64,000 nt of DNA, taken from positions 186,001-250,000 of the forward strand of contig NZ_GL379773.1 in the NCBI RefSeq assembly GCF_000143765.1, read 5' to 3'. How positions within the stretch are numbered: position 1 is the stretch's first letter; each line of letters begins with the position of its first letter. The position numbers were made by a program, and so were the translations under genes. Origin of the DNA: Sphingobacterium spiritivorum ATCC 33861. GTDB taxonomy: Bacteria; Bacteroidota; Bacteroidia; Sphingobacteriales; Sphingobacteriaceae. Positions 1 to 64,000 of this stretch are shown piece after piece. The notes under the pieces are model-generated. The model made no database searches and had not been told where the DNA came from. It saw only the letters and a list, made by a program, of their open reading frames with translations.

Positions 1-1926
1 GAAAAACTTGGACTGGAGAAAATTGACAAATTATTCAGCAATCTTATTCCAAACGGGCAGAATGGCGGAGAGACAAACACCCTGGAATGGCTTTCCAGAC
101 ATCAGGAACAATTGCTTGAATCCGGATTTCAGGTTATTCAGGAAGAATCAGCAAAGCGGTACTTTATCGGAAAAACAGTTCTTGACATTGCTGTGGAAGA
201 AGATAATGACTGGTTTGATGTAAAAGCAGTAGCCCGGTTCGGGCCATATGAAATCCCTTTTATACAATTGAGGAATAATATCCTGAATAATATACGGGAA
301 TTTGTGCTTCCCAACGGAGAGATTGCGATTATTCCGGAAGAATGGTTCGCACAATACCAGCACCTGTTTCACTTTTCTTCCACAAAAAATGAACTTAAGC
401 TGAATAAGGTACACATTGGCGTACTTAATGATATCAGCGAACATACCGCACTTACTTTCACTCGAAAATTAGAAAAACTTGCTGATTTTGAGGAAATAAG
501 TGATGTTGCAGAACCTAAAAATTTCAAAGGTCAGCTACGTCCTTATCAAAAGGCAGGATATAACTGGTTTCATTTTCTGCAACATTATAAATTCGGAGGA
601 GTTCTGGCGGACGACATGGGACTTGGAAAGACTATTCAAACGCTGGCTTTGCTTCAAAAACAGAAAGAAGACGCCGGAGAGGATGGGCAGCCTCATACTT
701 CTATTTTGATTCTACCGACTTCACTGATCTATAACTGGCAAAAGGAGGCATCCAAGTTTGCACCCAAACTAAGAATCTTACTACACACCGGAACAAACAG
801 GATCAAGGACAATTTCTCTCTTTCACATTTCGATCTGGTGATCACCACGTATGGTATTGTACGAAGTGACGAGCAAATGCTGGAAAAGTTTTACTTCAAC
901 TATATTATTCTGGATGAAAGTCAGAATATCAAAAACCCTGCATCCAAATCATTTAAGGCTATCAAAAGTCTAAAGAGCAGACATAAGCTGGCCTTAAGCG
1001 GAACCCCGGTTGAAAACTCAGTATCGGATCTTTGGGCTCAGATGCACTTTACCAATCCGGGATTACTAGGCACTTTTACCTATTTTCAAAAGGAATTTGT
1101 GCAACCTATAGAGAAAAAGAAAGATGAAGAGCGTGCAAAGAAACTACAGTCTATTGTCAAACCTTTTATCCTCCGAAGAACAAAAGATCAGGTAGCTACA
1201 GAATTGCCTCCGAAAACGGAACAGATCATCTACTGTGAAATGACAGAAGATCAATCTGAGACTTATGAAAAAGTAAAATCCGAATACCGCAATGCTTTGT
1301 TAAATGTTAATACAGAAGATAAAGCAAAAACTTCACAGATAACATTGCTGCAGGGATTGACAAAATTACGCCAGTTGGCCAATCATCCAAAAATGATTGA
1401 TGATGATTTTGAAGGAAACTCCGGCAAATTTGATCTGGTACTGGAGACTTTAGAATCCGTGCTTCATGTCGGAAATAAAGTGCTTATCTTTTCTCAGTTC
1501 GTCAAACAGCTAAGTATTTTCAGAACTTATTTTGAAGAGAAAGGCATTCAGTATGCCTACCTGGACGGAGCCACAAAAAACCGATCTGAAGCAGTAGCTG
1601 AATTTCAAAAGAATAAAAATACCAAGCTGTTTCTGATATCCATCAAAGCGGGTGGTGTAGGACTAAATCTTATCGAAGCGGATTACGTATTTATTCTTGA
1701 TCCGTGGTGGAACCCTGCTGTCGAACAGCAGGCAGTGGACCGGTCACATCGCATCGGACAGACCCGCAGTGTATTTATCTACAAATTCATTACGAAAGAT
1801 ACCGTAGAAGAGAAAATACTGGCAATGCAGAACCGAAAAAGAGGAATTGCCAAGAGTCTCATCACTACCGAAGAAAGCTTCATTAAGTCGCTGTCACAGG
1901 AAGACCTGAAAGAACTCTTAGGATAA
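1..1926 (+). CDS. SNF2/DEAD-like helicase, 5'-truncated
   Basis: The frame is open from the first base, so the start is outside the window; 641 residues are visible. This is an SNF2-family (SF2) ATPase, which translocates on double-stranded DNA and typically displaces bound proteins such as RNA polymerase. About 200 residues into the visible part is the Walker A motif (GGVLADDMGLGKT). It is followed by a DESQ box in place of DEAH, the GTPVEN motif III, and near the C-terminus the QAVDRSHRIGQ motif VI typical of SNF2 proteins. The N-terminal visible part carries no motif I can name. The gene ends at a strong hairpin. Family assignment is secure; the specific cellular role cannot be read from the sequence. 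Confidence 0.93.
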   Translation, partial: EKLGLEKIDKLFSNLIPNGQNGGETNTLEWLSRHQEQLLESGFQVIQEESAKRYFIGKTVLDIAVEEDNDWFDVKAVARFGPYEIPFIQLRNNILNNIREFVLPNGEIAIIPEEWFAQYQHLFHFSSTKNELKLNKVHIGVLNDISEHTALTFTRKLEKLADFEEISDVAEPKNFKGQLRPYQKAGYNWFHFLQHYKFGGVLADDMGLGKTIQTLALLQKQKEDAGEDGQPHTSILILPTSLIYNWQKEASKFAPKLRILLHTGTNRIKDNFSLSHFDLVITTYGIVRSDEQMLEKFYFNYIILDESQNIKNPASKSFKAIKSLKSRHKLALSGTPVENSVSDLWAQMHFTNPGLLGTFTYFQKEFVQPIEKKKDEERAKKLQSIVKPFILRRTKDQVATELPPKTEQIIYCEMTEDQSETYEKVKSEYRNALLNVNTEDKAKTSQITLLQGLTKLRQLANHPKMIDDDFEGNSGKFDLVLETLESVLHVGNKVLIFSQFVKQLSIFRTYFEEKGIQYAYLDGATKNRSEAVAEFQKNKNTKLFLISIKAGGVGLNLIEADYVFILDPWWNPAVEQQAVDRSHRIGQTRSVFIYKFITKDTVEEKILAMQNRKRGIAKSLITTEESFIKSLSQEDLKELLG

Positions 1927-1930
1927 ATAA

Positions 1931-1973
1931 AAAAAACCTTCTGTATATGACCTCATAATACAGAAGGCTTTTT
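1931..1973. terminator. Bidirectional terminator between helicase and isomerase genes
   Basis: A perfect 10-bp stem (1937-1946 with 1958-1967) is flanked by an A-run on the left and a T-run on the right. It can therefore end the helicase transcript on the plus strand and the convergent gene on the minus strand. Confidence 0.85.
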
Positions 1974-1981
1974 ACTAAGGA

Positions 1982-2824
1982 TTACAATTGTTTTCTAAAG
2001 TTAGCTACGCTCTTTTTCACATCCTCTTTATTGTTCTCCCAGTTGTATTCATATTCTGCAGAGATCATTCCTGAAAATTTCTGCTTTTTCAGTTCATTGA
2101 TGATATCCTTCATACCGATAATACCTGTTCCCCAATGTACATCATGGGCTTTTTTGTCTCCAAACACATTCAGATCTTTAAAATGCACATGAAAAACACG
2201 TCCTTCCAGTTTTTTCAACGATTCTACCGGATTAAGTCCCGAACGCGCCCAGTGTCCCACATCCGCACAAGCGCCCATTCTTGCACTCTTACCTTTCAAT
2301 AGAGTCAGGATTTTATCCGGATTCCAATAGAAAGAAGGATCAGGATGATTATGTATAGCTGCTTTGATATCATATTTATCACACAATTGAGATACGGTCT
2401 CCAGATCTGCTTCCTTTGGTTCACAATTAATAACCGGAATATCCATTGATTTTGCGAAAGCAAATATTTTCTCCCATTCCGCAGCATTCTTTCCGGATAC
2501 CACTCCATAGGCCTGAAGGGAAATATTCTTCTTCTTCAACAGAGCTTTCACAGCTTTTTTACCTTCTTCGGAAAGATTATAGTCCATTTTTCCTTCGATT
2601 CCTCCGCCGATATCTTGCCCCGGAAAAGCTTCTACATACCGCAGGTCACAACTGTCAATCTTATCTAAAGCCTGAGCAAAGGTAAACAGTCTGAACGTAT
2701 AAGCCTGTGATCCCAGCTTCCAGTTTAATTTCTTCTCCGGATATGCTGCTGCTTTTTTCTGAGCGTGGACCGATACTGTCGTTAGTGCGATCAGTGCACA
2801 AATAAGGAATTTTATATTTCTCAT
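1982..2824 (-). CDS. Exported TIM-barrel sugar phosphate isomerase/epimerase-like protein
   Basis: 280 residues beginning with a cleavable signal peptide (MRNIKFLICALIALTTVSVHAQ), so a periplasmic protein. The rest resembles the xylose isomerase-like TIM barrel (AP_endonuc_2) superfamily, seen in conserved stretches such as the AIHNHPD strand, the GACADVGHW segment and the VHFKDLN segment, where His/Asp/Glu residues bind a divalent metal. Bacteroidetes encode many such exported isomerase-like proteins, usually without a known substrate. It stands alone, convergent with the helicase, and shares its terminator. The fold and export are well supported; the substrate is unknown. Confidence 0.85.
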   Translation of the reverse strand: MRNIKFLICALIALTTVSVHAQKKAAAYPEKKLNWKLGSQAYTFRLFTFAQALDKIDSCDLRYVEAFPGQDIGGGIEGKMDYNLSEEGKKAVKALLKKKNISLQAYGVVSGKNAAEWEKIFAFAKSMDIPVINCEPKEADLETVSQLCDKYDIKAAIHNHPDPSFYWNPDKILTLLKGKSARMGACADVGHWARSGLNPVESLKKLEGRVFHVHFKDLNVFGDKKAHDVHWGTGIIGMKDIINELKKQKFSGMISAEYEYNWENNKEDVKKSVANFRKQL

Positions 2825-2920
2825 ATTAGTAGTTTTTACATCCGCAACAGGGATGGTTGATCTTTCAAATGTACCTATTTGAGATCCATTCGTAAAACGA
2901 TTAATCTATCATTTCTGTTA

Positions 2921-2961
2921 TAAAAAAAGCCCGTCCGGAAATATCTATATTCCGGACGGGC
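2921..2961 (-). terminator. Terminator of gltX
   Basis: A perfect 12-bp GC-rich stem (2929-2940 with 2950-2961) followed on the minus strand by a run of seven T, 28 bases after the gltX stop codon. Confidence 0.88.
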
Positions 2962-2988
2962 CCATTCCTTTAGGACTAAGATTATTCT

Positions 2989-4515
2989 CTAGCTAAATAA
3001 AGGCAATGCTTTGCCAATACGACGAATAACCTCTTCCTTACCCAAAAGTTCTGTAATCTGAAACACATCGGGGCCAAACTTTCCGCCTACCAGCATAATA
3101 CGGTATGGCATCATCAGTTCACCCATCTTCAGACCTGAACTTGTTATTTTTTCTTTAAACAAGGGTTCTAATACTGCTGCAGTCCAGTCAGACTGCAGCT
3201 CAAAATCGTTTATTATTTCCTGAAAAAATGCAGTCTTCTGTTCATTCCATTTCGGTTTTACGGCTTCCACATCGTATTGTTCAGGGGTTACAAAGAAGAA
3301 CGACGCCTGTGTCCAGAAATCTTCAACATAGGTGAGGCGCTCTTTGACAGCTCCCAATACATTCAACATATACGTTTCCGATTGTGTAGAAGTATCTACT
3401 CCATGTTGCTCTATATTTTCTTTTATTTTAGGTAAAAGGGTTACATCATCAGTACGTTTGATCCACTCATGATTGAACCATTTTGCCTTTTCAAAGTCAA
3501 ACTTAGCTCCGGCTTTGCTGACACGTGATACAGAGAATTTTTCGATCAGTTCTGCTAACGAAAACAATTCCTGCTCAGTACCATCATTCCAACCCAATAC
3601 GCCCAGCATATTAACAAATGCTTCCGGTAAAAAACCTAATTCTCTAAATCCTTTAGTCAGATCTCCGGTCTTAGGATCGGTCCAGTTCATGGCATACACC
3701 GGAAACCCAAGACGATCTCCATCACGCTTGCTCAGTTTACCGTTTCCATCCGGTTTAAGGATTAACGGCAGATGCGCCCATTGAGGCATTTCATCAGCCC
3801 AGCCCAGGTATTCCCAAAGCAATATATGTACAGGCGCAGACGGCAACCACTCTTCACCTCTGAAAATATGACTGATTTCCATTGCTTTATCGTCGACTAC
3901 TACGGCCAGATGGTAAGTAGGCATACCATCGGCTTTCAATAATACCTTATCGTCCACGAGCCCCGTCTCAAAGCTAACTCTTCCGCGAATCATATCCTCA
4001 AAAGAAACAGTCTCGTCCTGAGGCATTTTGATACGAATAGTATGTGAATGGCCTTCAGCCAGCAATTGTTGCGTTACTTCCGCAGGAAGGCTCAACGAGT
4101 TGCGAAGATTCATGCGGTTTTCATGACTGTATCTGAAGTTAGGCTGAATCTTTCTTTGTTCATCCAATTCCTCTGCTGTATCAAACGCATAATAGGCAAA
4201 TCCCTTTTCTACCAGTTGTTCCGCATACTGACGGTAAGAAGGCTTACGCTCACTCTGTCTGTATGGTCCGTAGGCACCTTCTTTGGAAGGACTTTCGTCC
4301 GGTACTATTCCGCACCAGGCGAGACATTCATTTATATATTCTTCAGCTCCCGGGACAAATCTTGTCTGATCGGTATCCTCAATACGAAGGATAAATTCAC
4401 CTTGATGCTGACGCGCAAACAAATAGTTAAATAAGGCTGTACGTACACCACCTAAGTGCAGACCGCCGGTAGGACTGGGGGCAAAACGCACCCTAACTCT
4501 TTTTTGAGAACTCAT
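2989..4515 (-). CDS. gltX: Glutamate-tRNA ligase
   Basis: Class I aminoacyl-tRNA synthetase that charges tRNA-Glu with glutamate. The 508-residue length is normal. The N-terminal PSPTGGLHLGGVRTALFNY segment contains the HIGH-type signature (here HLGG), and the KLSKRDGDR segment carries the KMSKS-type loop. The FRGEEWLPSAP stretch is also characteristic of the catalytic domain, and the C-terminal third is the anticodon-binding helical domain. It is a single-gene unit with its own terminator, and its upstream neighbour is a divergent histidine kinase. Confidence 0.97.
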   Translation of the reverse strand: MSSQKRVRVRFAPSPTGGLHLGGVRTALFNYLFARQHQGEFILRIEDTDQTRFVPGAEEYINECLAWCGIVPDESPSKEGAYGPYRQSERKPSYRQYAEQLVEKGFAYYAFDTAEELDEQRKIQPNFRYSHENRMNLRNSLSLPAEVTQQLLAEGHSHTIRIKMPQDETVSFEDMIRGRVSFETGLVDDKVLLKADGMPTYHLAVVVDDKAMEISHIFRGEEWLPSAPVHILLWEYLGWADEMPQWAHLPLILKPDGNGKLSKRDGDRLGFPVYAMNWTDPKTGDLTKGFRELGFLPEAFVNMLGVLGWNDGTEQELFSLAELIEKFSVSRVSKAGAKFDFEKAKWFNHEWIKRTDDVTLLPKIKENIEQHGVDTSTQSETYMLNVLGAVKERLTYVEDFWTQASFFFVTPEQYDVEAVKPKWNEQKTAFFQEIINDFELQSDWTAAVLEPLFKEKITSSGLKMGELMMPYRIMLVGGKFGPDVFQITELLGKEEVIRRIGKALPLFS

Positions 4516-4638
4516 GCTGCAAAATTACCATAAAATTTTTTATTTGCGACAACTGTTATCTTCTGTTAAAGTTTGACCATATTTATCACAACTCATCTAT
4601 TTTCCCTATTTTGCGGCATCATTTTGCAAAGTCGGCGC

Positions 4639-5874
4639 ATGAATCCTTATCAATACAACAAACAACGCTGGAAATTTTTATTACTGATTTTTGCAGCGAT
4701 CATCGCTGGAGCCTCTCTCTTTTATACCAATAATCTGGTCAAAAATCTGTCTGCATCCGAGCGGACAAAGGCACAGGTATGGGCCATGAGTACCAAAAGC
4801 ATTATTACCATGCCCGATGTGGATGACGAGTTTATCACCTTCATCTATGCCGTAAGAGATAGTCTGGCACTACCGGCGATTATCACAGATCAGAAAGATA
4901 ACATTATATTCTGGAGGGATCTGGATTCAACCAAAACCAATATCAGGCACAGCGAACAGGATTCTGTTGCAGCAAACAGCCCTGTCTATGATCCCGGATA
5001 CTTTCAGAAAGAGCTGAAAGAGATGAAGCGCAGTCATCCGCCCATTACCATTAACCTGGACAATGGAGATCAATGGCAGGTATTCTATAAGGATTCAAAC
5101 GAACTGATACAGCTCCGGATATTTCCCTATGTACAACTTTCCGTTATTGCGATTTTTCTTATAATAGCCTATACTGTATTCAATTCGATCAAGAAGTCAG
5201 AGCAAAATCTGGTATGGGTAGGTATGGCCAAAGAAGCAGCACATCAGCTCGGTACGCCTATTTCTTCCTTAATGGGCTGGTTGGAGCTCGTCAGAATGAG
5301 ATTTGATGCAGAAGATGATAATATTCTGAACGAAATGGAAAGAGATGTCAAACGGCTGGAGATTGTCGCCGACCGGTTTTCCAAGATTGGTTCCATACCT
5401 TCTTTATCCAACTACAATGTCTACACGATAGTAAATGATTTTATAAATTATTTCAGAGTACGGACAAGTGATAAAATTACATTCACCCTGACAGGCGATA
5501 CCCATATAGAAGCGAAGCTCAATGCACCCCTGTTTGACTGGATACTTGAAAATTTACTCAAAAATGCAGTGAATGCTATTGAATCAGAAGGACTCGTGAG
5601 TGTTAACATTTCAGAAAACATTGCAAAAGAAGAAATTTTTATAGACATTAGTGATACGGGAAAAGGAATTCCAAAATCAAATTTTGAAACTGTCTTCCAA
5701 CCGGGATTTACAACCCGTAAAAGAGGATGGGGGTTGGGACTAAGCCTGACCAAACGTATGGTAGACTATCATAAAGGACAGATTTTTGTCAAAGAATCCG
5801 AAATAGGAAAAGGAACAACATTTAGAATAGTATTAAAGAGCAATTTAAGATATGAACCCACTCAAATCGGATGA
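4639..5874 (+). CDS. Membrane sensor histidine kinase
   Basis: About 411 residues. A start at 4573 is also possible, but the ATG at 4639 (MNPYQYNKQRWKF) puts a short charged segment directly before the first membrane helix and is preferred. A first membrane segment near residues 13-32, an extracytoplasmic region of about 130 residues, and a second membrane segment (LSVIAIFLIIAYTVFNSI) precede the kinase core. The H-box is KEAAHQLGTPISSL. The ATPase domain shows the N-box NLLKNAVNAI, the G1 box DTGKGIP and the G2 box GWGLGLSL. No response regulator is adjacent. The 3' end overlaps the DinB gene by 23 bases, so the two are probably translated together. Confidence 0.92.
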   Translation: MNPYQYNKQRWKFLLLIFAAIIAGASLFYTNNLVKNLSASERTKAQVWAMSTKSIITMPDVDDEFITFIYAVRDSLALPAIITDQKDNIIFWRDLDSTKTNIRHSEQDSVAANSPVYDPGYFQKELKEMKRSHPPITINLDNGDQWQVFYKDSNELIQLRIFPYVQLSVIAIFLIIAYTVFNSIKKSEQNLVWVGMAKEAAHQLGTPISSLMGWLELVRMRFDAEDDNILNEMERDVKRLEIVADRFSKIGSIPSLSNYNVYTIVNDFINYFRVRTSDKITFTLTGDTHIEAKLNAPLFDWILENLLKNAVNAIESEGLVSVNISENIAKEEIFIDISDTGKGIPKSNFETVFQPGFTTRKRGWGLGLSLTKRMVDYHKGQIFVKESEIGKGTTFRIVLKSNLRYEPTQIG

Positions 5875-6373
5875 GTATCCGGCAATCTACGCTGACTACA
5901 TTGAGACCATTGTCGGAGATGTAATGGAAGTCCTTGAAGATCAACTCAGCACCTTTCCTGCTTTTATATCATCTATCCCCAAAGAAAAGGAGCTGTACAA
6001 ATACGCAGAGGATAAATGGACCATCAAAGAGGTATTGTGCCATATTCTGGATGCAGAACGTGTCATGTCTTACCGCGCATTACGCTTTGCAAGAAATGAC
6101 ATGACTTCATTGCCTGCTTTTGAACAGGAAGAGTTTGTACAAAACGGACGACACAACGAACGTACACTGGAAAGTATAATCGAAGAATTCAATTATCTGA
6201 GACGATCAAACCTTTCTTTGTTCCACACCTTTAATGAAACTGAACTGAGCCGTAAAGGGATGGCTTCTGATCGTCTGATCAGTGTCCGTGCATTTGTTTA
6301 TATTGTAGCCGGCCATTTGAATCACCACAAATTTATCATACAAGAACGTTACCTTAATCCTGACAATGAGTAG
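5852..6373 (+). CDS. DinB-family protein
   Basis: 173 residues with the DinB/YfiT-like four-helix bundle fold. Candidate metal-binding histidines lie in CHILDAERV and near the C-terminus in GHLNHHKF, the arrangement typical of this superfamily, whose characterised members are thiol-dependent S-transferases or metal-dependent hydrolases. The start codon overlaps the histidine kinase gene and the stop overlaps the start of the next gene by 8 bases, so this is the middle of a three-gene operon. The specific substrate is not evident. Confidence 0.88.
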   Translation: MNPLKSDEYPAIYADYIETIVGDVMEVLEDQLSTFPAFISSIPKEKELYKYAEDKWTIKEVLCHILDAERVMSYRALRFARNDMTSLPAFEQEEFVQNGRHNERTLESIIEEFNYLRRSNLSLFHTFNETELSRKGMASDRLISVRAFVYIVAGHLNHHKFIIQERYLNPDNE

Positions 6374-6794
6374 TATATGGTTTAAAGAATATAATCTGGA
6401 TGAACTAAACGTCATATTTGCAAAAAATATGACCGGTTTTCTGGGTATTAAAGCAACAGAACTGACAGAGAACAGCATTACAGCGACTATGCCTGTTAAT
6501 GAAAAAACTAAACAACCATTTGGCCTTTTGCATGGAGGGGCTTCTGCAGTATTAGCGGAATCTGTCGGAAGTATTGCTTCCAACATGGTTGTCAACGATG
6601 AAAAATATATGGGTGTAGGGTTGGAGATCAATGCTAATCATATACGATCAGCAACAGATAAAGAGGTAACAGCTATATGCAGCCCTTTACATATCGGTGC
6701 AACTACGCATGTATGGGATATCCGGATTAATAATCATCGCGGGCAATTGCTTTGCATATCGAGACTTACCGTTGCCATAGTTCCAAAAAGATAA
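6366..6794 (+). CDS. Hotdog-fold acyl-CoA thioesterase, YdiI/MenI-like
   Basis: 142 residues with the PaaI/YdiI hotdog fold. The KQPFGLLHGGASAVLAES segment is close to the E. coli YdiI (MenI) active-site helix as I recall it, including the glutamate of AES that serves as catalytic base. GLEINANHIRSA and the C-terminal SRLTVAIV also follow YdiI. YdiI hydrolyses 1,4-dihydroxy-2-naphthoyl-CoA in menaquinone synthesis, a plausible role here because Bacteroidota use menaquinone. No other men gene is nearby, so a broader acyl-CoA thioesterase role is possible. It is the last gene of the kinase-DinB-thioesterase run. Confidence 0.85.
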   Translation: MSSIWFKEYNLDELNVIFAKNMTGFLGIKATELTENSITATMPVNEKTKQPFGLLHGGASAVLAESVGSIASNMVVNDEKYMGVGLEINANHIRSATDKEVTAICSPLHIGATTHVWDIRINNHRGQLLCISRLTVAIVPKR

Positions 6795-7095
6795 TTTGTT
6801 ACAAAACTTTTTTAAAAATACATTGTCTAATACGTATATAAACCATTTTCTTGGTTTTGTGATACGGTTTAGGTTTTGAGAGCGGTTCCACCCCCTGGAT
6901 TCGCTCTTCTTTTGTAATATCCTTAGTATAATTAATATAAAACTGAAGTTTTTTTATTAATATTATAAGATTTTTTAACCTGTCTATCGATTTAACAAAC
7001 GTTTGCATAAACATTTGCATTTAAAAAGTGAAATTATTTCAGTAGCCTTGTAATAAAGATTTTTTCCAACAATAAAATAATCTATAATCCTAAAC
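6795..7095. other. Intergenic region before the sugar transporter
   Basis: About 300 AT-rich bases without a convincing gene. A weak minus-strand frame at 6799-7020 has no recognisable features. The only structured element I see is a 12-bp tandem repeat at 6997-7020, listed separately. Confidence 0.6.
6997..7020. promoter_or_regulatory. 12-bp tandem direct repeat, candidate operator
   Basis: Two adjacent copies, AAACGTTTGCAT and AAACATTTGCAT, differing at one base, lie 76-99 bases upstream of the transporter start. AAACGTTT in the first copy is itself palindromic and resembles the core of LacI-type operators. A regulatory role is inferred from position only. Confidence 0.4.
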
Positions 7096-8382
7096 ATGGA
7101 ACCACAAAAAACTAATCAACAATCTACTTTCGGGCCGATGATAATCTGTTGTGCCCTCTTTTTTATCTTAGGTTTTATTACCTGGGCCAATGGTACATTA
7201 ATTCCCTTTCTGAAAATTGCATGTAACTTAGAAACTGACCTACAGGCTTTCTTTGTTGCTTTTGCTTCATATATCGCTTATTTCTTTTTGGCTTTACCAA
7301 GTTCATGGATACTGAAAAAGATCGGTTTCAAAAACGGACTTATCGTCAGTTTAGTAATTCTTGGATTAGGTTCATTAATCTTTATTCCGGCAGCGGATAG
7401 CCGCAGCTACGGATTATTCCTTACCGGAATCTTTGTACAGGGGGCAGCAATGGCTTTATTGCAAACTGCTGTCAATCCTTATTTAAGTATCATAGGACCC
7501 ATTGAAAGTGCGGCGCAACGTATATCAATAGCCGGATTATTTAATAAAGGAGCAGGGATCACAGTTCCTATTATCTTCGGAACTCTGTTTTTGAAAGATG
7601 CTCATCAAGTCACAGAAAAACTGGCCGCTACAACAGATGAGCTTGTAAAAAATCAGATTTTGGATGATTTACTGCAAAGAGTTCATGCACCTTATATTGC
7701 ATTAGCGGTTATTTTTGTAGTATTTGCCATTATTATCAGATTCGCTCATTTACCAGATGTAGAAATAGACAAGGAAGAAAGCAGCGAACTGGATGCTTCT
7801 GATACTCATCAGAAACAAAGCGTATTTCAGTTTCCTCACCTGTTTCTGGGATCATTAGCCATATTCTTCTGTGTTGCAGTAGAAGTTATGGCCGGAGACA
7901 TTATCGGTGTATATGGCCGTGAATTGAAAATTGACAGCTTTTTTGTTACCTATGCGACCACTTTTACACTATCCTGTATGCTGGTCGGATATGTTATCGG
8001 TATCATTGCTATCCCTAAATATGTAACCCAGCAGATGGCTTTACGTGTATGTACTATCGTTGGTATTATTTTTACTCTTATCTCTGTATTGACTACCGGC
8101 ACTACATCTTTCATCTTCGTTGCTCTTCTTGGTATTGCAAACTCATTAATGTGGCCGGCAATCTTCCCGCTTGGCATCAAAGGATTAGGCAGATTTACGA
8201 AGGTCGGATCTGCTATTATGATCATGGGTATTGCGGGTGGTGCTATCTGGCCTCTGGTATACGGATATTTAAAAGATCATTTACATATTGATTTCCAACA
8301 CGCATTCTTATATGCAATGGTTCCTGCTTACCTGTACATTCTGTTCTTTGCAGTCAAAGGACATAAAGCCGGTAAAGCATAA
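7096..8382 (+). CDS. FucP-type sugar MFS transporter
   Basis: 428 residues with about 12 hydrophobic segments. It has the signature N-terminus of the FHS/FucP family, proton-coupled sugar permeases of the inner membrane (FILGFITWANGTLIPFLK), and the later ALLQTAVNPYLSIIGP motif around helix 4. Family members transport L-fucose, glucose, galactose or N-acetylglucosamine. The gene is followed by its own terminator and then by an exported glycosidase-like protein, so the transported sugar may be the product of that enzyme. The exact sugar is not readable from the sequence. Confidence 0.92.
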   Translation: MEPQKTNQQSTFGPMIICCALFFILGFITWANGTLIPFLKIACNLETDLQAFFVAFASYIAYFFLALPSSWILKKIGFKNGLIVSLVILGLGSLIFIPAADSRSYGLFLTGIFVQGAAMALLQTAVNPYLSIIGPIESAAQRISIAGLFNKGAGITVPIIFGTLFLKDAHQVTEKLAATTDELVKNQILDDLLQRVHAPYIALAVIFVVFAIIIRFAHLPDVEIDKEESSELDASDTHQKQSVFQFPHLFLGSLAIFFCVAVEVMAGDIIGVYGRELKIDSFFVTYATTFTLSCMLVGYVIGIIAIPKYVTQQMALRVCTIVGIIFTLISVLTTGTTSFIFVALLGIANSLMWPAIFPLGIKGLGRFTKVGSAIMIMGIAGGAIWPLVYGYLKDHLHIDFQHAFLYAMVPAYLYILFFAVKGHKAGKA

Positions 8383-8410
8383 ATTCAATCTTTGACATTT
8401 AAACTTTTTA

Positions 8411-8447
8411 AAAAGCAATTATAAACACGTATTATAATTGCTTTTTT
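8411..8447 (+). terminator. Terminator after the sugar transporter
   Basis: A 14-bp perfect stem (8411-8424 with 8432-8445) runs into six T residues, 28 bases past the stop codon. Confidence 0.82.
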
Positions 8448-8469
8448 AGCATAATTACAACTTAATACT

Positions 8470-10203
8470 ATGAGCATTAAACCCTTTTTAACAGGTTTAA
8501 CCCTGTTTTGTTCCACCTTATTGTTCGGACAGATCGGACATGAGTCTGCTGATCCGAAACCAGGTAGTTCTGCTAATTGGAAAACCGTTAGTCCCGGCAT
8601 TAATCTTTCCTTTTCATCGACCAATTTTAGTCATTCCAAAACCACTCCTTCTCTGCAGCAGGTATTGAAGACATCCTGGTCTCAGAAAGCCTGGAAAGGT
8701 GAAAAAGTCGGAATACAAGCTGTGTTATGGTCTTCAAAAGATTTTCAGGATATCGAACTTTCTGCAACAGACCTTACCTCTGATTCTAAAAACACCATCA
8801 GCGCAGATCATATCTCTATCAGTTATGTGAGCTATGTGATGTCGGATCTTATCGGAAACCTCAAATCAGGTTGTGGTATCAGCGGAAAACTGGATTCTAT
8901 CTTAGTTGCTGACCGTATTGAAAATGAACAGCACTTCCGGTATGATAAAAACACAACCCGACCGATATGGATATCTCTGGATATTCCGCAGAATACCAAG
9001 GCTGGCATCTACAAAGGTAAGGTCATCGCAAAAAGCGGCAATAAAGCTCAGGAAATCAATTACAGTATAGAGGTTCTGAATCATACGCTACCAACCAGTG
9101 ACCAGTGGCAGTTTCATCTGGACCTCTGGCAGAATCCGTTCTCTACCGCCCGTTATTACAACGTAGAACCTTTTTCAGATAAGCATCTGGAAATACTAAA
9201 GCCATATATGCAAAAGTTAGCCAGTGCCGGACAAAAAAGTATTACGGCCAGCATCATTCATGATCCCTGGAACGGACAGACGTATGATAAATATCAAACG
9301 ATGATCAAATGGATCAAAACGAAAGATGGCAGCTGGAAATACGACTATAGCAACTTTGATAAATGGGTCAGATTCATGACCGGTCTGGGCATGGGTAAGT
9401 TCATTAATTGCTACAGCATGATTCCCTGGGATCCAAAATTCTATTATGAAGATGAAGCTACGGGTAAAACCACTTTCCTAAAGGCAGCTCCCACATCTGA
9501 GGAGTACAAAAAACACTGGCTTCCTATGTTGAAGGATTTTGCACGCCATTTAAAAGAGACCGGTAATTTTGACCGTACAACTATTGCGATGGACGAGCGT
9601 CCTATGGATCAGATGCAAAGTGCTATTGCTATTATCAAAGAAGCTGATCCTTCTTTCAAAATTTCGCTGGCCGGAACATACCATAAAGAATTATCAGACG
9701 ATCTGGCAGATTACTGTATTACGCTGAAGGAAGACATGGACAAAGAAGTACTGGCCAGCAGAAAAGCAAAAGGGCTGACCACGACTTACTACACCTGCTG
9801 TACCGAACCATTCCCGAATACATTTACCAGTTCAGGCTACAGTGAAGCCACCTGGCTGCCCTGGAACAGTGTACAGCGCGGATTTGACGGATATCTCCGA
9901 TGGGCCTTTGACTGTTGGAACAAAAATCCTAACTTAGATACGCGTTTCGGGACCTGGCTGGCAGGTGATGCATGGTTTATCTATCCGGATGTAAAGACTT
10001 CAATCCGTTTTGAAAAACTCATTGAAGGAATACAGGATGCAGAGAAAATCAGAATTATCCGTGAAAAGCTTAAAGGGGAAGGCAAAACTGCCGAACTTAA
10101 CAAATTAGAGTCTGTTATTCAGGAATTCAATAATAAGAATATCCATCAGAATACGATTCACGATCAGGTAATAAAAGCACGTGAATACCTGAATAGCTTA
10201 TAA
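8470..10203 (+). CDS. GH123-like (DUF4091) exported glycoside hydrolase
   Basis: 577 residues with an N-terminal signal peptide ending near LLFGQ. The C-terminal two thirds match the GH123/DUF4091 family. The adjacent Asp-Glu pair of MDERPMD fits the substrate-assisted catalytic pair of GH123 beta-N-acetylgalactosaminidases. The later WLPWNSVQRGFDGYLRWAFD stretch and the final EGIQDAEKIRIIREKL helix are typical of the DUF4091 C-terminus. The N-terminal third is a beta-sandwich-like region. It sits directly downstream of the sugar permease and 24 bases upstream of the DUF2911 gene. Many DUF4091 proteins are uncharacterised, so the hexosaminidase activity is an inference. Confidence 0.82.
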   Translation: MSIKPFLTGLTLFCSTLLFGQIGHESADPKPGSSANWKTVSPGINLSFSSTNFSHSKTTPSLQQVLKTSWSQKAWKGEKVGIQAVLWSSKDFQDIELSATDLTSDSKNTISADHISISYVSYVMSDLIGNLKSGCGISGKLDSILVADRIENEQHFRYDKNTTRPIWISLDIPQNTKAGIYKGKVIAKSGNKAQEINYSIEVLNHTLPTSDQWQFHLDLWQNPFSTARYYNVEPFSDKHLEILKPYMQKLASAGQKSITASIIHDPWNGQTYDKYQTMIKWIKTKDGSWKYDYSNFDKWVRFMTGLGMGKFINCYSMIPWDPKFYYEDEATGKTTFLKAAPTSEEYKKHWLPMLKDFARHLKETGNFDRTTIAMDERPMDQMQSAIAIIKEADPSFKISLAGTYHKELSDDLADYCITLKEDMDKEVLASRKAKGLTTTYYTCCTEPFPNTFTSSGYSEATWLPWNSVQRGFDGYLRWAFDCWNKNPNLDTRFGTWLAGDAWFIYPDVKTSIRFEKLIEGIQDAEKIRIIREKLKGEGKTAELNKLESVIQEFNNKNIHQNTIHDQVIKAREYLNSL

Positions 10204-10227
10204 TATTTAAGAATACACTAAACAGAT

Positions 10228-11064
10228 ATGAAAAAGTCAATTTTAACATTATTAGTTGCTTCAGCTTTAGCCTTCGGAGCTCAGGCGCAACTGAAAATAC
10301 CTCAGCCTAGCAGCGCTACTGAAGTAACGCAGGCGATCGGGATTCACAATGTGGTATTGAAATATAGCCGCCCTAATACAAACGGACGTACTATTTTCGG
10401 TGATCTTGTACCTTACGGACAAGTGTGGCGTACCGGAGCTAATACCGTGTCAACACTGACATTTGAAGAAGAGGTCACTATTCAGGGAACAAAAGTTCCT
10501 GCCGGTACTTATGGGATTTTCACCATCCCTAACAAAAATGAATGGACAATTATTCTGAGCAAGAACAGCAAACAATGGGGAGCGTATACGTACAAACAAG
10601 AAGAAGATCTTGTGCGTTTCAATGTAAAACCAACTACATTAGCGAATAAAGTAGAAACTTTTACCATCAGTTTTGACCAGGTAACGACGACATCCGGTGT
10701 AGTGAGCATTGCATGGGATAAAGTCTCAGTACAGTTCAATATCAAGGTAGATCAGTCAAAAGAAATTTTAGCTTCTATTGATCAGGCTATGCAGGGTGAG
10801 AAGAAACCTTATTTTCAAGCTGCATTATACTATTTCAACAACAATCTGGATATCAAAAAAGCTGTTGAATGGGTAAATATTGCAGATCAGGGAAACACAG
10901 AGGCTCCATGGATTAAATACTGGAAGTCACAGATCCTGTTAAAATCCGGAGATAAAAAGGGCGCTGAAGAGACTGCTCAACAAGGTATTGATATGGCTAA
11001 AGCGGGTAAAAATGATGAATATATCAAATTAAATACGCAGGCTTTGAATAACGCCAAAAAATAA
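10228..11064 (+). CDS. DUF2911 exported protein
   Basis: 278 residues with a clear signal peptide (AFGAQAQ). Residues about 25-170 form the DUF2911 domain, with the family hallmarks NTNGRTIFGDLVPYGQVWRTGANT and VPAGTYGIFTIP. The remainder is helical and repeat-like (KPYFQAALYYFNNNLDIKKA, then GDKKGAEETAQQGIDMAK), resembling tetratricopeptide repeats. DUF2911 proteins are common and uncharacterised in Bacteroidota. It probably shares a transcript with the preceding glycosidase gene. Confidence 0.88.
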   Translation: MKKSILTLLVASALAFGAQAQLKIPQPSSATEVTQAIGIHNVVLKYSRPNTNGRTIFGDLVPYGQVWRTGANTVSTLTFEEEVTIQGTKVPAGTYGIFTIPNKNEWTIILSKNSKQWGAYTYKQEEDLVRFNVKPTTLANKVETFTISFDQVTTTSGVVSIAWDKVSVQFNIKVDQSKEILASIDQAMQGEKKPYFQAALYYFNNNLDIKKAVEWVNIADQGNTEAPWIKYWKSQILLKSGDKKGAEETAQQGIDMAKAGKNDEYIKLNTQALNNAKK

Positions 11065-11083
11065 TATTTGCGCACACCAGCAC

Positions 11084-11120
11084 AAATAATAATGCCCGGA
11101 AATCCGGGCATTATTTATTT
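11084..11120. terminator. Convergent terminator overlapping the dehydrogenase stop codon
   Basis: A 13-bp stem (11088-11100 with 11103-11115) with AT-rich flanks on both sides lies between two convergent genes. It includes the stop codon of the minus-strand gene. Confidence 0.75.
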
Positions 11121-14035
11121 AATAAGGCATCGTACAGTATCTCTACGGGATGCATCGCTTTTACACCCGTACCATCCTGAATCTGATGGCGACAACTTGT
11201 CCCCGGAGCAGCAATAAGCTGCTGTGCGGCTTTATTTCTCACCTCCGGAAACAGTACAAGTTCACCGATCTGCATAGACACATCGTAATGTTCTTCTTCG
11301 TACCCGAATGAACCAGCCATCCCGCAGCAGCCTGAAGCGATCAATTCGACATCATAATGCGCCGGAAAACTCAGTATCTTCTCAGATGTTGCCTGAAGTT
11401 TCCAGGCCTTTTGCTGACAATGTCCGTGAAGTTTGATAGAACGTTGCTCCTCCGAAAATTCCGAACTGGAGATTTTCCCAGATGAAATTTCTCTCAATAG
11501 AAATTCATCAATCATTAAAGCATTAGCGGCTACCTTTTGCGCATCTTCCAACAGGTATTCATCTACAAGATCGACATACTCATCTCTGAAAGTCAATATT
11601 GCAGACGGTTCTACCCCTATCAGAGGAGTCTCGGCTGTAATCCTCGATTTAAAAATACGGATCTGCTGCTCCGCTATTTTCTTTGCTTCACGCAGAAAAC
11701 CTTTAGACATCAGAGCTCTTCCGCTCTGCGGATGAGGAATCATCAAGACCTCATAGTGCAAACCTTCCAGCAGACGGATGGCTTTCTTGCCTAACTCCAC
11801 ATCATTATAGTTTGTAAATTCGTCACAAAAGAAATAGACAGTACCCCTTATTTCTTTCGTATAAAGAGGTTTTTCCCGCGACAGAAACCATTTCCTGAGA
11901 CTAACAGAGCCAATAGTCGGAAGAGAGCGTTTCGGAGCTATGCCCACAGCCTTTTTAATCAGCTTACTCACCCAGGCATTTGATACAGACCAATTATAAA
12001 GTCCTGGTAAGAAAGAGCCCAATCTGGATACCTGATCTATATTGGCGATCATACGTGTGCGCAACGGCACGCCGTTGGCATCATGATAAGCCTGTAAAAA
12101 GTCTGCTTTCAATTTAGCCATGTCGACACTTGAAGGGCATTCGCTCTTGCATCCTTTACAACTCAGACAGAGATCCATGACCGCTTTGATCTCTTCATGA
12201 TCAAAAGGATTTTCCTTTGTAGAATGGGTAAGCATTTCCCGCAGGATATTGGCTCTTGCGCGGGTAGTATCCTGTTCATTTCGGGTTGCCATATAAGACG
12301 GACACATGGTACCGCCCGAAATATGTAATTTACGGCAATCTCCGGAACCATTACACTGCTCCACATGCTGCAGAATATTCTGTCCCGGATATCTGAATAC
12401 CGATTTTATATTTGCCACAGGTGCATCCGGCTCATAGCGAAGCATGGTATTCATAGCCGGAGTATCGACAATCTTACCCGGATTAAAAATATTATCAGGA
12501 TCCCACGTCTTCTTTATTTCCTTTAGCAGATTGTAATTATGTTCACCGATCATGTAAGCAATAAACTCGCCCCTCAGTCTTCCGTCACCATGCTCTCCGC
12601 TTAATGATCCCTTATATTTTTTTACCAGTACGGCTATCTCCTGTGCGACCGTTCTGAACAGTTTATTTCCCTCTTTCGTTTTCAGATTCAGGATTGGCCG
12701 GAGATGCAGTTCACCCGTAGCTGCATGGGCATAGTGCACAGAATAGAGCCCGTACCTGGCCAGTATAGTATTGAACTCCTGAATATACTCGGGCAGATCA
12801 GCAACATCTACAGCCGTATCCTCGATAACGGCGACAGCTTTCTCATCGCCAGGGAGGTTACTCAGCAGCCCCAAACCGGCTTTTCGAAGCGCCCAGATCC
12901 GTTGCATATCTTTTCCGAAAATAACGGGAAAGTGATATCCCAGACCCTGTGACCGCATTTCATCTTCTACAACCCTGACTTTTTGCAGAATGGCTTCTTC
13001 ATCATCTCCGTCATACTCTACAACCAGAATTGCTTCCGGATCTCCTTCTATAAAAAAGCGATTCTGACGCTGTTCCAGATTATTTTTGGTACATTCCAGG
13101 ATATAATGATCAATAAGTTCACAACTGCGCGGTTGATACTTTAAAGCGATCAGGTTTGCTCTCAATGCTTCCTGCAAAGTCTTAAAATGAATGCCGGCCA
13201 AACCTGTTTTTTTTGTATGCAGCGGATCTACATGCAATTTGATCTCCGTAATAAAAACGAGTGTTCCCTCTGAACCGGCAATCAGTTTGCAGAAGTTGAA
13301 TGGTTCAGTACCTGCTGTAAAAGGATCCGTTTCCAGCAACAGATCCAGGGCATAGCCCGTATTACGGCGAGGTATACTTTTCCGGGGAAATTCTTTTCGT
13401 ATTTCCTCCTGATTGTGATAATCACCAAGCATGGTTTTGATCTGCTGATAAAGCTTGCCTTCCAGCGTATCCAGTTCACTTTTGGCGATGAACTGGTCAA
13501 ATGTCAGCGGTTCGAATTCAACTTCCGAGCCATCACTCAGCAGTCCTTTAATTGCAATGCAGTGTTCCCTTGCACTTCCGTAGATCAGCGAATTGGAGCC
13601 ACAGGAGTTATTACCAACCATACCGCCGATCATAGCACGATTAGCCGTTGATGTCTCAGGCCCAAAGTAAAGTCCGTGAGGCTTCAGATACATATTCAGT
13701 TCATCACGTATCACTCCGGGCTGTACACGTACCCATGACTCTTCTTTATTGATCTCTACTACTTTTGTCCAATATTTTGATACATCTACAACAATGCCAT
13801 TCCCCACAACCTGTCCGGCCAGAGAAGTGCCTGCAGTACGGGGAATCAATGCACTTTTTTCTGCGCTGGCAAATGCAATTAACTCCTGCAGATCTTTCAC
13901 ATTCCTGGGATAGGCCACAGCAGTCGGCATTTCCCGATATGCAGAGGCATCTGTTGCATAGAGAATCTTTGTCTGGTTATCCCACAGCAACTCTCCTTCG
14001 AGTACTTCACTTAATCTCCGAAGTTTTTCTTCCAT
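11111..14035 (-). CDS. FAD- and Fe-S-dependent 2-hydroxyacid dehydrogenase (YdiJ-like)
   Basis: 974 residues fusing a GlcD-like FAD oxidase to a GlpC-like iron-sulfur part. The N-terminal FAD (PCMH) domain shows PRTAGTSLAGQVVGNGIVVDVS and MIGGMVGNNSCGSNSLIYGSAR, and the FAD oxidase C-terminal domain shows SLSGEHGDGRLRGEF. Two cysteine clusters for 4Fe-4S binding follow (CNGSGDCRK...TMCPSY and CLSCKGCKSECPSS), then two CCG-type segments (GHCQQKAW, GCCGMAGSFGYE). The architecture is that of E. coli YdiJ, a D-2-hydroxyglutarate dehydrogenase, though D-lactate dehydrogenases share it. It lies 28 bases downstream of a DUF1338 gene whose characterised relative makes D-2-hydroxyglutarate, which favours that substrate. 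Confidence 0.88.
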   Translation of the reverse strand: MEEKLRRLSEVLEGELLWDNQTKILYATDASAYREMPTAVAYPRNVKDLQELIAFASAEKSALIPRTAGTSLAGQVVGNGIVVDVSKYWTKVVEINKEESWVRVQPGVIRDELNMYLKPHGLYFGPETSTANRAMIGGMVGNNSCGSNSLIYGSAREHCIAIKGLLSDGSEVEFEPLTFDQFIAKSELDTLEGKLYQQIKTMLGDYHNQEEIRKEFPRKSIPRRNTGYALDLLLETDPFTAGTEPFNFCKLIAGSEGTLVFITEIKLHVDPLHTKKTGLAGIHFKTLQEALRANLIALKYQPRSCELIDHYILECTKNNLEQRQNRFFIEGDPEAILVVEYDGDDEEAILQKVRVVEDEMRSQGLGYHFPVIFGKDMQRIWALRKAGLGLLSNLPGDEKAVAVIEDTAVDVADLPEYIQEFNTILARYGLYSVHYAHAATGELHLRPILNLKTKEGNKLFRTVAQEIAVLVKKYKGSLSGEHGDGRLRGEFIAYMIGEHNYNLLKEIKKTWDPDNIFNPGKIVDTPAMNTMLRYEPDAPVANIKSVFRYPGQNILQHVEQCNGSGDCRKLHISGGTMCPSYMATRNEQDTTRARANILREMLTHSTKENPFDHEEIKAVMDLCLSCKGCKSECPSSVDMAKLKADFLQAYHDANGVPLRTRMIANIDQVSRLGSFLPGLYNWSVSNAWVSKLIKKAVGIAPKRSLPTIGSVSLRKWFLSREKPLYTKEIRGTVYFFCDEFTNYNDVELGKKAIRLLEGLHYEVLMIPHPQSGRALMSKGFLREAKKIAEQQIRIFKSRITAETPLIGVEPSAILTFRDEYVDLVDEYLLEDAQKVAANALMIDEFLLREISSGKISSSEFSEEQRSIKLHGHCQQKAWKLQATSEKILSFPAHYDVELIASGCCGMAGSFGYEEEHYDVSMQIGELVLFPEVRNKAAQQLIAAPGTSCRHQIQDGTGVKAMHPVEILYDALLNK

Positions 14036-14063
14036 ATGCTAATCTGTTATACCGAAAGAGATA

Positions 14064-14972
14064 TTACTTGTTTTTTATTTGAGTGGTATAGGTACTTTCA
14101 AAGATTTTATCCGCATTATTCGTTTCGAATCCATCTCTGCGTTGTGCGGCTGTTATCTGATCCCTGGGCGTATCTTTAAATTCAGGCAATACACTTCGTT
14201 CGGCAAATTCAACATAACTTCCGGCAATCTGTAATGTGACGCCATCCGAAAATTTTGCATCATAAAGTGCCGAAACTGTACTGGACTGTCTCAGTAAACC
14301 GTCTTCACTGGTCTTAATCTTACCACCGGATGTATTTAGCTTGATTCCCAATCCTTCTACAAAATTGTTAAATTCTTCCAATGTATTATATCCTTCTTTA
14401 AGTTCATGGATACTGATAGTATAATGATTCAGATAATATCGGTTGAAAATAACCCAGGCTGCGTATTCACTCTCTTCGAGCAGACGTGTATAATCTGAAG
14501 ACGAGGGGAGCTTCCACAAAGGTTTCTGAAGAAAATCAGCAGTTTCCTGACCGTTTTCCAGGTTTAGCGTATCAACAGGATCTGCTGTAATTCCATCTGT
14601 ATATTTATGAATGATAGCCTGAGCCTCTTCACTCAATTGAGATACGATAAGTTCTGAAACAAATATTCGAGGATAATCAGTACCCGGAGGTTTGAACCAG
14701 TACGCATCCAGTTTTTTCCCTTCAAAATAATAGTGATCCATTTTCTTATATCCATAGGCCAGAAAGATCTTCTCGAATGACGCTATACCCAAATGAGGAA
14801 CTCCTAGCGTACGAAAAGCAATATGATCATTTACAATATCCTCCTGCGAGGATACAACACCTTTCTGCAATAAAGCATCTGTAATCTGCCCTACTGCAGT
14901 TACATTCTTTCTGTAATGCTCGAATAAATCGTTAAGAACGATATCTAAAGGTTTATTTTCTTCGAATTTCAT
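14064..14972 (-). CDS. DUF1338 dioxygenase, candidate 2-oxoadipate dioxygenase/decarboxylase
   Basis: 302 residues of the DUF1338 family. The characterised Pseudomonas putida member, HglS, is an Fe(II) enzyme converting 2-oxoadipate to D-2-hydroxyglutarate in lysine catabolism. HglS uses a His-x3-Arg motif, a second His and a Glu. Here H50 and R54 are seen in NDHIAFRTLG, a histidine in LNHYTISIHEL, and a glutamate in GSYVEFAER. The protein is shorter than HglS and belongs to the compact form of the family. It is the first gene of a two-gene operon with the YdiJ-like dehydrogenase and is divergent from a LysR regulator. Family is secure; the substrate is inferred. Confidence 0.83.
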   Translation of the reverse strand: MKFEENKPLDIVLNDLFEHYRKNVTAVGQITDALLQKGVVSSQEDIVNDHIAFRTLGVPHLGIASFEKIFLAYGYKKMDHYYFEGKKLDAYWFKPPGTDYPRIFVSELIVSQLSEEAQAIIHKYTDGITADPVDTLNLENGQETADFLQKPLWKLPSSSDYTRLLEESEYAAWVIFNRYYLNHYTISIHELKEGYNTLEEFNNFVEGLGIKLNTSGGKIKTSEDGLLRQSSTVSALYDAKFSDGVTLQIAGSYVEFAERSVLPEFKDTPRDQITAAQRRDGFETNNADKIFESTYTTQIKNK

Positions 14973-15019
14973 GTTATTGCTCTTTTAGTACTACCATTTG
15001 ATCAAATTTACCTATTTTC

Positions 15020-15034
15020 ATCATAAGTAATGAT
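15020..15034. promoter_or_regulatory. Candidate LysR-type operator
   Basis: The interrupted palindrome ATCAT-N5-ATGAT contains the T-N11-A pattern of LysR-type binding sites. It is centred in the 78-base gap between the divergent DUF1338 and LysR genes. Binding by the adjacent regulator is inferred from position and symmetry. Confidence 0.5.
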
Positions 15035-15050
15035 TAATAAAACTTAAATA

Positions 15051-15938
15051 ATGATAAGCAAAACTAATCAGATAGAATTACGTCAGCTTCGCTATTTCAG
15101 GGCTTTGGCGGAAGAATTACATTATCATAAGGCTGCAGATAAATTACACATCTCACAGTCGGCATTGAGCCAGCAGATCAAATTGCTGGAGCAACAACTG
15201 GGAGTATCTTTATTCGACAGACTAAACAAAAAAATATCATTAAGCGATCCGGGTGAATTATTTTACGCGGAAGCCATTCACATTTTACAACAGGTGGAAC
15301 GTAGTATGGAACGTCTGGATCAGTTCCATACAGGATCAGCAGGCACACTGAAGATCGGGTTTGTGGCATCTGCAATGTCTTCTTTTCTCCCGGAGGCAAT
15401 TAAAAAATTTCATACAGCCTATCCGGCGATACATCTTCGATTTGAAGAGATGAACAATTTTGAACAATTACCTGCACTGGAAAACGGAGACATTGACATT
15501 GGTTTTATGCGTTCCAATCAGGTCAGAGACCAGATGCACATTCTACGGGTATTTGAAGAAACATTCACACTTATTCTTCCCCGGAATCACCGGTTCGGAA
15601 ACTACCATTTTAAAGATCTGAGTATATTAAAGGACGAAGACTTTATTTTATTTCCGAATGCTAAAAGTGAATTTTATTTTCAGCAGATCATAAATCTTTG
15701 TAGCGACAGCGGATTTTACCCCCGAATCACTCACCAGGCTATTCATGGTCCAACTATATTTTCATTGGTCGGATGCGGTATGGGGATCTCCATTATCCCT
15801 ACTTCTTTGGCTCAGCTTCATACCGAAGATGTAATAGCAATCGAACTTAAATCGATTCCACAGCGTACCCAGATCTTTGCGGTATGGGATAAAAGCAATC
15901 AGAATCCACAGATACAACGATTTATGAAATCTATCTAA
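15051..15938 (+). CDS. LysR-family transcriptional regulator
   Basis: 295 residues. The N-terminal winged helix-turn-helix is classical (LRQLRYFRALAEELHYHKAADKLHISQSALSQQIKLLEQQLG), followed by a LysR substrate-binding domain from about residue 95 (GTLKIGFVASAMSSFLPEAI). It is divergent from the DUF1338-dehydrogenase operon, so by the usual LysR logic it probably regulates that operon in response to a pathway intermediate. It runs convergently into the dicarboxylate symporter gene with only 8 bases between them. Confidence 0.92.
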   Translation: MISKTNQIELRQLRYFRALAEELHYHKAADKLHISQSALSQQIKLLEQQLGVSLFDRLNKKISLSDPGELFYAEAIHILQQVERSMERLDQFHTGSAGTLKIGFVASAMSSFLPEAIKKFHTAYPAIHLRFEEMNNFEQLPALENGDIDIGFMRSNQVRDQMHILRVFEETFTLILPRNHRFGNYHFKDLSILKDEDFILFPNAKSEFYFQQIINLCSDSGFYPRITHQAIHGPTIFSLVGCGMGISIIPTSLAQLHTEDVIAIELKSIPQRTQIFAVWDKSNQNPQIQRFMKSI

Positions 15939-15946
15939 GTGTATTC

Positions 15947-17191
15947 CTATAATTCAGAAATGGCGTTTTCATACTTTTCCTCATCGAATTCTTTTTCGCT
16001 TTTTGCGATGACAACTGTAGCAACACCATTTCCGATCAGATTAGTGATAGCCCTTGCTTCACTCATGAAGCGGTCTACGCCAAGCAATATGGCCATTCCT
16101 TCTACCGGAATAACCTTGAGTGCCGTCAATGTACCGGCCAGAACAATAAAACCACCCCCTGTAACGGCTGCAGCACCTTTACTGGTTACTAACAGTATCC
16201 CGATAATGGTTAACAGTTGCGCAAAACTCAGATCCACATGAAAAACCTGCGCTAAAAATATGGTAGCCATGGACAGATAAATAGTCGTTCCGTCCAGATT
16301 GAAGGAATAACCTGTCGGAATTACCAATCCAACGACAGAACGGGAACATCCAAAGTCCTCCATCTTTTGCATAATATTGGGTAACACAGACTCCGAAGAT
16401 GAGGTCCCCAGTACGATCAGGATTTCTTCCTTTATAAACTTGAGGTATTTCCACAGGCTGAATTTATACATACGGCAGATAATATTCAGGCATACGAAGA
16501 TGAATAGAATCATGGTGGCATATACCGAAAGCATAAGCCGACCCATAGGCGCCAGTGCTTCTATTCCGTGTGTTCCTATTGTATAAGCCATTCCTCCGAA
16601 TGCACCTAAGGGAGCTAACCTCATAATCATCTTCATAATATTGAAGAGTACTTTTGAAAACCGGTCGAAGCTCCGCAGCAAAGGCTGTCCCTGTTCACCC
16701 AGTTTTGTCAGTCCAAGTCCGAATAATATAGAAAAGAATAAGACCTGCAGGATATTTCCATCTGTGAATGCTTTGAACACATTTGAAGGAACAATATGGG
16801 TAAAAAATTCTATCCAGTTGATTTCTGCAGCCTCATTCTTATATTTCTGAATATCCGCGACCCCTTCATGGTTAAAGTTGACTCCTCTTCCCGGCTCAGT
16901 ATAGTGAGCAACAAAAAGGCCTATAATAAGTGCAAATGTGGTTACTATTTCAAAATAAAGAAGTGCTTTACCGCCTACGCGTCCGACCTTTTTCATATCT
17001 CCCATACTGGCTATGCCGAGCACTATGGTTAAAAAGATAATAGGCGCAATGACCATTTTGATCATATTGATAAAGGTCTCACTGATGATTCTTGCCGTAT
17101 CAGCAAAACCTGGAAAATAGATGCCTGCAAGGACACCTAAAATAATAGCAGTAAGAACTTGAAAGGTTAGGTTCTTAAATATGTTATGCAT
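15947..17191 (-). CDS. DctA-type dicarboxylate/amino acid:cation symporter
   Basis: 414 residues with about eight membrane helices and the DAACS-family signatures. These are the serine-rich hairpin GTSSSESVLPNIMQKME, the VIPTGYSFNLDGTTIYL motif, and the late GVDRFMSEARAITNLIGNG motif that binds substrate carboxylates. Members import C4-dicarboxylates, glutamate or aspartate with protons or sodium ions. Its position beside a LysR gene and a probable 2-oxoadipate/2-hydroxyglutarate pathway makes a dicarboxylate substrate plausible. It is 8 bases downstream of cdaA on the same strand. Confidence 0.92.
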   Translation of the reverse strand: MHNIFKNLTFQVLTAIILGVLAGIYFPGFADTARIISETFINMIKMVIAPIIFLTIVLGIASMGDMKKVGRVGGKALLYFEIVTTFALIIGLFVAHYTEPGRGVNFNHEGVADIQKYKNEAAEINWIEFFTHIVPSNVFKAFTDGNILQVLFFSILFGLGLTKLGEQGQPLLRSFDRFSKVLFNIMKMIMRLAPLGAFGGMAYTIGTHGIEALAPMGRLMLSVYATMILFIFVCLNIICRMYKFSLWKYLKFIKEEILIVLGTSSSESVLPNIMQKMEDFGCSRSVVGLVIPTGYSFNLDGTTIYLSMATIFLAQVFHVDLSFAQLLTIIGILLVTSKGAAAVTGGGFIVLAGTLTALKVIPVEGMAILLGVDRFMSEARAITNLIGNGVATVVIAKSEKEFDEEKYENAISEL

Positions 17192-17199
17192 TGGTTAGG

Positions 17200-17985
17200 T
17201 TATAATTCCGCTTTCAGAAGCTCTTCCAGCTCTTCGTGTGTAATATTCATATTCACATTCCCGTCCTTGGCAAAAGAGATTTCACCCGTCTCTTCTGACA
17301 CGACAACAGCTATGGCATCACTGATCTCCGTCACTCCGATCGCTGCCCGGTGACGCAATCCAAATTGCAAAGGCAGATCCTCACTATCAGAAAGCGGTAA
17401 TACACAACTTGCAGACATAATTTTGTTGTCTACAATCACCACCGCCCCATCATGTAAAGGACTTAGTTTATTAAATATACTTTCAATCAATCGCTTGGAG
17501 ATATGTGCATCAATAAGCTCTCCGCTACTCTGATAGTATTCTTCATCAAAATATTTGGCGAAAACCAGTAAAGCTCCGGTGCGGGATTTCGACATACTGC
17601 GACATGCGTCGATAATCGGTCTCAGAAATTCGGTGTTCTCACTGGCGACAGCTTTTTTGTTCCCCAGGAATGACCACAGGTATTTTTTCCGTTTCATGGA
17701 TATATTCTTACCTACATGAAGCAAAAAACGCCTGATTTCCTGTTGAAATACGACAATCAGTGCAATGGATCCCACTGAAATAAACCCGCCAAAGATTTCT
17801 GTCAGCAAACGCATCTCCATCTGCTTGACAATAAGATATATACCGTAAAACAGCGCTACGCCTATGAGAATGTTGACGGCAATGGTGCCTCTTATCAGGC
17901 TGTAGACATAATAAATAATAATGGCCACCAGCAAGATGTCCACAATATCTAACAGCCTGAAACCACTTAAGAAACTCGAATCCAT
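17200..17985 (-). CDS. cdaA: Diadenylate cyclase (CdaA type)
   Basis: Membrane-bound synthase of cyclic di-AMP from two ATP. The 261 residues have three predicted N-terminal membrane segments, then a DisA_N catalytic domain with the DGAVVIVDNKIMSASCVLPL and GLRHRAAIG motifs (DGA and RHR boxes) that bind ATP and metal. Length and architecture are those of CdaA rather than DisA. Its start is divergent from pdxJ, and it is probably followed on the same transcript by the symporter gene. Confidence 0.94.
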   Translation of the reverse strand: MDSSFLSGFRLLDIVDILLVAIIIYYVYSLIRGTIAVNILIGVALFYGIYLIVKQMEMRLLTEIFGGFISVGSIALIVVFQQEIRRFLLHVGKNISMKRKKYLWSFLGNKKAVASENTEFLRPIIDACRSMSKSRTGALLVFAKYFDEEYYQSSGELIDAHISKRLIESIFNKLSPLHDGAVVIVDNKIMSASCVLPLSDSEDLPLQFGLRHRAAIGVTEISDAIAVVVSEETGEISFAKDGNVNMNITHEELEELLKAEL

Positions 17986-18075
17986 TTAAAATTGATATAT
18001 CCGCAAGTTAAAAAAAATCGACTAAAGATGTGTGTTAATAATTGACAAAAACGCACGGAAGTCTCTCTTTATATT

Positions 18076-18083
18076 TATGTTTG
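18076..18083 (+). promoter_or_regulatory. Candidate -7 promoter box of pdxJ
   Basis: TATGTTTG matches the Bacteroidetes -7 consensus TAnnTTTG and lies 28 bases upstream of the pdxJ start codon. I could not see a matching -33 box at the expected distance, so this is tentative. Confidence 0.4.
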
Positions 18084-18111
18084 TATACGCATACTCTAAT
18101 TACATCTCATT

Positions 18112-18828
18112 ATGACTAGATTATCTGTAAATATCAATAAGATCGCCACTCTTCGTAATTCCAGAGGAGGCAATAACCCAAGCGTATTAGCTGCTGCTTT
18201 AGCCTGTGAACGGTTTGGCGCTCAGGGCATCACCGTACATCCCCGACCAGACGAACGCCATATCCGCTACACAGATGTATATGATCTGAAAGAAAATATT
18301 ACGACAGAATTTAATATTGAAGGCAATTGCAGGGAACAAAAATTTGTTGATCTTGTATTGGCCAATAAGCCGGCTCAGGTGACTCTTGTTCCGGACGAAG
18401 AAGGACAGATTACGTCCAATCATGGTTGGGACACCATTAAGCATCAGGCTTATTTAAAGGAAATGTGTACGCTTTTTAAAGACCATGGTATCCGGGTATC
18501 TATATTTGTAGATCCCGATCCTGAAATGGTAGAAGCCGCTGCCGAAACGGGTACTGACCGTATTGAGTTATATACTGAAGCGTATGCAACTGCATTTCTG
18601 GACGAACGCGAAGCGGCAATACAACCCTATTTTAAGGCTGCTCAAAAAGCAAACGAAGTAGGACTGGGCATCAATGCAGGTCACGATCTGGATCTGAATA
18701 ATCTGACTTATTTTAATCAGCATATCCCCGGTTTACTGGAAGTAAGCATTGGACATGCCCTGATAGCAGATGCACTATATCTGGGGTTAGAGGAAACTAT
18801 AAAGCGATATTTAGCCGCTCTAAAGTAG
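18112..18828 (+). CDS. pdxJ: Pyridoxine 5'-phosphate synthase
   Basis: 238 residues, the normal family length. PdxJ condenses 1-deoxyxylulose 5-phosphate with 3-amino-2-oxopropyl phosphate in the last step of the DXP-dependent vitamin B6 pathway. Characteristic segments are [21 protein letters not shown] at the N-terminus, [13 protein letters not shown] with the catalytic histidine region, and [15 protein letters not shown] and [13 protein letters not shown] near the phosphate-binding end. It is a single-gene unit with a convergent terminator shared with lepB. Confidence 0.97.
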
Positions 18829-18864
18829 AGTTTACCAACGGAAGAAATTGGACTTTATAATACC

Positions 18865-18907
18865 AAAAAAAATCCTCCCCTGAGTAACATTCCGGGAAGG
18901 ATTTTTA
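18865..18907. terminator. Convergent terminator between pdxJ and lepB
   Basis: An A-run, a stem of AATCCTCCC with GGGAAGGATT (one bulge), and a T-run lie between the convergent pdxJ and lepB genes, so it can act in both directions. Confidence 0.7.
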
Positions 18908-18923
18908 GTATTCCTAAGGATAT

Positions 18924-20330
18924 TTATTTTATTCCTTTAAATATTCTGTTCCATCGTATTTTTGAAAGAAAACTACCGTCCTTATCCCAGCTCAGCCATA
19001 CAAATAGGGCTTTGCCTACAATGTGGTCTTCCGGTACAAATCCCCATCCTCTGGAGTCTTCAGAGTTGTCGCGGTTATCGCCCATCATCCAATAATAATT
19101 CATTTGGAAAGTATAGCTTGTTGCTCTAGCTCCATTGATATAAAAACCGTCCTTTTTTTCTTCCAGTGTATTTCCTTCATACACCCGGATAGCACGCTCA
19201 TAAAGGGGCATAGTCATGCTGTCAAGCTGAACCGTCCAGCCTTTTGACGGCACGACAACGGGTCCAAAGTTATCAAATGTCCAGTCCCATTTATCGATAT
19301 GCGGAAATGCTGAGTTCTGATTCTGAAACGAAATAACCTGTTCCACGTGCGCCCATTTCTTAACATCTTCTGATTCTTCCGGGGTAATATGCAGAAGATA
19401 GGGTTCTGTAAAACTGTCGGTAGCCTCATACCGTTTACGAATCAATTGCTTTTGATCCAGACCTGATCCGTCTGTAAAGACGAGATATCCGTGCTGCATA
19501 TCTTCATTCGTGAAAGCCGGCTCTCCATTAATCAACAATCTCTTGTTTTTCATTGCTACCTTATCTCCGGGCATTCCGACCAATCGTTTAATATAATTTT
19601 CTCTTTTATCTATTGGCCGGTTATAGGGGGCATCTGCTTCCATTGGATAATTAAAAACAACTACATCGTTGCGCTTGATATCCTGAAACCCGGGGAGTCG
19701 TTTATAAGGAACCTGAATCCATTCGGAATAAGCTTTGCCACCGGTTACCGGCATGGTATGGTGTGCAAAGGGAAAAGCCAAAGGAGTAATAGGAATACGG
19801 GGCCCGTAATTCAACTTGCTTACAAATAAAAAATCGCCAACTAACAGACTCCTTTCCATTGACCCGGTAGGAATCATATAGGCTTCAATCAAAAATCCCC
19901 GGATCAATGATGCCGCAATAACAGCAAATACAATAGCATCTGCCCATTCTCTTGCGAAGGATTTGGTATAGGGATATCGTTTCTTAAACTCAGCTGTATT
20001 ATATGCCCCGAGATATTTTACCTGGTCATCGTGTCCCCACACCGGCAGAATGATAAAAGGAACTAATACAACCGCTGCATGCTCCCAAAACCGCCTCTTA
20101 CCGAAAGATTTGATAAAGTCGAACCATATTCCGTAGAACACGAAGACATTAACAATAGGTACAAGGAGAAGCAAAACCGTCCATGTCGGTCTGGCGGTAC
20201 GTTGCGCCATCACATATTCTCTGTACAATGGAATAATAGCCTTCCACCCTTGTTCTCCTGCCTTTTCAAACAATCTCCATATCCCATATATTGACAGGAG
20301 AGCTGTTATTCCAAATATAATATACCACAT
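18924..20330 (-). CDS. lepB: Signal peptidase I, first of two tandem copies
   Basis: 468 residues. The N-terminal 120 residues hold several membrane helices resembling the DUF5684 module that precedes signal peptidase in Bacteroidota. The S26 catalytic domain follows. The nucleophilic serine is in MIPTGSMERSLLVGD and the general-base lysine in RENYIKRLVGMPGDKV. The box E-type motif YYWMMGDNRDNSEDSRGWGFVP is intact. Signal peptidase I cleaves signal peptides from exported proteins at the inner membrane. The gene is 21 bases downstream of a close paralogue, and both keep all catalytic residues. Confidence 0.95.
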   Translation of the reverse strand: MWYIIFGITALLSIYGIWRLFEKAGEQGWKAIIPLYREYVMAQRTARPTWTVLLLLVPIVNVFVFYGIWFDFIKSFGKRRFWEHAAVVLVPFIILPVWGHDDQVKYLGAYNTAEFKKRYPYTKSFAREWADAIVFAVIAASLIRGFLIEAYMIPTGSMERSLLVGDFLFVSKLNYGPRIPITPLAFPFAHHTMPVTGGKAYSEWIQVPYKRLPGFQDIKRNDVVVFNYPMEADAPYNRPIDKRENYIKRLVGMPGDKVAMKNKRLLINGEPAFTNEDMQHGYLVFTDGSGLDQKQLIRKRYEATDSFTEPYLLHITPEESEDVKKWAHVEQVISFQNQNSAFPHIDKWDWTFDNFGPVVVPSKGWTVQLDSMTMPLYERAIRVYEGNTLEEKKDGFYINGARATSYTFQMNYYWMMGDNRDNSEDSRGWGFVPEDHIVGKALFVWLSWDKDGSFLSKIRWNRIFKGIK

Positions 20331-20351
20331 GAAGTTGTGTCCTTCGCTTCT

Positions 20352-21785
20352 TTAATCGTTTATGCTTTTAAATACTCTATTCCATCTGAAACTTGAGAAT
20401 CCTGAGCCATCTTTATCTTTGCTGTATAATACAAAAAGAGGTTTTCCTACGATATGATCCTCAGGAACTAATCCCCATACGCGGGCATCTCTGGAGTTGT
20501 GGCGGTTATCACCCATCATCCAGTAATAATTCATTTTGAAGGTATAGCTTGTTACTTTGGCTCCATTGATATAAATACCGTCCGCTTTAGTCTCCACTTC
20601 ATTTCCTTCATATACACGGATTGCACGCTCATAAAGTGGCATAGTCATGCTATCAAGCTGCACTGTCCATCCTTTTTTAGGGATTTGCAACGGTCCGAAG
20701 TTATCTACATTCCAATGGTACTTGGGATTATGCGGAAATATACCCTCTCCCTGATCTATATCGGTAGGTTTGGCAATATTAGGAATGATCTGCTTGATAT
20801 TCGGCCAGGTCTTCATATCGGCCAATTCTGCTTTAGTCAAAAACACCTGATAGGGCTCCTGACCTGCGGAATAAAACTCGATACGTTTTTCCAACATACG
20901 ATCAGGATTCAATCCTGTTCCGTCCGTAAAAACAAAATAGTCCATCATTCCTTCCGGCGGATCAAAGCCGGGTTTATTATTGACGAATAGTACAGACTCC
21001 TTAAGTGTGATAATATCACCCGGAAGTCCTACACAACGTTTGATCAGGTTTTCCCGTTTGTCGATAGGCCGGCTTAATGGCGGATCAGCTTCTTCAGGAA
21101 GATTGAATACAAATATATCATTCCGTTTGATCTCCTGTAATCCAGGTAATCGGCGGTACGGCCATTGGATTATAGTCGAATAGGCTTTTGTCCCTAAAAG
21201 CGGCATGGTATGATGTGCCAAAGGAAATGCAATAGGTGTAATAGGAAGACGAACGCCGTAGTGAAATTTACTAACAACGATACAATCTCCGGTCATTAAA
21301 CTTTTTTCCATTGATCCGGACGGGATGAAATATAATTCTATCACAAAGCTCCGGATAAAATAAGCGGCAACGATAGCAAAGACAATCGCATCTGCCCATT
21401 CTCTTCCAACAGATTTCTTGTACGGATATTTCTTTTTGAATTCTTCTGTAGCAGACAATCCCAGATATTTTACCTTCGGATCTTTGGCCCACATAGGCAA
21501 TACGATAAAAGGAACTAATATTGCCGCAGCATGTTCCCAAAATCTAAATTTACCGAAGGATTTGATAAAGTCCAGATACAGACCGTAGAAAATAAAGATA
21601 TTAACGATCGGGATCAGCAATAGAAACACCTGCCATGTTGGCTTTCCCGTTAATTGTGCGAATACATATTCCCGATAAAAAGGTACGATGGATTCCCATC
21701 CTTGTTTTCCTGCTTTGACAAAGAGCTGCCAAAGTCCGAATAATGCAACAATAGTTAATACTATAAATACAATAATACTGATCAT
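20352..21785 (-). CDS. lepB: Signal peptidase I, second tandem copy
   Basis: 477 residues, collinear with the downstream copy through the N-terminal membrane region and catalytic domain. The catalytic serine is in FIPSGSMEKSLMTGD and the lysine in RENLIKRCVGLPGDII; the MMGDNRHNSRDARVWGLVP box is complete. The two copies differ mostly in the mid-domain insert of about 80 residues between the VNNKP region and the GPLQIPKKGWTV segment, which could change substrate choice. It is 5 bases downstream of dapB in the parA-parB-DUF5683-dapB-lepB cluster. Confidence 0.95.
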   Translation of the reverse strand: MISIIVFIVLTIVALFGLWQLFVKAGKQGWESIVPFYREYVFAQLTGKPTWQVFLLLIPIVNIFIFYGLYLDFIKSFGKFRFWEHAAAILVPFIVLPMWAKDPKVKYLGLSATEEFKKKYPYKKSVGREWADAIVFAIVAAYFIRSFVIELYFIPSGSMEKSLMTGDCIVVSKFHYGVRLPITPIAFPLAHHTMPLLGTKAYSTIIQWPYRRLPGLQEIKRNDIFVFNLPEEADPPLSRPIDKRENLIKRCVGLPGDIITLKESVLFVNNKPGFDPPEGMMDYFVFTDGTGLNPDRMLEKRIEFYSAGQEPYQVFLTKAELADMKTWPNIKQIIPNIAKPTDIDQGEGIFPHNPKYHWNVDNFGPLQIPKKGWTVQLDSMTMPLYERAIRVYEGNEVETKADGIYINGAKVTSYTFKMNYYWMMGDNRHNSRDARVWGLVPEDHIVGKPLFVLYSKDKDGSGFSSFRWNRVFKSIND

Positions 21786-21790
21786 ATGAT

Positions 21791-22534
21791 TTACTTATTA
21801 AAGTCAAACATTTCGGTTACCTGATAGAACCCTTTTTTACCTTGAAGCCACTCTGCTGCAATAACAGCTCCAAGCGCAAAACCTTCCCGATTATGTGCAA
21901 TGTGCTTAAATTCGATCTGATCTACTTCAGAACTATAGAGTACGGTATGTGTACCCGGAACTTCTTCAATACGCAGACTTTCGATCAGCAATTCATTAGG
22001 TTTAGGAATGATACCGTCTCCGTCATCTACCAGTTCATTTACCCATTGCTGTTTGATATCACTATTATTCAAAATACCTTCTGCAATAGTAATAGCTGTC
22101 CCGCTAGGTGCATCCAGCTTATGTACATGGTGAATTTCTTCTACCTGCACATCATATTGATGATAAGGTTGAATGGCCTTTGCCAGCATTTTATTGATAT
22201 GGAAGAAAATATTTACTCCAATACTGAAATTAGAACCGTATAATAAGGACTGATCTGTCTCCAGACAAATATCTTTTACCTCATCCAGATGATCGTACCA
22301 TCCGGTCGTGCCCACAACGAGTGGTACAGATGCTTCAAAACAGAGACTGATATTTTCCAGAGCTCCTGATGGCACACTGAAATCGATGGCGACATCGGCA
22401 TCCTGTATATCTTGAGCGGTCAATGTTTCTCTATTATGCTGGTCAACAACAAGTATCACCTCATGACCTCGCTTTTGTGCGAATTTCTCGATGAGCTGGC
22501 CCATTTTGCCGTATCCTAAAAGGACTATTTTCAT
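21791..22534 (-). CDS. dapB: 4-hydroxy-tetrahydrodipicolinate reductase
   Basis: 247 residues. DapB reduces hydroxy-tetrahydrodipicolinate with NAD(P)H in lysine and meso-diaminopimelate synthesis, and so feeds peptidoglycan precursors. The N-terminal nucleotide-binding motif is VLLGYGKMGQLIEKFA. The catalytic region reads EEIHHVHKLDAPSGTAITIAEG, containing the HH..K and APSGTA family motifs. It lies upstream of the two lepB genes with a 5-base gap and probably shares their transcript. A 174-base spacer separates it from the DUF5683 gene. Confidence 0.95.
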   Translation of the reverse strand: MKIVLLGYGKMGQLIEKFAQKRGHEVILVVDQHNRETLTAQDIQDADVAIDFSVPSGALENISLCFEASVPLVVGTTGWYDHLDEVKDICLETDQSLLYGSNFSIGVNIFFHINKMLAKAIQPYHQYDVQVEEIHHVHKLDAPSGTAITIAEGILNNSDIKQQWVNELVDDGDGIIPKPNELLIESLRIEEVPGTHTVLYSSEVDQIEFKHIAHNREGFALGAVIAAEWLQGKKGFYQVTEMFDFNK

Positions 22535-22708
22535 ATGGATATAATTTGTTTTTTAACTGCAATATGGAATATCTGAATAATATCCACTTCCGTTAGTACG
22601 GTCTGTGGCTCAGGTATATTTCGTATTATCAGGATTTTTTCTTCAAGTCAAAATATTTACCACGCTAATTTAATGACTTAAATGGATTTATAAAGAGGTT
22701 TGCGTGTA

Positions 22709-23449
22709 TTATTTGAATTGCATAGTCATTTTTAGACCAACAGACGGACGAATTGGTCCGCTTTGGAAAGCATAACTGTTATTAGATATGATTGTAGGAG
22801 AAAATCGGATATTTACATTTTTGGCATCTCCTATATTCCATCGGTTCTTGAGCATAGAATCGACATAGGCTTCTACAATGTTTAATCCGTACCAACCCAG
22901 CGTCCCTAATATAGCCAAATCACGGTTTCTTCTGAAATTGTCTTTGGCCTGTATCAGCCCTGTGGTGGACATGCCTCTTAGTTCAGGATCTTTTCGTTCT
23001 GTATCTCCTGTGGAAATACGAAAATCAAGCTCTTTAAGTACCTGGCTGTAATAGCGTTGGTTAAATTCTATAATTAGACCTGTAGACACAAAACCTCCGT
23101 ATATTACAGGAACTTTGATCCACCATAGTCCTCCGTTGTAATGTTGTCCCCATCCGGGAAGGATAAGAGATCTTTTCCAGGCTACTTTGGACTTGTGCTC
23201 TATTGCCAGGCGGGCAGAGTCTTTAAAGACTTCTTCCGACTTTTCTTTCGCTTCTTTCTCTGCCTTTTCTCTTTTTCTTCGTTCTTTTCGGGATTCTTCT
23301 TTTTTTATTGTATCCTGAGTCACGACTTTTTCTATTTCCGGTTTTGTATTCTTTGCGGGAATAGTTTTTACAGTGTCCGCTTTTTGGGCAAAACAGGCTA
23401 CTGTAGTGGAAATCAGAACAAAAAGAGTGAACAGGTACTTTATCATCAT
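22709..23449 (-). CDS. DUF5683 protein
   Basis: About 246 residues from the ATG at 23449. A TTG at 23464 inside the parB 3' end is a less likely start. It has an N-terminal signal peptide (LISTTVACFAQ) and a highly charged Lys/Glu/Arg-rich linker near residues 40-80. A conserved domain follows beginning SLILPGWGQHYNGGLWWIKVPVIYGG, with hydrophobic segments. The LPGWGQ.Y motif is the hallmark of DUF5683, uncharacterised but common between parB and dapB in Bacteroidota. Envelope location is predicted; function is unknown. Confidence 0.87.
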   Translation of the reverse strand: MMIKYLFTLFVLISTTVACFAQKADTVKTIPAKNTKPEIEKVVTQDTIKKEESRKERRKREKAEKEAKEKSEEVFKDSARLAIEHKSKVAWKRSLILPGWGQHYNGGLWWIKVPVIYGGFVSTGLIIEFNQRYYSQVLKELDFRISTGDTERKDPELRGMSTTGLIQAKDNFRRNRDLAILGTLGWYGLNIVEAYVDSMLKNRWNIGDAKNVNIRFSPTIISNNSYAFQSGPIRPSVGLKMTMQFK

Positions 23450-23457
23450 ACTATAAA

Positions 23458-24384
23458 TTACCAATCCAATAACTCCAGGATCCGGCTCAGATCATCTTCT
23501 GACTCAAAAGGAATTTCAATAGCTCCTTTTCCTTTTGTAGATGACTTAACGTTTAGTTTTACCCTTGAAGCAAATTTACTTGCCAGGTCATCTTCTATTT
23601 TTTGAAATTGAAAAGTAAGTGCCGTTTTTTTATCTGAAGGAGCTTTCTTGCGTGCAACAGCTTGTTGTACCTCACGTACCAATTGCTCTGCTTTACGTAC
23701 GGAAAGTCCCTTTTCAATGATTTCTTTAAAGATATACAACTGCTTATCCACTTCTCCTACATTGATGAGTGCCCGGGCATGTCCCATAGAAAGCTGTCCG
23801 TCACGAATGGCCGCCTGTATGACAGGGGGCAATTTCAACAGGCGCAGATAGTTCGTCACTGTAGAGCGGTTTTTGCTCACCCGATCCCCCAATTCTTCCT
23901 GTTTAAGGTTACATTCTTCTATCATACGTTGAAAACTCAGCGCCACTTCGATGGCATTCAGGTTTTCACGTTGAATATTTTCAATAAGTGCCATTTCCAG
24001 CATCTGCTGGTCATTGGCTGTACGTACATATGCCGGAATGGAGGTAATACCTGCCAGTTTGGAAGCACGCAGACGACGCTCTCCACTGATCAGCTGATAA
24101 GCATTGTCTCCTACCTGACGAACGGTAATAGGCTGTATTAATCCCTGAAGCTGTATAGATTCGGATAGTTCCTGAAGCGCCTGCTCGTCAAAATCTGTAC
24201 GCGGCTGAAAAGGATTGACCGTGATTTCGTCTACTTTGATAAAGTTAATGCTGCCGGAAGTTTTTCCTTTTTCCATTACATCAGACTCCGATACACTCGA
24301 TGATCTGGATACTTCAATGTTTTCATTCTGGAGCAATGCCCCCAGTCCTTTACCTAACCCTGTTTTACGTTGTTGTGCAGCCAT
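23458..24384 (-). CDS. parB: Chromosome-partitioning protein ParB
   Basis: 308 residues. ParB binds parS sites, hydrolyses CTP and loads condensin with ParA to segregate origins. The start RKTGLGKGLGALL is the ParA-stimulating peptide seen in ParB/Spo0J. The ParB/Srx domain follows with NPFQPRTDF, GLIQPITVRQV and SGERRLRASKLAG (the CTP-binding box), and then the helix-turn-helix LKQEELGDRVSKNRSTVTNYLRLL. The gene begins one base after the parA stop codon. No clear parS palindrome was found in the window. Confidence 0.96.
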   Translation of the reverse strand: MAAQQRKTGLGKGLGALLQNENIEVSRSSSVSESDVMEKGKTSGSINFIKVDEITVNPFQPRTDFDEQALQELSESIQLQGLIQPITVRQVGDNAYQLISGERRLRASKLAGITSIPAYVRTANDQQMLEMALIENIQRENLNAIEVALSFQRMIEECNLKQEELGDRVSKNRSTVTNYLRLLKLPPVIQAAIRDGQLSMGHARALINVGEVDKQLYIFKEIIEKGLSVRKAEQLVREVQQAVARKKAPSDKKTALTFQFQKIEDDLASKFASRVKLNVKSSTKGKGAIEIPFESEDDLSRILELLDW

Positions 24385-24385
24385 A

Positions 24386-25183
24386 TTATGCAGTTACCGT
24401 TTGCTTTTCCTCTTTAACCATTCCATTTTTTTCCAGAATCTCTCTCGCCAGGTTCAGGTAATTAATTGCTCCTTTACAGGAAGCATCATGCATAATTACG
24501 GAGATACCAAAACTCGGAGCTTCGCTCAAACGCGTATTACGTTGAATAATAGTACTAAATACCAGGTCATTGAAATGTGTACGCACTTCTTCTACCACCT
24601 GGTTTGACAGGCGAAGACGTACATCATACATGGTGAGTAAGATCCCTTCAATTTCCAGATTTGTATTTAATCTGTTTTGAACGATCTTGATTGTATTCAA
24701 TAATTTACCAAGTCCTTCCAGTGCAAAGTACTCACATTGTACCGGTATAATAACCGAATCCGAACCGGTAAGGGCATTGATCGTGATCAGTCCTAAAGAA
24801 GGGGAGCAGTCAATGATGATAAAATCGTAATCATCTTTGACTTCATCCAGAATTTTCTTCATCTTATACTCACGCTCGTGCATATTGATCATCTCGATCT
24901 CAGCTCCGACCAGATCAATATGTGCAGGCAGCAGATCCAGATTTGGCGTTTCGGTGGTCTGAATAGCTTCGCGGGCGCTCAGGTCATTGACCAGACACTC
25001 ATATACACTTGCTTTGATCCCTCTTGGATCAAAACCGATACCAGACGTTGAATTTGCCTGAGGATCAGCATCGACCAGAAGTGTTTTATATTCTAACACG
25101 GCCAAACTCGCAGCCAGGTTAATAGAAGTAGTGGTTTTCCCTACTCCTCCCTTTTGATTTGCGATAGCTATAATTTTACCCAT
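24386..25183 (-). CDS. parA: Chromosome-partitioning ATPase ParA/Soj
   Basis: 265 residues. It has the deviant Walker A motif of the ParA/MinD family, ANQKGGVGKTTTSINLA, with the signature lysine, the switch I DADPQANST box, and the Walker B region YDFIIIDCSPSLG. It works with the ParB encoded immediately downstream to move the chromosome origin. The size is typical of chromosomal Soj proteins, without the N-terminal extension of plasmid ParA. It heads the parA-parB-DUF5683-dapB-lepB cluster and is divergent from the FMN reductase gene. Confidence 0.96.
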   Translation of the reverse strand: MGKIIAIANQKGGVGKTTTSINLAASLAVLEYKTLLVDADPQANSTSGIGFDPRGIKASVYECLVNDLSAREAIQTTETPNLDLLPAHIDLVGAEIEMINMHEREYKMKKILDEVKDDYDFIIIDCSPSLGLITINALTGSDSVIIPVQCEYFALEGLGKLLNTIKIVQNRLNTNLEIEGILLTMYDVRLRLSNQVVEEVRTHFNDLVFSTIIQRNTRLSEAPSFGISVIMHDASCKGAINYLNLAREILEKNGMVKEEKQTVTA

Positions 25184-25312
25184 TGAATGATAATCTAAAA
25201 CGTTATATGCTTCTTAATTCAAGTAAACCATCAAAAAACCTGCTTTTGTTCTGCTTAAACGACAAATTTACTGACGATTTATGAATAAAATGCTTAAATG
25301 ATGTTAAATTCG

Positions 25313-25405
25313 TACTTTTGATAGCAGTTTAGTCCACTAAACCACAGACCGCTAAGATACAAAAAATCAATGATATCGTAACTCCTGCACGGGGCGGTTT
25401 TTGTA
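25313..25405 (+). promoter_or_regulatory. Promoter box and structured leader of the FMN reductase gene
   Basis: TACTTTTG at 25313-25320 matches the Bacteroidetes -7 consensus. A short inverted repeat (GTTTAG-TCCA-CTAAAC, 25327-25342) lies at the probable transcript start. An ACCGC element near 25348 could pair with GCGGT before a run of five T near 25397-25403. No matching -33 box is obvious. A structured leader is possible but unproven. Confidence 0.35.
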
Positions 25406-25420
25406 AGTAACAAGACGACA

Positions 25421-25942
25421 ATGAATTTAATTATATCGGGAACAAACAGAGTGGGTAGTCACTCCCTAAAGGTGGCATCATATTATCAACAGGAACTTAG
25501 CCGAAAAGGAGAAGAATGGGGTTTATTATCCTTAGGAGATCTTCCCGAAAACATCATCGTATCAGACCTCTACAACAACCGGAGTGAAGCATTCAGCGTT
25601 ATTCAGGAGCAGGTATCCGCCGCCAAAAAGTTTATTTTTATTATCCCGGAATACAACGGCAGCTATCCCGGAGTGCTCAAGGTATTTATCGATGCCTGTA
25701 CCTTCCCGGTGAGTTTTTTCAACAAAAAAGTGGCTTTGGTCGGTGTGTCCAGTGGAAAATATGGCAACATCAGAGGAGTAGATCATTTTACAGGAGTATG
25801 TAACTACCTCCGCATGCATGTATTACCCCTCAAAATTCATATCCCGCATATCCAGTCTGAACTGAATGAAGACCAACAGTTGTTTCAGTCAACAACTGTG
25901 AAATTTGTACAGGAACAAATCCACGAAATTATTCAATTCTAA
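25421..25942 (+). CDS. NAD(P)H-dependent FMN reductase family protein
   Basis: 173 residues with a flavodoxin-like fold of the NADPH-dependent FMN reductase family (FMN_red). The first strand and phosphate loop read IISGTNRVGSHSLKVASYY, and the second FMN-contacting region reads IIPEYNGSYPGVLKVFIDA (PEYN is the family hallmark). Such proteins reduce flavins, quinones, azo compounds or chromate in the cytoplasm. It is convergent with the LpxH-like gene, with a 4-base gap. Confidence 0.9.
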   Translation: MNLIISGTNRVGSHSLKVASYYQQELSRKGEEWGLLSLGDLPENIIVSDLYNNRSEAFSVIQEQVSAAKKFIFIIPEYNGSYPGVLKVFIDACTFPVSFFNKKVALVGVSSGKYGNIRGVDHFTGVCNYLRMHVLPLKIHIPHIQSELNEDQQLFQSTTVKFVQEQIHEIIQF

Positions 25943-25946
25943 TCCC

Positions 25947-26774
25947 TTACCTGGATTTCAGAATATTTTCCAACAACTGATCTACAGAGGTTTTAAATGA
26001 AACTTCAGGGGTCGGGTATTTACCCAAGAGGTGTTTACTGTTTTCATATACAAACATTTCCCATTCGCCTTCATGATATTCCAATGCGGTGAGGTTTTCG
26101 ACCCAGTCTCCTGAATTGAGGTAAATCGTCTCTCCCTTCTTTGTTTTGACCGTCCGGATCTGTGGCTGATGGATATGTCCGCAGATAACATAATCGTAAT
26201 TTTGCTCTATGGCCAGCTCTGAAGCAGTTTCCTCAAAATCATTGATATATTTCACCGCTTTCTTGACACTGTTTTTGATTTTTTTTGAAAATGAGTATTT
26301 CTCTCTTCCCATTTTGCTCAGCACCCAATTCACCAGATTATTGAGCTGAATAAGCTTATCGTATCCCCATCCGCCCAATTTTGCTAACCACTTGGCATGA
26401 TGAACGGATGCATCAAATACATCTCCGTGAAAGATCCAGGCCAGCTTGCCGCCAAGATTGAGAATTATTTTATTGGTGAGGAGAATATTTCCGAAATGCA
26501 CATTTGCAAATTTGCGAAGCATCTCATCGTGATTGCCTGTGATATAAATGACTTCGGTATCCTGACAAGCGAGTTCAAAAATATACTTGATAACCAGTAA
26601 ATGTGAATCTGGGAAGTAGCTTTTTTTGAATTGCCAGATATCTACGATATCACCATTCAGGATAAGTTTACGTGGTTTTATAGACCTCAGATACTGCAAA
26701 AGCTCCTGAGCTCTGCATCCATATGTACCCAGGTGGACATCAGACAGAATGACTAAATCGACTTCTCGCTTCAT
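25947..26774 (-). CDS. LpxH-like metallophosphoesterase (UDP-2,3-diacylglucosamine diphosphatase family)
   Basis: 275 residues of the calcineurin-like phosphoesterase superfamily. All five metal motifs are present: LSDVHLG, NGDIVDIWQ, TGNHDEML, FHGDVFD and CGHIHQPQ. The GDxxDxWQF and FHGD spacing is that of LpxH/LpxG-type enzymes, which cleave UDP-2,3-diacylglucosamine in lipid A synthesis. Bacteroidota encode several homologues of this type, so it may be the lipid A enzyme or a paralogue acting on a related lipid. No other lpx gene is adjacent. Confidence 0.85.
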   Translation of the reverse strand: MKREVDLVILSDVHLGTYGCRAQELLQYLRSIKPRKLILNGDIVDIWQFKKSYFPDSHLLVIKYIFELACQDTEVIYITGNHDEMLRKFANVHFGNILLTNKIILNLGGKLAWIFHGDVFDASVHHAKWLAKLGGWGYDKLIQLNNLVNWVLSKMGREKYSFSKKIKNSVKKAVKYINDFEETASELAIEQNYDYVICGHIHQPQIRTVKTKKGETIYLNSGDWVENLTALEYHEGEWEMFVYENSKHLLGKYPTPEVSFKTSVDQLLENILKSR

Positions 26775-26882
26775 ATGCAGATTGGTTTTTACAAAAAAGA
26801 TAAAACTATATTAACTAATCATTTTCAGACAATTAAGAAATTATAATTTTTATATCTTTACCAAAAACCAACAATTATATAT

Positions 26883-27617
26883 ATGTACTTTATCAACAAA
26901 CATCTCCTTTTTATTCCATTGCTGTTTATTATCTTCCAAAGCTGTTCAAATTCCAACTCTACTTCTAAATCCCTTACTGATGCTGAACAAAAGGCAGGAT
27001 GGCAATTTCTTTTTAACGGAGAGAATACCGAAGGGTGGCATATTTTTAATAGCGCAGCAAAAGATTCAAAATGGATCGTAAACAACGGAGTCCTGGCCTG
27101 CTCCCCTCATAAGAAGGACGGTATATTCGGAGACCTTACAACGGATAAAAGTTATAAAAACTTTGAATTAGCTTTTGACTGGAGTATTGCCAAAGGGGGT
27201 AACAGCGGGGTATTTATCAATGTGCAGGAAGACCCTAAGTATAGCGCAACATTTGCGACCGGAGTGGAAATGCAACTTCTGGATAATGCAAATGCTGAGC
27301 CACGGCATCAAAAAGACAGCACACACTGGGCGGGCTGTATCTATGATGTAAGCTGTATTGGTAATCAATCCAAACCAAAACCTTTCGGGGAGTGGAATTC
27401 GTCAAGAATTGTTCAGAAAGACGGTAAAGTGAGCTTTTACCTGAACGGTGCACTTACTGCAGAAGAAGATCTGAGTGGCCCTGCATGGAAAGCAAAAGTG
27501 CAACAAAGTAATCTGAAGGTACATCCTGATTTCGCGAAGACTACTGAAGGCAAAATTGCTTTTCAGAATCATACCGACTCTGTAGCATTCCGCAATATTA
27601 AAATACGGGAGATATAA
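26883..27617 (+). CDS. DUF1080 (3-keto-disaccharide hydrolase) lipoprotein
   Basis: 244 residues with a lipoprotein signal peptide (LLFIIFQSCSNS). Residues about 35-243 form a DUF1080 domain, a concanavalin-like jelly roll, with GWQFLFNGENTEGWHIFN at its start and NFELAFDWSIAKGGNSGVFINV in the middle. Some DUF1080 proteins hydrolyse 3-keto-glycosides; others may only bind sugars. It stands alone, divergent from the LpxH-like gene and convergent with the STN-repeat gene. Confidence 0.88.
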   Translation: MYFINKHLLFIPLLFIIFQSCSNSNSTSKSLTDAEQKAGWQFLFNGENTEGWHIFNSAAKDSKWIVNNGVLACSPHKKDGIFGDLTTDKSYKNFELAFDWSIAKGGNSGVFINVQEDPKYSATFATGVEMQLLDNANAEPRHQKDSTHWAGCIYDVSCIGNQSKPKPFGEWNSSRIVQKDGKVSFYLNGALTAEEDLSGPAWKAKVQQSNLKVHPDFAKTTEGKIAFQNHTDSVAFRNIKIREI

Positions 27618-27627
27618 AATTTATTAA

Positions 27628-27663
27628 ACAGATCAGAGGTCTCGATCATGACCTCTGATCTGT
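27628..27663. terminator. Convergent hairpin between the DUF1080 and STN-repeat genes
   Basis: A perfect 13-bp stem (27628-27640 with 27651-27663) lies between two convergent stop codons. T-runs beside it are weak, so it may act as a barrier or RNA-stabilising hairpin rather than a strong intrinsic terminator. Confidence 0.65.
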
Positions 27664-27681
27664 AGATCTTAATTGTTCAGA

Positions 27682-29376
27682 TTACCAATTGAATACAAGC
27701 CCCACTGAACCGCCTCCATGGAAGGTATCAGCTTTTTTGTCTGAACCGAAAAACTTCCATTTAAGCGGCTCTTTGTCTGCATCAGGAACTATATGTTCTG
27801 AATAATGGAAAGAAGGTGCGGCGTATATAGCCAGATGTTTTGACAGATGAAATCTTGGGATTACCCGCAGACCCGCTCTTAAATAGTCATTCTTGAAATC
27901 CTTATCATAGCTTGTTCTGCTGATCAGTTCAGCAGCCAGAGAGAAGTTTTTATTACGGACCATATTTGCTCCTATTCCGAATTCTAAAGCATACTTGAGA
28001 TCCGGATTGTCCCAATAATACCCTGCACTGATGAGACTGTACAGTATACGTCCTCCGGACCTGAAATTAAGGCTTACTAGCTTGCTTTCGTCCGCACTGA
28101 CAGACAATTCTTTATAGCCGTTTTTTATTAAGTTAAAAAGACCAATCGGATAGTCACTGCTATCCGCAATATTAACCAAACCGGCGATCTGCACGCCTTT
28201 TACTTTTTTGGCCACATTGACAGCTCCTGCCAATTGATTCTTCACTTCTGATCGCGATACATTGACCAGTCCGCCAATCTGGCTTCCCTGTGAAGAATTG
28301 GCAATATTAAGTGCACCTGCAAGCTGCAATCCTGACTTTACGGTATCTACTTTATTCCATAGTCCTCCAATCTGTACTCCTGACAGGTCGTTAACCACTA
28401 CATTCCCTGCCCCTGCCATTTGTAACCCTTTCACATTTCCACCCACGACATTTACAAGACCTCCGATCTGTGTACCACGCATATTGTATTGATTGATATT
28501 GAATGCCCCACCAATCTCAAAGCCATCTACTCCGGCAGTATAGCCCCCCAATACGTTAAGAGAAAACTTATTGACAACCTGAGATTCAAAAAAGCCATGT
28601 GTGCTCAGTCCGGGTGTCATCGACACCTGAAAGGGGCTATATGCAAATACACCTCCCAGATTGAGACTCTGAAGCCTGCGGGAAGAGTTAGAAAACAAGT
28701 TCCCAAGATATGTGGTAAATATTCCCTTTTCTTTGTTATAATCAGAATAGTACCCCAGCTTACCTTTTTTTGCCAATTTGGTAGCTTCTATGGGCAACAA
28801 CAGAATAATGGATGTATCTCTGTAGTTTTCTTTACTCATTGATATAGCAATCAGCTGTTCAGGCTTCTTGATATCAAGCTCGAAATACCCGTTTTTATCC
28901 GTTAGTGTAGATACAAATGCATTTTTATCATAGATACTTGCATATTGAATAGCTTTATTGGTACGGATATCTTTTATATAGCCTGTTATCATAACCCTGT
29001 TATTTATCTGAGCGGGGATATGAACATCGACATCCATCTTTTGAGGAGAATAGGCAATGATAACGTGAGACATGGTTTCTTTAAAACTGAACTGATCTCC
29101 CAACAGATTTTCGAGATAACCGACCAGCACACCATTGTACGCCGGCACATTGACGATGCTGTCCTGATTGATGAGCTGACTGTTATAAGAGAAAAGAATC
29201 TGATTGGATGATTTAATCTGTTCAAAGATTTCACGTATTGATGTATTTTTGAATGCCTGCATTCTGATCTGCTGTGCTAATTTTTCCTGCGCACCAGCGT
29301 ATGTACACATACACAATGCAACAAAAAGTGAACAAAACAGCATTTTTGACAAGTATATTAGGTAGTTTTTAGACAT
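27682..29376 (-). CDS. STN-domain and surface-repeat outer-membrane protein of an ECF/FecR system
   Basis: About 564 residues from the ATG at 29376, 4 bases after the anti-sigma stop; an in-frame start 13 codons upstream is less likely. A signal peptide (ALCMCTYAGAQ) leads to an STN domain (about 35-105), the module by which TonB receptors signal to FecR. A carboxypeptidase-regulatory-like beta-sandwich follows (about 130-200). Then come about eight copies of a roughly 20-residue repeat of the form GxQxxGxxN (about 287-407), like the LA_2272-type surface repeats. The C-terminus looks like beta-barrel strands ending in GLVFNW. No TonB plug or full TonB-dependent barrel is present. Confidence 0.82.
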   Translation of the reverse strand: MSKNYLIYLSKMLFCSLFVALCMCTYAGAQEKLAQQIRMQAFKNTSIREIFEQIKSSNQILFSYNSQLINQDSIVNVPAYNGVLVGYLENLLGDQFSFKETMSHVIIAYSPQKMDVDVHIPAQINNRVMITGYIKDIRTNKAIQYASIYDKNAFVSTLTDKNGYFELDIKKPEQLIAISMSKENYRDTSIILLLPIEATKLAKKGKLGYYSDYNKEKGIFTTYLGNLFSNSSRRLQSLNLGGVFAYSPFQVSMTPGLSTHGFFESQVVNKFSLNVLGGYTAGVDGFEIGGAFNINQYNMRGTQIGGLVNVVGGNVKGLQMAGAGNVVVNDLSGVQIGGLWNKVDTVKSGLQLAGALNIANSSQGSQIGGLVNVSRSEVKNQLAGAVNVAKKVKGVQIAGLVNIADSSDYPIGLFNLIKNGYKELSVSADESKLVSLNFRSGGRILYSLISAGYYWDNPDLKYALEFGIGANMVRNKNFSLAAELISRTSYDKDFKNDYLRAGLRVIPRFHLSKHLAIYAAPSFHYSEHIVPDADKEPLKWKFFGSDKKADTFHGGGSVGLVFNW

Positions 29377-29380
29377 GATT

Positions 29381-30343
29381 TTATTTGATATGGTACTGAT
29401 TCCCCTTTTTCTCAATTTTCAGATCAAAGGTCTCCAGGATTACTTTGATAATTTCAGATAGCGGCTGCTGTTCAAATGTTGCGGTAAGCAAAAGTTGTCT
29501 GTGCTTCGGATTGCTCAATACCAGATGCTGATCGTAAGCCTTATTTAGTATTTCAAGTACTCGTGGCAATGGTGTATTCTCAAATACAAACTCCTGATGT
29601 ACATAGTAGCGATACAATTGATCGGGAACGGTATCTACCCTAAGCCTATTTTTCAGCGTATCGTTTATCAGAACAGATTGCAGCGGCTTTAAGATGACCT
29701 CCTGATCTGCACTGCGTACACTTACAGAGCCGGAGGCTACAATTACTTCTGTTTCGCCATTACCACGTCTTACATGAAAACTGGTCCCCAGAACAGTAAT
29801 TTTAGTTTTGCCGGCATCGATTACAAATGGATGCTTTTCATCTCTTTTCACTTCAAAAAATACTTCTCCGGATGTAAGTTTCACCGACCTGTTTTTACTT
29901 AACCAGGACTCAGAATAGGCTATCTCCGAATATTTATTTAATGTGACCACACTTCCGTCAGGGAGCTGATCCCTTCGAACATCCGCAAAAGATTGTAATT
30001 GCTTATCTACTGCGGACTGCGTTGCAAAGAAATAAAGAGAAATACCCAAACACAACAAGGTGACAGCTGCGATCATCCATTTAACCGAAAAGACACGTGA
30101 AGGTTTTTCGTATTTGACCTGCGTTTCCTCCCGTTCATTCTTTCTCCTTACAAAATCTGCCCAGACCCGATCGATATCGATATCTTCCGGAACAGTTGTT
30201 TGCTTGCTCAGTTCCCAGGCTTTCTTCATTTGTTGATATACTTTTTCATTTTCATGATTACTGGAGATCCATTGTTCTACGACAAGAACCTCCTCCGGAG
30301 AAGCATCTCCTACAATATATTTTGTCACTAACACGTCTTTCAT
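29381..30343 (-). CDS. FecR-family anti-sigma factor
   Basis: 320 residues. The N-terminal cytoplasmic part (about 1-85) binds the sigma factor; a single membrane helix follows (WMIAAVTLLCLGISLYFFA). The FecR domain (about 125-220) shows RRDQLPDGSVVTLNKYSEIAY and KTKITVLGTSFHVR, and the end carries a DUF4974-like STN-related domain (LSEIIKVILETFDLKIEKK). FecR proteins hold an ECF sigma factor until an outer-membrane partner signals. It overlaps the sigma gene by 4 bases and is followed 4 bases later by the STN-repeat gene, a tight three-gene operon. Confidence 0.92.
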   Translation of the reverse strand: MKDVLVTKYIVGDASPEEVLVVEQWISSNHENEKVYQQMKKAWELSKQTTVPEDIDIDRVWADFVRRKNEREETQVKYEKPSRVFSVKWMIAAVTLLCLGISLYFFATQSAVDKQLQSFADVRRDQLPDGSVVTLNKYSEIAYSESWLSKNRSVKLTSGEVFFEVKRDEKHPFVIDAGKTKITVLGTSFHVRRGNGETEVIVASGSVSVRSADQEVILKPLQSVLINDTLKNRLRVDTVPDQLYRYYVHQEFVFENTPLPRVLEILNKAYDQHLVLSNPKHRQLLLTATFEQQPLSEIIKVILETFDLKIEKKGNQYHIK

Positions 30344-30894
30344 AACCCAAATAGTAAAGAGATGATTAAAAAGGTTAAATAATCTACCAGATGTACACGC
30401 AGATGACGTAGCGCCTTGCTCATATGGCCTTCTACAGTCTTAATGGATAAGTTTAGCAGATCAGCAATCTCCTTATACTTTAAATCCTGAAACCTGCTCA
30501 TTTCAAACACCGCTCTGCTTTTCTCCGGCAGCTGTAACAGTGCCTGATGCAATTGTTTCTTTAACTCCGAATCTCCCTGATCCATATATTCTGTATCTTT
30601 TTCATGCAAGAGCTGGTATTCCTGGTACCTTCTTTTTAATTGCTCGCGCTTAAGTGTATTGAGACTTTCATGATACACTGCCCGATAGAGATAGGCTTTT
30701 AATGAAGTATGGATATCTGTCTCCCAGTCGCGCTCCCAAAGCCGCATAAATACCTGCTGCACCACCTCTTCTGCAATGGCTGAATCCTCCAGGAAACGAA
30801 ATGCATACCGATGGAGATCCTTGAAATGTTCTCGGAAGATCATTTCAAACTTGTGTTCCTTTTGAAGCGGAATATGTTCAATACCTGCTAACAT
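30340..30894 (-). CDS. ECF RNA polymerase sigma factor (Bacteroidetes FecI-like)
   Basis: 184 residues. Region 2 is seen in LHRYAFRFLEDSAIAEEVVQ, and region 4 with its helix-turn-helix in LPEKSRAVFEMSRFQDLKYKE and IADLLNLSIKTVEGHMSKAL. A hydrophobic tail (VDYLTFLIISLLFGL) closes the protein, as in many Bacteroidetes family-1 ECF factors. It is the first gene of the sigma/anti-sigma/STN operon and would direct transcription of a still unidentified regulon on signal from the outer membrane. Confidence 0.93.
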   Translation of the reverse strand: MLAGIEHIPLQKEHKFEMIFREHFKDLHRYAFRFLEDSAIAEEVVQQVFMRLWERDWETDIHTSLKAYLYRAVYHESLNTLKREQLKRRYQEYQLLHEKDTEYMDQGDSELKKQLHQALLQLPEKSRAVFEMSRFQDLKYKEIADLLNLSIKTVEGHMSKALRHLRVHLVDYLTFLIISLLFGL

Positions 30895-31062
30895 CGAAAT
30901 AATTTAAATACGTTATTTATTCTTCAATTTATAGCTAAGACAACCCAAAAATCATTTACCCTCATCCTTTTCTGCTTTTTTTCTTTATACCGTATTCACA
31001 ATTACTTTTCTAATCTTTTTAAGGGTAAAAGCCAAACCAATTGTCAAAACTATTAAAAAACA

Positions 31063-31185
31063 ATGTTAAACATGGGCCTCCTCATCTACTCTTTTATTCT
31101 CTGCGGATTAATTTTTATTTCTTTCCTATGGATGCTTTATATTCTTATAAATGCTATACATGAAAGCGCAGAAACAGAACAATAA
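31063..31185 (+). CDS. Possible 40-residue membrane protein
   Basis: A small open frame from ATG at 31063 (second in-frame ATG at 31072) to TAA at 31183. It encodes one long hydrophobic segment (LLIYSFILCGLIFISFLWML) and a short polar tail (HESAETEQ). It overlaps the acyltransferase start by 35 bases in another frame, an arrangement compatible with translational coupling. No homologue is recognised, and an AT-rich spacer can produce such a frame by chance. Confidence 0.35.
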   Translation: MLNMGLLIYSFILCGLIFISFLWMLYILINAIHESAETEQ

Positions 31186-31975
31186 AAAGAATCTTAGCCT
31201 TCAGCATATGAACAGCATGTACCGCATTATGGGATTTATGATTGGTCGGATATTCCGTTACCGATACAATGTCGTTATTCAAAACTTCGCAAGAGCATTT
31301 CCCGACATGTCGTATACCACAATTGTACATCACGCACATGATTTTTATTGTATACTTGGCCGAATTGTGATTGAGCAACTATCCGGTATATTTCGTTCGC
31401 CCAAACTCCATGTGCAAAATACCCAGCTACTGGACACGCCTTACCGGGAAAAGAGACATATTATTATTCTGATGGGTCATTATGGCAACTGGGAACTGCT
31501 GAATCGTCTGCCGGCCCTCTTAAGCAGACCTGTACAGGCTCTTTACAAACCTTTAAAAAACAATCTTTTTGATCGCCTTGCACAAAAATCAAGAACACGT
31601 GAAGGACTGCGGCTTCTTCCTTCCTCACAGGCCTTAAGAACATTATTAAAGGAAAAGAATTCCCCACATATCACAGTATTTCTTGCCGATCAATATCCCG
31701 GGCCTGAGAATGGCTATGCTGTTACTTTTCTGAACCAGCAAACCTATGCCTTTAGCGGAGCAGAAAAAATTGCAAAGACTTTAAATGCATATGTAGTATA
31801 CGGGGAATTCTTTCCCACAGGTGATTATAACTGGACGCTTCGTTTAGATCTGATCTGTGAATCCGCAAGCCAGACTTCCGTAGGTGAAATAACTCAAAAC
31901 TATACCCGGAAACTGGAAGACAGCATTATAAAGGCACCTTCCTATTGGTTATGGTCACACCGGAGATGGAAATAA
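31151..31975 (+). CDS. LpxL-type lysophospholipid/lipid A acyltransferase
   Basis: Up to 274 residues; starts at 31151, 31160 or 31208 are all possible. The central GHYGNWELLNRLPALL segment holds the HxxxxE/D-type catalytic motif of the LpxL/HtrB family (here H-Y-G-N-W-E). It is followed by QALYKPLKNNLFDRL and later ITVFLADQYPGPENGYAVTFLNQ, which matches the DQ.P family motif. These enzymes add secondary acyl chains to lipid A or ornithine-type lipids at the inner membrane. The usual hydrophobic N-terminal helix of about 25 residues is missing, and a small hydrophobic frame in another phase lies just upstream. Confidence 0.87.
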   Translation: MLYMKAQKQNNKKNLSLQHMNSMYRIMGFMIGRIFRYRYNVVIQNFARAFPDMSYTTIVHHAHDFYCILGRIVIEQLSGIFRSPKLHVQNTQLLDTPYREKRHIIILMGHYGNWELLNRLPALLSRPVQALYKPLKNNLFDRLAQKSRTREGLRLLPSSQALRTLLKEKNSPHITVFLADQYPGPENGYAVTFLNQQTYAFSGAEKIAKTLNAYVVYGEFFPTGDYNWTLRLDLICESASQTSVGEITQNYTRKLEDSIIKAPSYWLWSHRRWK

Positions 31976-32069
31976 AAAAAAATTAAAATGCGACAAGGGT
32001 ATAATGCAATTACTCTGTCTTATTCCTAAACAACAATAAAAATTTCATTATCTACTAAAATCAAAAAAG

Positions 32070-32636
32070 ATGAACAAGAACTTAAAAACAGGATTTGCAT
32101 TATTAGCACTTACTTTGGGATTGACTCTAACTGCACATGCTCAAAAAGTTGAATATGGCATCAAAGCCGGAGCACAGTACAGCAGCTTTTCATACGGAAA
32201 TAAATCAATTAAAGACGAAGCCGGAAAAATAGGTGTACATATTGGAGTATTTGCCCGCACAACTGAAAAACTATACTTTCAACCGGAACTGAATTTCTCC
32301 ATGTTTAAAGCAAAATATACTTACGAAAGCAAGGTATACACACCAAAATTCTATCAGGCAAATCTGCCTTTGCAGGTGGGATATAAAGTCCTTGAAAAAG
32401 ATGATCTGAACTTACGCGTATCTGCAGGACCTCAACTTAACTATGATCTGAAAAAAGTGAAGGCAACTGCTACCACATCTTTCAAACAGCTGTCCTATGA
32501 TGCATTAATAAATGTTGGTGCTGATGTTGAAAAATTCACCTTTGACCTGAGATTCAATTACGGCCTGAATAAAAGAAATAAAGATCTGGGTGCCCGAAAT
32601 GAAACTTATGGTTTATCTGTAGGGTACAAATTCTAA
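32070..32636 (+). CDS. PorT-like outer-membrane beta-barrel protein
   Basis: 188 residues with a signal peptide (LTLGLTLTAHAQ) and alternating beta strands beginning EYGIKAGAQYSSFSYG and ending TYGLSVGYKF, with a terminal aromatic residue typical of outer-membrane insertion. Size and pattern fit the PorT/OmpA-like eight-stranded barrel family (Outer membrane protein beta-barrel domain) common in Bacteroidota. No function is assigned. It has its own terminator. Confidence 0.87.
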   Translation: MNKNLKTGFALLALTLGLTLTAHAQKVEYGIKAGAQYSSFSYGNKSIKDEAGKIGVHIGVFARTTEKLYFQPELNFSMFKAKYTYESKVYTPKFYQANLPLQVGYKVLEKDDLNLRVSAGPQLNYDLKKVKATATTSFKQLSYDALINVGADVEKFTFDLRFNYGLNKRNKDLGARNETYGLSVGYKF

Positions 32637-32662
32637 TTCCTTTCCCCTCTATTTTAGTAATC

Positions 32663-32686
32663 AGGCATCCGCGAGGGATGCCTTTT
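32663..32686 (+). terminator. Terminator of the beta-barrel gene
   Basis: An 8-bp stem, AGGCATCC with GGATGCCT, and a short loop run into four T residues, about 27 bases past the stop codon. Confidence 0.78.
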
Positions 32687-32790
32687 CTGTTTGCGGAAAA
32701 TCGATATCAGCTGGTTTTGGAAGTGAGATACTAACTATGTAATTTAAAAACAATCACTAACTTAAGGTTAAAAAACTAGAATCAATAAAA

Positions 32791-33189
32791 ATGCGCACAG
32801 GAGTATTAATAACATTTATAGCCATCATTTTTACATCTTCTATGGTAAGTTGCTCTACAACAGTAAAGCTAGGTCTATCGGGAAAGTATAATATTAAACA
32901 TGTTCAAAGCGAAGAAATTGGGAAGAACAAAGTAGCGATTGCAATCAATCTCTTTGATATCAAAACCAAAGATAAGATTGCTATTGCGGATGTAAAAAAT
33001 CTACCGGGAATTGTTATAGATAGCTCCAGCAACTACAAATTGCTTCTATTCGACCGCGATTCATTACCTCGAAGTATAAGAATCAATAAAAAGGGAAGAA
33101 TGCCTTTGCCACTTCATCCTGAGAAAAGCAAAAAGAACCTCCTTATAATTAAAGTATATCTAAGTGAAGATATCAGAGGTGTTATCTGA
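32791..33189 (+). CDS. Hypothetical small lipoprotein
   Basis: 132 residues with a lipoprotein-type signal peptide (IFTSSMVSCSTT). The rest is basic and shows predicted beta strands (KVAIAINLFDIKTKDKIAIADV, KLLLFDRDSLPRSIRI). I do not recognise the family. Its 3' end overlaps, on the opposite strand, the read-through tail of the degenerate GIY-YIG gene. Confidence 0.62.
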   Translation: MRTGVLITFIAIIFTSSMVSCSTTVKLGLSGKYNIKHVQSEEIGKNKVAIAINLFDIKTKDKIAIADVKNLPGIVIDSSSNYKLLLFDRDSLPRSIRINKKGRMPLPLHPEKSKKNLLIIKVYLSEDIRGVI

Positions 33190-33567
33190 TACCTGAGGAA
33201 TATACAAAACATAATTAAGTGATAACAAAAAAAGCATCCTCGCGGATGCTTTGGTGGAGGCTACTGGAATTCGAACCAGTGACCCTTCCGATTTTATCGG
33301 AATGATCTGAACCAGCTCGTCTGATTTGTTAATAAGTTCCTCTATTTTTAAACGGCTTTTCCAGGATTTAAGCTGACGTTCACGAATTAATGCTTCATTC
33401 TTCGTTTCATAACACTCCTGATAGACAATACACCAATCCATGAATTTTCCGGTAAAACCCTTTTTATAATGCGAATTATGCCTACGCAAACAACCTTCAA
33501 GATCATGCGTCACACCAATATAATAACGGTCTGCTTGGACTGAATATAGGATGTATAGGAAATACAT
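33160..33567 (-). CDS. GIY-YIG endonuclease, degenerate copy reading into tRNA-derived sequence
   Basis: The first 83 residues are nearly identical to the copy at 33670-33921. The Arg of the GRLRRHN motif, equivalent to the catalytic Arg27 of I-TevI, is Cys here (GCLRRHN), so activity is doubtful. The stop codon used by the sister copy (TAG) has become GAG-phase coding sequence (GACGAGCTGG against GACTAGCTGG). Translation would therefore run on through a tRNA-Val 3' fragment, its terminator and into the opposite-strand lipoprotein gene, adding about 50 residues (SLVRIPVAST is T-arm sequence). This looks like a decaying duplicate. Confidence 0.72.
   Translation of the reverse strand: MYFLYILYSVQADRYYIGVTHDLEGCLRRHNSHYKKGFTGKFMDWCIVYQECYETKNEALIRERQLKSWKSRLKIEELINKSDELVQIIPIKSEGSLVRIPVASTKASARMLFLLSLNYVLYIPQVSDNTSDIFT
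33227..33252 (-). terminator. Terminator after the distal tRNA-derived fragment
   Basis: A 9-bp stem, AAAGCATCC with GGATGCTTT, and seven T on the minus strand follow directly after the CCA of the tRNA-derived fragment. Near-copies lie at 33582-33607 and 33937-33961. Confidence 0.82.
33252..33317 (-). pseudogene. tRNA-Val-derived 3' fragment A
   Basis: On the minus strand this segment follows the intact tRNA-Val gene at 33964-34038 from the D-loop (AGCTGGTTCAGA) through the T-arm to the acceptor 3' strand and encoded CCA. It lacks the acceptor 5' strand and D-stem 5' strand. The anticodon arm is replaced by a TTCCG/CGGAA stem with an A/T-only loop. One base is inserted beside the T-loop relative to fragment B. 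It cannot fold as a complete tRNA. Confidence 0.8.
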
Positions 33568-33581
33568 AATCAGGCGATAAC

Positions 33582-33607
33582 AAAAAAAGCACCCTATCGG
33601 ATGCTTT
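33582..33607 (-). terminator. Terminator between the two GIY-YIG units
   Basis: A 9-bp stem with one G-U pair and a run of seven T on the minus strand, directly after the CCA of tRNA-derived fragment B. Confidence 0.78.
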
Positions 33608-33671
33608 GGTGGAGGCTACTGGATTCGAACCAGTGACCCTTCCGATTTTATCGGAATGATCTGAACCAGCT
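33607..33671 (-). pseudogene. tRNA-Val-derived 3' fragment B
   Basis: The same structure as fragment A without the T-loop insertion. It runs from the D-loop AGCTGGTTCAGA, through the altered TTCCG/CGGAA anticodon arm and an intact T-arm, to the acceptor 3' strand and CCA. The TAG stop codon of the GIY-YIG gene overlaps its first bases, so gene and tRNA fragment are fused at the D-loop. Confidence 0.82.
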
Positions 33672-33921
33672 AGTCTGATTTGTTAATAAGCTCCTCTATT
33701 TTTAAACGGCTTTTCCAGGATTTAAGCTGGCGTTCACGAATTAATGCTTCATTCTTCGTTTCATAACACTCCTGATAGACAATACACCAATCCATGAATT
33801 TTCCGGTAAAACCCTTTTTATAATGCGAATTATGCCGACGCAAACGACCTTCAGGATCATGCGTCACACCAATATAATAACGGTCTGCTTGGACTGAATA
33901 TAGAATGTATAGGAAATACAT
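33670..33921 (-). CDS. GIY-YIG endonuclease, intact copy
   Basis: 83 residues, a single GIY-YIG nuclease domain of the small UvrC-N/YhbQ type. The motif elements are FLYILYS (GIY position), YYIGVTHDPEG (YIG position), the catalytic arginine in GRLRRHN, and the C-terminal glutamate helix TKNEALIRERQLKSWKSR. Such domains nick or cut DNA; homing endonucleases use them for transposition. No DNA-recognition domain is attached. The gene starts 16 bases after the terminator of an intact tRNA-Val gene and ends in the D-loop of a tRNA-Val fragment. Confidence 0.85.
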   Translation of the reverse strand: MYFLYILYSVQADRYYIGVTHDPEGRLRRHNSHYKKGFTGKFMDWCIVYQECYETKNEALIRERQLKSWKSRLKIEELINKSD

Positions 33922-33936
33922 AATCAGGTAATAACA

Positions 33937-33961
33937 AGAAAAGCATCCGCGAGGATGCTTT
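33937..33961 (-). terminator. Terminator of the tRNA-Val operon
   Basis: A perfect stem, AAAGCATCC with GGATGCTTT, with a GCGA-type loop, directly after the encoded CCA of the promoter-distal intact tRNA. The T-run is interrupted by one C. Confidence 0.75.
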
Positions 33962-34038
33962 GGTGGAGGCTACTGGATTCGAACCAGTGACCCTCTGCTT
34001 GTAAGGCAGATGCTCTGAACCAGCTGAGCTAAGCCTCC
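33961..34038 (-). tRNA. tRNA-Val (anticodon UAC), CCA encoded
   Basis: The 75-base body folds into a full cloverleaf: acceptor GGAGGCT with AGCCTCC, D-stem GCTC/GAGC, anticodon stem TCTGC/GCAGA with loop CTTACAA (anticodon TAC), and T-arm CTGG-TTCGAAT-CCAG. The discriminator is A and CCA is encoded at 33961-33963. Confidence 0.96.
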
Positions 34039-34052
34039 TTTTTACTTTAGTG

Positions 34053-34127
34053 TGGAGAATACTGGATTCGAACCAGTGACCCTCTGCTTGTAAGGCAGAT
34101 GCTCTGAACCAGCTGAGCTAATTCTCC
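34053..34127 (-). tRNA. tRNA-Val (anticodon UAC), CCA not encoded
   Basis: Identical to the neighbouring tRNA-Val except for the acceptor stem, which is GGAGAAT with ATTCTCC. The D-, anticodon (TAC) and T-arms are complete. The three bases after the discriminator A do not read CCA, so the end would be added enzymatically. It lies 14 bases upstream of the other copy in the same operon. Confidence 0.94.
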
Positions 34128-34147
34128 TTATATTTTTAACGGATTTT

Positions 34148-34341
34148 AAACCGCCTACTCCTTGCTGACCAGTGACTCTTCCGATTTGTATCGGAATGCT
34201 CTGAACCAGCTGAGCTAATTCTCCTTGTATTTTTAACGGATTTTATACCGCCTACTCCTTGCTGACCAGTGACTCTTCCGATTTGTATCGGAATGCTCTG
34301 AACCAGCTGAGCTAATTCTCCTTGTATTTTTTACAGATTTT
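34148..34341 (-). repeat. Two tandem 97-bp units of 5' tRNA-Val remnants
   Basis: Remnants at 34167-34224 and 34264-34321 each keep the acceptor 5' strand GGAGAAT, the D-arm GCTCAGCTGGTTCAGAGC and the start of the T-arm (GTCACTGGT). The anticodon stem is rebuilt as TTCCGAT/ATCGGAA. After GTCACTGGT the sequence diverges, so the T-loop and acceptor 3' strand are missing. The units differ at one spacer base. They lie between the probable promoter and the intact tRNAs, so they should be co-transcribed. Confidence 0.82.
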
Positions 34342-34401
34342 ATTATGTCTGTTGTTTTTTGATTTCTCAAAAAACACAATCGTTCTTCCTGATTGCGTGT
34401 G

Positions 34402-34432
34402 CAAATATAGGCGATTATTTCGATTTACAAAA
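34402..34432 (-). promoter_or_regulatory. Promoter of the tRNA-Val array
   Basis: On the minus strand TTTTG (34432-34428), an 18-base spacer and TATATTTG (34409-34402) match the Bacteroidetes -33/-7 consensus. Transcription would begin near 34395, upstream of the tRNA remnants and intact tRNAs. Confidence 0.65.
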
Positions 34433-34500
34433 CAATTTGTAATATATTTTTATTGATTAAATTACAATTCACTCAAAAACAACCACATAAATTCTTCTGG

Positions 34501-36492
34501 TTAATCATAGAATTTCCAACTCACACCGAACCGAAGATTTGCTTCGTTCATCGGATACCTTCTCACGGTATAATATCCTTTAGGGTAAACGAATTGATTG
34601 ATGAAATTATAGCTGATAAATAAGTTCACCCTCTTTATGTTAGCTGTAGCCCACACATCGACAATCGGGTAAGTAGAAAACTCTATGCCCACATTATCAT
34701 TATAAAACTGTCCCGAATTGATCGAATAAGACGGCGTACGAAATGGTGTATTGAATTTCACATCCGTTCCCAGATTAAAATCCAACACTTTATATAATTT
34801 ATTGTTGTAATAAAAGCTATGCCATGTGTATATTTCAGGAATCGCTAAAATACCAGCAGCATCGGATTTTTGATACACAACCAAATTGTTTAAATGGAAG
34901 TTCCCAAACTTAAAGTTTTGCCCTACAGATATTTTCAGTAAATTCAGATTTCCAAATTGTGCGGGTTCAATTTGCCTTGCGAGTTCTGCATTGTTACTTG
35001 GATTGTCTATTTCCTTAAAATAGAGATAATTGCTGATCAGGAAGTATTCTGCCTTACCTGTAAATCCTATTTTATTGTTTTTATAGGCAAATGACAGATT
35101 CTGTGTCTTTGTTTTATCAAAGTTGTTGTTCCATTTATGATATGTATAGTTTAAGCGGTCAAATATCATCTCCGGTGACTTATTTTGACTATAAGCACCT
35201 AAACTGATCTTTCCGGCATTTTCACTTAACAGTACATCCGCTTTTGCTTCATACAGATAATCGCCAAAGTTACGCCCCAATATAATCTGATCAACTCTTC
35301 CCTGAAAATTGACCCTGTCGCTAAACTTATACCCGACTGTACCCCAAATGGTGCTATTCTGAAAAAACTCACTACCAAGTGTATCTTTTGAGCCAGAATA
35401 CCAGATCAGATCATTTTTAAATCCCAGATCCAGCTTCGCTTCATTTTTAAGTTTTCCTCCCGGTCTTAAATAGAATGTATACGTAAATTCATTAGATATA
35501 TTGGTAATTGAAGTCGTATCTCGTGTAAGTACACTTCCTCCTACCGGGAAGGCATCGTATGAATCGGCTTCGTTCTTAAAAAACAGAAATTTCTGCATGC
35601 GGATAGATGAGTTGTGAGAAACAGCATTCGTCGGATGTATCTCCATTTCGGGCGTCCCTGCATTAATCGTATCCAGCCGACCTATGTAATAAGACTGCCG
35701 AAGAAAAAATGAATTATCTTTCCATTTATTATAGGGCCTGTTTGCTGTCTGCCCACTCAGCTTTGTTTCATAAGTATACTTGGCCTGGCCTGTCGTATCC
35801 TGAAAGATATTATTATTCACTACCGAACCATTCTCCGTGGCATCTAAGGAATTGAAGACAGCATTGACGAGCATATTATACCGCAGGTTGGAAGACTCAT
35901 ACCAGGAGAACACAGCCGCTTTTCGATCACTGTAATTTTGGTTTTTATAATAACCATCTGTATTCGTGGCGTGATATTCTGCCCCGATGTTCCAATGTGG
36001 TGTAATATTTTGTGCAATTTTGGCTTTAAAAACCTGATCATCAAAGAAAAATCCTACAGCATACAACTCCGAATATCTGGCTCGTGCTCTGTAATACTGT
36101 ATAGAGTCGGGCCGCAGTAAATAACGCTCCATAGCATGAAATCCACTCTGAAATCCTATGGTTTTATTCGGATTGAAAAGAAGATCACGTGATGCAAGTC
36201 CGTAAGACCCAAGGTTTATACTTGGATTCCATGGTAAATTTTGCTTATTGAAGTACTGAAAATTTCGATGCGAGGTATCAATCTGTACGGTATATGTTGC
36301 TTGCTTCAGCATCTCTAATGTAGCATAGCGAACATATCTTGCCGTAAACTCTACCGAATCTTTTTTGTTATCCTCTTTTGCACGTGCAGAGTCCAGAGCA
36401 GTACTCCACTCTTCCCCTTCTTGAGCGTGCGCTTGCCCAATTCCCAAACTGACACAGCATATTAATGCTAAAACGCGGAGTAAAATTCTCAT
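34501..36492 (-). CDS. Putative outer-membrane porin (PF14121 type)
   Basis: 663 residues with a signal peptide ending QAHAQ. After an acidic linker the protein is a run of amphipathic beta strands with the family start NLGSYGLASRDLLFNPNKTIGFQ, and it ends NLRFGVSWKFYD with a terminal aromatic signature for outer-membrane assembly. This matches the Bacteroidetes putative porin family (PF14121). Substrate unknown. It is 62 bases downstream of the purine nucleoside phosphorylase gene. Confidence 0.84.
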   Translation of the reverse strand: MRILLRVLALICCVSLGIGQAHAQEGEEWSTALDSARAKEDNKKDSVEFTARYVRYATLEMLKQATYTVQIDTSHRNFQYFNKQNLPWNPSINLGSYGLASRDLLFNPNKTIGFQSGFHAMERYLLRPDSIQYYRARARYSELYAVGFFFDDQVFKAKIAQNITPHWNIGAEYHATNTDGYYKNQNYSDRKAAVFSWYESSNLRYNMLVNAVFNSLDATENGSVVNNNIFQDTTGQAKYTYETKLSGQTANRPYNKWKDNSFFLRQSYYIGRLDTINAGTPEMEIHPTNAVSHNSSIRMQKFLFFKNEADSYDAFPVGGSVLTRDTTSITNISNEFTYTFYLRPGGKLKNEAKLDLGFKNDLIWYSGSKDTLGSEFFQNSTIWGTVGYKFSDRVNFQGRVDQIILGRNFGDYLYEAKADVLLSENAGKISLGAYSQNKSPEMIFDRLNYTYHKWNNNFDKTKTQNLSFAYKNNKIGFTGKAEYFLISNYLYFKEIDNPSNNAELARQIEPAQFGNLNLLKISVGQNFKFGNFHLNNLVVYQKSDAAGILAIPEIYTWHSFYYNNKLYKVLDFNLGTDVKFNTPFRTPSYSINSGQFYNDNVGIEFSTYPIVDVWATANIKRVNLFISYNFINQFVYPKGYYTVRRYPMNEANLRFGVSWKFYD

Positions 36493-36554
36493 CTACAATC
36501 TTTCGAAATTTATTTTGTTGTTTCCTGCCTCAAAAATAACGCTAAAAAACAAAA

Positions 36555-37370
36555 TTATTGTAGTGCAATTAATTCTTTCATAATCGCGGTCATTTTGGGT
36601 TCAGATCTTGCCGCCACATCTACAATCTCCTGAAGTGAAACGGGTGTAAGTTCATCATGAAATCCTTCATCTGTCACTACCGAAATCGCAAACACAGGTA
36701 ATCCCATATGATTTGCTACGATAACTTCTGGAACGGTACTCATGCCGACAATATCTCCTCCAATAATACGCATATAGCGATATTCTGCACGCGTTTCAAG
36801 ATTAGGTCCCGGAGTAGATACATACACAACTTTATGCGCTTTAAAACCCAGTTTGTCAGCTATATCCAATGCCTGTTTGGTCATGGTAGGATCATAGGGT
36901 CTGCTCATATCAGGGAAACGCGGGCCGAATACATTTTCATTTCCTCCACGCAAAGGATTATCCGGTAACAAATCGATATGATCATCTATAATTCCTAAAT
37001 CCCCTTTTTTGATCTCCGGATTGAGTGACCCTGAAGCATTGGACACGAATAGTTTTTGTATGCCTAATACTTTCATAACGCGCACTGGAAAAGTAATTTC
37101 ACGCATACTATAGCCTTCATAATAATGAAGTCTTCCCTGCATAGCTACGACCTTGCGGCCGTTTAAAGTCCCGAAGATTAGTTTTCCGGAATGAAACTCT
37201 ACAGTGGAGATTGGAAAGTTAGGGATATTCGAGTACATGAGTTGGAACTCGACGTCAATTTCATCGACCAGTTTTCCCAATCCTGTCCCCAAGATAATAC
37301 CGAATTCGGGAACAAAGTCTCCTATTCGTTTTTTGATAAATGATACGGTTTCTTCTATAGATTGATACAT
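36555..37370 (-). CDS. punA: Purine-nucleoside phosphorylase
   Basis: 271 residues from the ATG at 37370 (MYQSIEETVSFIKKRIG). An upstream in-frame start is excluded because it would translate the hairpin region. It is the trimeric (low molecular mass) PNP type, which splits guanosine and inosine to bases and ribose-1-phosphate. Motifs are FGIILGTGLGKLVDEI, GRLHYYEGYSMREITFPVRVMKVLG, FVSNASGSLNP and GPNLETRAEYRYMRIIGGDIVGMSTVPEVIVA. An unusual long hairpin covers its start codon. It lies downstream of the MurNAc-type operon and may be read from it. Confidence 0.95.
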   Translation of the reverse strand: MYQSIEETVSFIKKRIGDFVPEFGIILGTGLGKLVDEIDVEFQLMYSNIPNFPISTVEFHSGKLIFGTLNGRKVVAMQGRLHYYEGYSMREITFPVRVMKVLGIQKLFVSNASGSLNPEIKKGDLGIIDDHIDLLPDNPLRGGNENVFGPRFPDMSRPYDPTMTKQALDIADKLGFKAHKVVYVSTPGPNLETRAEYRYMRIIGGDIVGMSTVPEVIVANHMGLPVFAISVVTDEGFHDELTPVSLQEIVDVAARSEPKMTAIMKELIALQ

Positions 37371-37430
37371 GCGTGCAAAAAAAAGTTTAAATTCAAACTT
37401 AACGCATTTTTTTTGCACGCACAAGTATCA
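37363..37430 (-). promoter_or_regulatory. Long hairpin covering the punA start codon
   Basis: GCGTGCAAAAAAAA (37371-37384) and TTTTTTTTGCACGC (37407-37420) form a perfect 14-bp inverted repeat. The outer arms TGATAC (37363-37368) and GTATCA (37425-37430) pair beyond a small internal loop. In the minus-strand mRNA the ATG lies in the outer stem, just 3' of the GCACGC arm. A small AGTTT/AAACT hairpin sits within the loop. Control of punA translation, or transcription termination before punA, are both possible. Confidence 0.55.
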
Positions 37431-37449
37431 AATGGTATTCATAGGTAGA

Positions 37450-38937
37450 TTAGAGAGCTTTGGTATCAGCATGCTGTTTACCCGGTGATGTAATGATCAA
37501 CATCAGGGCAGTCAGGAATCCGTTATACACGATCAATTCGTAACCAATTCTGTAAGTTGTATGCGGTACAATCAGAAAGTAATTGATCAAGAATAATATA
37601 ACCGGAGAGAGCACACAAATAAGTGGAACCAAGTTATCATTGACACGATATCTTGTCAAAATACCTAAAGCAAATAATCCTAACAAAGGACCATATGTAT
37701 AGCTCGCTGCTACGAAAATTGCTGTAACAACTGAATCATCGTTGAGAATTCTGAAAATCAAGATAACAACAAGCATCAGTACGGAGAATCCAACATGTAC
37801 CCAGTTGCGCTGGCGCACTAAAGCCGGATCATTCGGATTTGCTTTTTTATTGAAGTTTAGAAAATCCACACAGAAAGATGTAGTCAGCGCTGTCAAAGCA
37901 GAATCTGTTGTTGCAAATGTCGCAGCAGTAAGCCCCATCATAAAGATAATACCCGGAGCAAGAGAAAGATAATTCAGTGCAATTTCGGGATATAAATAAT
38001 CCGGTGTACGCAAAGCGGAAACGTCGATATTATTTTCTGCAGCATAGATATACAATAAGGCTCCTACTGCGAGAAAAAACAAATTGATAACAACAAATAT
38101 GCTGGTAAAAGTCAACATGTTTTTCTGTGCTTCGCCGATCGTGCTCATACTTAAATTCTTCTGCATCAGATCCTGATCCAGTCCGGTCATAGCGATGGTA
38201 ACGAATATACCCCCAATGAAATTCTTCAGGAAGTGATTCTTATCGCCCAACAGATCCTCCCATACGAATATAGAAGAGTATGAACTGTTTTTTACTTTTT
38301 CAAATGCTTCTACTACTGAAATTCCAAGGCCATCTGCCATGAAATAAATGGATAGTACAACTGCCAGCAACAGGAAGAATGTCTGCAATGTATCAGTGAT
38401 AATAATAGTCTTGAGACCTCCTTTATTTGTATACATCCAGATCAGGATGAGACAGATCGCAATCGTTACTGCGAATGGAACCTGAAGCGAATCAAATATA
38501 AATTTCTGCAGAATGATAGCAACCAGGTAAAGTCTGAACGCCGAACCTATAGTTCTGGATATCAGAAATATCATTGCCCCGCTTTTATAGCTTTTATGCC
38601 CGAATCGTTCTTCTAAATAGGTGTAAATGGAAGTCAGATTCATACGATAATACAAGGGCAACAACACATATGCAATCATCACAAATCCTACAGCATTACC
38701 CAGGACAAACTGGAAGTAGCTGAAGTTAGTATGACCTACTGCACCCGGAACAGAGATAAATGTAACTCCGGACAGCGCTGTACCTATCATTCCAAAAGCA
38801 ACCATATACCATTTAGAATTGCGGTTAGCAACAAAAAATGTAGAGTTGTCAGATGATTTTCTGGATGTAAAATAGGCTACTCCGAGCAAAAGTCCGAAAT
38901 AAACCAATAAAAAGGTTAATAATATTAAAGGTGACAT
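37450..38937 (-). CDS. Sodium:solute symporter, candidate MurNAc or amino-sugar importer
   Basis: 495 residues with about 13 membrane segments of the SSS family (LeuT fold, sodium-coupled import across the inner membrane). Family features include FGMIGTALSGVTFISVPGAVG in helix 1-2, AIFVAASYTYGPLLGLFALGI near the end and the TLQTFFLL segment. The gene is 28 bases downstream of murQ, in a run with a NamZ muramidase and a SusC/SusD pair. In Tannerella forsythia a transporter gene is likewise linked to murQ. MurNAc or a related amino sugar is therefore the favoured substrate, by context only. Confidence 0.87.
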   Translation of the reverse strand: MSPLILLTFLLVYFGLLLGVAYFTSRKSSDNSTFFVANRNSKWYMVAFGMIGTALSGVTFISVPGAVGHTNFSYFQFVLGNAVGFVMIAYVLLPLYYRMNLTSIYTYLEERFGHKSYKSGAMIFLISRTIGSAFRLYLVAIILQKFIFDSLQVPFAVTIAICLILIWMYTNKGGLKTIIITDTLQTFFLLLAVVLSIYFMADGLGISVVEAFEKVKNSSYSSIFVWEDLLGDKNHFLKNFIGGIFVTIAMTGLDQDLMQKNLSMSTIGEAQKNMLTFTSIFVVINLFFLAVGALLYIYAAENNIDVSALRTPDYLYPEIALNYLSLAPGIIFMMGLTAATFATTDSALTALTTSFCVDFLNFNKKANPNDPALVRQRNWVHVGFSVLMLVVILIFRILNDDSVVTAIFVAASYTYGPLLGLFALGILTRYRVNDNLVPLICVLSPVILFLINYFLIVPHTTYRIGYELIVYNGFLTALMLIITSPGKQHADTKAL

Positions 38938-38965
38938 GTGTTTAGTTTGATTGTTTTAGTATTCG

Positions 38966-39787
38966 TTATCCTTTACTTACATAATTCTCAATTGCCTTCC
39001 GGACATTTCCAAATTCTTCCAGTAGTTCTGATGCCGTTAATTCATCAGCGCCTGTTTCATCCATAATAATACGAACTCCTCTGGCTACCAATTTGTGATT
39101 AGACAACTGCATATCGACCATTTTATTTCCTTTGACTCGTCCCAAACGAATCATGATAGAAGTACTTAACATATTGAGAACCAGCTTTTGTGCAGTACCG
39201 GCTTTCATACGTGTAGATCCTGTTACAAACTCAGGGCCTACAATCACTTCGACTGGTAACTGTGCTACCGCGGCGATCGGAGATCCTCCGTTACAAACAA
39301 TACATCCTGTGATTAATCCTTTTTCATTAGCTGTAGTCAATCCACCAATGACATACGGAGTAGTTCCGGATGCAGCAATACCGATCACTACATCATTTTC
39401 ATTTACACCATATTCTTCCAGATCTTTCCATGCCTGCTCAATATCATCTTCTGCAAATTCTACAGCCTTACGTATAGCCGTATCACCACCAGCGATCAAC
39501 CCGATAATCCAGTCAAACGGAACCCCAAATGTTGGAGGACATTCCGATGCATCCAGTATACCCAAGCGACCACTGGTACCTGCTCCGATATAGAAAAGAC
39601 GGCCTCCGGTTTTCATTTTCTCTACAGTAGCCGTTACGAGCTTTTCAATCTGAGGAATTGCTCTTTCTACAGCTAAAGGGACAGTCTTATCCTCTGCATT
39701 TATATTGGTTAACAATTCGTGTACAGACATTTTGTCCAGGTCCTGATAGTTGGATTCTTTCTCCGTGGTGTTAATCATCTTTATCAT
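38966..39787 (-). CDS. murQ: N-acetylmuramic acid 6-phosphate etherase
   Basis: About 273 residues. ATG at 39787 is chosen; GTG at 39799 and ATG at 39778 are in frame nearby. MurQ removes the lactyl ether from MurNAc-6-phosphate, giving GlcNAc-6-phosphate in peptidoglycan recycling. The SIS-domain signature GRLFYIGAGTSGRLGILDASECPPTFG is present, with VIGIAASGTTPYVIGGL and GSTRMKAGTAQKLVLNML. The neighbouring NamZ muramidase gene and symporter gene fit the same pathway. The MurNAc kinase it needs is not in the window. Confidence 0.96.
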   Translation of the reverse strand: MIKMINTTEKESNYQDLDKMSVHELLTNINAEDKTVPLAVERAIPQIEKLVTATVEKMKTGGRLFYIGAGTSGRLGILDASECPPTFGVPFDWIIGLIAGGDTAIRKAVEFAEDDIEQAWKDLEEYGVNENDVVIGIAASGTTPYVIGGLTTANEKGLITGCIVCNGGSPIAAVAQLPVEVIVGPEFVTGSTRMKAGTAQKLVLNMLSTSIMIRLGRVKGNKMVDMQLSNHKLVARGVRIIMDETGADELTASELLEEFGNVRKAIENYVSKG

Positions 39788-39818
39788 TGTCTTAATCACT
39801 TGTATATGCTGTGCTACA

Positions 39819-42299
39819 TTACAGCATGTCGTTTATCACTTTAAAATGGTAATCTTTTTTTCTTAATTCTTTAATGAGACGAGGGAGCAAGGTATAAAAT
39901 TTGTCCTTTCGCTTCGGATCCGTCCCCAAATGTACTAATATAATGTATCCGTTTAACCCTTCTTTTTGTTCCTTTTCAATCAATTGACTATAAATAGTTT
40001 CCGATTCCAGATAACGGCTGCCCATTTCCGGATACGTATAATCTGCAGCCGTTCTTAACCCTGGCGTAAAATTTACAACCTGAATCCCCTCCTGTTCGGC
40101 CCATGAAACAATGTCTGTATTATACCACTCGTATGAAGGTAAGAAATATCTGGCAACATCTCTCTTCACTCCATATTTTTTCATTTTCTGAAAATTATTA
40201 TTCAGATCCTGCGTGAATTCCTCCTTTGAGACCCGTGTATGCTGGCGGTCTTCCCAGTCGCAGTACAACAAATGCTGATCAGAATGAGGCGCCAGATAAT
40301 GCCCCCTTTTAACAATCTCTTTTGTGATACCATCGGTATCCGGATTATCCAGAAACCGGCCTGTAACAAAGAAAGAGCCCTGAATCTTTTCTTTTTTCAA
40401 TGTTTCCAGAATGGAAGTCGCTCCATCATAGAATTCATCTGCTGTAAAGACTAATGAAATATTCTTTTTGGCCGGATCACCTTTTATAATCGCACCGTAA
40501 TTATCTTTTACCAAATGATGGTTACCCTCTTCCTGAGCTGCTAACAAATACACCAGCGAAGCCGTTCCATCCATTGTTGGTTCATTTGTACTGTAATCGC
40601 CATAGTCATCATGGTAAACCGCCAGTTCGCTCTGGAACTCAGCATATTCATCTTCTTCATTCAGTTTAATTCCAATCAGATTATTGAATATTGAAGAATA
40701 TACCGGACCATCTACCAATCCTCCATCTATAGGATGGTTTCCAATCTTTGTAAATGCGGAGTGCGGATCAACCGGGGTATCTCCATCAGCCGGGAGACCG
40801 TATACCATACTTGTACCCCATGGATTGACACCAAATAACCAATCGATATTGGCCTGCTCTAAAGCGGCATAGGAAGAATCCTTACTGATATCCCGATACC
40901 ATTTACATTGTATAGCAAAAGAAACGGTAAGATTGTTACTGCACCAGATGAATGGTACGCCGCGGTAGAAGGCATTTTCCTTTGCCCGTGACCACACCTG
41001 ATCTATACCTTCTTTATAGAATGCTATCACTTTCTTCTGCTCATCACCTTTTAGCGATTTAGCTAATTCATAGTGCCCAAGATTAATAAAAGGATAATAT
41101 TGATAATGACTCGCTGTATCTCTGATCATCCAGGGAGTTACTTTTTCCTGCTCTGCGAAATCCAATGCTTTTCTCGCATATGTCTGATCTCCTGTTTTGG
41201 AAAACAGCAGAGCTGACGCCAGCTCCATATCATCTACCCAATTGTCTTCTGCATAGATATAAGGAGATTTGACAGAAACGGTCTGTGTTACTCCCGGTTT
41301 TATATAAGCATATTCCAGAGCTGATGTTGCTTTGTCCTGCAAGGTGCCGGAGTAGGTTGGATCAACAGACTGAAATAAGGTACTGCCTAATGTAAATGCA
41401 CTGGAAAACTTAGCTGCGGTAGAACTTGTACCGGTAGTGTTGTTCATAAATTTCCCGCGTTGCTGTGGTTCTCCGTCAATAAAGTAAACCGGACGTTCGA
41501 ATCCTCTTCCATAAAACGGATCTTCTTTGGGGATACGCATATTTGTGTGATCCCTGTCATCAGCGATCTGATTGAACATCAGATGTGGCTGAGGATGCAT
41601 TTTCAGGAGCCAGTCCAGCCCCCATTTTGCTTCATCCAGAACATCGGGAATGCCATTTTTACCCACCAGTCCGTTGGCTTGTTTTGTATCCTCAAAAACA
41701 TGCGGAAAATCACGGTAAGCAGCCAGCAAATGATATGTTGCATTAGCAGAAGTCGTAGAATACTGAAGATAGTCGGACGCATCATGCCAGCCTCCTCCTG
41801 CATCGATATGCGTACTATCCGGAATCCCGGCTTTTCCGGCATACATCGTAAATCCGTCATGGGTATGACAGCTATCCTGTAAGAACGGATTGAAAAGTGT
41901 ACGTTGTTGCCTCATATAACGCAGAGCAAAATCTGCAGTGCCCTTATAGACATTTTTATTAATCTTAAATGTAGGGGAGACGGTCTTACCTGCCTTAATA
42001 TAATATTCGCCCTCTTCCCGGAACACAGAAAAATCTAAACGAAGGGAATGGAGAAACGGTCCGTAAGCTCCGAAATTTTTGCCGCTGTTATTTTTAAAGA
42101 CTGTTTTTTGTGTGCGCACATTGATCAACTCAAATTTTTGAGGTACCGATTGCTCTTTTGAAACCCACACAGCTACCTTGACGGCCTGCGGAGTATAGCC
42201 TATCTGATTAATACGAATCCAGGATTTTTCTTGTGATTTAGCAAGATTAAAACACAAAACAGCACAAAACAGCATGGTTGTCTGCATGAATTTTTGCAT
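39819..42299 (-). CDS. GH9-polysaccharide deacetylase fusion enzyme
   Basis: About 826 residues; an in-frame ATG at 42320 would add 7. A signal peptide (AVLCFNLAKSQ) precedes a CelD_N-type Ig-like domain (about 25-110). A GH9 catalytic domain follows (about 115-575) with the nucleophile region DAGGGWHDASDY near 166-177 and the acid region DDYGDYSTNEPTMDGTASLVY. The last 210 residues are a NodB/CE4-type deacetylase with HSDQH, RYFLPSYEW and ILVHLGTDP; the first motif is expanded (TADEFYDGA). Some GH9 enzymes are exo-glucosaminidases, which would fit a partner deacetylase acting on GlcNAc. A cellulase role is unlikely in this amino-sugar locus. Confidence 0.85.
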   Translation of the reverse strand: MQKFMQTTMLFCAVLCFNLAKSQEKSWIRINQIGYTPQAVKVAVWVSKEQSVPQKFELINVRTQKTVFKNNSGKNFGAYGPFLHSLRLDFSVFREEGEYYIKAGKTVSPTFKINKNVYKGTADFALRYMRQQRTLFNPFLQDSCHTHDGFTMYAGKAGIPDSTHIDAGGGWHDASDYLQYSTTSANATYHLLAAYRDFPHVFEDTKQANGLVGKNGIPDVLDEAKWGLDWLLKMHPQPHLMFNQIADDRDHTNMRIPKEDPFYGRGFERPVYFIDGEPQQRGKFMNNTTGTSSTAAKFSSAFTLGSTLFQSVDPTYSGTLQDKATSALEYAYIKPGVTQTVSVKSPYIYAEDNWVDDMELASALLFSKTGDQTYARKALDFAEQEKVTPWMIRDTASHYQYYPFINLGHYELAKSLKGDEQKKVIAFYKEGIDQVWSRAKENAFYRGVPFIWCSNNLTVSFAIQCKWYRDISKDSSYAALEQANIDWLFGVNPWGTSMVYGLPADGDTPVDPHSAFTKIGNHPIDGGLVDGPVYSSIFNNLIGIKLNEEDEYAEFQSELAVYHDDYGDYSTNEPTMDGTASLVYLLAAQEEGNHHLVKDNYGAIIKGDPAKKNISLVFTADEFYDGATSILETLKKEKIQGSFFVTGRFLDNPDTDGITKEIVKRGHYLAPHSDQHLLYCDWEDRQHTRVSKEEFTQDLNNNFQKMKKYGVKRDVARYFLPSYEWYNTDIVSWAEQEGIQVVNFTPGLRTAADYTYPEMGSRYLESETIYSQLIEKEQKEGLNGYIILVHLGTDPKRKDKFYTLLPRLIKELRKKDYHFKVINDML

Positions 42300-42338
42300 A
42301 TGTTTATGTGTTAACGTCATCTTTAATATTTTCAGTGA

Positions 42339-44204
42339 TTAAGGTTGATATGACAGCGAAACAACTTTACCGTCCATTGTACTTGCAATAATACTATTTT
42401 TTTTGCTTACTAATATAGGATTAACCATACCATTTGAAATTTTATATTGCCATTCTATTTCCCCGGACTTCGCATTGATTGCTGAAACCAGCCCTGATTG
42501 ACTTGGCACAAACACGTAACGCCCCGCTGACACGATTGCAGACGGAGTAAGTTCGTAAGGCAATTGTAACTTTGACTGCCAGTCAATCTCCATACTATCG
42601 GCACGGCTTGAGACACCCAACAGTTGCCCATCCATGGTTTTAACGTATACATGCTGACCATCTTTTGATAAGCCCATAGATTCTCTTACACGATAAGGAT
42701 CTTTTTTAGCTCTCCATATAATATGCCCGTCTGAAGCATCCAATGCTGTCATAAATCTATCGGGAGCAACCACAAAGATACGATCGTGAATAGCGACAGG
42801 GTAGCAGGCTGCAGCAGAAAACATACGGTTAGCATGCCCGTTGTTCCATTCCCAGGCCAATTTTCCATCTGCAATATTCAAGGCATAAAAGCCATTTCCC
42901 CAGGATCCGAAGATAACCTTGTCTTTATACAGAGTAGGCAGCGTCGAAACATATCCCTTTACCTGGTCAAAAGTCCATTTTACAGCTCCGGTGCTAATAT
43001 CTATAGCTCTGAACTTTCCATCAGACCCACCTATGTAAGCCATCCCATTATGGACTGCAGGCGATCCTAATACAGATTTGTCTGTATCTACTCTCCATTT
43101 CAGCTTTCCGTTGTCGGCATTAATACCATAAATGGTATGATCCGATGATCCTACAACAATCGTATTTTTCCATACGGCAGGAGTAGAATAGACTTTTCCT
43201 TTTGTAGAAAAAGTCCATACTTTTTTCCCTGTATTGTTATTTAAGGCTATGATTTCACCAAGTGTATTGGCTGTAATAATAAGATCTTTATAGCTGTTCA
43301 TACCTGCACCTATATCACCGGCATCTTCAAATACCCAATTCACTTTTACTTTATCGCTGTACTTTGTATTGACTGTATAATCAGGTCTGGGATAGACTGT
43401 TTTATCGGTCGCAAACTGATGATCTTTCAATTCTACAGTTGCCCAGGCAGATTCCAGGGCTTGCCCCGGTTTCTTTACCTGATAAACCGCTTTTCCGTCC
43501 CCTATTGTTACTATATTGTATCCTCCAATACTATCCTTTGCACGAAGATTAGATCTTCCCATTATACCGGGAATACCTTCCCAGTTGTATTTTACATTCG
43601 CGTGTCCGTGACCACAAAATGCCAGTTGTACATTCCTTTTCTTCACACGATTTATTGCTTCAAACCAATTGTTGAGCGATGAATCCTGCGGATAATGATT
43701 GATATATATGAGGGGCGTCTGCGTATCGGGATTTGCTTTAAAAACGGAATCCATCCACACCAGATTTTCTCTTGGGATCTGGCCGGGACTCATACGCATA
43801 TTGGGTCCTGAGTTAGTCCCCATGAACATATAGCCTTTATGTCTGAAAAAAAATGTCTCTCCTCCAAATACTTTTCTGAATGTATTGGCGCCATTTTCGG
43901 ACCAGTTGCCGTCATGATTTCCGGGTATTACATACCAGGGTAACTGCAGACTATCCAAAATCTGCTTAGCCAATCTTAATTCTGCATCTGCACCAAATTC
44001 CGTTATATCGCCCGAGAGAATAACAAAATCCAGTTGCTGCTGCGCATTCAGATCCTTAACCGTCCGACGCAAGTCATCCGCTCCTGTTGCTCCTCCAACA
44101 TGCGTATCAGTCACATGTGCAAATCTGAATGATTGAGCAGAAAGACTTTGTGCAAAAAGAAGACAAAGAGCAATAAATATAGATTTAGTAGGCATGTTTT
44201 TCAT
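42339..44204 (-). CDS. Exported metallophosphoesterase-PQQ-type propeller fusion
   Basis: About 621 residues from the ATG at 44204, 10 bases after the upstream stop. A signal peptide ends SLSAQ. Residues about 25-260 form a calcineurin-like phosphoesterase with FAHVTDTHVGG, ILSGDITEFG, IPGNHDGNW, INHYPQ and FCGHGHAN, a full metal site. The remaining part is a seven- or eight-bladed beta-propeller with PQQ/BamB-type repeats (GEIIALNNNTGKKVWTF, YGINADNGKLKWRV, RAIDISTGAVKWTF). Its job in a muropeptide locus is unclear; a phosphate-bearing wall polymer or a lipid-linked fragment is possible. Confidence 0.87.
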   Translation of the reverse strand: MKNMPTKSIFIALCLLFAQSLSAQSFRFAHVTDTHVGGATGADDLRRTVKDLNAQQQLDFVILSGDITEFGADAELRLAKQILDSLQLPWYVIPGNHDGNWSENGANTFRKVFGGETFFFRHKGYMFMGTNSGPNMRMSPGQIPRENLVWMDSVFKANPDTQTPLIYINHYPQDSSLNNWFEAINRVKKRNVQLAFCGHGHANVKYNWEGIPGIMGRSNLRAKDSIGGYNIVTIGDGKAVYQVKKPGQALESAWATVELKDHQFATDKTVYPRPDYTVNTKYSDKVKVNWVFEDAGDIGAGMNSYKDLIITANTLGEIIALNNNTGKKVWTFSTKGKVYSTPAVWKNTIVVGSSDHTIYGINADNGKLKWRVDTDKSVLGSPAVHNGMAYIGGSDGKFRAIDISTGAVKWTFDQVKGYVSTLPTLYKDKVIFGSWGNGFYALNIADGKLAWEWNNGHANRMFSAAACYPVAIHDRIFVVAPDRFMTALDASDGHIIWRAKKDPYRVRESMGLSKDGQHVYVKTMDGQLLGVSSRADSMEIDWQSKLQLPYELTPSAIVSAGRYVFVPSQSGLVSAINAKSGEIEWQYKISNGMVNPILVSKKNSIIASTMDGKVVSLSYQP

Positions 44205-44214
44205 TTTTAGGCTT

Positions 44215-45444
44215 TTATTCAAAATCAGGATATAGCAAATATTGCTTACGCATCTTTTTATAATCACTCAGTTCCTGTTTCCATGAATCACGGATTTGTT
44301 GTTCTGATTTTCCGGCCAGAATCTGCTTTCTTAATTCATCGGTACCAGCCAGTTTATCAAAAAATTCTGCGCGCACAAAGAATTTAGATTTATCCGGCAT
44401 CTTATTATAGAAGTGAAGGATATATTTAAGTGTAAACTTCTGCTCATCTGCATTTAGATTTCTAAGATCAAGACCGTAATTAGTCGCTCCTTTTCCTTCC
44501 ACATGTTTTACCATTCCGGCGCGTTCACTTGGGGTAAATGTAAACTGACCATATACCGGATCTGTATATCCTACCACCTGAAAAGGCCAGTCTGTGCCGC
44601 GACCAACTGAAATATCTGTTCCTTCAAACAGACACAGAGAAGTATACAAACGTACGGAAAGATGATTCGGAAGGCTTGGGGATGGAATAACAGGCAGATC
44701 ATACATCGTTTTGTGATCATAGTTCTTAACCGGAATGACCGTTACTTTACATTGCTTACCTTTCTCCAGCCATTTCTCTCCATTGATCATATGAGCGAGT
44801 TCACCCACTGTCAGCCCGTGAATCATAGCAATCTTATGAAAAGAGACATTAGATTTGAATTTATCATCTTTTCTGACCGGACCATCCACCTGATCTCCGT
44901 TCGGATTAGGCCTGTCCAGTACGATCAGTTCTTTGTTATGTTTAGCACATAATTCCATCACACGATGCAGAGAAGTGATGTACGTATAAAACCGGGCGCC
45001 CACATCCTGCAGATCAAATATCATGACATCTACAGACTTCACAATGGAGTCCTGCTTCTCATTACCTCCATATAAGGTATACAACGGAAGACCTGTTTTC
45101 GGATCTACATCATTGCTTACTTTTTCACCACGCTCCACATTTCCGCGGAAACCATGCTCAGGAGCAAATCCGAATTTCAAATTTACCTTCTCTCTTAATA
45201 GCACATCTACAAGATGTTCCTTATCTTTTCCGACGATAGATGTTTGATTCCCCATCAAACCTACTTTCTTGCCTTTCAACAAGGGCAGATATGCAGATAG
45301 CTGATCAGCTCCGGGAAGAGGTGATGAAGCAACAATGGTTTGTGCAACAGAGTCATTTCTTACCGCGGCCTGTTTTGAAGCTGAAGTGCAGGCATTCTGC
45401 ATCAGTACCACAGTGATAAGTGATAATGTAAATAGTTTTTTCAT
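44215..45444 (-). CDS. namZ: Exo-beta-N-acetylmuramidase, NamZ type (DUF1343, GH171)
   Basis: 409 residues with a lipoprotein signal (VVLMQNACTS). The DUF1343 domain is complete, with GLMGNQTSIVG, KFGFAPEHGFRGNVERGE, MIFDLQDVGARFYTYITSL, LIVLDRPNPNGDQVDGP and SLCLFEGTDISVGRGTDWPFQ. The characterised Bacillus subtilis and Tannerella enzymes release terminal MurNAc from the non-reducing end of peptidoglycan chains. Location between SusD and the murQ-symporter genes makes it the key enzyme for freeing MurNAc at the cell surface or in the periplasm. The glutamate in PEHGF is probably important for catalysis. Confidence 0.92.
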   Translation of the reverse strand: MKKLFTLSLITVVLMQNACTSASKQAAVRNDSVAQTIVASSPLPGADQLSAYLPLLKGKKVGLMGNQTSIVGKDKEHLVDVLLREKVNLKFGFAPEHGFRGNVERGEKVSNDVDPKTGLPLYTLYGGNEKQDSIVKSVDVMIFDLQDVGARFYTYITSLHRVMELCAKHNKELIVLDRPNPNGDQVDGPVRKDDKFKSNVSFHKIAMIHGLTVGELAHMINGEKWLEKGKQCKVTVIPVKNYDHKTMYDLPVIPSPSLPNHLSVRLYTSLCLFEGTDISVGRGTDWPFQVVGYTDPVYGQFTFTPSERAGMVKHVEGKGATNYGLDLRNLNADEQKFTLKYILHFYNKMPDKSKFFVRAEFFDKLAGTDELRKQILAGKSEQQIRDSWKQELSDYKKMRKQYLLYPDFE

Positions 45445-45455
45445 AAGCAGTAGAA

Positions 45456-45485
45456 AACACCAAGAGATTTGGTTCTCTTGGTGTT
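45456..45485 (-). promoter_or_regulatory. Hairpin between susD and namZ
   Basis: A perfect 12-bp stem (45456-45467 with 45474-45485) in the 66-base gap between susD and namZ, followed on the minus strand by only four T. It may be a partial terminator or RNA-processing site that sets SusC/SusD output above that of the enzymes. Confidence 0.6.
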
Positions 45486-45510
45486 ATTATATTTATAATT
45501 GTTTAAATAA

Positions 45511-47361
45511 TTACCAACCTGGTGTCTGAGCCAGTGTATAGCCTAACTCCGTATATTGTTGTATCTGATTTAAACCCACAGGAGCTAAATAAGCTCTGTC
45601 TGTAAAGGCAACACGATTTGCAAATCTCGCAACTACATAATACCCGACCAGCGCATCTGCGTTGGTACCGTCATATGTAATAATCTGTCCGTTTGCATTT
45701 TTTACTTTCAGTACATTTTTATAAGTTGCTGTCAATCGGTTTGGTAAATCTTTTTTCACATTTACCCATGGACCCAAACTGTAATCTTCTTTTACAAAAT
45801 TCATATAGTTTAGTTTCTTCCACCGTCTGATATCATTGATACGCGCGTATTCATAAACAAATTCCATACGTCTTTCTCTGCGAATTTCCCACATTAATTG
45901 GGAAACATCTCCGTCACGGGTAGGATCATTAGGCAGATTGGCCAAAGTTAAAGGAGCTGTTTTCTTTACCCCTTTATTTGTTGCCTCTGTATCTAAAGGA
46001 CGATTACGGATGGCATTGATCGACTTATCCAGATCTGCCTGAGTCACTGCCGGGCCTCCAAATTTTTCTGCTAAGATTTGTTTTGCTTCTATCCAGTTTA
46101 GAACCACTTCTCCAAGGCGCACAATAGGTGCATCACTGACATTTGTATTACTACCCCATTTAGCAGGATAGGTCTTACCGATATAGGTCAATGCATCTCT
46201 TCCTGCAAATTTGTGTGCATATGCCATCGTGGAAGATGCCGTATTAACAGTATCCATAAATGTAGCTTCGAAACGCGGATCTCTTGTTTTTGCCAGATTT
46301 TTCAGTGTAAAATCCTTTGCATTCGCGACGGTAGAATTTTGCCAGATCTGACCATCGGTACAGATAAATGCTTTCAACAGATCCAGATTGGCTCCGCGAG
46401 GCTGACCTTCAGTACCATTACTGTAAGAAGATACTGCATGTGTTACTTTCAACACATCATCATAGGATCTGTAAAATATAACTTCTGTATTGGTCGCCAG
46501 ATTATCAGACGCAAAGAGACTTTTAAAGTCATTGTTAAAGCGCCACTTTCCACTATCCATTACAAACTGAGCTGCTTCAACAGCTAATTCCAGATATTTT
46601 TTAGACCGTGTCGCATCTAACCCGTGATAATGCTGCCATGACCCTTCAAATAACATCATATTAGAAATAAGTGCTGCCGCTGCATAACGGTTTACATACT
46701 GTGCTCCATCGTCCAGACGCATATTAGCCAGCACGTATTTAAAGTCATCGTACACACGATCCATTACTTCTCCTCTAGGCGTACGTTCTTTATACATAGA
46801 GGCCTGATCTGTAGGATCCACCGGTGCGTCATAGTATGGAACATCTCCGAAGACACTGGTTAATCTCGAATATTCAAAACCTCTGAAGAATCTCGCCACT
46901 GCCATCCAGTGATTATACTCTTCCTGAGAAAGATTTGCTTTAGCCTGATTGTCCAGTCTGTTGATCATGACATTAGCTTTGCGAACCCACGCAAAATTCC
47001 AGTTAGGCCCTCCGCCGTATTGCTGAGAGAGAATAGCAGGAACTTCTGACGTAGAACCTCTTGTAGCAGGAACGGTCGCCTCAAATCCGGTCTGCGTTCC
47101 TTCTGATGTGAAATCATCTGCCATTGTATAACCAGTCATGGGTGCATACGCAGTTCCGAATCCGGAGTTGTAACCCACAAAGTAATTGGTGTAAAAGTCA
47201 TTGGCGTATAACTTTACATCCCCCTGATTTCTCCAAAAATCTTTATCTATAACTTTTGTTTTCTCAGGTCTGTCCAGAACATCTTTATTACAACTTGCTA
47301 AACCAACTGTAGTAGCAAGCATTGTATATATGATTTTTTTACTTATTTTCATTTTTGACAC
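45511..47361 (-). CDS. SusD/RagB-family lipoprotein, locus 1
   Basis: 616 residues with a lipoprotein signal (TVGLASCNKDVLDRPEKT). It is a surface glycan-binding lid for the TonB-dependent transporter encoded one base upstream. Family features are the N-terminal SusD segment with IDKDFWRNQGDVKLYANDFYTNY, the TPR-like core with WMAVARFFRGFEYSRLTSVFGDVPYY, and the C-terminal WEIRRERRMEFVYEYARINDIRRWKKL. The RagB/SusD C-terminal domain type is PF07980-like. Context points to peptidoglycan-derived oligosaccharides. Confidence 0.94.
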   Translation of the reverse strand: MSKMKISKKIIYTMLATTVGLASCNKDVLDRPEKTKVIDKDFWRNQGDVKLYANDFYTNYFVGYNSGFGTAYAPMTGYTMADDFTSEGTQTGFEATVPATRGSTSEVPAILSQQYGGGPNWNFAWVRKANVMINRLDNQAKANLSQEEYNHWMAVARFFRGFEYSRLTSVFGDVPYYDAPVDPTDQASMYKERTPRGEVMDRVYDDFKYVLANMRLDDGAQYVNRYAAAALISNMMLFEGSWQHYHGLDATRSKKYLELAVEAAQFVMDSGKWRFNNDFKSLFASDNLATNTEVIFYRSYDDVLKVTHAVSSYSNGTEGQPRGANLDLLKAFICTDGQIWQNSTVANAKDFTLKNLAKTRDPRFEATFMDTVNTASSTMAYAHKFAGRDALTYIGKTYPAKWGSNTNVSDAPIVRLGEVVLNWIEAKQILAEKFGGPAVTQADLDKSINAIRNRPLDTEATNKGVKKTAPLTLANLPNDPTRDGDVSQLMWEIRRERRMEFVYEYARINDIRRWKKLNYMNFVKEDYSLGPWVNVKKDLPNRLTATYKNVLKVKNANGQIITYDGTNADALVGYYVVARFANRVAFTDRAYLAPVGLNQIQQYTELGYTLAQTPGW

Positions 47362-47362
47362 A

Positions 47363-50300
47363 TTAAAAATTCAACTGAATACCAAAAGATGCACTTTTAA
47401 AGCTTGGAGTACCGACACCTGTTCTTCCTCCGTTATAACTATTCGCATCAAATGAGATTGGATTTCTGCTGCTTGTCGGATTAAAGATAGATTCTCCCTC
47501 TACTTCTTCCGGATCAATAGGCAATCCGTTCAGCTTATCCCATGTAAAGAAGTTTTCTAAAGAAACGTATACTCTTAAATTGTTAATCTTAACACGCTCC
47601 AGCACATTTCTTGGGATGGTATAACCCAAAGTCAGGTTTTTCACTCTCAGGTAGGACATGTCCAGCAGATAGCGCGATTGAATCTGCATATTATTTACAT
47701 TTAATGTCCCTGCATTATTAAATGCTGCAGGATAGAATGCATCCTGATTATCCGGTGTCCAGTAATCATTAACAAAAGATGCAGGCATAGCTCCGTCAGA
47801 GACGTTAAAACCAGGAATAGCCAGGAATCCAACTCCCCATACACTACGCTGTCCCACTCCCTGGAAGAATGCAGAAAGATCAAACCCTTTATAATCTGCT
47901 CCTATTCTGAATCCGTACTGGTAACGTGGAGTAGAGTTTCCGATGATACGCATATCACCCGGATTTTCTACTGTTCCGTTGCCGTTATCAATCTCACCGT
48001 CACCATTTAAATCTTTAAATTTAACATCACCGGGACCGAAGTAAAAATTCGTTGAATTCTGGAATCTCGGCTGATAAACAGCTTTTTCTCCGTTTGGTCC
48101 GTCTTTCAGCAAGTATGCTTTACCACCACCGCTGGTATTATATTTAGACATATCAGGAGTCAGGCTAACCAGTTGAGGTTTTCCGTTACCATCTAACACA
48201 AAGTCATCATACTGATACAGACGATCTGTCTCATATCCCCAGATATCTCCGTATACACGGCCATCGTAATTTAACCCTGTACCTCTTTGTGAAGTGTATC
48301 CGCTAAACACTGACTTCGCATCATCTAAATTAGCTCTTAAATTGATCCCCAATCCGTTTTCGAAACGGTGATTGAAGTCAATAGCCAACTCGAAACCTTT
48401 AGTTGTCAATGTACCGTAGTTTCCGAATGGAGCAGCAGCACCTAAGGTCCAGGTCGTTCCCTCCATAGGAGCAAACATATTATTTGTTTTCTTCTGATAC
48501 CAGTCAAATGTTAAACCCAGTTTGTTTTGGAAGAAACGTGCATCCACACCAAAATCCAATGTTTCCAGATCTTCCCAGGTTACTGAAGGTACATTCAGCT
48601 TAGGAGTTCCCACCGAATTGGTCAACGCACCGTTAGCAATCCAACCCGTCTGTCCCGCAGTCATATTTGCAATGTACAGATCGGAAGGAACAGCCTGATT
48701 TCCGATAATACCCCAGGATCCTCTGAACTTCAGATTACTTAATGCAGGCTTAGCCCATTCCATAAAACTTTCTTCTGAAGCTACCCAACCAGCAGAAAAG
48801 GATGGAAACCATCTCCACTTCAAATCCGTTGGAAATTTAGAAGATCCGTCATAACGCAGATTCGCTTCTACCAGATATTTATTTTTAAAGGCATAATTGA
48901 CACGTCCGAAATATCCGAGTTGGGAATCCCATGATTCGCCTCCGCTACCGGTAACTTGCCCTACGGCCAGGTCAAACTGAGGATTAGTGATATCGATCAG
49001 GTCAGCACGTTGTGTCCAGTGGTATTGTCCATCCGTAGTCACTCTGTTAAGTCCCAGCATAAATTTGAAATCATGTGCATCATTCAGATTTAGCTGATAG
49101 GTGGTGAATGCATTCACAGTATGTCTGCGTTCATTTTCAGACCGCATATAGATATGATCCTGAGCGGACCCGTTAGCAGTATACGTATCTTTTGAAAGAT
49201 CATATGCCAATATCGCTCCCGGATCTGTAGACGCGACAGTCTGTCCGTCACTATTCACATATACCGGTTTACCATCTTTATCAAATCTTTGTTTTGCAGC
49301 AACCCATGAATTGGCTGCAGTATAACGGGTTCCGTTTTTTCTCCAGCTGTAGTCTTCATTTGTGAAAGTATAATCAATATCTACTTTCCAGTTTTTCATG
49401 ATATTAACAGTTGCACCTGCATTTAAGTTAATATAATTGCGCAGCATACTGGCATCATTTGCAACAGAGTTTTCGCTCCATGGGCTGCGAATCGGATTTC
49501 CGTTTTCGTCATTTCCCATCGGATATAAAGAACTCCATCTGTACATGTACAACCATGGATCGGCTGTGGTAGAGTTAGTGGCATACGGATACGTCTTATT
49601 CCGTTGCGCAAACATGGCACCTCCGCGTACAGTCAGGTATTTATTCAGCTCCGAACTCACACGTAAGGCTGCATTGTATCTTTTGAATTTATCCGAATCA
49701 CCAGGTTTCAACATCCCGCTTTGATTCAGCGAACCAAAAGACATAGTATACTTGGTTTTATTCAGGTTACCGTTCAGTGACAGGTTATGTGTCTGTGTAG
49801 GTGCCCATTCACGGATCATATAATCATACGGATCGTATGTACGTATACCGTATTTCTTAGTCGGATCTCCAGGGTTCACATACCAGTCGCGGCCATATAC
49901 AGTCGGATCATCTGCACCAATGGTGGATCCGTATTTTTTATCCCATTCTACCGCCTTTTCATAGCTCTCGCGGTTTACTTTATAAAACGCTCCTGTTTCT
50001 ACAGCTCCGATACGGTCTAATGCATCCATTGTATATTTCAATGCATTGACACGACCCATTTCATATTTTTTGAAAGGATTTTGGAAAGAAAAGTTGTTGG
50101 AGTAATTAATATTGATTTTTTCCTGTGTCCCGCCGGTCTTACTTGTAATGAGAATAACACCAAAAGCAGCTTTTGCTCCATAAATAGAAGATGCAGCAGC
50201 ATCTTTCAATACGGAGATCGATTCGATATCTTCCGGGTTGACATACTGAATGCTTGGAATCTCCACATTATCCAATAAGATCAATGGATTACTGTTTCCC

Positions 50301-50884
50301 TGCATAGAAGAAATAGCACCACGGATTCTGATTCTTGGATCAGAACCAACCTCACCGCTAGGTATGGTAACACTCAGGCCGGGAGTTGTACCCTGTATAG
50401 CACGACCAACGTCAGAAATAGGCCGGCTCTGCAGATTTTCCTTTACATTGATGGTAGACACAGCTCCTGTAAGATTTCCTTTTTTCTGTTTACCGTATCC
50501 TACAACAACGACCTCATCCAGTGTAGATTCATCACTCGTCAGGGTTACGTTTAATGTGTTGGATGTAACAGTCAGATCTTTAGATGTATATCCTACACTT
50601 GAAAAACGGATCTTAGCTCCGATAGGAGCTGTAAGACGGAACTGCCCTTTGGCATCCGTTTGTGTAGAAGTAGTGGTTCCCACCACAGAGACAGTAACAC
50701 CCGCCAATGGTCCTTCCGGACCGGATACTGTCCCTTGAACCGTCCCCTGCTCCATTCGTAAATTTGAACTCATGTACGAAGTTGCTTCACGGACGAGCGT
50801 ATTACCTTTTACATTTCCGGCATGTGCTTCCGGAGATGGTAAGGATAACCCTAGAGCAACAGAAAATAGTAGAAATTTTCTCAT
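47363..50884 (-). CDS. SusC/RagA TonB-dependent transporter, locus 1
   Basis: 1173 residues. A signal peptide is followed by a carboxypeptidase-regulatory-like domain (about 45-120, GTVSGPEGPLAGVTVSVVGT), the SusC TonB box region DEVVVVGYGKQKKGN, a plug (about 140-250, ending SIYGAKAAFGVILITSK) and a 22-stranded barrel ending SFKSASFGIQLNF. SusC proteins import glycan fragments with energy from TonB. It is the first gene of the locus, and its partner SusD starts one base downstream. An ATGCG-N8-CGCAT repeat lies about 220 bases upstream. Confidence 0.96.
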   Translation of the reverse strand: MRKFLLFSVALGLSLPSPEAHAGNVKGNTLVREATSYMSSNLRMEQGTVQGTVSGPEGPLAGVTVSVVGTTTSTQTDAKGQFRLTAPIGAKIRFSSVGYTSKDLTVTSNTLNVTLTSDESTLDEVVVVGYGKQKKGNLTGAVSTINVKENLQSRPISDVGRAIQGTTPGLSVTIPSGEVGSDPRIRIRGAISSMQGNSNPLILLDNVEIPSIQYVNPEDIESISVLKDAAASSIYGAKAAFGVILITSKTGGTQEKININYSNNFSFQNPFKKYEMGRVNALKYTMDALDRIGAVETGAFYKVNRESYEKAVEWDKKYGSTIGADDPTVYGRDWYVNPGDPTKKYGIRTYDPYDYMIREWAPTQTHNLSLNGNLNKTKYTMSFGSLNQSGMLKPGDSDKFKRYNAALRVSSELNKYLTVRGGAMFAQRNKTYPYATNSTTADPWLYMYRWSSLYPMGNDENGNPIRSPWSENSVANDASMLRNYINLNAGATVNIMKNWKVDIDYTFTNEDYSWRKNGTRYTAANSWVAAKQRFDKDGKPVYVNSDGQTVASTDPGAILAYDLSKDTYTANGSAQDHIYMRSENERRHTVNAFTTYQLNLNDAHDFKFMLGLNRVTTDGQYHWTQRADLIDITNPQFDLAVGQVTGSGGESWDSQLGYFGRVNYAFKNKYLVEANLRYDGSSKFPTDLKWRWFPSFSAGWVASEESFMEWAKPALSNLKFRGSWGIIGNQAVPSDLYIANMTAGQTGWIANGALTNSVGTPKLNVPSVTWEDLETLDFGVDARFFQNKLGLTFDWYQKKTNNMFAPMEGTTWTLGAAAPFGNYGTLTTKGFELAIDFNHRFENGLGINLRANLDDAKSVFSGYTSQRGTGLNYDGRVYGDIWGYETDRLYQYDDFVLDGNGKPQLVSLTPDMSKYNTSGGGKAYLLKDGPNGEKAVYQPRFQNSTNFYFGPGDVKFKDLNGDGEIDNGNGTVENPGDMRIIGNSTPRYQYGFRIGADYKGFDLSAFFQGVGQRSVWGVGFLAIPGFNVSDGAMPASFVNDYWTPDNQDAFYPAAFNNAGTLNVNNMQIQSRYLLDMSYLRVKNLTLGYTIPRNVLERVKINNLRVYVSLENFFTWDKLNGLPIDPEEVEGESIFNPTSSRNPISFDANSYNGGRTGVGTPSFKSASFGIQLNF

Positions 50885-51214
50885 ACTTTTTTAGATTAAA
50901 TTAGCTTATTTTTTAAAGTAGATTTTAAAAAGTTTTGCCTGTTTATGTTTGTTTTGTTTTAAATCAGGATAAAAGTATGCAAGAAATATGGATATAATTA
51001 ACATTTATTAACAAATAAAGTGAGGAAACACTTACTTTGCACCATAATAATTCTTATTTAAGCTCTTATAAAAAGCAAAAACAGGCAATTAAGGTTTTGA
51101 AAATGCGCACAAAAACGCATAATAATCAGATTGACTGCTATTTAATGAAGAAAAGCATAGTGTAATAAATACACTGTTTTGTCACGTTTACGATACAATT
51201 GCGTTTATAACAAA
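50885..51214. other. Regulatory gap upstream of locus 1 susC
   Basis: About 330 AT-rich bases without a gene. It holds the inverted repeat at 51103-51120 and, at its far end, the terminator of the GH18 operon. I see no convincing -33/-7 pair, although a TTTTTG element near 51080 is a possible -33 box on the minus strand. Confidence 0.6.
51103..51120. promoter_or_regulatory. Inverted repeat shared by two susC promoters, copy 1
   Basis: ATGCG-CACAAAAA-CGCAT, 219 bases upstream of the locus 1 susC start codon. The same sequence with one spacer change occurs at 59502-59519 upstream of locus 2 susC, which is strong internal evidence for a protein-binding site. Confidence 0.6.
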
Positions 51215-51242
51215 AAATGCCGGCACTTTACTGCCGGCATTT
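51212..51242 (-). terminator. Terminator of the GH18 operon
   Basis: A perfect 10-bp stem, AAATGCCGGC with GCCGGCATTT, leads into six A on the plus strand (six T on the minus-strand transcript), 24 bases past the GH18 stop codon. Confidence 0.88.
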
Positions 51243-51266
51243 AAAAACGATTAAGTTGGCGGATAC

Positions 51267-52289
51267 TTACTTTGCCGCAGCAAAACCTACTTTTATTAAA
51301 GACTGTGCGCCAACAGCATCCTGGCCCCATTCCCAAAACATAATTCCATTTCCTTTTTGTCTGGCCAGCTGTGTTTTCAGCCTGATGGTATTTTCCCCAT
51401 TGTAATAATAGGTTTTTCCATCTTTTGTAAATTCATCGGCATTTGCATTCGCTCCCATTGCCAGCAGATCCCGATATGGAGTTGCTGCATTGGCAGCCGT
51501 TTTTCCATAAGCCGGCAATCCTAAAACAGCCTTATTTGCCGGAAGTCCCTTTTCTGTTATCCAGATATTGAGCACACGTTCTGCCATACCATAGCTTGCA
51601 TGATGATTGGGATTGGCCGAATCTGTTCCAATACCATCGTAGGCCATGAGGTTGACAAAATCACAGGCATCGATAGCCTCTTTGCTGATTCCTTCTTTTA
51701 CAGTCCCTGCAAAGATTCCTGCGGTCACAGCCATACTGAGTGTACGGTGCCAGGAGTGAAGCTCGGCACCTAACTCTTGCATAAAGATTCCGAACGTAAC
51801 ATCATTCGCCTTATTGGATCTTGGATATTCCCAGTCCATATCTACGCCATCGAACTGGTTCTGAAGCGTAAAGCTCACTATATTTGCAATAAACTTAGAT
51901 CGCAACTGCGGATTGGAAACAATCGTCGTAAATACCGAATCCACACCGTTCATCGCAATTACAATTTTCTTATTGTGACGCTTTACCAACCTGACCGCAG
52001 CCTGCATGTTTTCCTTTGTTCCCTGCAAAACCAATGATCCGTCGGACTTGGGCTGCATAAACGCGTATATCACATGTGTCAGACTTTCCAACGCTGTCGT
52101 ATCTATAGCGGCAATGGTACGATAGCTTGGTAAATAAACAACCGTTTTAAATGAAAGATCTGGCTGATAAGGAGTTGTCGGTTTGACAAACTGATCTGCT
52201 CCGTAACCATCCGGTACCCAGATAACATCCTTCTTACAGGATACCAGTGTTACCAAAAGGGCTATACCCAATATTAAAAATTTCTTCAT
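51267..52289 (-). CDS. GH18 chitinase-like lipoprotein
   Basis: 340 residues from the ATG at 52289; two in-frame ATGs lie just upstream. A lipoprotein signal (LVTLVSCKKD) places it in the envelope. The GH18 active-site motif DxxDxDxE is intact in FDGVDMDWEYPRSN. Other barrel segments are DFVNLMAYDGIG, KAVLGLPAYGKT and GIMFWEWGQDAVG. Family members cleave chitin oligomers or the chitobiose core of N-glycans; a peptidoglycan N-acetylglucosaminidase is also possible. It ends the second SusC/SusD locus and is followed by a strong terminator. Confidence 0.92.
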   Translation of the reverse strand: MKKFLILGIALLVTLVSCKKDVIWVPDGYGADQFVKPTTPYQPDLSFKTVVYLPSYRTIAAIDTTALESLTHVIYAFMQPKSDGSLVLQGTKENMQAAVRLVKRHNKKIVIAMNGVDSVFTTIVSNPQLRSKFIANIVSFTLQNQFDGVDMDWEYPRSNKANDVTFGIFMQELGAELHSWHRTLSMAVTAGIFAGTVKEGISKEAIDACDFVNLMAYDGIGTDSANPNHHASYGMAERVLNIWITEKGLPANKAVLGLPAYGKTAANAATPYRDLLAMGANANADEFTKDGKTYYYNGENTIRLKTQLARQKGNGIMFWEWGQDAVGAQSLIKVGFAAAK

Positions 52290-52335
52290 ATTCATTTTAT
52301 TTAGCCCCTGCATTTCTACAGGGGCAGATTATATC

Positions 52336-53970
52336 TTATCGTTTTACCTGATCAATAGCGATACCATAAGGCGCATATCCTTTGATAATAAATTCAGGAG
52401 TTTCACTTGTTCCTAATTTATATCTCAGAACTCCGGATTTAGATCCGGATCCAACTGTCTGTGGCGCATTTGCTCCACTTGCATCAGCTTTATTACGGTA
52501 GCCAAAGTATAGATAACCTTTTCCGGTCTCATCTACATCGATATCCATACCGGTTACATAGATGGTCTCATTTGTGTTGTCCGGTGCTACATAGCCCTGA
52601 TCACTAAATCCTGTAGCAGTAAAGCCCATTACAGCCGGATCATTATAAACGGCAACAATATTATTGCCGTCCATATCCGAACGGTAAATTCCCGGTATAT
52701 ATGTTCCGCCTCTGTTGATCGCAAAATAAATCTGCTTATTGACCTGATCTACGACAAACTGACGTACTCCTAAAGACTTAATAGTTCCTGACAGGGAGCC
52801 GATAAACGCTCCAGCTTTGCTGAATTTATGAATTCCGACACCTGCAGTACCGGTAAACGAAACCCAGATTTCACCATTCACTTCTTTAATTCCGCTATAG
52901 AAATGTGTGGAAGAAGAAAAACCGGGAATATTGGTCGCTGTTGGTCTGAATTTAAAGTTAGGATAAGGAATCTCTACCCCTCCTCCGGCAGCTACATACA
53001 CACCGTTATTACGACTTGTCCACCAGACATTACCGTCCGAATCTACTGCGTTCATCCATGGATCCAGGTTATATTCGGATGCTCCGACAACACTTCTCTT
53101 TGTCAGGAAGGTCTCGCCTGTTCCATCCAGATTGAAATATTTCACAAAACCATCTCCGTTTGCATTAGTACCGGTACTAAAACGCAATCCAAGACCGGCA
53201 TCTGACAGATACACCTTGCCATTACCTATAGACAAACCTAAAGGACTGACACCGGTGGTAATTCCAAGATCAACTACGGTAGACGGCGCTAAAGTCGTCA
53301 GTTTATATTTGTAGATTTTCTTGGTAATGACATCCGTAAAATAAATGGTCTTGGCCAGTTCACCTTTGACATCTACTGCAACTTCTGTTGTTAGCGTTTC
53401 TACGCCGTCATTGACAGTCAGTTTCACAATCTGACTACCTTCTTTTGTAAACTTAATAACAGGCTTTTCGAGATCTGAAACTACTCCGTTGCCAAAATCC
53501 CAGCTATAGGTAACCGTTTTTCCGGGATATGTGAATATGCTGGCGGAGAACTGTACATCTGTATAAACGGCTATATTCTCAGGGACATTGATCTTAGGCT
53601 GCATTTTAGGGATAACGATTTTCTTTGTAATCTCCTTTTTCTGATCGCCTTGCCAGGTAGTCAGACTGACACTGTATTCACCCGGAAGTTCATAAAAAAT
53701 AGTATCCGGAACCATCTTTTCAGATGTGGTCACATCCTGTACCTTACCCTTGCTATCGATAATCTTTGCCCCTTCAAACTGCCATTGAAACTTGTCTGCA
53801 TTCTTTGAACGGTTTGTCAGCACCACTTTTGCCGGAGCAGTAATAGCATATTCCGGAAAATCAAAGTTTGCAATATACTCTCCTTGCTGACCGATACCGG
53901 TTATCTCATCCTTTGAACAGCCTAATATGACAAGGCCGATAAATAGATATAAAAATTTAACTGTCTTCAT
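52336..53970 (-). CDS. PKD-domain and propeller-like surface lipoprotein
   Basis: 544 residues with a lipoprotein signal (GLVILGCSKDE). One degenerate and one clear PKD-type beta-sandwich follow (YPGKTVTYSWDFGNGVVSDLEKP and VKLTVNDGVETLT in the second). The C-terminal 320 residues look like a six-bladed propeller (IYFTDVITKKIYKYKL, GKVYLSDAGLGLRF, RQFVVDQVNKQIYFAI). Proteins of this make-up at this position in SusC/SusD loci usually act as surface glycan-binding proteins. I see no catalytic motif. It lies one base after the preceding gene and 46 bases before the GH18 gene. Confidence 0.8.
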   Translation of the reverse strand: MKTVKFLYLFIGLVILGCSKDEITGIGQQGEYIANFDFPEYAITAPAKVVLTNRSKNADKFQWQFEGAKIIDSKGKVQDVTTSEKMVPDTIFYELPGEYSVSLTTWQGDQKKEITKKIVIPKMQPKINVPENIAVYTDVQFSASIFTYPGKTVTYSWDFGNGVVSDLEKPVIKFTKEGSQIVKLTVNDGVETLTTEVAVDVKGELAKTIYFTDVITKKIYKYKLTTLAPSTVVDLGITTGVSPLGLSIGNGKVYLSDAGLGLRFSTGTNANGDGFVKYFNLDGTGETFLTKRSVVGASEYNLDPWMNAVDSDGNVWWTSRNNGVYVAAGGGVEIPYPNFKFRPTATNIPGFSSSTHFYSGIKEVNGEIWVSFTGTAGVGIHKFSKAGAFIGSLSGTIKSLGVRQFVVDQVNKQIYFAINRGGTYIPGIYRSDMDGNNIVAVYNDPAVMGFTATGFSDQGYVAPDNTNETIYVTGMDIDVDETGKGYLYFGYRNKADASGANAPQTVGSGSKSGVLRYKLGTSETPEFIIKGYAPYGIAIDQVKR

Positions 53971-53971
53971 A

Positions 53972-54742
53972 TTATAAACTGTTTTCGAATGTTCTGGTCG
54001 CTACGGTAGCAGTACCTGTTGAAGTAATTGCCGCTACATCTATAGTCACACTGTATTTTCCTACTTTTTTAATGCTGTTGACAACGGGTAGCAACTGTGT
54101 TTTTGTCAATGTCTGCTTTAGATTATTAATACCCGTTTGTGACAACACATAAGTTCCGCCATTCGTAAAATGACTGGCAGGAGCACTCGGATACAAGACC
54201 AGATAATCTGCTCTGGTAATCGTGTAAGCCAGCAAACCTTTCAATATCTCAAATTCCTGATCAGACAATTTCGTAATCAAGCTACTGTTATTCGGATACT
54301 TTCCTTCTTTAATAACCATCGGATACCTTCCTACCATCACATAATTATTGGTTACAGTTACCCAGTATTTATCCATATCGGCAGCAGCAACTTTCAACCA
54401 TGAATTTGCTTTTGCAATGGAATCTATAACGGTCAGCGTAGACTCAGTTTCTCCTTTTGTCAATAGTTGCGTCCCGTTTTTAAGACTCATATTAATACCG
54501 AATGTTTCGACTATAGTCTCCATAAACCTCACTTCTGAAAATTTATCATCACGCTGCCAGGTCGATGCTGTCACTTGTAAGGTATCGCCGATTGCCGGCC
54601 GTGTATTATTATACGACACTCTCAACTGGGCAGCAAACTGACCGTTTGTTTCTCCCAATTCTGAAATGGGATCATTTTTCTCACAAGAAATCAAAGCACA
54701 TGCTAAGACTACTGCATATAGTATGTTCGTTATCTTTCTCAT
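53972..54742 (-). CDS. Hypothetical lipoprotein of locus 2
   Basis: 256 residues with a lipoprotein signal (VVLACALISCEKND). I do not recognise the family. Predicted structure is mixed, with a beta-rich first part (RPAIGDTLQVTASTWQRDD) and helical segments (KLSDQEFEILKGLLAYTITRAD). It sits between susD and the PKD lipoprotein, separated by 4 and 1 bases, so it is an integral part of the operon and probably a surface accessory to glycan capture. Confidence 0.68.
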   Translation of the reverse strand: MRKITNILYAVVLACALISCEKNDPISELGETNGQFAAQLRVSYNNTRPAIGDTLQVTASTWQRDDKFSEVRFMETIVETFGINMSLKNGTQLLTKGETESTLTVIDSIAKANSWLKVAAADMDKYWVTVTNNYVMVGRYPMVIKEGKYPNNSSLITKLSDQEFEILKGLLAYTITRADYLVLYPSAPASHFTNGGTYVLSQTGINNLKQTLTKTQLLPVVNSIKKVGKYSVTIDVAAITSTGTATVATRTFENSL

Positions 54743-54746
54743 TCTT

Positions 54747-56285
54747 TTAATCTTTTAATGTTGACTTCTCTGCCCACCAAACCGGTTTAAAGACCCAGTC
54801 TCTGGCTGACGCACCCAAACGTGCGATCTCTTTAGGGTTATAGACATATTCTGTCTGCGGATCGTACGGCAGACGCTGAATATATCTCCCTGTCCATTCT
54901 GTAAGTGCATATCTTGGGTAGTATAAATTCGGATAAGCCTTTTTACTGTATCCGTACCGTCTGATATCTGTCCAGGTCTCTCCCTGCAGGTAGAGTGCTA
55001 TATATTTTTGAAGCATAATATCCGCTATAGTCAGTGCAGAAGCATTCTGTGCAACCTTAGCTGACCCCATATAACTAATGATCTGCCCTTCAGCTACACC
55101 CAGTCTTCTCAGGTTCAGATCTATGCCCGTATGGTAAGAAGCCAGCGCACCTTCTGTATCTCCTAAGTAAAACTGTGTTTCCGCTTTGATAAAATAAAGC
55201 TCTTCTTTTAACAGGATCGGATAAGGAGAATCATCTGATGTCCAGAATCCGTTTCGCAGGTTTGCAAAATCCTGATATACAGTCCCTGTCGGAAGATTAA
55301 CATCCCGCAGACCTTCAGACATTTTAGCTCCCAGATATTTGTTATTTGCTCCCGGCGTTGTCAGCTTCAGTAAACGAGGATCATATACCTTATTTACTTC
55401 GTCTATTGTCAGTGATTTCATAAGCACATCCGTTGGAAGAGTGGTTTCCAGATCACTTTTGATATCAGCAAACTGAAATGCTTCTCCGGCAGGAGGCGGA
55501 CCTGAAGGACCCCAAAGATTGCGCTGCCAGGATGATGTCGATCCTTTCGGATAGGTATACAGGGCATCCGAGAAATTAGCAATTGCGTTATTTACAATTG
55601 TCAGCAACTCCTGATGACCGTTTTGAAAATTAGCTGTTCTCAATTTTACACGAGCCCTTACCGCTTCGGCCAAACCTTTCCATTTATTAAGATCTCCCTG
55701 ATAGATAATATCTGTCTTAGCATTCATGGATAAGGCCTGATCACTTACATTGTTCAGATCAGCCACACCTTCGTCCAGAAGAGTAAGTATATTTTTCAGA
55801 ATTTCTTCCTGGCTATCATACAGCGGATTAAAAGAGCCTATATATGCTTCTTTCATTGGCATATCTCCAAATACGTCTGTCGCACTGAGGTAACTCAATG
55901 CAAGCATAATTTTGCCCACACCAATGTAGTTATTAGACCCTTCTTCTTTAGCGCGGACAATCATACCAGCCTGTCCGATAATATTACTACCGACATCAAA
56001 GTAATGCCACCTCCATGCACCCAGACGTGTAATACTGTTGTAATTCCAGGTATCTGTCTGTGCATTACTATTTCCTGTTCTTGTCGTCAGGTAATAGCTA
56101 TGATAGGCTCCCCAACGTGCCTGAGAATACAACGAATAGGCCAGATTGGCTTCTATTGCGGCCAAACGCTGTGTAGAAGGTACCGTTACCGGATTCACAG
56201 GGTTCTCATTAATATCCAGTTTACTACATGAACTTACCACGACCAGGGCAAGTACTGTTGTTATGTTTTTTAAAATTCTAGTCAT
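54747..56285 (-). CDS. SusD-like lipoprotein, locus 2
   Basis: About 512 residues from the ATG at 56285, 10 bases after the susC stop. The lipoprotein signal ends ALVVVSSCSKLD. The protein has the SusD-like type 2 (PF12771-like) features: LDINENPVNPVTVPS at the N-terminus, LALSYLSATDVFGDMPMKEAY, ADLNNVSDQALSMNAKTDIIY and the C-terminal YIALYLQGETWTDIRRYGY. It would bind glycan and close the SusC pore encoded upstream. Confidence 0.92.
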   Translation of the reverse strand: MTRILKNITTVLALVVVSSCSKLDINENPVNPVTVPSTQRLAAIEANLAYSLYSQARWGAYHSYYLTTRTGNSNAQTDTWNYNSITRLGAWRWHYFDVGSNIIGQAGMIVRAKEEGSNNYIGVGKIMLALSYLSATDVFGDMPMKEAYIGSFNPLYDSQEEILKNILTLLDEGVADLNNVSDQALSMNAKTDIIYQGDLNKWKGLAEAVRARVKLRTANFQNGHQELLTIVNNAIANFSDALYTYPKGSTSSWQRNLWGPSGPPPAGEAFQFADIKSDLETTLPTDVLMKSLTIDEVNKVYDPRLLKLTTPGANNKYLGAKMSEGLRDVNLPTGTVYQDFANLRNGFWTSDDSPYPILLKEELYFIKAETQFYLGDTEGALASYHTGIDLNLRRLGVAEGQIISYMGSAKVAQNASALTIADIMLQKYIALYLQGETWTDIRRYGYSKKAYPNLYYPRYALTEWTGRYIQRLPYDPQTEYVYNPKEIARLGASARDWVFKPVWWAEKSTLKD

Positions 56286-56295
56286 GATCCGATGC

Positions 56296-59200
56296 TTATA
56301 AAGAAATATTAAAACCAAAAGAGTAGGATTTAGGCAATGGAATAGCTCCATTGTCTACCCCCATCGTGCTGGCTCCGGAGCCACCTGCATTTGGACCCGC
56401 ACTGTTTACCTCCGGATCTCCTCCGGAATAATTGGTAATGACAAACGGATTCTGTGCAGACAGTTCCAGACTCAGGTTATTTACACCCAATCGTTTGGAC
56501 CATATCTTTGGTAATGCATAGCTTAATGTGATATAACGCACACGAGCCCAGTTCACTTTTTCAACAAAGTTGGTTCCTACCTGATAGTAGTTGTTTGCAA
56601 AGTAACTGTAATCCATCACGACGGATTTCTCATTCTTGACATACGTTCCGTCATTTTGCTGTACAACACCATTGAACACAAACTCTTTATCTCTCCATTC
56701 TCCGATATCATATGCTGTACCTACAGACATCATACGTTGACGGCTGGCATTCAGAATATCTCCTCCGAATCTGAAATCCCACAGAAAAGAAAGGCTGATA
56801 TCTTTATACCGAAACTTGTTCATCCAGCCGATATTAAATTCTGGTTCGCGGTTACCGATATACTTTTCTTTAGAATCAATAATCGGATAACCATCTGCAT
56901 TTACAACGACATACCCTTCATCTGTTCTTTTATAATCAGTACCCACAATGCCCAACACAGCATCATTAAGCGTCGTCGCGGCTGTACCGGCAGTAAGCTG
57001 TGCATTGGTGTATTTGAATGTCACGATATCTCCCGCAAATTCTAACATTTTCGAAGTATTACGCCATGCGTTTAGTGTTGATGACCATGTAAAATCATCT
57101 TTCTTAATTGGCGTTCCGCTAAGTGAGGCTTCGATTCCACGATTACGCAGTGAACCTGCATTGAAAGTCATAATAACATATCCTGAAGGCAGAGGCACAC
57201 GTGGAGTCATAATCATATCAATGCTCTTACGCTCATAGTAGGTCAAATCCAGATTCAGGCGGTTTTTAAACAAACTTAATTCTGATCCGATCTCAAATTC
57301 ACTGGTTTTCTCCGGTCTCAGATCCGGATTACCTCCTGTAGCACTGGTCACGAATCCACCTCCCTGTGTCTGTGCCTGTACCAGATTGGTATTGGTACGG
57401 TAAATAGGAGCATCCTTACCTACTTTGGCATAACTCACACGTACTTTACCAAACCAGGAATCATGATCAAACAGTTCGCTATAGCTAAAACTACCGGAGT
57501 AGGATGGCGAATAGAATGAACGTGCATTTTTAGGTAAAGTGGAAGACCAGTCATTACGTCCGGTTACCCCAACAGAAACGATGTTTTTGTATTCCAGTTT
57601 GAAATCTCCATAGATTGCGTAGCGCTGACGTCTTGACCATGTATCTGTAAGGCTAAGGTTTTCACGCTCCACGACATTCGGAGAGAAGATATCCTTTACG
57701 AGCAGACTTTCACCCATATAACCAACGCCTTTACTATCAAAGTAATCACTTGTCCCTCCCAAGATCAACGTTGCACGGAAGTCATTATAGAATTTACGGT
57801 CAAATGTGGCATTGAATATCGATGTTGTATACTTTGTATTCGTGTTGGATTCTGAAACCCGGCCATCAAAATAAGTTCCCGGAGTTCCCGGCGTGGTGAT
57901 AATACGGTACTTGGATGCTGTAAAATCCTGTCCCAGCTGATACGAAAGTCTCACCCAGTCTGCAACTTTGTAATCAATTCTTCCATTGACCACAAAACGT
58001 TCTACATCGTTGTTTCGCGGATTACGCATAACACCCCACATAGGTGAGATCATTGCATTACGTCCATCATCCTCTGCCTCAATATACGAATACAAGGGCT
58101 CTCCATTGGGTTTCTGATACGAAAGAATATCGTATCTGAGCGGATAAGTCAGAATACTATTGATCCATCCTCCTGAGTTTACTCCTCCAAGACCTTCCTG
58201 AATATTGTTTTTGATGTAATTTGCAGAAGTTGTCAGTTCCAGTTTTGAACTTAATTTAGCTGTTCCTTTTAACAGGAAGTTGATTTTCTCCTGCTCTGTA
58301 TTAGGCACCATAGATCCTGCATTGCGGTATCCTCCGGACATGTAGTAATTTAATTTCTCACTACCTCCATTGACATTCAGGTTGACATCATGCGTTACAG
58401 CCGTTTGAAAGAAACGATCTATATTATTGTACACAGTCTCATCATATCTGAATTTTCGACCCCATGAACTTCCTGAGGTTTCATCATACACTCCTCCTGT
58501 TCCGGTAGTATAAATACCTTGCTGACGAGGTGTACGTCCCATGGTCTCGACAAATGCTTTGTACGATCCATTGATCTGCATTGCTCCGGCTTTACCTTTT
58601 TTAGTTGTAATAATGATTGCGCCGGAAGCGGCATCAATACCATACAATGCTGCTGCAGCCGCTCCTTTTAATATGGAGATATCCTCAATATCAGCAGGAT
58701 TAAAGTCCGCAATCCGGTTGACCGTTCCATTAGCAGAAGAATTACTCACACGGATACCATCCACGATCATCAGGGGCTGGTTGTCCCCTGTAAGTGTACT
58801 CGATCCCCGAAGAATAATTTCTGTAGGTAGTCCCGGAGAACCTCCGGAAGATGAGATCTGCGCTCCTGCGATCTGCCCTTGTAATGCATTCAGGACATTC
58901 GATTGGTTGGCATCCCGGAGATCTTCTCCTTTTACAGTCTGTACGGAATAGGTAAGGCTCTTTTTATTACGCTCAATTCCCATTGCTGTGACCACTACCT
59001 CGTCCAGACCTTTCATGTCGGGCGACAAAGCAATGTCTATAGTAGAAGATTCGCCGACCACGCGTGTGGCGGCCAACATCCCTATGTAACTAAAAGAAAG
59101 AGTCTGCCCTTTAGCAGCCTTGATCTTATACTTACCATCTGCATCGGTCACTGCTCCTACAGCAGTACCTACGACTTTAATTGAAGCGCCCAAAATAGGT

Positions 59201-59310
59201 TTTCCATCCTCCTGCGATGTGACTAAACCAGAAATTGTTAGCTCCTGAGCAGTTACCACATCCAAAAGGCACACTAGCATTGCCAGCAGCAATAGTAGAT
59301 GTTTTCTCAT
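56296..59310 (-). CDS. SusC/RagA TonB-dependent transporter, locus 2
   Basis: 1004 residues with a signal peptide (LVCLLDVVTAQ), carboxypeptidase-regulatory-like domain (about 25-100), TonB box region (DEVVVTAMGIERNKKS), plug (about 115-235, ALQGQIAGAQISSSGGSPG to ALYGIDAASGAIIITTKKGK) and a barrel ending KSYSFGFNISL. It is the first gene of locus 2 with SusD directly downstream. A Bacteroidetes-type -7 box and the shared inverted repeat lie 142-209 bases upstream. Substrate is inferred to be GlcNAc-containing from the linked GH18 gene. Confidence 0.95.
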   Translation of the reverse strand: MRKHLLLLLAMLVCLLDVVTAQELTISGLVTSQEDGKPILGASIKVVGTAVGAVTDADGKYKIKAAKGQTLSFSYIGMLAATRVVGESSTIDIALSPDMKGLDEVVVTAMGIERNKKSLTYSVQTVKGEDLRDANQSNVLNALQGQIAGAQISSSGGSPGLPTEIILRGSSTLTGDNQPLMIVDGIRVSNSSANGTVNRIADFNPADIEDISILKGAAAAALYGIDAASGAIIITTKKGKAGAMQINGSYKAFVETMGRTPRQQGIYTTGTGGVYDETSGSSWGRKFRYDETVYNNIDRFFQTAVTHDVNLNVNGGSEKLNYYMSGGYRNAGSMVPNTEQEKINFLLKGTAKLSSKLELTTSANYIKNNIQEGLGGVNSGGWINSILTYPLRYDILSYQKPNGEPLYSYIEAEDDGRNAMISPMWGVMRNPRNNDVERFVVNGRIDYKVADWVRLSYQLGQDFTASKYRIITTPGTPGTYFDGRVSESNTNTKYTTSIFNATFDRKFYNDFRATLILGGTSDYFDSKGVGYMGESLLVKDIFSPNVVERENLSLTDTWSRRQRYAIYGDFKLEYKNIVSVGVTGRNDWSSTLPKNARSFYSPSYSGSFSYSELFDHDSWFGKVRVSYAKVGKDAPIYRTNTNLVQAQTQGGGFVTSATGGNPDLRPEKTSEFEIGSELSLFKNRLNLDLTYYERKSIDMIMTPRVPLPSGYVIMTFNAGSLRNRGIEASLSGTPIKKDDFTWSSTLNAWRNTSKMLEFAGDIVTFKYTNAQLTAGTAATTLNDAVLGIVGTDYKRTDEGYVVVNADGYPIIDSKEKYIGNREPEFNIGWMNKFRYKDISLSFLWDFRFGGDILNASRQRMMSVGTAYDIGEWRDKEFVFNGVVQQNDGTYVKNEKSVVMDYSYFANNYYQVGTNFVEKVNWARVRYITLSYALPKIWSKRLGVNNLSLELSAQNPFVITNYSGGDPEVNSAGPNAGGSGASTMGVDNGAIPLPKSYSFGFNISL

Positions 59311-59451
59311 AGTGAAAAAATTAGTTTATTCTTTAGTAGTTGTTAAATTGGTTTTGCGTTTTCATGTCGGTTAATTGGCAAAACGTGATAAAAATAATAA
59401 AGATTTTGAGTTTAGAAAACAATACCATCAATTAAAATCGGCCGGAACCTA

Positions 59452-59459
59452 CAAAAATA
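59452..59459 (-). promoter_or_regulatory. Candidate -7 promoter box of locus 2 susC
   Basis: Read on the minus strand this is TATTTTTG, matching TAnnTTTG. The inverted repeat at 59502-59519 would then be centred about 65 bases upstream of the transcript start, a usual activator position. A clean -33 box was not found. Confidence 0.5.
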
Positions 59460-59501
59460 GTATATAACAAGTTTTTAAACAGCAATCACGCATAATTTAA
59501 A

Positions 59502-59519
59502 ATGCGCACAAAACCGCAT
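59502..59519. promoter_or_regulatory. Inverted repeat shared by two susC promoters, copy 2
   Basis: ATGCG-CACAAAAC-CGCAT, 192 bases upstream of the locus 2 susC start. It differs from the copy at 51103-51120 only in the last spacer base, and the three A bases before it are also shared. Confidence 0.6.
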
Positions 59520-59571
59520 TAACGTGTTTAAAATCTTATTATTTGAATCAAAAAAGGAAAGAAGAGAAAAC

Positions 59572-59596
59572 AAAAAAAGTGTCATTCAGACACTTT
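59572..59596 (-). terminator. Terminator of the amidase gene
   Basis: A perfect 8-bp stem, AAAGTGTC with GACACTTT, runs into seven T on the minus strand, 34 bases past the amidase stop codon. Confidence 0.82.
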
Positions 59597-59630
59597 CAGG
59601 TAATTTTTATGTTACAGTAACAGTTTAAGC

Positions 59631-60284
59631 TTAAAAGGAAAGTTTTCTAAGGGTTGTATTTTTCAATCCTGAACGCAGTCTTTTCATAAAATCCAGACCA
59701 GGATCTGATTTTCCGGTGATATAATTTGGATCCGTTTCTTTCCACCATTTAGTTTTCTTAAACTGCTTGTACTCCAGATGCCCAATGACGAGTTCAATAG
59801 GATATTTCTCCGACAACAGATCAATAAGCTGTGTATTAGCTTTGAGCTGTGCATCTGTTAACGGATTTTTCTCACTTCCGATATTTTCGATACCAATGGC
59901 ACAATAATTAAGACCTATCGTATGTCTGGCAAATACGGTATCCGGCAAGAACTGATAGATCGTACCATCCCTGTCAATGACATACTGAGAAGAAACATTG
60001 AGTTTACTGGCTTTGGTAAGCTCGGGCCTGCCTGGTAACTGCACAGGATTGAAAGCATTGAATGTAGATTTTACGCTGTTATTTGCGGTCCAGTGAACGA
60101 CCACGATCTGAGGTTTTATAACAGCTTTTTTCTGATCTAACCCATGTCGGACTTTCAGGTATTCCAGCGATAATTGTTCACGCTCAGCATTCCATGTTAT
60201 TGGTTTTTGAATGATTTTTAAATCTTGCGCCTTAACACATAGGCAACCCATAATCAGATATATGGTCAGTACTATATTTTTCAT
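59631..60284 (-). CDS. N-acetylmuramoyl-L-alanine amidase (Amidase_2 type)
   Basis: 217 residues from the ATG at 60284 (MKNIVLTIYLIMGCLCVKAQ), which gives a proper signal peptide; a longer frame from 60470 overlaps susD and is unlikely. The Amidase_2/PGRP domain shows KPQIVVVHWTANNSV with the first zinc histidine, SSQYVIDRDGTIYQFLPD, ARHTIGLNYCAIGIENIG and VIGHLEYKQF, then KSDPGLDF near the last ligand. Such enzymes cut the bond between MurNAc and the stem peptide. A terminator immediately precedes it, so it may be expressed by read-through from the third SusC/SusD locus. Confidence 0.92.
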   Translation of the reverse strand: MKNIVLTIYLIMGCLCVKAQDLKIIQKPITWNAEREQLSLEYLKVRHGLDQKKAVIKPQIVVVHWTANNSVKSTFNAFNPVQLPGRPELTKASKLNVSSQYVIDRDGTIYQFLPDTVFARHTIGLNYCAIGIENIGSEKNPLTDAQLKANTQLIDLLSEKYPIELVIGHLEYKQFKKTKWWKETDPNYITGKSDPGLDFMKRLRSGLKNTTLRKLSF

Positions 60285-60301
60285 ATTCGATTCTAATATA
60301 C

Positions 60302-60329
60302 AAAAAGCCTGTCTAATGACAGGCTTTTT
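60302..60329 (-). terminator. Terminator between susD of locus 3 and the amidase gene
   Basis: A perfect 12-bp stem, AAAAAGCCTGTC with GACAGGCTTTTT, begins 2 bases after the susD stop and ends 18 bases before the amidase start. The stem T-rich end gives a typical intrinsic terminator on the minus strand. Confidence 0.87.
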
Positions 60330-60330
60330 A

Positions 60331-61917
60331 TTATTCCGCAACATTAAACCACAAAGGCGTAGTAAGTCGATATTTCTCTGAATTATCTCCCACATTATCC
60401 GGATTGCGATTTTGCTCATTACTCTCATAAACCATTGCCTGAATCCATTGATTAGGATTACCCGCTTCAAATATGGTTGTATTCAAGTTAGCTGGTCTTT
60501 TCAAACTTGGTCCGTATATCGTCGAAGCATAATCCATACGGCGCATATCAACCCATGTCTCAGGATTGAGACACAATGAAATATATTTTTGTCGAAGGAT
60601 ATGACTCAAACCTCCATTTAAAGAGCTGAAATGTGTACTTAATCCATCAGCTTGTTGAGCTGTCCAATACGCATTAATTCCCTCTTGTGTTACTCCGAGT
60701 TTGCGCATATTGGATTTTACACCTTCTTCATATGCAATTAATGCACCAGCAGCATCTCCTGATCTTAGCTTCGCCTCTGCTTCTATAAACTTGACTTCAG
60801 AGTAGGTTATAAAACCAAAAGGAGACACCGTTTTAGTATAATAACCACTCTTGCTAAATCTACCATAATCATCAGGAGCGGTTTTTGTAGCATCTCCGGG
60901 ATTACCATTTGCGAGAGTCCCTTGACCATTTGCAATAAAAGCTCCTGCAGCAGGCCCTCTGTACTTTCCGTCAGATGCCGCTCCAACCATAATTTTACTT
61001 ATACGTGGATCTTCATAACTTGTATTTGTGACAGGAAAAGAAGTCAACATATTTATAAAAAACTGAGACCAGGAGAAATAACGGGGATTTGCAACACTTT
61101 CAAAACCACCCCAACTTGACCATGGATTTTCATCGATTAATAAGCCTCCTGCCAAATATGGAAATTCAGCATCCATTCCATCTCCATTGAAACCATTCTG
61201 ACATGCTTCAATAATTTTTGCGGAATTATAGATGCCACTTTTCTTTGACAAATGGTTCATATAGCGAGCTTTCAATGACCAAGCAAATCTCTTCCATTTC
61301 TCTACATCACCTTGGTAAAGTAAATCACCTTTCTTCGCGTTAATACTACGCTGGGATGCTGTAGAGCTAAATGCTTCAATAGCCTCATCCAACAATTTTT
61401 GGATACGCTCATAAACAGTCTTCTGATCATTAAATTTAGGTTCCAAAACCAATTGATCTTTTCCCGTATAATAATCATCTACAACGATATTACCATATTG
61501 ACTAGTTAAAAGGCCGAAATTAAGTGCCAATAATGTCTTTCCAACTCCTACAAGATGAGGATTACCTTCTTCAGTTGCCAGATTAATAATATCTACACAG
61601 TTTGGCATCGTATTGACATACGCATTCTGCCACAAAAAGTATCCCGAAGTAAAGCGCCAATTGCTTGCTGCATATCCTCCTGAATTAATCGTCTGGAGTC
61701 CGGTATATTGCATCACTGCTGCAATTTCCCTGGTTCCTCTCCATTGTGCTGCTCCGCTAGAAGTTGTAATTGCTCCGGCAACACGACTTGCAGCCTCAAC
61801 TTTTGATGGATTATTAGGATCTTCATTAACATCCAGATACTTTGTACAGGAAGTTATTGAAACACTTAGTGTAACCATTAAATATATGCCGTAATTTTTA
61901 AATTTTCTTTTCATCAT
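60331..61917 (-). CDS. SusD-like lipoprotein, locus 3
   Basis: 528 residues with a lipoprotein signal (LSVSITSCTKYLDVNEDPNNPS). It is of the SusD-like type 2 family, with LALNFGLLTSQYGNIVVDDYY, INAKKGDLLYQGDVEKWKRFAWSLKARYMNHL, SEVKFIEAEAKLRSGDAAGAL and the C-terminal YISLCLNPETWVDMRRMDY. It pairs with the SusC protein encoded 8 bases upstream. The linked amidase suggests peptide-bearing wall fragments as ligand, but this is inference. Confidence 0.92.
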   Translation of the reverse strand: MMKRKFKNYGIYLMVTLSVSITSCTKYLDVNEDPNNPSKVEAASRVAGAITTSSGAAQWRGTREIAAVMQYTGLQTINSGGYAASNWRFTSGYFLWQNAYVNTMPNCVDIINLATEEGNPHLVGVGKTLLALNFGLLTSQYGNIVVDDYYTGKDQLVLEPKFNDQKTVYERIQKLLDEAIEAFSSTASQRSINAKKGDLLYQGDVEKWKRFAWSLKARYMNHLSKKSGIYNSAKIIEACQNGFNGDGMDAEFPYLAGGLLIDENPWSSWGGFESVANPRYFSWSQFFINMLTSFPVTNTSYEDPRISKIMVGAASDGKYRGPAAGAFIANGQGTLANGNPGDATKTAPDDYGRFSKSGYYTKTVSPFGFITYSEVKFIEAEAKLRSGDAAGALIAYEEGVKSNMRKLGVTQEGINAYWTAQQADGLSTHFSSLNGGLSHILRQKYISLCLNPETWVDMRRMDYASTIYGPSLKRPANLNTTIFEAGNPNQWIQAMVYESNEQNRNPDNVGDNSEKYRLTTPLWFNVAE

Positions 61918-61925
61918 CGATCGCG

Positions 61926-64000
61926 TTAAAAAGTTAGTTTCAAACCAAAATCAAATCCTCTTGTTGCTGGAACACCTAAATTATCAAATCCAAAAGAGCC
62001 GGATCCACCAACACCAGCACCGCTTCCGGAAACTTCCGGATCAACACCTGAATAATCCGTAAATAACAATAAATTTCGGCCGGTTAAGGTAAATTGTAAA
62101 TTAGATAACCTCAAGCTTTTAACCACATTTGAAGGCAAGCTATAAGTCAGACTGGCGTATCTTAACCGCACCCAAGATCCGTCTTCTACAAAGTTAGACC
62201 CTCTCGCTGCGTAGTATGTTTGGTAAAAATCCTGATCCAGATTAATAGATTTGGTATTCGCAGCTCCTGTTTTCTCAACAATCCCTTGCAAAACTGTAGT
62301 TCCACGATCTGCTGTTAATGGACTAAGCCCCTGACGTACCAACATATAAGATGTTGCATTAAATACATCTCCTCCTTTTCTTATATCCCACATAAAGGAC
62401 ATTCCCCAGTTCTTATACTTAAATGTGTTTGTGATTCCACCTATCCAATCCGGATTTCTATCTCCAATTTGAGACATAGTAGAAACAACCTGAGGTAAGC
62501 CTGCTTCTGTCAGCAACAACTGTCCATCTGCATTCGTTTTCCAGGTTTGTCCATTGATTCCGAAAAGAGTGCCATTCAAAAACGCGGCTCCCTGTGCAAT
62601 TGAATTAGCAATCCAAGAGTCAGAAATTTCAACTCTGTCCAATTTTCCAGGCAGATCTTTTACGGTTGCCTTATTAGCACTAAAATTCACATCTATACTC
62701 CAGTTAAAATCCTGCTTTCTAACAGCCTGAAAGTTCAGAATAGCTTCGTATCCCTTATTTTCAATAGATCCACCGTTCAAATAGGCAAGAAAAGAACCTG
62801 AAGAAGGAGGAGTTCTTGTTCCAAGAATCTGATCGTCTGTCAGCGTCTTATACCAGGTTAGATCTAACCCAATACGATTGTTCCAGAATCTCAAATCTGC
62901 CCCTACTTCATAAGAATTTGTAAATTCAGGTTTCAGATTTGGATTCCCAAAATAGTCTGTAATATTTGTAATAAAGCCTCTTGGATTAATAGTAAAATCA
63001 TTGATATATGTCCCCAAGGTTGTTTGCAATACGTGAGATGGCGCATCTTTTCCGACCTGAGCCCACGCCCCTCTCAACTTTGCAAATGACAAAAAACCTG
63101 TTGGCTGATCTCCATTTAATTCCTTGATTAAATCAGTTACTAGAACAGAAGTACTGATTGAAGGATAGAAAAAGCTATTTTCAGCTTTTGGCAATGTGGA
63201 AGACCAATCGTTTCTTCCTCTGAAATTCAAATAAACTATGTTTTTCCAATCCAAATTCAGATCTCCGAAAACTCCTACAATTCGCCGGCGCGAAATCCCT
63301 TTTGAAACGGTTCTATCACTTGCAAGGGTATTATTAATACCAATAAAATCCGGATCAATAAAATTCCTTGCAGTAGATGTCACAGTCTTTCTGTAAGTCG
63401 CCTCAACATTATGACCTAATGTAAAATTTATATTAAAGTCATTAAATGATTTTTTAGCATTCGCTAAAAAAGTTGAAGTCGTTACCTGATTCGTTGTGGC
63501 AGCTTCCGCTAAATATCCGGTAAGACCTGTTTGAGAACTTGGACTTGTCACACTCTGGAAATTTTCCCCATAGTAATCCGTTCCAATTCTATAAGTAATA
63601 TTCAACCATGATAAAGGATCATATACCACTTCACCAATTCCGATAACTCTGTTAATATCATTAAAAACAGGCTTTCTGTTGATTGTCCAGTAGGGATTAT
63701 CAAATGCAGATTCAGAATTCTCACTTAATACCTTTTGTGTATTATCGGGATTCAGATAATCTGTCATATCGACATTTCTTGGCCAGAACAATGCTCCCAT
63801 TATGCCACTCTGGCTACCTTGAGAAAAATAAGTGCGATCAGTCTTAACATAATTAACATTAGCCCCTATCTTCAAATTATCCTTAATTTTATGATCTGCA
63901 TTAACCCTAAAAGACTTCCTATTAAACTCTGTGTTTTTAGCTATTCCTCCTTGATCAAATAATGATGCTGATGCATAGAACGTTGACCTATCCGTTCCGC
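61926..64000 (-). CDS. SusC/RagA TonB-dependent transporter, locus 3, 5'-truncated
   Basis: The frame stays open to the right end of the window, so the N-terminus, plug and start codon lie beyond it; about 690 C-terminal residues are visible. These are SusC barrel strands with family landmarks: RGRNDWSSTLPKAENSFFYPS, LRGAWAQVGKDAPSHVL, NPNLKPEFTNSYEVGADLRF, NYSLP-type closing strands, TGRNLLLFTDYSGVDPEVSG and the final FDFGLKLTF. It is closest in style to the locus 2 SusC. Its SusD follows 8 bases downstream. Confidence 0.94.
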   Translation of the reverse strand, partial: GTDRSTFYASASLFDQGGIAKNTEFNRKSFRVNADHKIKDNLKIGANVNYVKTDRTYFSQGSQSGIMGALFWPRNVDMTDYLNPDNTQKVLSENSESAFDNPYWTINRKPVFNDINRVIGIGEVVYDPLSWLNITYRIGTDYYGENFQSVTSPSSQTGLTGYLAEAATTNQVTTSTFLANAKKSFNDFNINFTLGHNVEATYRKTVTSTARNFIDPDFIGINNTLASDRTVSKGISRRRIVGVFGDLNLDWKNIVYLNFRGRNDWSSTLPKAENSFFYPSISTSVLVTDLIKELNGDQPTGFLSFAKLRGAWAQVGKDAPSHVLQTTLGTYINDFTINPRGFITNITDYFGNPNLKPEFTNSYEVGADLRFWNNRIGLDLTWYKTLTDDQILGTRTPPSSGSFLAYLNGGSIENKGYEAILNFQAVRKQDFNWSIDVNFSANKATVKDLPGKLDRVEISDSWIANSIAQGAAFLNGTLFGINGQTWKTNADGQLLLTEAGLPQVVSTMSQIGDRNPDWIGGITNTFKYKNWGMSFMWDIRKGGDVFNATSYMLVRQGLSPLTADRGTTVLQGIVEKTGAANTKSINLDQDFYQTYYAARGSNFVEDGSWVRLRYASLTYSLPSNVVKSLRLSNLQFTLTGRNLLLFTDYSGVDPEVSGSGAGVGGSGSFGFDNLGVPATRGFDFGLKLTF

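Follow-up and report, generated by a model that had tools for sequence, protein, structure and literature searches.

The tRNA-Val array and its GIY-YIG genes

The window analysed here, a stretch of 64,000 nt from Sphingobacterium spiritivorum ATCC 33861 (GCF_000143765.1, NZ_GL379773.1 positions 186,001-250,000), carries a tRNA-Val array that lies on the minus strand throughout and consists of the following features:

34266..34322, minus strand: pseudo-tRNA-Val, outer copy (5' part of the tRNA, then a hairpin at 34276-34293 and a decayed T-arm side; from the sequence and its 97-bp repeat)
34169..34225, minus strand: pseudo-tRNA-Val, inner copy (hairpin at 34179-34196; from the sequence and its 97-bp repeat)
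34052..34127, minus strand: first intact tRNA-Val(UAC) gene (ARAGORN; Rfam 74.8 bits)
33961..34038, minus strand: second intact tRNA-Val(UAC) gene (ARAGORN; Rfam 74.2 bits)
33940..33961, minus strand: terminator-like stem behind the intact tRNA
33670..33921, minus strand: GIY-YIG gene of unit 1, 83 aa (open frame; Pfam PF01541, 3.4e-15)
33607..33672, minus strand: tRNA-Val part of unit 1, D-arm to CCA (anticodon arm replaced by a hairpin at 33640-33656)
33586..33607, minus strand: terminator copy of unit 1
33313..33567, minus strand: GIY-YIG gene of unit 2 (Pfam, 7.4e-13; frame continues to 33160, 135 aa)
33252..33318, minus strand: tRNA-Val part of unit 2, to CCA (hairpin at 33286-33302)
33231..33252, minus strand: terminator copy of unit 2, the end of the array

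The initial annotation had described two intact tRNA-Val(UAC) genes followed by two 354-bp tandem units, each combining a GIY-YIG gene with the 3' part of tRNA-Val and a terminator, and this architecture is borne out by ARAGORN, Rfam and Pfam as well as by two direct repeats with a spacing of 354 bp, which are 98% identical over 300 nt and 96% identical over the full unit. The source of the copied 3' part and terminator is the second intact gene: tRNA-Val from position 45 to the 3' end, together with the following terminator, is repeated behind both GIY-YIG genes (blastn, E 6e-27 and 3e-25). These copies, along with three terminator-like stems where shuffles gave a mean of 0.8, agree with the claim that the tRNA 3' end and terminator occur three times.

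In the tRNA-Val parts of both units, a perfect hairpin, TTCCGATAAAATCGGAA, takes the place of the anticodon arm. Exact matches to the pattern TTCCGATNNNATCGGAA in the window are confined to the two units, and one further match has two mismatches, where 0.3 would be expected at up to two mismatches. Hairpin pseudo-tRNAs also occur without a nuclease gene; directly upstream of the intact tRNAs, two pseudo-tRNA-Val copies 97 bp apart carry the hairpin TTCCGATACAAATCGGAA, and both are identical to the intact gene over tRNA nt 1-29. Scored as a tRNA in Rfam, the tRNA part of unit 1 reaches 24.4 bits, below the gathering score of 29, and the reading frame of unit 2 continues without a stop across its tRNA part.

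Within the unit 1 protein, the GIY-YIG domain spans residues 1-72 and Pfam detects no second domain beside it; PF01541 scores are 56.5 bits for unit 1 and 49 bits for unit 2 (curated cut-off, 22.6). No integrase gene is present in the unit, where the GIY-YIG frame is the sole frame that matches a family. The conserved Tyr, Tyr, Arg, His and Glu of such domains are catalytic-type residues with a role known in I-TevI, and they are kept in the alignment (Y5 in 121 of 122 rows, Y16 in 123 of 123, R26 in 122 of 123, H30 and E63 each in 123 of 123). Selection on the nuclease gene is purifying, with dN/dS between 0.09 and 0.27 in nine of 15 pairs, those with dS below 1. The nearest solved relatives by sequence are UPF0213 proteins (E 1.3e-10 and 4.8e-8) and SLX1 (E 1.1e-5), represented by structures 1zg2, 1ywl and 7wme, and SLX1 is a structure-specific endonuclease. 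To our knowledge, UPF0213 and SLX1 proteins have not been reported in tRNA-linked tandem units with hairpins. The two proteins scanned against PADLOC defence models gave zero matches up to E 0.1.

Recurrence and unit number among Bacteroidota

Relatives were collected with a profile (A1) derived from 14 proteins with a tRNA link, so both the family set and the phylum set represent relatives of those proteins, not all GIY-YIG proteins; such relatives were found in 185 of 301 genomes of the family and 197 of 345 genomes of the phylum, and the profile matches 4134 protein clusters. Their tRNA hosts are Val, Met, Asn, Asp, Ala, Ile and Arg, tandem copies are frequent, and many relatives are GIY-YIG frames that end in tRNA 3' parts, for which the initial annotation had advised a search. 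All 120 tRNA calls, in 89 loci, fall on the strand of the GIY-YIG gene, which in most loci with a near tRNA lies 35-70 nt behind it; 18 loci read in the genus scan had no tRNA link. A phage or plasmid origin was rejected, since no relative of the window protein was confirmed in viral contigs or the phage collection and the plasmid collection held seven records at only 35.6-37% identity, some of chromosome size. The DNA search of phages matched 443 records, and the annotated rows among the matches listed were tRNA genes.

The tRNA parts were studied in a set of 60 loci (the first match per genome among the matches listed, from genomes lacking a locus so far, with G225 left out) and in a further 17 and 29 loci that were best-scoring matches. 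Among the loci that have an upstream tRNA, a remnant of it was found behind the gene in 37 of 48, 12 of 13 and 23 of 26, compared with 0 of 435 in shuffles. Within the 60-locus set, 12 loci lacked an upstream tRNA in the stretch, and no remnant was detectable in 11 of the remaining 48; one locus, L146, failed the remnant test through its distance limit and passed in the later hairpin analysis. The tRNA part was nearest to the local tRNA in 48 of 49 cases and matched it perfectly over 24 nt in 40 of 49, which points to a local origin; gene conversion after duplication would also produce such a match.

The right ends of the arrays are irregular, the repeat ending anywhere between 82 nt ahead of the gene start and 222 nt behind it across 62 loci, with some of the zero values possibly reflecting copy decay and not a true end. 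Given this irregularity, the arrays revealed no insertion event whose ends are defined; recombination between copies is the better fit, and integrase-like insertion with fixed ends is unsupported. Of the original suggestion that each unit was inserted at, or duplicated from, the tRNA 3' end, the connection to the local tRNA 3' end and terminator stands, while insertion with fixed ends is disfavoured.

The same site can hold zero, one, two or three or more units in different genomes, a variation that the initial annotation had proposed to look for at this tRNA-Val locus in relatives. At one conserved site there is one unit in G001, two in the window and three plus a partial one in G060, and of the 30 stretches surrounding the conserved upstream gene, 18 have a tRNA-Val pair or triplet but no GIY-YIG match. 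Scarred sites also occur: in G054 and G055 the terminator is followed by unrelated sequence, and the gene start is truncated in G053 and in Sphingobacterium faecium. Since unit number varies between genomes and empty sites exist, relatives do not all carry exactly two fixed units. As for free-standing homing endonucleases of the SegB kind, the gene adjoins a tRNA, the putative target of the nuclease, and both occupied and empty sites exist.

Hairpin classes and nuclease clades

Of the remnant loci, 34 of 38 and 23 of 23 had a perfect hairpin between the gene end and the tRNA 3' end (expected, 4.3 and 2.9). The possibility that these are plain tRNA 3' fragments is ruled out by this arm-replacing hairpin, found in 57 of the 61 remnant loci of the two surveys against 7.2 in shuffles. 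The arm that the palindrome replaces is mostly the anticodon arm and, in some tRNAs, the T-arm. When one hairpin was picked for each of 124 loci, 59 fell in class V, 35 in class M and 15 in neither (several of these being the terminator stem, which is longer), and 15 loci had none.

On the nuclease tree, which holds 123 of the 124 rows (one was lost beforehand) and in which 30 of the 123 have no class, V and M hairpins lie on opposite sides of a single branch (support 100/97). Over 78 loci the hairpin class changes once and the tRNA isotype six times; the isotype count excludes the Lys loci L200 and L208 because they were taken as miscalls of hairpin pseudo-tRNA-Val. The protein of L196, a locus with a V hairpin, has its best BLAST match in the M clade, yet it is placed among the V rows. 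Hairpin class and nuclease clade are coupled, a pattern that plain linked inheritance could also produce.

ARAGORN gave odd calls beside GIY-YIG genes, including Leu(taa), Phe(aaa), Stop(tta), Lys(ttt) and others, which are probably miscalled hairpin pseudo-tRNA-Val.

A candidate selfish cassette at tRNA genes

We give a probability of about one half to the reading that these arrays represent a minimal selfish cassette, mobile or self-amplifying, in which a nuclease and a hairpin act together on tRNA genes. This reading draws on the variable unit number, the tRNA remnants, the local tRNA part, the coupling to hairpin class, the kept catalytic residues and the low dN/dS, as well as on kinship with SLX1 and the precedent of amplification by phage SegB (PMC13096335). 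Counting against it are the irregular array ends, the disappearance of the overall palindrome excess after correction for in-unit copies, and the members of the 60-locus set that lack an upstream tRNA or a remnant; the hairpin coupling and the local tRNA part each also have the plainer explanation given above. A mobile or self-amplifying element had already been suggested in the initial annotation; the unit number, empty sites and local tRNA 3' end support it, and the hairpin and the nuclease-less pseudo-tRNAs had been overlooked.

The portable core would be a one-domain GIY-YIG nuclease of ~80 aa with a clade-particular palindrome, placed behind an intact tRNA and its terminator and followed by a dead copy of the tRNA 3' part with its arm swapped for the palindrome. 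As we infer, the nuclease could cut a hairpin-like structure in tRNA genes, and repair could copy in the palindrome or the nuclease-palindrome core. Breaks of this kind might also promote recombination among the repeated copies of the tRNA 3' end and terminator, by which the arrays would grow or shrink. The intact front tRNA would be retained because the host needs it, and nuclease-less hairpin pseudo-tRNAs would be non-autonomous products. Tentatively, and with the odds somewhat against it, a phylum-wide class of mobile elements can be envisaged whose only parts are a single GIY-YIG domain and the hairpin cognate to it. Its nuclease would recognise hairpin structure, swap the palindrome for a tRNA arm, mark spare tRNA copies as pseudo-tRNAs, move between isotypes with its palindrome and amplify in tandem behind a host-essential tRNA, making it a GIY-YIG counterpart of the REPtrons with the tRNA gene as its home.

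It is possible, if unlikely, that a host gene of the UPF0213/SLX1 kind was passively duplicated behind tRNAs through unequal crossing over of tRNA and terminator repeats, the nuclease being uninvolved. The irregular array ends, the near-identity of units that unequal exchange gives, the kinship of the domain to UPF0213 proteins and the existence of tandem tRNAs and pseudo-tRNAs without a GIY-YIG gene would all accord with such a history. However, it leaves unexplained the recurrence of one nuclease lineage with its own palindrome behind several isotypes, the shared strand of all 120 tRNA calls and the replacement of the tRNA arm by a palindrome.

Somewhat less probable is a REPtron-like enzyme whose chief product is a scattered palindrome and whose tRNA units merely keep its gene. 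Across 301 genomes, V palindromes gave 2861 forward matches compared with 80 for the reversed pattern, they are also present outside tRNAs, and they are commoner where a GIY-YIG relative is present (p 3e-13; median 25 vs 3 in genus g14, p 5e-6). However, with two palindromes per GIY-YIG copy removed, the excess disappears overall (p 0.11) and in genera g1 (p 0.77) and g15 (p 0.92), leaving g14 (p 0.0014) as the only one of three genera so tested in which it lasts. Even before this correction the excess was not significant in g15, g21 and g4, and some genomes without a GIY-YIG match at 1e-10 carry at least 20 palindromes. Scattering as a general effect, supported after correction in one genus only, was therefore set aside and is kept as a rival.

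Finally, an RNA-level system, in which the protein would bind or cut an RNA hairpin, with the nuclease acting on the tRNA or its own transcript and the pseudo-tRNAs serving as decoys, autoregulatory sites or antitoxin-like RNAs, is about as improbable as the REPtron-like reading: the stems differ between loci yet pair perfectly (an argument weakened by the selection of hairpins for pairing) and the short tRNA-gene distance could permit promoter read-through, but the units lack the tRNA 5' part and the best of them falls below the Rfam tRNA threshold, the two scanned proteins match no PADLOC model, and copy number varies down to zero, with tandem copies of no obvious gain.

The proposed cassette shares features with several known systems. 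In integrative elements at tRNA 3' ends, the intact tRNA keeps its 3' end and a second 3' copy forms the far end of the insert; the window likewise has an intact tRNA with its 3' end and a second copy of the 3' part, but the 354-bp unit has no integrase, its ends are irregular and the second copy contains a hairpin. Free-standing homing endonucleases of the SegB kind usually, though not by strict definition, have a DNA-binding second domain, which is missing from the 83-aa protein.

The nearest experimental analogue is phage T6 SegB itself, a free-standing GIY-YIG homing endonuclease that is located at tRNA genes and cuts them; experiments with it show that such a nuclease can amplify a tRNA-nuclease unit (PMC13096335). 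Both systems have a nuclease beside a tRNA gene, a tandem repeat unit of tRNA and nuclease, many isotypes and a junction at which the nuclease gene 3' end joins the tRNA gene (PMC13096335). By our own comparison, the motif RAWTSGAAC at which SegB cuts agrees with GATTCGAAC, a tRNA T-arm read as its reverse complement, which is also found in the window tRNA-Val. SegB, however, is phage-borne and amplifies functional tRNA under selection (PMC13096335), whereas the window units are chromosomal, their putative nuclease is a lone 83-aa domain, and the tRNA copies of their array are dead and hold a clade-specific hairpin. REPtrons combine REP palindromes with TnpAREP/RAYT, an HuH tyrosine transposase, and TnpAREP scatters REP (PMC8266576). 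The likeness lies in a palindrome that is matched to the enzyme lineage and also found away from the enzyme gene. The cassette differs in its GIY-YIG enzyme, in its palindromes set into adjacent tRNA copies and in a genome-wide palindrome number that, after correction, tracks the enzyme in one genus only.

The layout of GIY-YIG gene, hairpin and tRNA part is undescribed in the open-licence PMC papers searched, and the cassette seems to be a minimal selfish element of a kind so far undescribed. If this reading is true, a selfish element of ~360 bp has spread across a whole bacterial phylum while database entries present it as an ordinary GIY-YIG nuclease family protein and as false tRNAs, and it would account for the pseudo-tRNA arrays. 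It would join SegB-type amplification at tRNA genes, REPtron-type lineage-matched palindromes and the use of tRNA genes as homes of mobile DNA. Recognition could be tested on the many nuclease-hairpin pairs that nature supplies in the matching protein clusters, and the arrays would serve to test how an essential tRNA is maintained by the host next to a nuclease possibly aimed at that very tRNA.

The window tRNA-Val locus and the same site in relatives

The initial annotation had described two tRNA-Val(UAC) genes followed by two 354-bp units, each joining a GIY-YIG gene, a tRNA 3' part and a terminator copy, and this layout was confirmed on the minus strand of the window:

34322-34266, minus: pseudo-tRNA-Val, outer copy
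34225-34169, minus: pseudo-tRNA-Val, inner copy
34127-34052, minus: first intact tRNA-Val(UAC)
34038-33961, minus: second intact tRNA-Val(UAC), followed by its terminator and then the units
two units of 354 bp each, minus: GIY-YIG gene, tRNA-Val 3' part, terminator copy

The repeat units are 98% identical over 300 nt, and the GIY-YIG domain of both genes far exceeds the Pfam cut-off. Missed by the initial annotation were a perfect hairpin, TTCCGATAAAATCGGAA, which replaces the anticodon arm in the tRNA fragments of both units, and a similar hairpin in the two upstream pseudo-tRNA-Val copies. The GIY-YIG frame is open into the tRNA part (window 33160-33567, and many other loci), giving a predicted protein with a tRNA-derived tail; such tails, translated from tRNA sequence, will stand in databases as protein. 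Elsewhere in the window, 270-nt direct repeats (18976-19245 and 20407-20676; 80% identity, 1431 bp apart) are unrelated to the nuclease units.

The closest database protein to the window GIY-YIG protein (95% identity) is from Sphingobacterium spiritivorum. The gene upstream of the tRNA-Val cluster is matched in 91 of the 93 genus genomes, and the site was compared in 30 stretches fetched around it. GIY-YIG matches adjoin this gene in three: G001 (the genome nearest to the window), G060 and G090, where the gene lies in the opposite orientation at a contig end. tRNA-Val(UAC) genes lie directly behind the gene in 18 stretches that hold no GIY-YIG match, and not directly behind it in nine. The comparison of relatives that the initial annotation had proposed thus found unit number to vary, with one unit at the tRNA-Val site in G001, two in the window, three and one partial in G060, and the 18 stretches lacking a match. 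The terminator is followed by unrelated sequence in G054 and G055; in G053 (one of the 18) and in Sphingobacterium faecium the gene start alone persists behind it, a remnant that reads as a scar.

At a second site in G001, a tRNA-Met precedes six units of 363-364 bp that are 99-100% identical and hold a different GIY-YIG gene; every unit closes with the hairpin TCCGCCAGCTGGCGGA plus T-arm, acceptor end and terminator of the tRNA-Met. At one G034 locus (L061, 2033-2727), pseudo-tRNAs and GIY-YIG genes alternate ahead of the intact tRNA, not behind it, with the hairpin CCTGCCTGCCGGCAGGCAGG within a tRNA-Arg(CCU)-like piece.

The unit protein and its distribution

The unit protein is a single domain of 80-85 codons. 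Residues Y5 (121/122 rows), Y16, H30 and E63 (123/123 each) and R26 (122/123) are kept, against 53% for the median column, and correspond to catalytic residues of I-TevI. dN/dS was 0.09-0.27 in 9 of 15 pairs, those with dS below 1; one further pair gave 0.07 at a dS of 2.6, and the other five had reached saturation. Among solved structures, the closest relatives are UPF0213 proteins and SLX1. NCBIfam and PADLOC returned no match for the two proteins scanned, and PHROGs gave the window protein a single weak homing-endonuclease match (8e-4).

The window protein is matched in 35 of 93 genus genomes. Profile A1, built from 14 tRNA-linked GIY-YIG proteins, matched 185 of 301 family genomes at 1e-10 and, at 1e-12, 197 of 345 phylum-set genomes (108 of 154 genera) and 4134 protein clusters; among the best 120 of these clusters, the few that carry a name come from Bacteroidota and also from a Calditrichaeota and a KSB1 metagenome bin. 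Carriers of relatives that could be named are Sphingobacterium, Pedobacter, Fluviicola, a Saprospiraceae bacterium and Christiangramia. Evenly spaced copies number up to seven in a fetched array (L146, G195) and eight in G378, the latter counted from the phylum profile search. Draft genomes probably undercount units, because several draft contigs stop within or beside arrays (L019, L020, L021, L025, L044, L045, L048, L155 and others).

The tRNA link was scored in 60 family loci (L137-L196, one per genome), the 17 family loci with the best scores and 29 loci of the phylum set. A same-strand upstream tRNA lay within the stretch in 48/60, 13/17 and 26/29, respectively, and an upstream tRNA had left a detectable remnant behind the gene in 37/48, 12/13 and 23/26, compared with 0/240, 0/65 and 0/130 shuffled-sequence trials; the search for other GIY-YIG genes ending in tRNA fragments, also suggested initially, yielded many. 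In the 89 family and phylum loci (60 + 29), all 120 of 120 tRNA calls were on the GIY-YIG strand, and the first GIY-YIG gene started within 100 nt of a tRNA in 58. Among scored loci, no remnant was detected despite an upstream tRNA in L140, L169, L173, L177 and L189, among others, and a tRNA was absent from the stretch at contig ends (L155, L180, L194) and in L170, L187, L190 and others.

Local tRNA part and travelling hairpin

Between the end of the gene and that of the tRNA part, 34/38 and 23/23 remnant loci have a perfect hairpin of at least 6 pairs, where shuffles expect 4.3 and 2.9 and where 4 and 1 intact tRNAs pass the same test. Hairpins fall into two classes with loops of 0-7 nt: V, with 5' arms mostly TCCCGAY (also TTCCGAY, CCCCGAA and others), and M, with TCCGCC in 29/35 and otherwise TCCGTT, TCCGCT or TCCGTC. 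In a tree of 123 proteins, a single branch (support 100/97) separates 59 V rows from 34 M rows, whereas shuffled labels needed 28 changes; we relied on this branch alone because the tree rests on few columns and contains many weak forks. Across the 78 loci with both labels, hairpin class changes once and tRNA isotype six times (V: Val 35, Asn 4, Ala 4, Asp 2, Arg 2, Ile 1; M: Met 28, Asn 2), and at Asp and M-class Asn the hairpin occupies the T-arm, not the anticodon arm. Among 49 Val and Met loci, the last 24 nt of the tRNA part equal the local tRNA exactly in 40; in 48 of the 49 they are nearer to the local tRNA than to every tRNA of that isotype set that differs from it. Given the single class change against six isotype changes, together with this local match, nuclease gene and hairpin act as one unit and the tRNA part is a property of the site. 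Linked inheritance would suffice to explain the coupling; the nuclease may also recognize the hairpin.

Palindromes also occur outside the units. Among 20 stretches fetched around them, five held hairpin pseudo-tRNAs, Asp- and Met-like, with no GIY-YIG match (L062, L063 and L065 in G043, L068 in G091, L064 in G060; several in tandem), and 15 were unlike tRNA by eye. Intergenic M-class palindromes, TCCGCCARYTGGCGGA (L067, L069-L074, L077 and others; G043, G091), share AT-rich flanks (ATTATTTCATGA, palindrome, TCGGTTTG) and resemble a small interspersed repeat. Two palindrome-rich genomes, G326 and G233, hold 96 and 86 V copies, mostly the exact palindrome TCCCGATAGCTATCGGGA in G326; in 16 stretches (L226-L241) these lay in varied surroundings, some within simple repeats, and none was called tRNA. 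Over 301 genomes the V palindrome matched 2861 times and the reversed pattern 80 times; the palindrome was commoner in genomes with a GIY-YIG relative (p 3e-13). Once two palindromes were subtracted per GIY-YIG copy, the overall excess was gone (p 0.11), persisting in genus g14 alone of three genera so tested (p 0.0014); the counts therefore do not establish general spreading of palindromes by the nuclease. A different GIY-YIG subfamily, mostly of YILTNxNRTVLYIGVT type, occupies 18 genus loci whose stretches gave no tRNA call (L029-L033, L035-L038, L040, L041, L047, L051, L054-L058). Inspected by eye, these loci are flanked by other palindromic repeats, imperfect ones such as CTGAGCGTAGTCGAAGG or TTCCGTCGGAATGACA, and they may represent another nuclease-palindrome pairing.

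Array dynamics and place among known systems

Unit-to-unit identity was 69-100% in 19 arrays, and at the right ends (62 loci) the repeat stops anywhere from 82 nt before to 222 nt behind the gene start. Such irregular ends are more in keeping with recombination between repeats plus truncation than with site-specific insertion.

The best experimental analogue is SegB of phage T6. SegB cuts within tRNA genes, and tandem amplification requires its nuclease activity and phage recombination genes; the 718-bp repeat comprises tRNA-Tyr and a segB shortened at its 3' end, and the tRNA 5' end and segB 3' end share microhomology (PMC13096335). The units look like chromosomal counterparts of these repeats, with the hairpin as one new ingredient. 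In the proposed mechanism, the unit nuclease would cut DNA, the hairpin would be copied and array amplification would be driven by the nuclease, which is proposed to act on hairpin or cruciform DNA, since the hairpin replaces a tRNA arm and the relatives include a structure-specific nuclease. Apart from these predicted steps, the features described here are shown by sequence.

The units operate most like a SegB-type homing endonuclease and pair enzyme with palindrome as a REPtron does. However, we did not class them as the former, because that usually has a second domain, which the unit protein lacks, and cutting by the unit protein is a prediction; nor as a REPtron, because the enzyme differs; nor as a tRNA integrative element, because they have neither integrase nor fixed end. 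A search of open-licence PMC papers found no description of the layout. The units would sit with free-standing nuclease elements as a new form, and there is a fair chance that they deserve a class of their own.
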